Shown: positions 1 through 15,158 of the stretch, piece by piece
Layout: each line of letters begins with the position of its first letter
Position numbering within the stretch: position 1 is the first letter of the stretch
Source: Candidatus Zixiibacteriota bacterium
GTDB taxonomy: Bacteria; SM23-81
Direction: 5' to 3'
Assembly: GCA_030628225.1 (NCBI GenBank)
Contig: DAOVRJ010000028.1
Span: forward strand, 1 to 15,158
DNA: 15,158 bases
The notes under the pieces: model-generated
Databases searched by the model: none
What the model was told of the DNA's origin: nothing
Seen by the model: only the letters and a program-made list of their open reading frames with translations
Made by a program: the position numbers and the translations under genes

Positions 1-34
1 ATCAAAAACAGCGGTCAGCGGAACGCTCTGGGCT

Positions 35-181
35 CCACCCACACCCTTGGGTGATATCAGTGTGGTGGGCTTGCCCGAGAGTAGAAGGGGCGCTTTGGTC
101 AGTGCCCCTGACCGCGCCAGGGAGATTTTGCCCCTGCACAGGCGCCGCCCGGTCCTGTTGGAGGGCCAGCGCCTAAAGGGG
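35..181 (+). other. Cluster of strong hairpins at the left edge (structured leader or intergenic RNA)
   Basis: Three successive inverted repeats are visible. (a) 35-39 plus 41-44 pair with 60-63 plus 64-68 (CCACC.ACAC / GTGTGGTGG, one bulged C). (b) 89-93 GGCGC and 97-102 GGTCAG pair with 108-113 CTGACC and 114-118 GCGCC, with a 3-base bulge and a 5-base loop. (c) 131-134 CCCC, 140-145 AGGCGC, 147-150 GCCC and 153-155 TCC pair in nested order with 160-162, 163-166, 169-174 and 178-181, about 17 base pairs. A small AGCG/CGCT hairpin lies further left near 18-28. The in-frame translation is Pro/Arg-rich and protein-unlike, so this is probably a non-coding leader. Hairpin (c) covers the purine-rich run 175-183 that could be a ribosome binding site. 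No T-run follows, so it is not a standard terminator. Confidence 0.5.
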
Positions 182-991
182 AGAATTCTTGCTTTACTGA
201 AGTCTCTTTTTGGCAAACTGATTATCTCTCCATTTTTCTTGCTGTCATCGCTGCTGGTTTTCTTACTGGTTCCCGATTCGGTGCTTAAGGGCACGTGCTC
301 CATCGATCTGAAGACTTGGAGTCGCGGCCTTTTCCGAAGGTTCTTCGACATCGTCAGTTCCACCATTGGTCTTATTCTTAGCGCCCCATTGTTTCTGATA
401 CTTCCCATCTTGATCAAGCTCGATTCGTCCGGCAGCGTGATCTACAAGCAAATTCGCGTTGGTCAGAATAGGCGCAACGAAGATCGGCGCAGGAGCTCCT
501 ACAGCCTTAAAGGTGATCGAAGAAAAAACGACAGGCGAAAAGAAGATACCAATGGGCGGCTTTTTGAGGTCTATAAGTTTCGCTCCATGTGCCAGGATGC
601 CGAGAAGAAAAGCGGGCCTGTGTGGGCTAAGCAGGGCGATCCCCGAATTACAAAAGTGGGCAAGTTGCTCAGAGTCACCCGGACAGATGAGATACCACAG
701 CTCATCAACATCTTCAGGGGAGACATGAGCCTTGTGGGCCCTCGGCCTGAGCGTCCATATTTCGTCAACCGCTTTGTAGGGACCGTTTCCCGATATCAGG
801 AGAGACTGAAAGTTAAGCCTGGTTTGACTGGTCTAGCCCAGGTGATGGGGGGCTATGACACCAGCCTCGAGGATGTCTATGCCAAACTGGATTATGATTT
901 AAATTACTTATCCCACCAATCTTTTGGGCACGATTTGAAAATCCTGTTGAAGACCTTTGCTGTTGTGTTATGTGGAAAGGGGGTTTATTAA
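47..991 (+). CDS. Polyprenyl-phosphate sugar-1-phosphate transferase (bacterial sugar transferase family)
   Basis: Predicted initiating glycosyltransferase: moves a sugar-1-phosphate from a nucleotide sugar to undecaprenyl phosphate at the inner membrane, starting exopolysaccharide or O-antigen units. Residues below count from the TTG at 47. A hydrophobic stretch lies near 56-77. The family's core helix begins at about 97 (RRFFDIVSSTIGLILSAPLF). YKFRSM follows near 176-181, then the catalytic block DEIPQLINIFRGDMSLVGPRPERP and a C-terminal PGLTGLAQVMGG segment. An unusual basic insert of about 30 residues (roughly 143-172, rich in DRR/NDRR) splits GQNRR from FEVYKFRSM. The start is uncertain: the frame is open to the window edge, has no ATG before the catalytic domain, and its first 45 codons overlap strong hairpins. 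TTG at 47, 95 or 128, or a start after 181, are all possible. It lacks the long N-terminal CoA-binding-like part of larger family members. The family call is firm; the sugar is unknown. Confidence 0.9.
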   Translation: MGDISVVGLPESRRGALVSAPDRAREILPLHRRRPVLLEGQRLKGRILALLKSLFGKLIISPFFLLSSLLVFLLVPDSVLKGTCSIDLKTWSRGLFRRFFDIVSSTIGLILSAPLFLILPILIKLDSSGSVIYKQIRVGQNRRNEDRRRSSYSLKGDRRKNDRRKEDTNGRLFEVYKFRSMCQDAEKKSGPVWAKQGDPRITKVGKLLRVTRTDEIPQLINIFRGDMSLVGPRPERPYFVNRFVGTVSRYQERLKVKPGLTGLAQVMGGYDTSLEDVYAKLDYDLNYLSHQSFGHDLKILLKTFAVVLCGKGVY

Positions 992-999
992 GAGGGACA

Positions 1000-1034
1000 G
1001 AAACGGTGGGCCATTTTTCTTATGGTTCCGTTTC
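1000..1034 (+). other. Inverted repeat after the sugar transferase gene
   Basis: A perfect 7-base stem, GAAACGG (1000-1006) with CCGTTTC (1028-1034), starts 9 bases after the stop codon. It encloses 21 bases that can partly pair. No U-tract follows, so it may be a 3'-end stabiliser or an inefficient or Rho-linked end rather than an intrinsic terminator. Confidence 0.3.
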
Positions 1035-1061
1035 CTCCTAGGGGGGTCCAGAAATATTCCC

Positions 1062-1088
1062 TTGACAATGCTGGACAAAGATGATAAC
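1062..1088 (+). promoter_or_regulatory. Candidate sigma-70 promoter for the 1194-10597 gene run
   Basis: TTGACA at 1062-1067 matches the -35 consensus perfectly. A weak -10 candidate GATAAC (1083-1088, 4 of 6) follows after 15 bases. It is the only such site in the gap before a run of seven close genes, which argues for it; the short spacer and poor -10 argue against. A start near 1095 would give a leader of about 100 bases. Confidence 0.3.
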
Positions 1089-1193
1089 TTCTCAGTTGTA
1101 AGCGACAGGAGCATGCAGGGGTTTTGGGGCTCTGCCCTTGAAGAATGGAAATGACGAGACGCTTGATCGCGGTGAATGGAGGGAATGGGGTCC

Positions 1194-1940
1194 ATGAGAA
1201 AGGCATTTTGCACACTGGCGATAATCTGCAGTGCCATGATCGGATCTATAGCGCTCGCAGAAGAAGGTACACCGGGCACACCCTCGGGGGGTAAATTTTC
1301 CCTTTACTCGAAACCCTCGGGGGTTTTAGTGTACATGGAGGGAGACTACGACTTCGTCGGACGTACCCCCTGTGAGTTGCCTTTTAACTTAATGGGCACC
1401 TACAAGGTTAAGGCGTTGAAGCGCGGGTATGAAAATTGGTCCACGAAGGTCACTTTAGTGGATGACCGGAGCAACTCGCTGTACATCAAGCTCGTTCCTA
1501 AAACTCGACTGAAGACGGGGTTGCGCTCGGCGGTATTTCCGGGGTGGGGTCAATATTACACGGATAAGAAGACCAAAGGAACGATTTTTGCTTTTCTGGA
1601 GGTGGGATCGCTTCTGGCAAGTGCTTTCGCCTACCAGAACTATGAGGATGCCAAAGACGAGTACTATCTGGCCACCTCGCGTTACCAAGAAGCCAAGAAG
1701 GTGGATGACATCCCTCAACTTCGAGAGGAAATGGAGAAGAGGGCGGATGATGCTGACAAGGCTTACGATGTAAGGGTTGCCTGCTTTACGGCGACGGCCG
1801 CCATCTGGGCCTTCAACGTGGTGGAGGCGATGTTATTTTTCCCCCGGTATGAGGAGGATCTTTACGAGCGGGCCATTCCTCTTATTACCGGAGAGATAAG
1901 CAATGGCGAAACCAGAATACTGCTAACCCGGCGTTTCTAA
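1194..1940 (+). CDS. PEGA-domain and DUF5683-like envelope membrane protein
   Basis: Start chosen at ATG 1194: it follows GGAGGG (1178-1183) and gives a clean signal peptide (MRKAFCTLAIICSAMIGSIALA, then EEG). In-frame ATGs at 1176 and 1185 are alternatives. After the signal peptide a PEGA-type beta domain spans about residues 30-95 (KPSGVLVYMEGDYDFVGRTPC with GYENWSTKVTL further on); such domains usually sit on the outer face of the envelope. A DUF5683-like part follows: LRSAVFPGWGQYYTDKKTKG, a membrane segment near 130-148, a charged, probably coiled-coil stretch near 150-190, and a second membrane segment near 195-215. Function is not established for the family. It is the first gene of a close-packed run, 34 bases before the FN3 lipoprotein. 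The C-terminus has no PEP-CTERM or other sorting signal. Confidence 0.85.
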   Translation: MRKAFCTLAIICSAMIGSIALAEEGTPGTPSGGKFSLYSKPSGVLVYMEGDYDFVGRTPCELPFNLMGTYKVKALKRGYENWSTKVTLVDDRSNSLYIKLVPKTRLKTGLRSAVFPGWGQYYTDKKTKGTIFAFLEVGSLLASAFAYQNYEDAKDEYYLATSRYQEAKKVDDIPQLREEMEKRADDADKAYDVRVACFTATAAIWAFNVVEAMLFFPRYEEDLYERAIPLITGEISNGETRILLTRRF

Positions 1941-1974
1941 ATAGCCGAGCCGGCCTATCAGCCTGGAGGGGAGC

Positions 1975-3894
1975 ATGAAAAAAATGGCGGAGAGAGGGTT
2001 AGTGCTGGCCATACTGAGCATTACTTTGCTGTTCTTGAACGGTTGTGGCAAAGACCATGGTCCGGTGTCTTTTACCAACCCTATCGATTCCGGCAATGCA
2101 TCTCCGCCTCCCATTCCCGGAAATTTGAGCGCCCAGGTGGGGGATAAGACCATCTATTTGACCTGGGAGATCGACGATACCACCGATGTGAGATGCTACC
2201 GCATCGAGCGTAAGGATTCTGAGAATGACGATTTTGTTGTCATCGATTCTACTGCTCTGGTGTACTATGCGAATCGGGGATTAAAAAATGGTCGTACCTA
2301 TCGATACCGTGTGTGTGTGATCAGCAAAAAAGGGTTTAGGGGCTCTTTCTCCCAGGAAGTTTCGGCTGCTGCCAACGGGTTTGCCATTTCCATCGATAGT
2401 GGCCAAAAGTATACCACATCCATCTCGGTTACCTTGAGCATCTCCGCTCCTGGGGGGGCGAGTCTTATGAAGTTGGCCAGCGATTCTATATTCACCGAAG
2501 CTTCTTGGGAGCCGTTTTTGGAGCAGAAGAACTGGTTTTTGACTTCTGGGGATGGTGAGAAGAGGGTTTATTTGAAAATAAGGGATTTTGACGATAATGA
2601 AGCCTCTGGTTTTCATTGGGATAGTATTATCCTGGATACCCGTGCCAGCATCGACGCTGTGGATTTTTCCCCCGCCGACTCGGTGCTTTCATCGGGGGAT
2701 CTTGTTCATTTCTCCATGGTGACAGGCGAGATACTAGGCCAAGCTGAGATTGACATCGGCACGGTTGTCACAGGTAAAAAACTCTTCGATGATGGCACTC
2801 ATGGCGACCAGATGGCCGATGATGGGACCTATGAGCTGGATTATGTGATTCCCAGCGGGTTGCAGGTGATTGAGGTTCCAGTGAGGGGAAGATTCAGCGA
2901 TGAAGCGGGAAATAATGCCGAAGAGATAACCTGCGTACGATCCCTGACGGTTCAGGATGTACCCAAAGCGGTTCAGCTTTTCCCTCCCACCTCCATGGGT
3001 ATCTCGGAGACCAACCTGAACCTAACGTGGTCTCAGAATCAGGATGATGATTTTATCGCCTATCGTCTTTACCGATCAGAAGTCGCCGGGGTTGATACTG
3101 CCTCTGACAGGAGACTTGTCACCGAGATAGTTACTCAAAGCACCACCTCTTACGATGATAGCGGACTGGAGGAGAATCACACTTACTACTACAAGATCTA
3201 TGTCTACGATGAATATGGTTTTTCCTCTGGCAGCAATGAAGTATATGGAACCACGGGGGAGAACGAAGCGCCCCAGCCGGCCACCCTGTTTTCACCCGTT
3301 CCCATCGGAAACTCCTCCACGACCCTGAATTTATCCTGGACTCCCAACCAGGAGGCGGATTTCGCTGCCTATAAGCTGTACCGGGCGCTGAACCCCGGCG
3401 TCGAGTCCGCGCCCGATAGAATTCTGGTCACCACTATCATGGACCAGCAGACTACTTTTTACGATGATGAGGGTCTGGAAGAGAGCACCACGTACTACTA
3501 TCAGCTGCTCACCTTCGACACTGGTGGCCTTTCGGCAAGCAGCAACGAAGTGAGCGGCATCGTCAACGCCAATGAGGAGCCAGAGCCGGTTACCCTGGTG
3601 ATTACCTCGGCCCAGCTTTCTCCCGATGATTCCACAACTGCGCAAATTGAGCTTAAATGGACTCAGAATTATGAGCAGGATTTTGATCATTATGTCGTAT
3701 ATCGCGATTTGTCCTCCCCTGTGAGCATTTCCTCGACGCCCGTCGACCTGATCAATGACAGTCAGACGACCACGACCATCGATTCTCCGCTCAGCCTATC
3801 GACGCAATACTTCTATCGCGTATACGTATTTGATGAGGGTGGTCTATATAGTGGCAGCAATGAGGTGGATGTAACTACACCATCGAGTCCGTGA
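1975..3894 (+). CDS. Outer-envelope lipoprotein with fibronectin type III repeats
   Basis: The 639-residue product opens with a lipoprotein signal peptide ending in the lipobox LNGC (Cys24), so it is predicted to be lipid-anchored and exported. GGAGGGG lies just before the ATG. Visible domains: FN3-like at about 35-135 (NLSAQVGDKTIYLTWEIDD); a Ig-like module at about 137-225 with the pattern SIDSGQKYTTSISVTLSISA and a WEPF turn; a module near 226-325 with DDGTHGDQMADDGTYELDY, as seen in surface-protein linkers; then three related FN3 repeats at about 328-427, 431-528 and 533-636. The repeats share LNLTW..NQ..DF..Y.LYR near the front and TYYY......D..G.S..SNEV near the end. No catalytic motif is visible, so the likely role is adhesion, matrix binding or spacing. 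It probably belongs to the same transcript as the PEGA gene 34 bases upstream and the unknown gene 29 bases downstream. Confidence 0.9.
   Translation: MKKMAERGLVLAILSITLLFLNGCGKDHGPVSFTNPIDSGNASPPPIPGNLSAQVGDKTIYLTWEIDDTTDVRCYRIERKDSENDDFVVIDSTALVYYANRGLKNGRTYRYRVCVISKKGFRGSFSQEVSAAANGFAISIDSGQKYTTSISVTLSISAPGGASLMKLASDSIFTEASWEPFLEQKNWFLTSGDGEKRVYLKIRDFDDNEASGFHWDSIILDTRASIDAVDFSPADSVLSSGDLVHFSMVTGEILGQAEIDIGTVVTGKKLFDDGTHGDQMADDGTYELDYVIPSGLQVIEVPVRGRFSDEAGNNAEEITCVRSLTVQDVPKAVQLFPPTSMGISETNLNLTWSQNQDDDFIAYRLYRSEVAGVDTASDRRLVTEIVTQSTTSYDDSGLEENHTYYYKIYVYDEYGFSSGSNEVYGTTGENEAPQPATLFSPVPIGNSSTTLNLSWTPNQEADFAAYKLYRALNPGVESAPDRILVTTIMDQQTTFYDDEGLEESTTYYYQLLTFDTGGLSASSNEVSGIVNANEEPEPVTLVITSAQLSPDDSTTAQIELKWTQNYEQDFDHYVVYRDLSSPVSISSTPVDLINDSQTTTTIDSPLSLSTQYFYRVYVFDEGGLYSGSNEVDVTTPSSP
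2956..3888 (+). repeat. Three tandem FN3-coding units
   Basis: Three consecutive units of about 300 bases (about 2956-3255, 3265-3558 and 3571-3888) encode diverged copies of one FN3 module. The first two are closest: both carry DR.LVT.I..Q.T..YDD.GLEE..TYYY. The third keeps W.QN...DF..Y.VYR and the closing SGSNEV. This is protein-level repetition; the DNA has diverged. Confidence 0.6.
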
Positions 3895-3923
3895 GAAAGG
3901 ACGTTTTTGGAAAGGAATGAACT

Positions 3924-4589
3924 GTGCAGAACGCGAGAACCCAGAGTGACCGAGAGCACATCGAGGAGATCATCCATCAAGTACGGGGCGTTCTGTCAGC
4001 ATATGTTTCTATTACCCAGGAAGGTGAGGTCGAGGAAATTCATGTCCTGGGCGATGCTGAGAGGACGCCGAAACAAATCGTCAGGGATATTGAATCGATG
4101 CTGGTTACCCAGCTGGGCTTGCGTATAGACCATAAGCGAGTGAGCGTGGCCCAGATGAGGAAATCTGGCAAGATCCCTCAGACAAGAGCTATCACCCGAT
4201 TGAAGTTTCGCAGCGTCAATTTGACCGTGACCGGTGTGGCTGCTGAAGCACAGGTGGAAGTTGAGAGGGACGAGGTGGTATCCACCGGCATCGCTTCCGG
4301 CCCGAGCTCTACCCAGAACCAGATGAGGTTGGTTGCTAGCGCCTCCCTGAGGGCCGTCGAGAAGTTTTTCCCCCCGGATCACTCGCTGGCTCTCGAGGAG
4401 CTAAAGGTCATTCCTCTGGGGGGAGAGAAGATCATAGTTATTATCATTAATCTGCTGCAACCTCGGGAGGAGATCAAGCTCATCGGCAGCTCCATCATGG
4501 GCAGCGATGTGAAAAGAAGTGTGATATTTGCTACTCTGAAGGCTCTCAATCGCTATATCGGAAAAATCGAAAGGGAACAAAGGGAGTAG
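3924..4589 (+). CDS. Conserved two-domain protein of unknown function
   Basis: I do not assign a function. The GTG start at 3924 is backed by GGAAAGGA (3909-3916), 7 bases upstream. The 221-residue product has no signal peptide or membrane segment, so it is cytoplasmic. The N-terminal part (about 10-75) looks like a small alpha/beta module: VRGVLSAYVSITQEGEVEEI, then PKQIVRDIESML and IDHKRVSVAQM. I have an impression that this pattern recurs in conserved hypothetical proteins of other phyla, but cannot verify it. The C-terminal part (about 90-215) alternates strands and helices: RLKFRSVNLTVTGVAAEAQV, LVASASLRAVEKFF, EKIIVIIINLL, and a helix with KRSVIFATLKALNRYI. It sits between the FN3 lipoprotein and a membrane protein with gaps of 29 and 34 bases, so it is co-transcribed with envelope genes and, further on, PrsK/PrsR. 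A ligand-binding or regulatory role would fit, but is inference. Confidence 0.8.
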   Translation: MQNARTQSDREHIEEIIHQVRGVLSAYVSITQEGEVEEIHVLGDAERTPKQIVRDIESMLVTQLGLRIDHKRVSVAQMRKSGKIPQTRAITRLKFRSVNLTVTGVAAEAQVEVERDEVVSTGIASGPSSTQNQMRLVASASLRAVEKFFPPDHSLALEELKVIPLGGEKIIVIIINLLQPREEIKLIGSSIMGSDVKRSVIFATLKALNRYIGKIEREQRE

Positions 4590-4623
4590 AGCCTTCCTGA
4601 CGACAGTTCGCCGGGAGGATGAT

Positions 4624-5469
4624 ATGGACGTGGTCGGAAGGATCAACACTCTCATTTGGGCTGATGTTCAAAGCCTGAGATCTGCAAAGAAGGCCTCAAT
4701 TTTTTTGCCGTATTTTCTTTTTGCCGTTCTTCAAGGTATTGTTCTCACTATCCTCATTTTCTTTTTTATCCCCCCGTTTTCTCGTGTGCTAGTCCCCCTG
4801 ATGTTGCGGTTCTACGGCGAGTTGGCCCTGCACTATCCTCATAGCTATATGGTTTTGCCCTTCCTCTTTTCCGGAGTGAACCGCTGGCTGCTTAACCCGT
4901 TGGCCAGCTGGTTGATCATCGGGACGGCAACCCTTATGTTCGCCGCCGGATATCGGGGCCAGCGCCCCCGGCTGGGCAGGAGTTTCGGCAAGGCTCTGCG
5001 TCTCTGGGTGCCCCTTTTCGTGGTAGGGTTGGTGGAGTGGGGGGTAGTGCTTGGCCTGACACAACTGCTTCGACTTACGGCAACAGAGGTTCTGCAGTGG
5101 GGCGCTCAAGCTCATCGCCTTTTTAGAATTGCCGGTTTTCTGCTCAATGTTATTTTCGTCGTCCCCTTTGCCTTTACCGCTGCTTATGTGGTTTTGGGTA
5201 ACCAGAATATTTGGCGTGCCCTGAAAGGAAGTTTCTCTCTGGCCAAAAGTAATTATGGAGTTACTTTTCTAATCATCGCCATACCGGCTTTTTTCTCCTG
5301 GGCCGTGGATTTTATAACGGGCAAAGCCCCGCAGATAGTTTTCAAATTCAGCCCCGAGATTGTCGTCCTTCTCTTGATTCTGGGTATCGTGACAACTCTG
5401 GTGGTTAACTTCGTTATAGTGGGGGCTTTAACAGCGTTTTACCTACACGCTACTGAAGGGAGCCGATAG
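4624..5469 (+). CDS. Polytopic inner-membrane protein, function unknown
   Basis: ATG 4624 has a strong site GGGAGG (4613-4618) five bases upstream. The 281-residue product has about six hydrophobic segments, near residues 23-52, 92-108, 127-150, 164-190, 206-228 and 243-273, joined by short basic loops (GYRGQRPRLGRSFGKALRL, then NQNIWRALKGSFSLAKSNYG). This layout, with repeated 'alpha-helix, ALKGSFSLAKSNY, long hydrophobic helix' units, resembles DUF975 or glycerophosphodiesterase membrane-domain type proteins, but I see no diagnostic motif. No transporter signature such as Walker A is present. It lies 34 bases after the unknown gene and 59 before the TPR gene, so it is probably part of the same operon. 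Confidence 0.8.
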   Translation: MDVVGRINTLIWADVQSLRSAKKASIFLPYFLFAVLQGIVLTILIFFFIPPFSRVLVPLMLRFYGELALHYPHSYMVLPFLFSGVNRWLLNPLASWLIIGTATLMFAAGYRGQRPRLGRSFGKALRLWVPLFVVGLVEWGVVLGLTQLLRLTATEVLQWGAQAHRLFRIAGFLLNVIFVVPFAFTAAYVVLGNQNIWRALKGSFSLAKSNYGVTFLIIAIPAFFSWAVDFITGKAPQIVFKFSPEIVVLLLILGIVTTLVVNFVIVGALTAFYLHATEGSR

Positions 5470-5528
5470 CTTTGGCACTTAGTAGTCAAAACAATTTCCC
5501 CCGTTCCATTAAAAAGAAGGGATGCCAG

Positions 5529-7058
5529 ATGCTACGTGTCCTGAGAGCCAGAAAGTTTCTGCCCTTTCTGGCGTTGCTTTTTTTGTTTTCGCGATGTTCT
5601 GATGTGCAGGGGATCAAAGAACGATACTTGATTGAAAAGATGTTCTATCGAGCGAACAAACTATATCAGAACATTCAGATAACTCCTCGCAGCATCAGTC
5701 CAGCCAGCTACCAGCAGGTTAGAGAGTCTTTTCGTCAGATTCTGGTCAAGTACCCCGTGGCCTCCCTGCAGGCAGAAGGTCATTTCTCGGAAGAGATGCG
5801 TCGCGAACTGCTGGTTTTGATTGGCACAAGCCAGATGAATGTTGCCGATCTTTTTTTCCAAGAGGGCCAGATTGATTCTGCCATCGTCGAGTATCAAAAG
5901 GTTATCGCTGATTACGCCGGCAACCGAGCTTTAGGCTCGCGAGCCCAGTATTACATCGCTTTGGGTTACCAGAGTTTGGGCAGATGGGAGGATGCCGTCT
6001 CTGGTTTCGAGGTTTTGCTGCAGGATTATACACCCTTCGTGGAGACGCCCGAACAGCCCGATGTGAACATTTTGCAAGTGCCTGCATCCATCGCCCAGGC
6101 CTATCGGCTTCGGGGGGAACAGGCTGAGGCCGACCGCTATTATGAGAAAGCCCGGGAATATCTCTGGGGAGTGGTGAGGAAATGGCCTCACACGTTCACC
6201 GCCCAGTTTGCCCAAAACCAAATCGTGGCCACCTATCTTGGCCAAGAGCGTTGGCAGGAAGCCATAGCGAACCTGGAGACTCTGCTGGCGGTTCACTCGG
6301 ACTCCTTAGAGCCATCTGAGGCTTCTTTAACTATCGCAGCCCTTTACGAAGAAAAGCTCCATGAATCGAGCAAGGCTATGGAGATTTATTCCAGCGTCGT
6401 GAAGGAATATCCCGATTCGAAGAGACTGAGCCGTGTTCATCTGGCTATGGGCAATATCCACCTGCAGCGCGGAGAGCTGACTAAATCGCGGGAGGAATTC
6501 AACAGGGTAATCATCGATTTTCCAGAGGATGCGGCCGCTGGAGCCCGTGCTCAGTACTCCATTGCCCTTGCCTGCGAGATGGAAGGGGAGTGGGACAAAG
6601 CCCTGAATGAGTTCCGATGGATTATGGAAAACTACCCCGATTCCCCGGAAGCTTTCCAGGTGCCCGATCACATTCTGGAACACTACTTGCAATTCTCAGA
6701 GGAAGAGCTGGCTGCCAGTGCCTATACACAGGCCTTGAAGGATTATGCTAAGTTCATTGCCAAGGATCCCAATTCTGCTCAGGCGGTCCTCGGGCAATGG
6801 TACATCACCCGGTGTCATATAAGGATGGAAAAGTGGAGCGAGGCCCTCGCTGCCCTGGAAACTTTTGTGGTGAACTATCCCCAGAGCCCTCAGGTGCAAC
6901 TGGCCCTCCTGAGGATCGGAGAAATTTATGAAATCAACCAGAATCAGCCCGCCGAGGCCCTGGGAGCCTATCAACGACTAGTTGAGAAATTCCCTCGCGG
7001 CCAGCCGTCCCAGATTGCCCTTCAGCGGATAGAGATCCTGAAGCAGAAAGTGGAATGA
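5529..7058 (+). CDS. TPR-repeat envelope protein, PrsT-like by position
   Basis: ATG 5529 is chosen because AGAAGGG lies 7 bases upstream and the protein then begins with a signal peptide (MLRVLRARKFLPFLALLFLFSRC). A TTG at 5472 in the same frame has no site and adds 19 unlikely residues. Cys23 is a possible lipid-attachment residue, but Arg at -1 is not consensus, so processing could be by signal peptidase I or the leader may remain as an anchor. The rest (509 residues) is helical with about nine TPR-like units, for example LFFQEGQIDSAIVEYQKVIA, LGRWEDAVSGFEVLLQDY, MEGEWDKALNEFRWIMENYP and MEKWSEALAALETFVVNYP. Its stop overlaps the kinase ATG by four bases, implying translational coupling. 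In exosortase/PEP-CTERM loci a TPR lipoprotein (PrsT) often accompanies PrsK and PrsR; this one is shorter than the PrsT I know (about 900 residues), so homology is only suggested. Confidence 0.85.
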   Translation: MLRVLRARKFLPFLALLFLFSRCSDVQGIKERYLIEKMFYRANKLYQNIQITPRSISPASYQQVRESFRQILVKYPVASLQAEGHFSEEMRRELLVLIGTSQMNVADLFFQEGQIDSAIVEYQKVIADYAGNRALGSRAQYYIALGYQSLGRWEDAVSGFEVLLQDYTPFVETPEQPDVNILQVPASIAQAYRLRGEQAEADRYYEKAREYLWGVVRKWPHTFTAQFAQNQIVATYLGQERWQEAIANLETLLAVHSDSLEPSEASLTIAALYEEKLHESSKAMEIYSSVVKEYPDSKRLSRVHLAMGNIHLQRGELTKSREEFNRVIIDFPEDAAAGARAQYSIALACEMEGEWDKALNEFRWIMENYPDSPEAFQVPDHILEHYLQFSEEELAASAYTQALKDYAKFIAKDPNSAQAVLGQWYITRCHIRMEKWSEALAALETFVVNYPQSPQVQLALLRIGEIYEINQNQPAEALGAYQRLVEKFPRGQPSQIALQRIEILKQKVE

Positions 7059-9211
7059 ATTCTTTCGTCCTACTCCCTTTGGCCAATATTCTAATGGCCC
7101 TCCTCCTGTTAGCGGTGGTTATGCGGAGGAATCCAAAGGCGCTTCTCAGCAGGGCCTTTGGATTAGGAGTCCTCTGCATCGCGGTTATCGAATTTGGTCA
7201 CTTCATGTCCCTGGTGGTTTCCGGTGGAGACCGTGTCCTGTTCTGGTTCAAATTCGCTCTAGCCGGGACTTGTTTTCTCCCCGTTACCTGGTCCCTGTTC
7301 AGCTTCCTGTTGCTTCAGCCCGATCCCAAGGCTATCATTCAAAAACGGCTGGGATATTTCCTCCTCCTGCTGATAGCGGGCATTGGCTTTCTGGCCTTAA
7401 TACCCTCGAATCGCTTGATTTATATCCTCCCGGAGGCGAGATCTCTCTGGTTGGGAGCGATGCGTTTTGGAATGCTGGGCCGCTGGTTTCTCATCTATCT
7501 TCTCCTCTCTGTGGTCATCATGCTCGTTTTCCTGGAGAACACCTACCGCAACACACACCAGAGAGGAGGACGCTATGCCCTCTACGGGCTCATAGGAAGC
7601 CTTTTCTACGCCATCTTTTTGTTCAGTCAGGGCTTGCTGTATTCTCGAATTCCGTCAGCGGTTTTTCTTGTGGGTTCGGCTGTCATCTTTGCGGCGGGAT
7701 TGTTCTTTGCATACGACATCGTCCGCTACCAACTGCTTCAGGTGGACATTTACGTGGGCAGAGGAGCCGTCTACTCCTCGGTGATTTTGCTGCTTGTGGG
7801 AGCTTATCTCATTCTCATGGGGTTAGTGGGCAAGCTGGTCAGGGTTATGGGCGGCAATCTGAATCTGTTGTTCACTATTCTAGCCGCCTTAGTGATGTTC
7901 TTTCTGCTTTTAGCTCTGCTGGTTTCAGGGTCGTTGAAGAAAAGGCTTAAGTCTTTTATCGACAGGAACTTCTATAGAGGAAGATATGATTATCGTGAGC
8001 AGTGGCTTCGGTTTAGCGAGGAGATGTCCAGCCTGTTGAGTTTGCAGGAGCTTCTGCCCAGGTTTCTGCATATGGTTATGGAAACTCTGGATGTGCACAA
8101 GGCCGGCATTTTATTGCCCGGAGGCTCCCAGGGAGATTTTCTGCAGGCCGAGGCTGAGGACCTTCCTGATGAGGAGCTCTGTATCCCTGAAAAGAGCGAG
8201 TTTTTGGACTGGCTATTCGTCTTGGGCAAGCCTGTTCTATTAGAAGACAGCCGATTTAACGAGAACATAGCGCAGCAGGTTTTGTTTCAGCGAAATCGCC
8301 TTCAAAACCTCGGGCTGGTCGCATTGGTTCCTTTGATCACCAAGAGAAAGCTGGTGGGTTTGTTGGTTCTTGGATCAGCAGCCTCTGGAGATTCCTTCTC
8401 CAGTGTGGACATGGAGCTTCTGGAAACTATTGGCAATCATCTCTCCATGGCCATCTTGAACGCCAAGCTGAGCGAAGAGTTGGTCTTGTCTAAGGAGCTG
8501 GAGTTCATCCACAAGATCTCCTCCTTTGTTGTACACGATCTGAAGAATTTGATTTCCACTTTATCTATGATGCTTCAGAACGCCGCTGACAACATGGATA
8601 AACCCGAGTTTCGAGAAAACATGCTGGTCACTATCAGCGGGACTGTTGAGAAGATAAAGGGCTTGATGAATAAAATCACAACTATGCCTACGGATTTTCA
8701 ACTGGACTTTCAGCCACAGGGCCTGAACAGCATCATTAAAGAGATTGTCTCCAAGATCAAGATAGACCAGATGGCGCACATTCAATATGTGGAGGATCTT
8801 CGCCCCCTGCCTGATACCAGCGTGGACCGGGAATATGTGGAGCGTATTCTGATGAATCTTGTCGTCAACGCATTGGAGGCTATGCACCAGGAGGGTACCC
8901 TGCGAATATCGACACGGTTTGTGGAAGATGGAACAGAGCTGCCAGCCGACGAGAAAAGTGCTGGAAGGGCCTCGAAATTAGTGGAGATTGAAGTGGCCGA
9001 TTCGGGAGCGGGAATGAGTAAGGAGTTCATCAAACACAGGCTCTTCAAGCTTTTTCAAACCACAAAGAAAAAAGGTCTGGGCATCGGCCTCTACCAATGC
9101 AAGGAGGCTGTGGAGGCTCATGGGGGCAGTATTGAGGTGAAAAGCAGAGAGGGTGAGGGCACCGTTTTTATGGTCCGATTACCCATTGTCCATTCAATAA
9201 TTGACCTCTAA
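7055..9211 (+). CDS. prsK: PrsK-like membrane sensor histidine kinase
   Basis: 718 residues. The N-terminal 290 or so residues hold seven to eight membrane segments. A juxtamembrane stretch with LKKRLKSFIDRNFYRGRYDYREQW follows, then a GAF-like domain at about 335-475 (VHKAGILLPGG, then LVPLITKRKLVGLLVLGS). The kinase core has the phosphoacceptor His494 in FVVHDLKNLISTLS, the N box Asn605 (NLVVNALEAM), the G1 box Asp649 (VADSGAGMS) and the G2 box near 674 (KKGLGIGLY). The HDLKN box with an LS.ML.NA continuation, the multi-helix N-terminus and the GAF domain are the architecture of the PEP-CTERM system kinase PrsK. All catalytic residues expected of an active kinase are present. It is translationally coupled to the TPR gene (ATGA overlap) and lies 18 bases before its probable partner. 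The signal is unknown. Family membership is strongly suggested; the exact symbol is less sure. Confidence 0.88.
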   Translation: MNSFVLLPLANILMALLLLAVVMRRNPKALLSRAFGLGVLCIAVIEFGHFMSLVVSGGDRVLFWFKFALAGTCFLPVTWSLFSFLLLQPDPKAIIQKRLGYFLLLLIAGIGFLALIPSNRLIYILPEARSLWLGAMRFGMLGRWFLIYLLLSVVIMLVFLENTYRNTHQRGGRYALYGLIGSLFYAIFLFSQGLLYSRIPSAVFLVGSAVIFAAGLFFAYDIVRYQLLQVDIYVGRGAVYSSVILLLVGAYLILMGLVGKLVRVMGGNLNLLFTILAALVMFFLLLALLVSGSLKKRLKSFIDRNFYRGRYDYREQWLRFSEEMSSLLSLQELLPRFLHMVMETLDVHKAGILLPGGSQGDFLQAEAEDLPDEELCIPEKSEFLDWLFVLGKPVLLEDSRFNENIAQQVLFQRNRLQNLGLVALVPLITKRKLVGLLVLGSAASGDSFSSVDMELLETIGNHLSMAILNAKLSEELVLSKELEFIHKISSFVVHDLKNLISTLSMMLQNAADNMDKPEFRENMLVTISGTVEKIKGLMNKITTMPTDFQLDFQPQGLNSIIKEIVSKIKIDQMAHIQYVEDLRPLPDTSVDREYVERILMNLVVNALEAMHQEGTLRISTRFVEDGTELPADEKSAGRASKLVEIEVADSGAGMSKEFIKHRLFKLFQTTKKKGLGIGLYQCKEAVEAHGGSIEVKSREGEGTVFMVRLPIVHSIIDL

Positions 9212-9229
9212 ATCTCCAGATAGGAGGGG

Positions 9230-10597
9230 ATGAAAATAAAGAAGGGCAGAGTTCTTGTTGTTGACGATGACCAGGGGATCCGCGACCAGTTGATGTGGGC
9301 CCTGAAAGACAGTTACGAGGTGCTCTTGGCTGAGGACGGTCCCTCAGCTATGGAGATAATCCGGGAGCAAAAACCTCAAGTTATTGCTCTGGATATCAGT
9401 CTTTCCCCCTTTGCGCAGAATGAAGAGGGTTTTGAGGTGCTCCGCAAGATCATGGAACTCGATCCCAAGTCGAAGGTGATCATGATCACGGGCAACGAGA
9501 CCAAACACCTGGCCCTGAAGGCCATTAAGATGGGGGCCTATGATTATTTCACCAAACCCATTGATCTCCAGGAAATAAAGGTTATTATCAACCGGGCTAT
9601 TTATATTGGGAAGCTGGAGCAAGAAAACGAGCTCCTTTTAGAGAAGTTACAGGCGGAGCGCAGGTTTCACGATATTATCGGTAGCTGCCCTCAGATGATG
9701 AAAGTTTTCGATATCATCGGTCGAGTGGCCACTACCAATGCTACGGTCCTCATCTATGGACAAAGTGGGACGGGCAAAGAGTTGGTGGCCAAGGCCATTC
9801 ATCGACAGAGTCTACGGAAGGGAAAGTCTTTTATGCCCATCAACTGCGGAGCGATCCCGGAGAACCTGCTGGAGAGCGAGCTTTTTGGCTACGAGAAGGG
9901 CGCGTTTACCGGGGCAGTGGGGCGCCGGAAGGGTAAGTTTGAATTGGCCAATGGGGGGACCATTTTTCTGGACGAGATTGCCGAGCTCAGCCTGGCCCTG
10001 CAGGTGAAAATCCTGCGGTTTTTGCAAGAGAGGGAGATTGAGCGAGTGGGTGGGCGGGAGGCTATTGAGTTAGATGTGCGCATTCTTGCCGCCACCAATA
10101 AGGATCTGCAGCAGGCGATGGAAAAGGGCGTTTTCCGCGAGGACCTGTTTTATCGCTTAAGCGTGGTTTCCATTGCTCTGCCTACTCTGCGAGAGCGAGG
10201 TGACGACATCACACTGTTGGCAAACTCATTCCTCAACCAGTATAATAAGGAATACGGAAAAAACATCAAAGCCTTCAGTGCCGGGGCTCTTCAAGAGTTG
10301 CAGACTTACGAATGGCCGGGCAACGTGCGGGAGCTGGAGAACAAGGTGAAACGAGCCGTGATTATGACCAGAAGCAATCTGGTGACCCCCGAGGATCTGG
10401 ACCTGCAACTTTCGGAGAAGAGTGGGAAATTGACTTTGCGGCAGGCCAAAGACAGGTTAGAGAAGAAGCTTATCCGGGAGGCACTCATTAAAAATCGAGC
10501 GAATATCTCTCGATCAGCCCGGGAGCTGGATGTAAGCCGGGCCACTTTGTACGATATGCTGGAAAAACATCAAATCGGCAAGGAAGATTTCTCTTAA
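9230..10597 (+). CDS. prsR: PrsR-like sigma-54-dependent response regulator
   Basis: 455 residues in three parts. Receiver, about 5-125: DDD near 13-15, phosphoacceptor Asp55 (IALDISLSP), Thr87 and Lys109 (FTKPID); after Asp55 there is a longer loop (SLSPFAQNEEGFEVL) than in typical receivers, a trait I associate with PrsR. AAA+ domain, about 145-385: Walker A GQSGTGKE at 177-184, the sigma-54 contact loop GAFTGA at 224-229, Walker B TIFLDE with Asp248/Glu249, and the arginine-finger region FREDLFYRLSV. C-terminal Fis-type helix-turn-helix, about 420-450 (NISRSARELDVSRATLYDML). All parts needed for phosphorylation-dependent activation of sigma-54 RNA polymerase are intact. AGGAGGGG touches the ATG, a short but workable spacing. 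Two sigma-54 promoters in the next 2.4 kb are the obvious candidate targets. Confidence 0.93.
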   Translation: MKIKKGRVLVVDDDQGIRDQLMWALKDSYEVLLAEDGPSAMEIIREQKPQVIALDISLSPFAQNEEGFEVLRKIMELDPKSKVIMITGNETKHLALKAIKMGAYDYFTKPIDLQEIKVIINRAIYIGKLEQENELLLEKLQAERRFHDIIGSCPQMMKVFDIIGRVATTNATVLIYGQSGTGKELVAKAIHRQSLRKGKSFMPINCGAIPENLLESELFGYEKGAFTGAVGRRKGKFELANGGTIFLDEIAELSLALQVKILRFLQEREIERVGGREAIELDVRILAATNKDLQQAMEKGVFREDLFYRLSVVSIALPTLRERGDDITLLANSFLNQYNKEYGKNIKAFSAGALQELQTYEWPGNVRELENKVKRAVIMTRSNLVTPEDLDLQLSEKSGKLTLRQAKDRLEKKLIREALIKNRANISRSARELDVSRATLYDMLEKHQIGKEDFS

Positions 10598-10819
10598 CGG
10601 TTCTTGTCGGATTCTTATACAGGTAATAACAGTCAATAGTCAAGCGTGTTATCAGAAATGACTCCTTTGAGTCTGTCGAGATTTTTGACACTTTTTTCCC
10701 ACAAAGAGGTTTTTAGGGATACAGAGCTGAGGATTGATGGGCAAGTTCATCAAGATAGATTTTTGTATTGTCGGGTGTTAGCCGGAAAAGCGTTTTGTAA
10801 AAACCTTTCCCCTAAGAAG
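10598..10819 (+). promoter_or_regulatory. Probable activator-binding region upstream of the sigma-54 promoter
   Basis: AT-rich, non-coding stretch between the activator gene and its neighbouring sigma-54 promoter; I see no convincing gene. It holds a 6-base inverted repeat ATAACA (10626-10631) / TGTTAT (10647-10652), two copies of TTGTCGG (10604-10610 and 10768-10774), and a TGTC/GACA pair around 10674-10690. Any of these could be PrsR sites; enhancer proteins usually bind 80-200 bases upstream. No terminator follows the activator gene, so read-through into the next gene is possible. Confidence 0.4.
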
Positions 10820-10836
10820 TTGGCATAGAGTTTGCC
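10820..10836 (+). promoter_or_regulatory. Sigma-54 (-24/-12) promoter
   Basis: The sequence TTGGCATAGAGTTTGCC fits the sigma-54 pattern TTGGCACG-N4-TTGCW. The invariant GG is at 10822-10823 and GC at 10834-10835, with exactly 10 bases between them. Mismatches fall only at weakly conserved places (TA for CG, final C). Transcription would begin about 12 bases after the GC, near 10847, and run into the degenerate GGDEF gene at 10986. The gene just upstream encodes a sigma-54 activator. Confidence 0.8.
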
Positions 10837-10941
10837 GAATAAATTTTGGGGGTTTTTACCTAAATTGTCAGCAGCGGATGATCTCCCTGCGAAGCGAAGA
10901 AAGTAATTTACCTCCACATTTCTCGATCTGCCTTGTTCTTG

Positions 10942-10977
10942 GGAGGAAGGGATGCTTTTCCTCCAGGATGGAGGTGA
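10942..10977 (+). promoter_or_regulatory. Leader RNA with mutually exclusive hairpins over the Shine-Dalgarno sequence
   Basis: GGAGGAA (10942-10948) pairs perfectly with TTCCTCC (10958-10964, 9-base loop). The same CCTCC (10960-10964) also pairs perfectly with GGAGG (10970-10974, 5-base loop), the core of the ideal ribosome binding site GGAGGTGA (10970-10977) that lies 8 bases before ATG 10986. Only one stem can form at a time: the first frees the binding site, the second hides it. This is the layout of an on/off translational switch; whether it switches is untested, and purine-rich sites next to pyrimidine runs can arise by chance. Confidence 0.45.
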
Positions 10978-10985
10978 GTTTTTAG

Positions 10986-11585
10986 ATGGAGCGTGAGGGG
11001 TTGCCAATGGAGTTATCCGGGGATAGCAGTCAGGAGTTCGCGGTGGAACTCGGTAAAGTGAAGTTGAAAAACGAGGTCTTGAGACAGCGAATCGCCTTCT
11101 TGGAGAAGATGACCGAATTCGACGAGGCAACACATTTTCTTTCTCAGAGTTACTTTGAGAGAAGATTTACTCAGGAGCTACGCAGAGCCGAGCGTTACTG
11201 TGAGTTTTTATCTCTGGTTTTACTTGATACCAGCTCTGTACTGTCAGGACAGAGTTCTAAGATGAAGGTTAAGGTGCTCGAAGGCTTGGGCAATCTCATT
11301 GGAGACACTATCCGGGCGACGGACATTCTTACGTCCCTGGGCAAAGGCCGCCTGGTTTTACTTCTTACCGAGACACCTAAGGAGGGCGCTTTGCGCCTGG
11401 CGAAACGGCTGAGCGAGAAAATCGCCAGGACCACATTGCCAGAAGAGTTGAAATTATTAAAAGATGGGGTTGTTAACATCGGCATCGCCTCCTTTCCTGA
11501 GGATGGGGGTGATCGGGAGGACCTCCTTCAGGTGGCCAGTTCACCTCTGAATAGCGAATTGTCTGTTATGCCGAGCATTGACTGA
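10986..11585 (+). CDS. Degenerate GGDEF-domain protein, predicted c-di-GMP effector
   Basis: 199 residues, cytoplasmic. ATG 10986 is 8 bases after a perfect GGAGGTGA. A short coiled coil at about 15-42 (VELGKVKLKNEVLRQRIAFL) leads into a GGDEF fold. DEATHFLSQSYFERRF replaces the usual D.LTGL.NRR.F, and RAERY...FLSLVLLD keeps the strand-1 pattern. The active-site loop GG(D/E)EF is GKGRL (119-123), so cyclase activity is not expected. The inhibitory-site motif RxxD is kept as RATD (110-113) at exactly the canonical spacing from that loop, which suggests c-di-GMP binding without synthesis. The tail (GIASFPEDGGDREDLL) matches the end of the domain, but the protein stops soon after; no output domain is attached. 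It is likely driven by the sigma-54 promoter at 10820 and closed by the terminator at 11632, hence a one-gene unit. Confidence 0.85.
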   Translation: MEREGLPMELSGDSSQEFAVELGKVKLKNEVLRQRIAFLEKMTEFDEATHFLSQSYFERRFTQELRRAERYCEFLSLVLLDTSSVLSGQSSKMKVKVLEGLGNLIGDTIRATDILTSLGKGRLVLLLTETPKEGALRLAKRLSEKIARTTLPEELKLLKDGVVNIGIASFPEDGGDREDLLQVASSPLNSELSVMPSID

Positions 11586-11631
11586 GTGTTGTTTGATTTG
11601 TACCATTCAACTTGATGTCCAGGTCGGTTTT

Positions 11632-11659
11632 AAAAGGGGAAAACACTCCCCCTTTTTTT
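11632..11659 (+). terminator. Rho-independent terminator
   Basis: AAAAGGGG (11632-11639) pairs with CCCCTTTT (11649-11656) across a 9-base loop, and the T-run goes on to 11659 (seven T in all). It lies 46 bases after the degenerate GGDEF gene and isolates it from the lipid kinase downstream. Confidence 0.9.
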
Positions 11660-11708
11660 ATTTAAGTCAAAAGAGAGCGGGTAGAGGTGAGAGGAGATGT
11701 TTTTTGGG

Positions 11709-11739
11709 TTGACTTTTTGGCAAAATTGTATTAGATATT
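11709..11739 (+). promoter_or_regulatory. Possible sigma-70 promoter for the lipid kinase
   Basis: TTGACT (11709-11714, 5 of 6 to the -35 box) is followed by an AT-rich stretch with GATATT (11734-11739, 4 of 6) after 19 bases; no better-spaced -10 exists. A promoter is expected here because a terminator lies just upstream, but the match is weak. Confidence 0.3.
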
Positions 11740-11758
11740 TAAAATATGCCAGGTTTCT

Positions 11759-11774
11759 GGGGTCAGCTGACCCC
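11759..11774 (+). promoter_or_regulatory. Perfect 16-base palindrome, candidate operator
   Basis: GGGGTCAGCTGACCCC is fully self-complementary with no spacer, typical of a site for a symmetric dimeric regulator. It lies just downstream of the candidate promoter and about 50 bases before the lipid kinase start, where a bound repressor would block transcription. The regulator is not in view. Confidence 0.45.
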
Positions 11775-11825
11775 GGGCATGACTCCGAGTTCTGAGAAAA
11801 TCGCCGGGACTTTCATTTGGAGGCG

Positions 11826-12767
11826 ATGGACGGTGTTTTTCCAGTCGAGGATACCTTGAAGATCAGGATAGTTGTCAATCCTATATCTGGCCAAGGCAGG
11901 CGCCCACAGGATGATATAGTTGAGTTGGAGAGAATCTTCGCCGATTATGGTATTAAATCCCAGGTGATCTGTCTGCAGATGAGGCGGCAGGCCACCCTCC
12001 TGGCCAGGGAGGCTGTAGCAGAGGGTTTCGATATGGTGGTCGCTGTTGGGGGAGATGGCACGATCAACGAGGTGGTCTGCGGGTTGGTGAACAGCGGCGT
12101 GCCGCTGGGAATCGTGCCCGCCGGCTCGGGAAATGGTCTGGCACGGGCATTCGGTATTCCCCTTAAGATGCGACAGGCCTGTAGGACGATCATTCAAGGG
12201 CGGACGCGAGAGGTGGATGTGGGCAAGATGAATGATCGATTTTTTTTGGGTGTCGCTGGCATTGGCTACGACGCTCTGGTAAGCAAACTTTTCGAAAATA
12301 GGTGGGGGAGGCGTCGGGGTTTGTTGGCATATTTTCACACGGCCTTCAGGGCTTTTCTTCAATACAAAGCCATACCAGTCCGTTTGCAGCTTGGCGACCG
12401 CAACTTGGAAGTGGTTCCACTACTGGTCACTGTCGCCAACACAGTTCAGTTCGGCGGTGGGGCAGTTATCGCCCCTCAGGCCAAGCCCGACGACGGGCTG
12501 TTTGACGTCTGCATCATTCGCGATCTCTCCTTTCTGCAAGCCCTATTCCATTGGCCCAAACTTTTCACGGGTCGCATCGATCTGATGTCTCAGTGGAGCG
12601 TGTATCAAACCGATTCCCTGGAGATCTCCTCGGACTTGACCGTGCCCGTTCATGTGGATGGTGAGTATGTTGGAGAAAGTACCCATCTGCGGGTTACTTT
12701 GCTACCTAGTGCTCTGCGCATCCGCGTTCCCGGGGATACCGGTGCCTCAAAGCCTGAGCTCAGTTGA
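11826..12767 (+). CDS. Diacylglycerol kinase-family lipid kinase (YegS/BmrU type)
   Basis: Predicted to phosphorylate a membrane lipid such as diacylglycerol or a sphingoid-like lipid with ATP. Counting from ATG 11826: IRIVVNPISGQGRR near 12-25 (phosphate-binding start of the fold), the nucleotide motif VVAVGGDGTINEVVCGL with GGDGT at 75-79, GIVPAGSGNGLARAFGIP near 96-113, then GVAGIGYDALV and the C-terminal beta-sandwich with VANTVQFGGGAVIAPQAKPDDGLFDV. The length of about 313 residues is normal for the family. The start is ambiguous: GGAGG lies only 2 bases before ATG 11826; TTG 11817 has only a weak GGGAC, and TTG 11856, behind GAGGA, would begin right at the conserved fold. It follows a terminator and so forms its own unit. 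Substrate cannot be read from sequence; recycling of diacylglycerol or making a lipid for the envelope are possible. Confidence 0.92.
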   Translation: MDGVFPVEDTLKIRIVVNPISGQGRRPQDDIVELERIFADYGIKSQVICLQMRRQATLLAREAVAEGFDMVVAVGGDGTINEVVCGLVNSGVPLGIVPAGSGNGLARAFGIPLKMRQACRTIIQGRTREVDVGKMNDRFFLGVAGIGYDALVSKLFENRWGRRRGLLAYFHTAFRAFLQYKAIPVRLQLGDRNLEVVPLLVTVANTVQFGGGAVIAPQAKPDDGLFDVCIIRDLSFLQALFHWPKLFTGRIDLMSQWSVYQTDSLEISSDLTVPVHVDGEYVGESTHLRVTLLPSALRIRVPGDTGASKPELS

Positions 12768-12990
12768 GCTTCTGTTCCTGCTCAGGAGGAGGGTGACATT
12801 CCCGAAACACTGGGGAAAATATGTTGCTTTGTCCCGTCGATGTGCAGGCAGGGGAGCATTTTTTTCTCCTGCATGCTCCATTGAGTGGGTGTGGGTCCGC
12901 GGCTCTGTTCGTCTATGCAATTCTTGAATTCATTGGGAAAAATTGAGTTATATAAGTTAAGGCTGAGCTGCAGCCAGGAAATTGAATCTG
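12768..12990 (+). other. Non-coding stretch with overlapping inverted repeats after the lipid kinase
   Basis: No supported gene. Inverted repeats: TTCCC/GGGAA around 12801-12820; TGCAGG (12843-12848) / CCTGCA (12868-12873); GGAGCAT (12853-12859) / ATGCTCC (12873-12879), overlapping the previous one so that only one can form; and GGCTG (12961-12965) / CAGCC (12971-12975) just upstream of the sigma-54 promoter. A run of eight T at 12859-12866 lies inside the loops, so this is not a textbook terminator, although a weak bulged stem before that T-run could end the lipid kinase transcript. The last repeat could be an activator site. Confidence 0.4.
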
Positions 12991-13007
12991 TCGGCATGGG
13001 TTTTGCT
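12991..13007 (+). promoter_or_regulatory. Second sigma-54 (-24/-12) promoter
   Basis: TCGGCATGGGTTTTGCT keeps the invariant GG (12993-12994) and GC (13005-13006) at the correct 10-base separation, with a perfect TTGCT -12 element and G at the eighth place; the C at place 2 and T at place 7 deviate. Transcription would start near 13018. No gene begins close by, so it probably serves the secreted C25-type gene at 13491 through a long leader, or a small RNA. Confidence 0.7.
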
Positions 13008-13090
13008 CCAATTTGAGCCAGACGTTCCTTGGCAGGCACTCCTCTGTAAGGGTTGGGCAAGATTTCTCACCAAATCGAGGAGTTTTAGCC

Positions 13091-13120
13091 TTGACAATTA
13101 AAGACCGAATATGTTATATT
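13091..13120 (+). promoter_or_regulatory. Strong sigma-70 promoter with extended -10
   Basis: A perfect -35 TTGACA (13091-13096), an 18-base spacer, and TATATT (13115-13120, 5 of 6) preceded by TGT, which gives the extended -10 pattern TGN. Transcription would begin near 13127. It lies about 100 bases after the sigma-54 promoter and on the same strand, so the two form a tandem pair for the gene at 13491. Confidence 0.65.
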
Positions 13121-13490
13121 GAAATAAACGCATCCGGTGTATCACATCAGGGGATAAGTTTCGTTTTTTCTAACCGTTCGAGAAGGAGGAGCCTAGAGAA
13201 AAAGGTTCGCTAACGGGTTTGGGAAAATACAATCGACATCCTTAGAAGAGTTCCTTTTCTTGCTTCATTTAGCCGGGACTAACAAGGATGATGAACAGCG
13301 ACCGTCGGAATGAGGACCTCACCCCGCCATTGGCTTTTTCTCCTCCGGAGAGCAAGGCGTAGATTTTGGGGGATGATGGTGTGGTGAGACCAAGGCTCCG
13401 GCGGTATTTTATTTGCTCTTTCCGGGCTCACAAAGCGAGTACCAGAGCGCGGAGGATGATCTAGGATCTCAAGAAGATGGAGAAGCGAAT
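13121..13490 (+). other. Long untranslated leader before the C25-type gene
   Basis: About 365 bases with no supported gene. A strong ribosome-binding-like AAGGAGGA at 13183-13190 has no start codon at a usable distance, which is odd. TCTCC/GGAGA (13339-13343 / 13347-13351) forms a tight hairpin, and CCGGAG/CTCCGG copies recur near 13346 and 13396. I checked by eye for riboswitch cores (GEMM c-di-GMP, cobalamin) and saw none. A short reading frame 13288-13362 lacks a proper ribosome binding site. Confidence 0.35.
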
Positions 13491-15158
13491 ATGAGATGGA
13501 AAGGGGATAGCCGTGGACACACGGCCCTGTTGATGATTTTTGCTCTGTGTGGTCTATTTTCTCTCTCTTTTGCAGAGCCTTCCCAGTTTGCTTCAGACTA
13601 TGAAGGGCAGCGGTCGGCACGAGTTCATCGACCGTTGACAGACACCATTAGGGACACAGGGGTTTCTACGGCGGTACGTCTGGTTCGCTCCGATGATAGA
13701 GGAGCGGAGATTGAGATCATTAGCCGGGGATTCGATTCTTCCGCGGAGGAGATAGAGGGGCAAATCTATCATCATCTCAGTCTTGATGGTGCCTCCCTCA
13801 GCCAGGAGGAGGGTGAACCTCAACTGCCCTTAAGGGTCATGATGTTGGGCATCCCCCTGGAAGCGAACGTTGCTGTGGAGGTGGTGGAGGTAGAGACGGA
13901 GCGAAGTTTTAATTACCATGTGTATCCGGCTCCCAGGCGAGTGCTCTCCCGGACCAAATCTGGTGAACCTTTTACCACTACTGAGTTTTACCGCAACGAT
14001 CCTCTGTACAGCCAAAACACCTTCTTTCCGCCACGAATAGCTAAAGTGACCCAGATCGCTTTTATCAGAGATCAGCGGGTGGCTCAATTGGAGGTGTGCC
14101 CCTTGCAATACAACCCGGCCAGCGGAGAATTGCTGTTTCACAAGCGTCTCATTCTGCGAGTGACCTTCGGTAGCGGTTCCCAGGTAGATCTTGCCGGATT
14201 TGAGGAGCCGAGTTTCATCCCCACAGACGTGGGTCCTTTCCAGTCCATTCTGAAGAACACCCTGCTCAACTACGAGTCCTCGAGGCACTGGCAACAGCGC
14301 CGCGCCGCTCTGCCAAAGTTCATGCCAGTGGAAACTGAAACGCCCTATGGGGATTCCACAGCATATAGGATCACCGTCACAGAAGATGGCATCTACTCCC
14401 TGAGCTATGAGTATCTGCAGAGTCAGGGAGTGGCTGTCTCGGCCATCGATCCCAAAACGGTGAAGATGTATAATCGGGGAGAACAAATCCCCATCTATGT
14501 TTACGGAGCTCGAGACAACCAATTTGATCCGGGGGATTACATCCAGTTCAGGGGTGAAGTGTACCACGGGGAGAATCACTACTACTCCCCTTACACAGAG
14601 ACCAATGTCTATTGGCTGGTCTCCGGCGGCGACATCGGCATGAGGATGGTAGAGCAGGATGGCGGGCTGGTGGTGGAAGATCCGGACAGCCTGATCATTC
14701 CCCTCAGCTACAAGGCCACCTTGCACGTGGAAAGAGATCTGAGCTATCAGCGCCTGTCTCAAATGAGAGACGAGAGCATAGACCGGTGGCTAATGGACGA
14801 AATCAACGCAGATACCACTCGAGACTACTCCTTTTACCTGACGGCCGTCGATGACAGCGACAGCGCCAAGTGCGAGATAGAAATCAGGCTGCGGGGCATT
14901 ACCTTTCCCTACCACGATCCTGACCACCACACCAAAATCTGGCTGAATGGCAACAAGCTGGACGAGGCCTGGTGGGATGGTCAGGACGAATATATCTACC
15001 ACCGGACCGGGCTGCCCAACTCCTGGCTGTGGGAGGGAAACAACCTGTTGCGCATCGCCAATATTGGGGACACAGAGGCCGGAGACGTTGATAAGATCTA
15101 CACAAACTGGTTTCAGATCGACTACTGGCGGGGATACGTGGCTCAGGATGACTACTTG
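13491..15158 (+). CDS. Secreted C25 (gingipain-type) propeptide protein, 3' end outside window
   Basis: The frame is open without a stop from ATG 13491 to the last base: 556 codons, the gene continuing beyond the window. GGAG lies at 13479-13482, 8 bases upstream. The protein starts with a signal peptide (basic MRWKGDSRGHT, then ALLMIFALCGLFSLSFA; cleavage likely after SFA). Residues about 100-240 match the gingipain-type propeptide pattern: EGEPQLPLRVMMLGIPLEANV, NDPLYSQNTFFPP, then QLEVCPLQYNPASGELLFHKRLILRVTF. From about 290 a beta-rich portion (YRITVTEDGIYSLSYEYLQSQGV, KMYNRGEQIPIYVYGARDNQFDPGDYIQF) follows, as in C25 proteins of FCB lineages. The catalytic His/Cys region is not in view, so peptidase activity cannot be judged; a non-peptidase surface protein with the same front half is possible. 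It lies behind tandem sigma-54 and sigma-70 promoters. Confidence 0.88.
   Translation, partial: MRWKGDSRGHTALLMIFALCGLFSLSFAEPSQFASDYEGQRSARVHRPLTDTIRDTGVSTAVRLVRSDDRGAEIEIISRGFDSSAEEIEGQIYHHLSLDGASLSQEEGEPQLPLRVMMLGIPLEANVAVEVVEVETERSFNYHVYPAPRRVLSRTKSGEPFTTTEFYRNDPLYSQNTFFPPRIAKVTQIAFIRDQRVAQLEVCPLQYNPASGELLFHKRLILRVTFGSGSQVDLAGFEEPSFIPTDVGPFQSILKNTLLNYESSRHWQQRRAALPKFMPVETETPYGDSTAYRITVTEDGIYSLSYEYLQSQGVAVSAIDPKTVKMYNRGEQIPIYVYGARDNQFDPGDYIQFRGEVYHGENHYYSPYTETNVYWLVSGGDIGMRMVEQDGGLVVEDPDSLIIPLSYKATLHVERDLSYQRLSQMRDESIDRWLMDEINADTTRDYSFYLTAVDDSDSAKCEIEIRLRGITFPYHDPDHHTKIWLNGNKLDEAWWDGQDEYIYHRTGLPNSWLWEGNNLLRIANIGDTEAGDVDKIYTNWFQIDYWRGYVAQDDYL

Follow-up and report, generated by a model that had tools for sequence, protein, structure and literature searches.

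The window, by which we mean the whole 15,158-nt stretch of DNA that was analysed, starts at or within a sugar transferase gene, the upstream region of which falls outside it, and includes genes for the kinase PrsK, the response regulator PrsR and a small protein with a degenerate GGDEF domain. The features on which the analysis turns are as follows.

7055–9211, forward strand: PrsK, a membrane histidine kinase with a GAF domain (TIGR02916, 396 bits against a cut-off of 300)
9230–10597, forward strand: PrsR, a sigma-54 response regulator (TIGR02915, 580 bits against a cut-off of 502.6; GAFTGA)
10605–10621, forward strand: distal predicted PrsR box, TGTCGGATTCTTATACA, 17 bp (best box match in the window; 94% conserved in the same-family genome G001)
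10674–10690, forward strand: proximal predicted PrsR box, TGTCGAGATTTTTGACA, 17 bp (second-best box match; part of the joint pattern described below)
10820–10836, forward strand: predicted sigma-54 type -24/-12 promoter, TTGGCATAGAGTTTGCC (sequence, genome pattern, matrix score and conservation in G001)
10846–10848, forward strand: expected transcription start (from the -12 element and general sigma-54 spacing)
11007–11585, forward strand: degenerate GGDEF-domain protein, 192 amino acids (Pfam GGDEF, 5e-13; alignments; predicted fold)
11636–11658, forward strand: terminator-like hairpin and T run (scan of the window)

We compared this genome with three others of its phylum, one from the same family (G001) and two from a sister family (G002 and G003). 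An earlier note on this DNA had placed a sigma-54 promoter in a true intergenic gap beside an activator gene with intact GAFTGA, and both statements hold: the motif was found in PrsR, whose stop is at 10597, and a gap of 409 bases separates prsR from the GGDEF-like gene. The latter most likely begins at ATG 11007, which has GAGGGG in front of it; a start at 10986 is less likely because G001 keeps this start context, GAGGGG and ATG alike. The hairpin and T run at 11636–11658 suggest that the gene forms a single-gene unit. An antisense open reading frame at 10750–11133 was rejected as a gene, its likeness to a G001 frame being gapped and largely opposite coding sequence. The gap matched no Rfam family, c-di-GMP riboswitches included, up to E = 1. 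Within the expected 5' leader, 29 bases at 10877–10905 (GATGATCTCCCTGCGAAGCGAAGAAAGT), likewise free of Rfam matches, are conserved between the two genera about as well as the promoter. Further downstream, a long open frame that leaves the window (13413–15158) has a similar frame in G001 and presumably encodes a C25-type peptidase precursor.

The predicted promoter has GG at 10822–10823, ten bases, and GC at 10834–10835, with TGGCA and TTTGC both present, so the earlier reading of exact invariant bases and spacing was correct. A bare GG-N10-GC is worthless as evidence on its own, occurring 141 times in the window against 136 expected, which is about chance. With a matrix built only from PEP-CTERM promoters of these genomes, TTGGCATAGAGTTTGCC is the top-scoring position on both strands of the window; its score corresponds to ~3e-6 per position, and an equal score appears in 9% of random windows. 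The stricter pattern YTGGCAYN4TTTGC occurs seven times in the whole 2.34-Mb genome, compared with once for the reversed control, and the genome carries rpoN (Sigma54_DBD, 206 bits). At the same place in G001 lies TTGGCACAGTGTTTGCC, and the promoter is 88–91% conserved between the two genomes against a gap average of 53%, which makes it one of the gap's two most conserved blocks. On this comparative evidence we regard the predicted promoter as genuine. Its -24 element lies 187 bases from the start codon, a distance that is shorter at most PEP-CTERM genes.

Both exosortase and PEP-CTERM proteins were found in the window's genome, and across the four genomes of the phylum most PEP-CTERM genes have boxes and a -24/-12 site upstream. 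The PrsR scheme is not followed by all of them: two (G000:C278 and G001:C70; L098 and L099) have the -24/-12 site without a recognisable box, and at a third (G000:C44) a sigma-70-like promoter takes its place. G001 and G003, both ~90% complete assemblies, yielded no exosortase, despite their PEP-CTERM proteins and PrsK/PrsR.

The two boxes in the window follow TGTCGR-N8-ACA, end in TATACA and TTGACA, and start 146 (proximal) and 215 (distal) bases upstream of the -24 element, with a spacer to the -24 motif of ~129 nt. The box matrix was trained on PEP-CTERM genes alone; the window had been seen beforehand, so the ranking of its boxes is not fully blind, and the box definition is not fully independent, the boxes having been noticed partly in the window first. 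A dyad search restricted to PEP-CTERM upstream regions, with the window excluded, gave TTGG-N9-TGC (9/12) and GTCG-N9-ACA (8/12) as top dyads against 6–8 in shuffles, so that the box dyad merely ties with the best shuffle. Genome-wide, the box alone is also near its control (six matches versus three). Specificity lies only in the joint pattern of box and promoter, which has three matches in the 2.34-Mb genome and none in the reversed control. These are PEP-CTERM genes at C47 and C169 and the degenerate GGDEF gene, which share a box-pair spacing of 66–69 and a distance from proximal box to promoter of 136–147 (145 in G001). Both boxes are carried by G001, the proximal one at 65% identity, within what its surroundings can give. 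Among the sigma-54-like sites inspected, boxes were confined to those of PEP-CTERM genes and of the GGDEF-like gene, joined later by that of one G002 gene. Because the joint pattern matches just two PEP-CTERM genes besides it, the GGDEF-like gene is very probably a member of the PrsR regulon alongside PEP-CTERM genes. Its proposed role as a direct PrsR target is well supported by the shared paired boxes, conservation and joint pattern. The accompanying suggestion of a link beyond PEP-CTERM proteins stands in part: the predicted target is not a PEP-CTERM gene, but the same promoter type precedes PEP-CTERM genes, so it would join their regulon. A further candidate PrsR target is a non-PEP-CTERM gene for a small predicted membrane protein in G002 (L175; G002:C75:87909-88077), whose upstream region holds a box pair with a spacing of 64 bases and a -24/-12 site.

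Gene order from a TPR gene through prsK and prsR to the GGDEF-like gene is kept in all three other genomes, and PrsR exceeds its family cut-off in all four. The promoter element, which the earlier note expected at homologous loci, was recovered in the same family only; its absence from the sister family is explained by a different layout. There the GGDEF-like gene follows prsR by ~25 (G002) and ~160 (G003) bases and lacks its own promoter, and boxes and promoters sit before the following genes, which are PEP-CTERM genes (the G003 promoter, at 7233, has a non-standard -12). A -24/-12-like site also precedes the sugar transferase gene that heads the row (TTGGCATAGACTTTGC in L053 of G001, CTGGCATAGACCTTGC in L055 of G002), and the entire row from sugar transferase through prsKR may be sigma-54 dependent.

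The 192-residue protein is predicted to adopt a GGDEF fold (model pLDDT 77.6), and its PDB matches are GGDEF domains. Its GG(D/E)EF active-site motif is replaced by LGKGRL, and GGDEF is present in none of the eight aligned relatives, which makes c-di-GMP synthesis unlikely. RxxD is kept as RATD, with R103 and D106 among seven columns invariant in all eight sequences, suggesting a c-di-GMP receptor; degenerate GGDEF proteins with RxxD can act in this way (PMC10333796). Because the genome also encodes GGDEF proteins with the motif intact, the cell can be expected to contain c-di-GMP. The protein is most likely a regulator or c-di-GMP receptor, and we put the receptor reading taken by itself at slightly below an even chance. 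The link to c-di-GMP signalling proposed earlier stays hypothetical, with a single feature in its favour, possible binding through the kept RxxD; the lost GGDEF motif speaks against synthesis.

An activator gene, a -24/-12 site and a degenerate GGDEF gene recur in this arrangement in three other lineages (G012, G090 and G268); the G012 and G090 proteins were chosen by small size alone, and that of G268 was found by profile. A second profile search added three more genomes of the G268 family, all three with the full layout, a site matching [AG]TGGCATTTANTTTGC and a degenerate GGDEF with RDTD. In all seven genomes first examined, the gene for such a protein directly follows an activator gene, and a -24/-12 site stands right before the gene in 8 of the 11 genomes that have it behind an activator; in G060, activators precede a degenerate GGDEF gene with no such site. 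As a rough control, given that intact GGDEF proteins are mostly longer, none of 44 intact loci has an activator directly upstream. The activators of G268, G012 and G090 score below the PrsR cut-off, so the pairing extends beyond PrsR. Near PrsR relatives of other phyla, no related GGDEF-like gene was found at 15 of 16 loci, the remaining one (L051) having one distant GGDEF-like match (1e-7). We tentatively suggest, as a possibility that we consider rather unlikely to hold in full, that small degenerate GGDEF proteins with an intact RxxD constitute a family, so far unrecognised, dedicated to partnering NtrC-type sigma-54 activators in several phyla. They would be made from an activator-adjacent sigma-54 promoter and, gated by c-di-GMP, feed back on that activator or on its kinase, and the PrsK/PrsR case would tie this loop to PEP-CTERM surface proteins.

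We propose, with a probability of roughly 0.8, that the degenerate GGDEF gene is expressed from a PrsR-dependent sigma-54 promoter with two boxes and is co-regulated with PEP-CTERM genes. In this model, PrsK would phosphorylate PrsR, which would bind the two TGTCGR-N8-ACA boxes 146 and 215 bases upstream of -24 and, via looping, reach sigma-54 RNA polymerase at 10820–10836. Transcription of the single-gene unit would begin near 10847, and PEP-CTERM genes elsewhere with the same boxes and promoter would be switched on together with it. The protein would make no c-di-GMP by the usual chemistry and could tune a surface-protein or exopolysaccharide programme or feed back on PrsK/PrsR; what it does is the least certain part of the model.

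The principal alternative, that a real sigma-54 promoter is served by another activator and lies near prsR incidentally, is improbable but deserves the most weight. Other activators probably exist, since further sigma-54-like sites of the genome stand without boxes before unrelated genes, and outside this phylum the gene's neighbouring activator is one other than PrsR; against this, boxes and geometry here match those of PEP-CTERM genes, and the adjacency of activator and gene in every genome first examined does not look incidental. Clearly less probable is transcription of the GGDEF-like gene mainly by read-through from the prsKR operon, with the promoter left over from a PEP-CTERM gene since lost. 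The sister-family layout is what such a history might leave, but two genera share the promoter, the start context and a conserved stretch of the leader, and the site is kept right before the gene in most of the genomes with this arrangement.

Least probable of all is that the inverted repeat at 10820–10838 (TTGGCA-N7-TGCCGA) is a terminator or operator that resembles a promoter by chance. The scan did pick out this position as weakly terminator-like, and G001 has a perfect copy of the repeat; the terminator version was rejected because no T run follows the repeat in that genome. The repeat is also absent from PEP-CTERM promoters of the same class, and the joint pattern makes a chance resemblance unlikely. 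PrsR-dependent expression together with PEP-CTERM genes thus remains our preferred reading. It would extend the PrsK/PrsR box and sigma-54 architecture to another phylum and name a non-PEP-CTERM target adjacent to its regulator. Should the protein bind c-di-GMP, a direct path would join c-di-GMP and the exosortase programme; the pairing of activators with degenerate GGDEF proteins in unrelated lineages also offers a small, testable family. No PrsR/c-di-GMP pairing is described in the titles and abstract openings surveyed; one paper, PMC7726332, contains all the terms.

Haft et al. (2006) described proteobacterial PEP-CTERM genes with a 17-nt activator box before a sigma-54 motif, found the motifs only in Proteobacteria and already mentioned a few sites before other genes (PMC1569441). 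As in that regulon, a 17-nt box, sometimes repeated, lies here upstream of -24/-12 at single-gene units, and PrsK, PrsR, exosortase and sugar transferase are all there; the phylum differs, as does the presence of a degenerate GGDEF gene among the predicted targets. The proteobacterial box ends in TTTACA, unlike TGTCGG-N8-ACA, and the proximal-box spacer is ~120–130 here against an average of 63 there (PMC1569441). Since PEP-CTERM genes of the phylum depart from the TTTACA ending and ~63-nt spacer likewise, we take the predicted architecture as a variant form of the proteobacterial one. In Aquincola tertiaricarbonis, pepA has a mapped RpoN-dependent -24/-12 promoter with a predicted enhancer upstream, which resembles the arrangement predicted here; its target is a PEP-CTERM gene, and PrsR dependence was not demonstrated (PMC9850573). 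Like the degenerate GGDEF receptors PelD and PopA, the protein described here has lost the GGDEF motif and kept RxxD (PMC10333796). Unlike them, it is a stand-alone domain of ~160–215 amino acids without GAF, receiver or membrane part, its c-di-GMP binding is putative, and it is linked to a sigma-54 activator.
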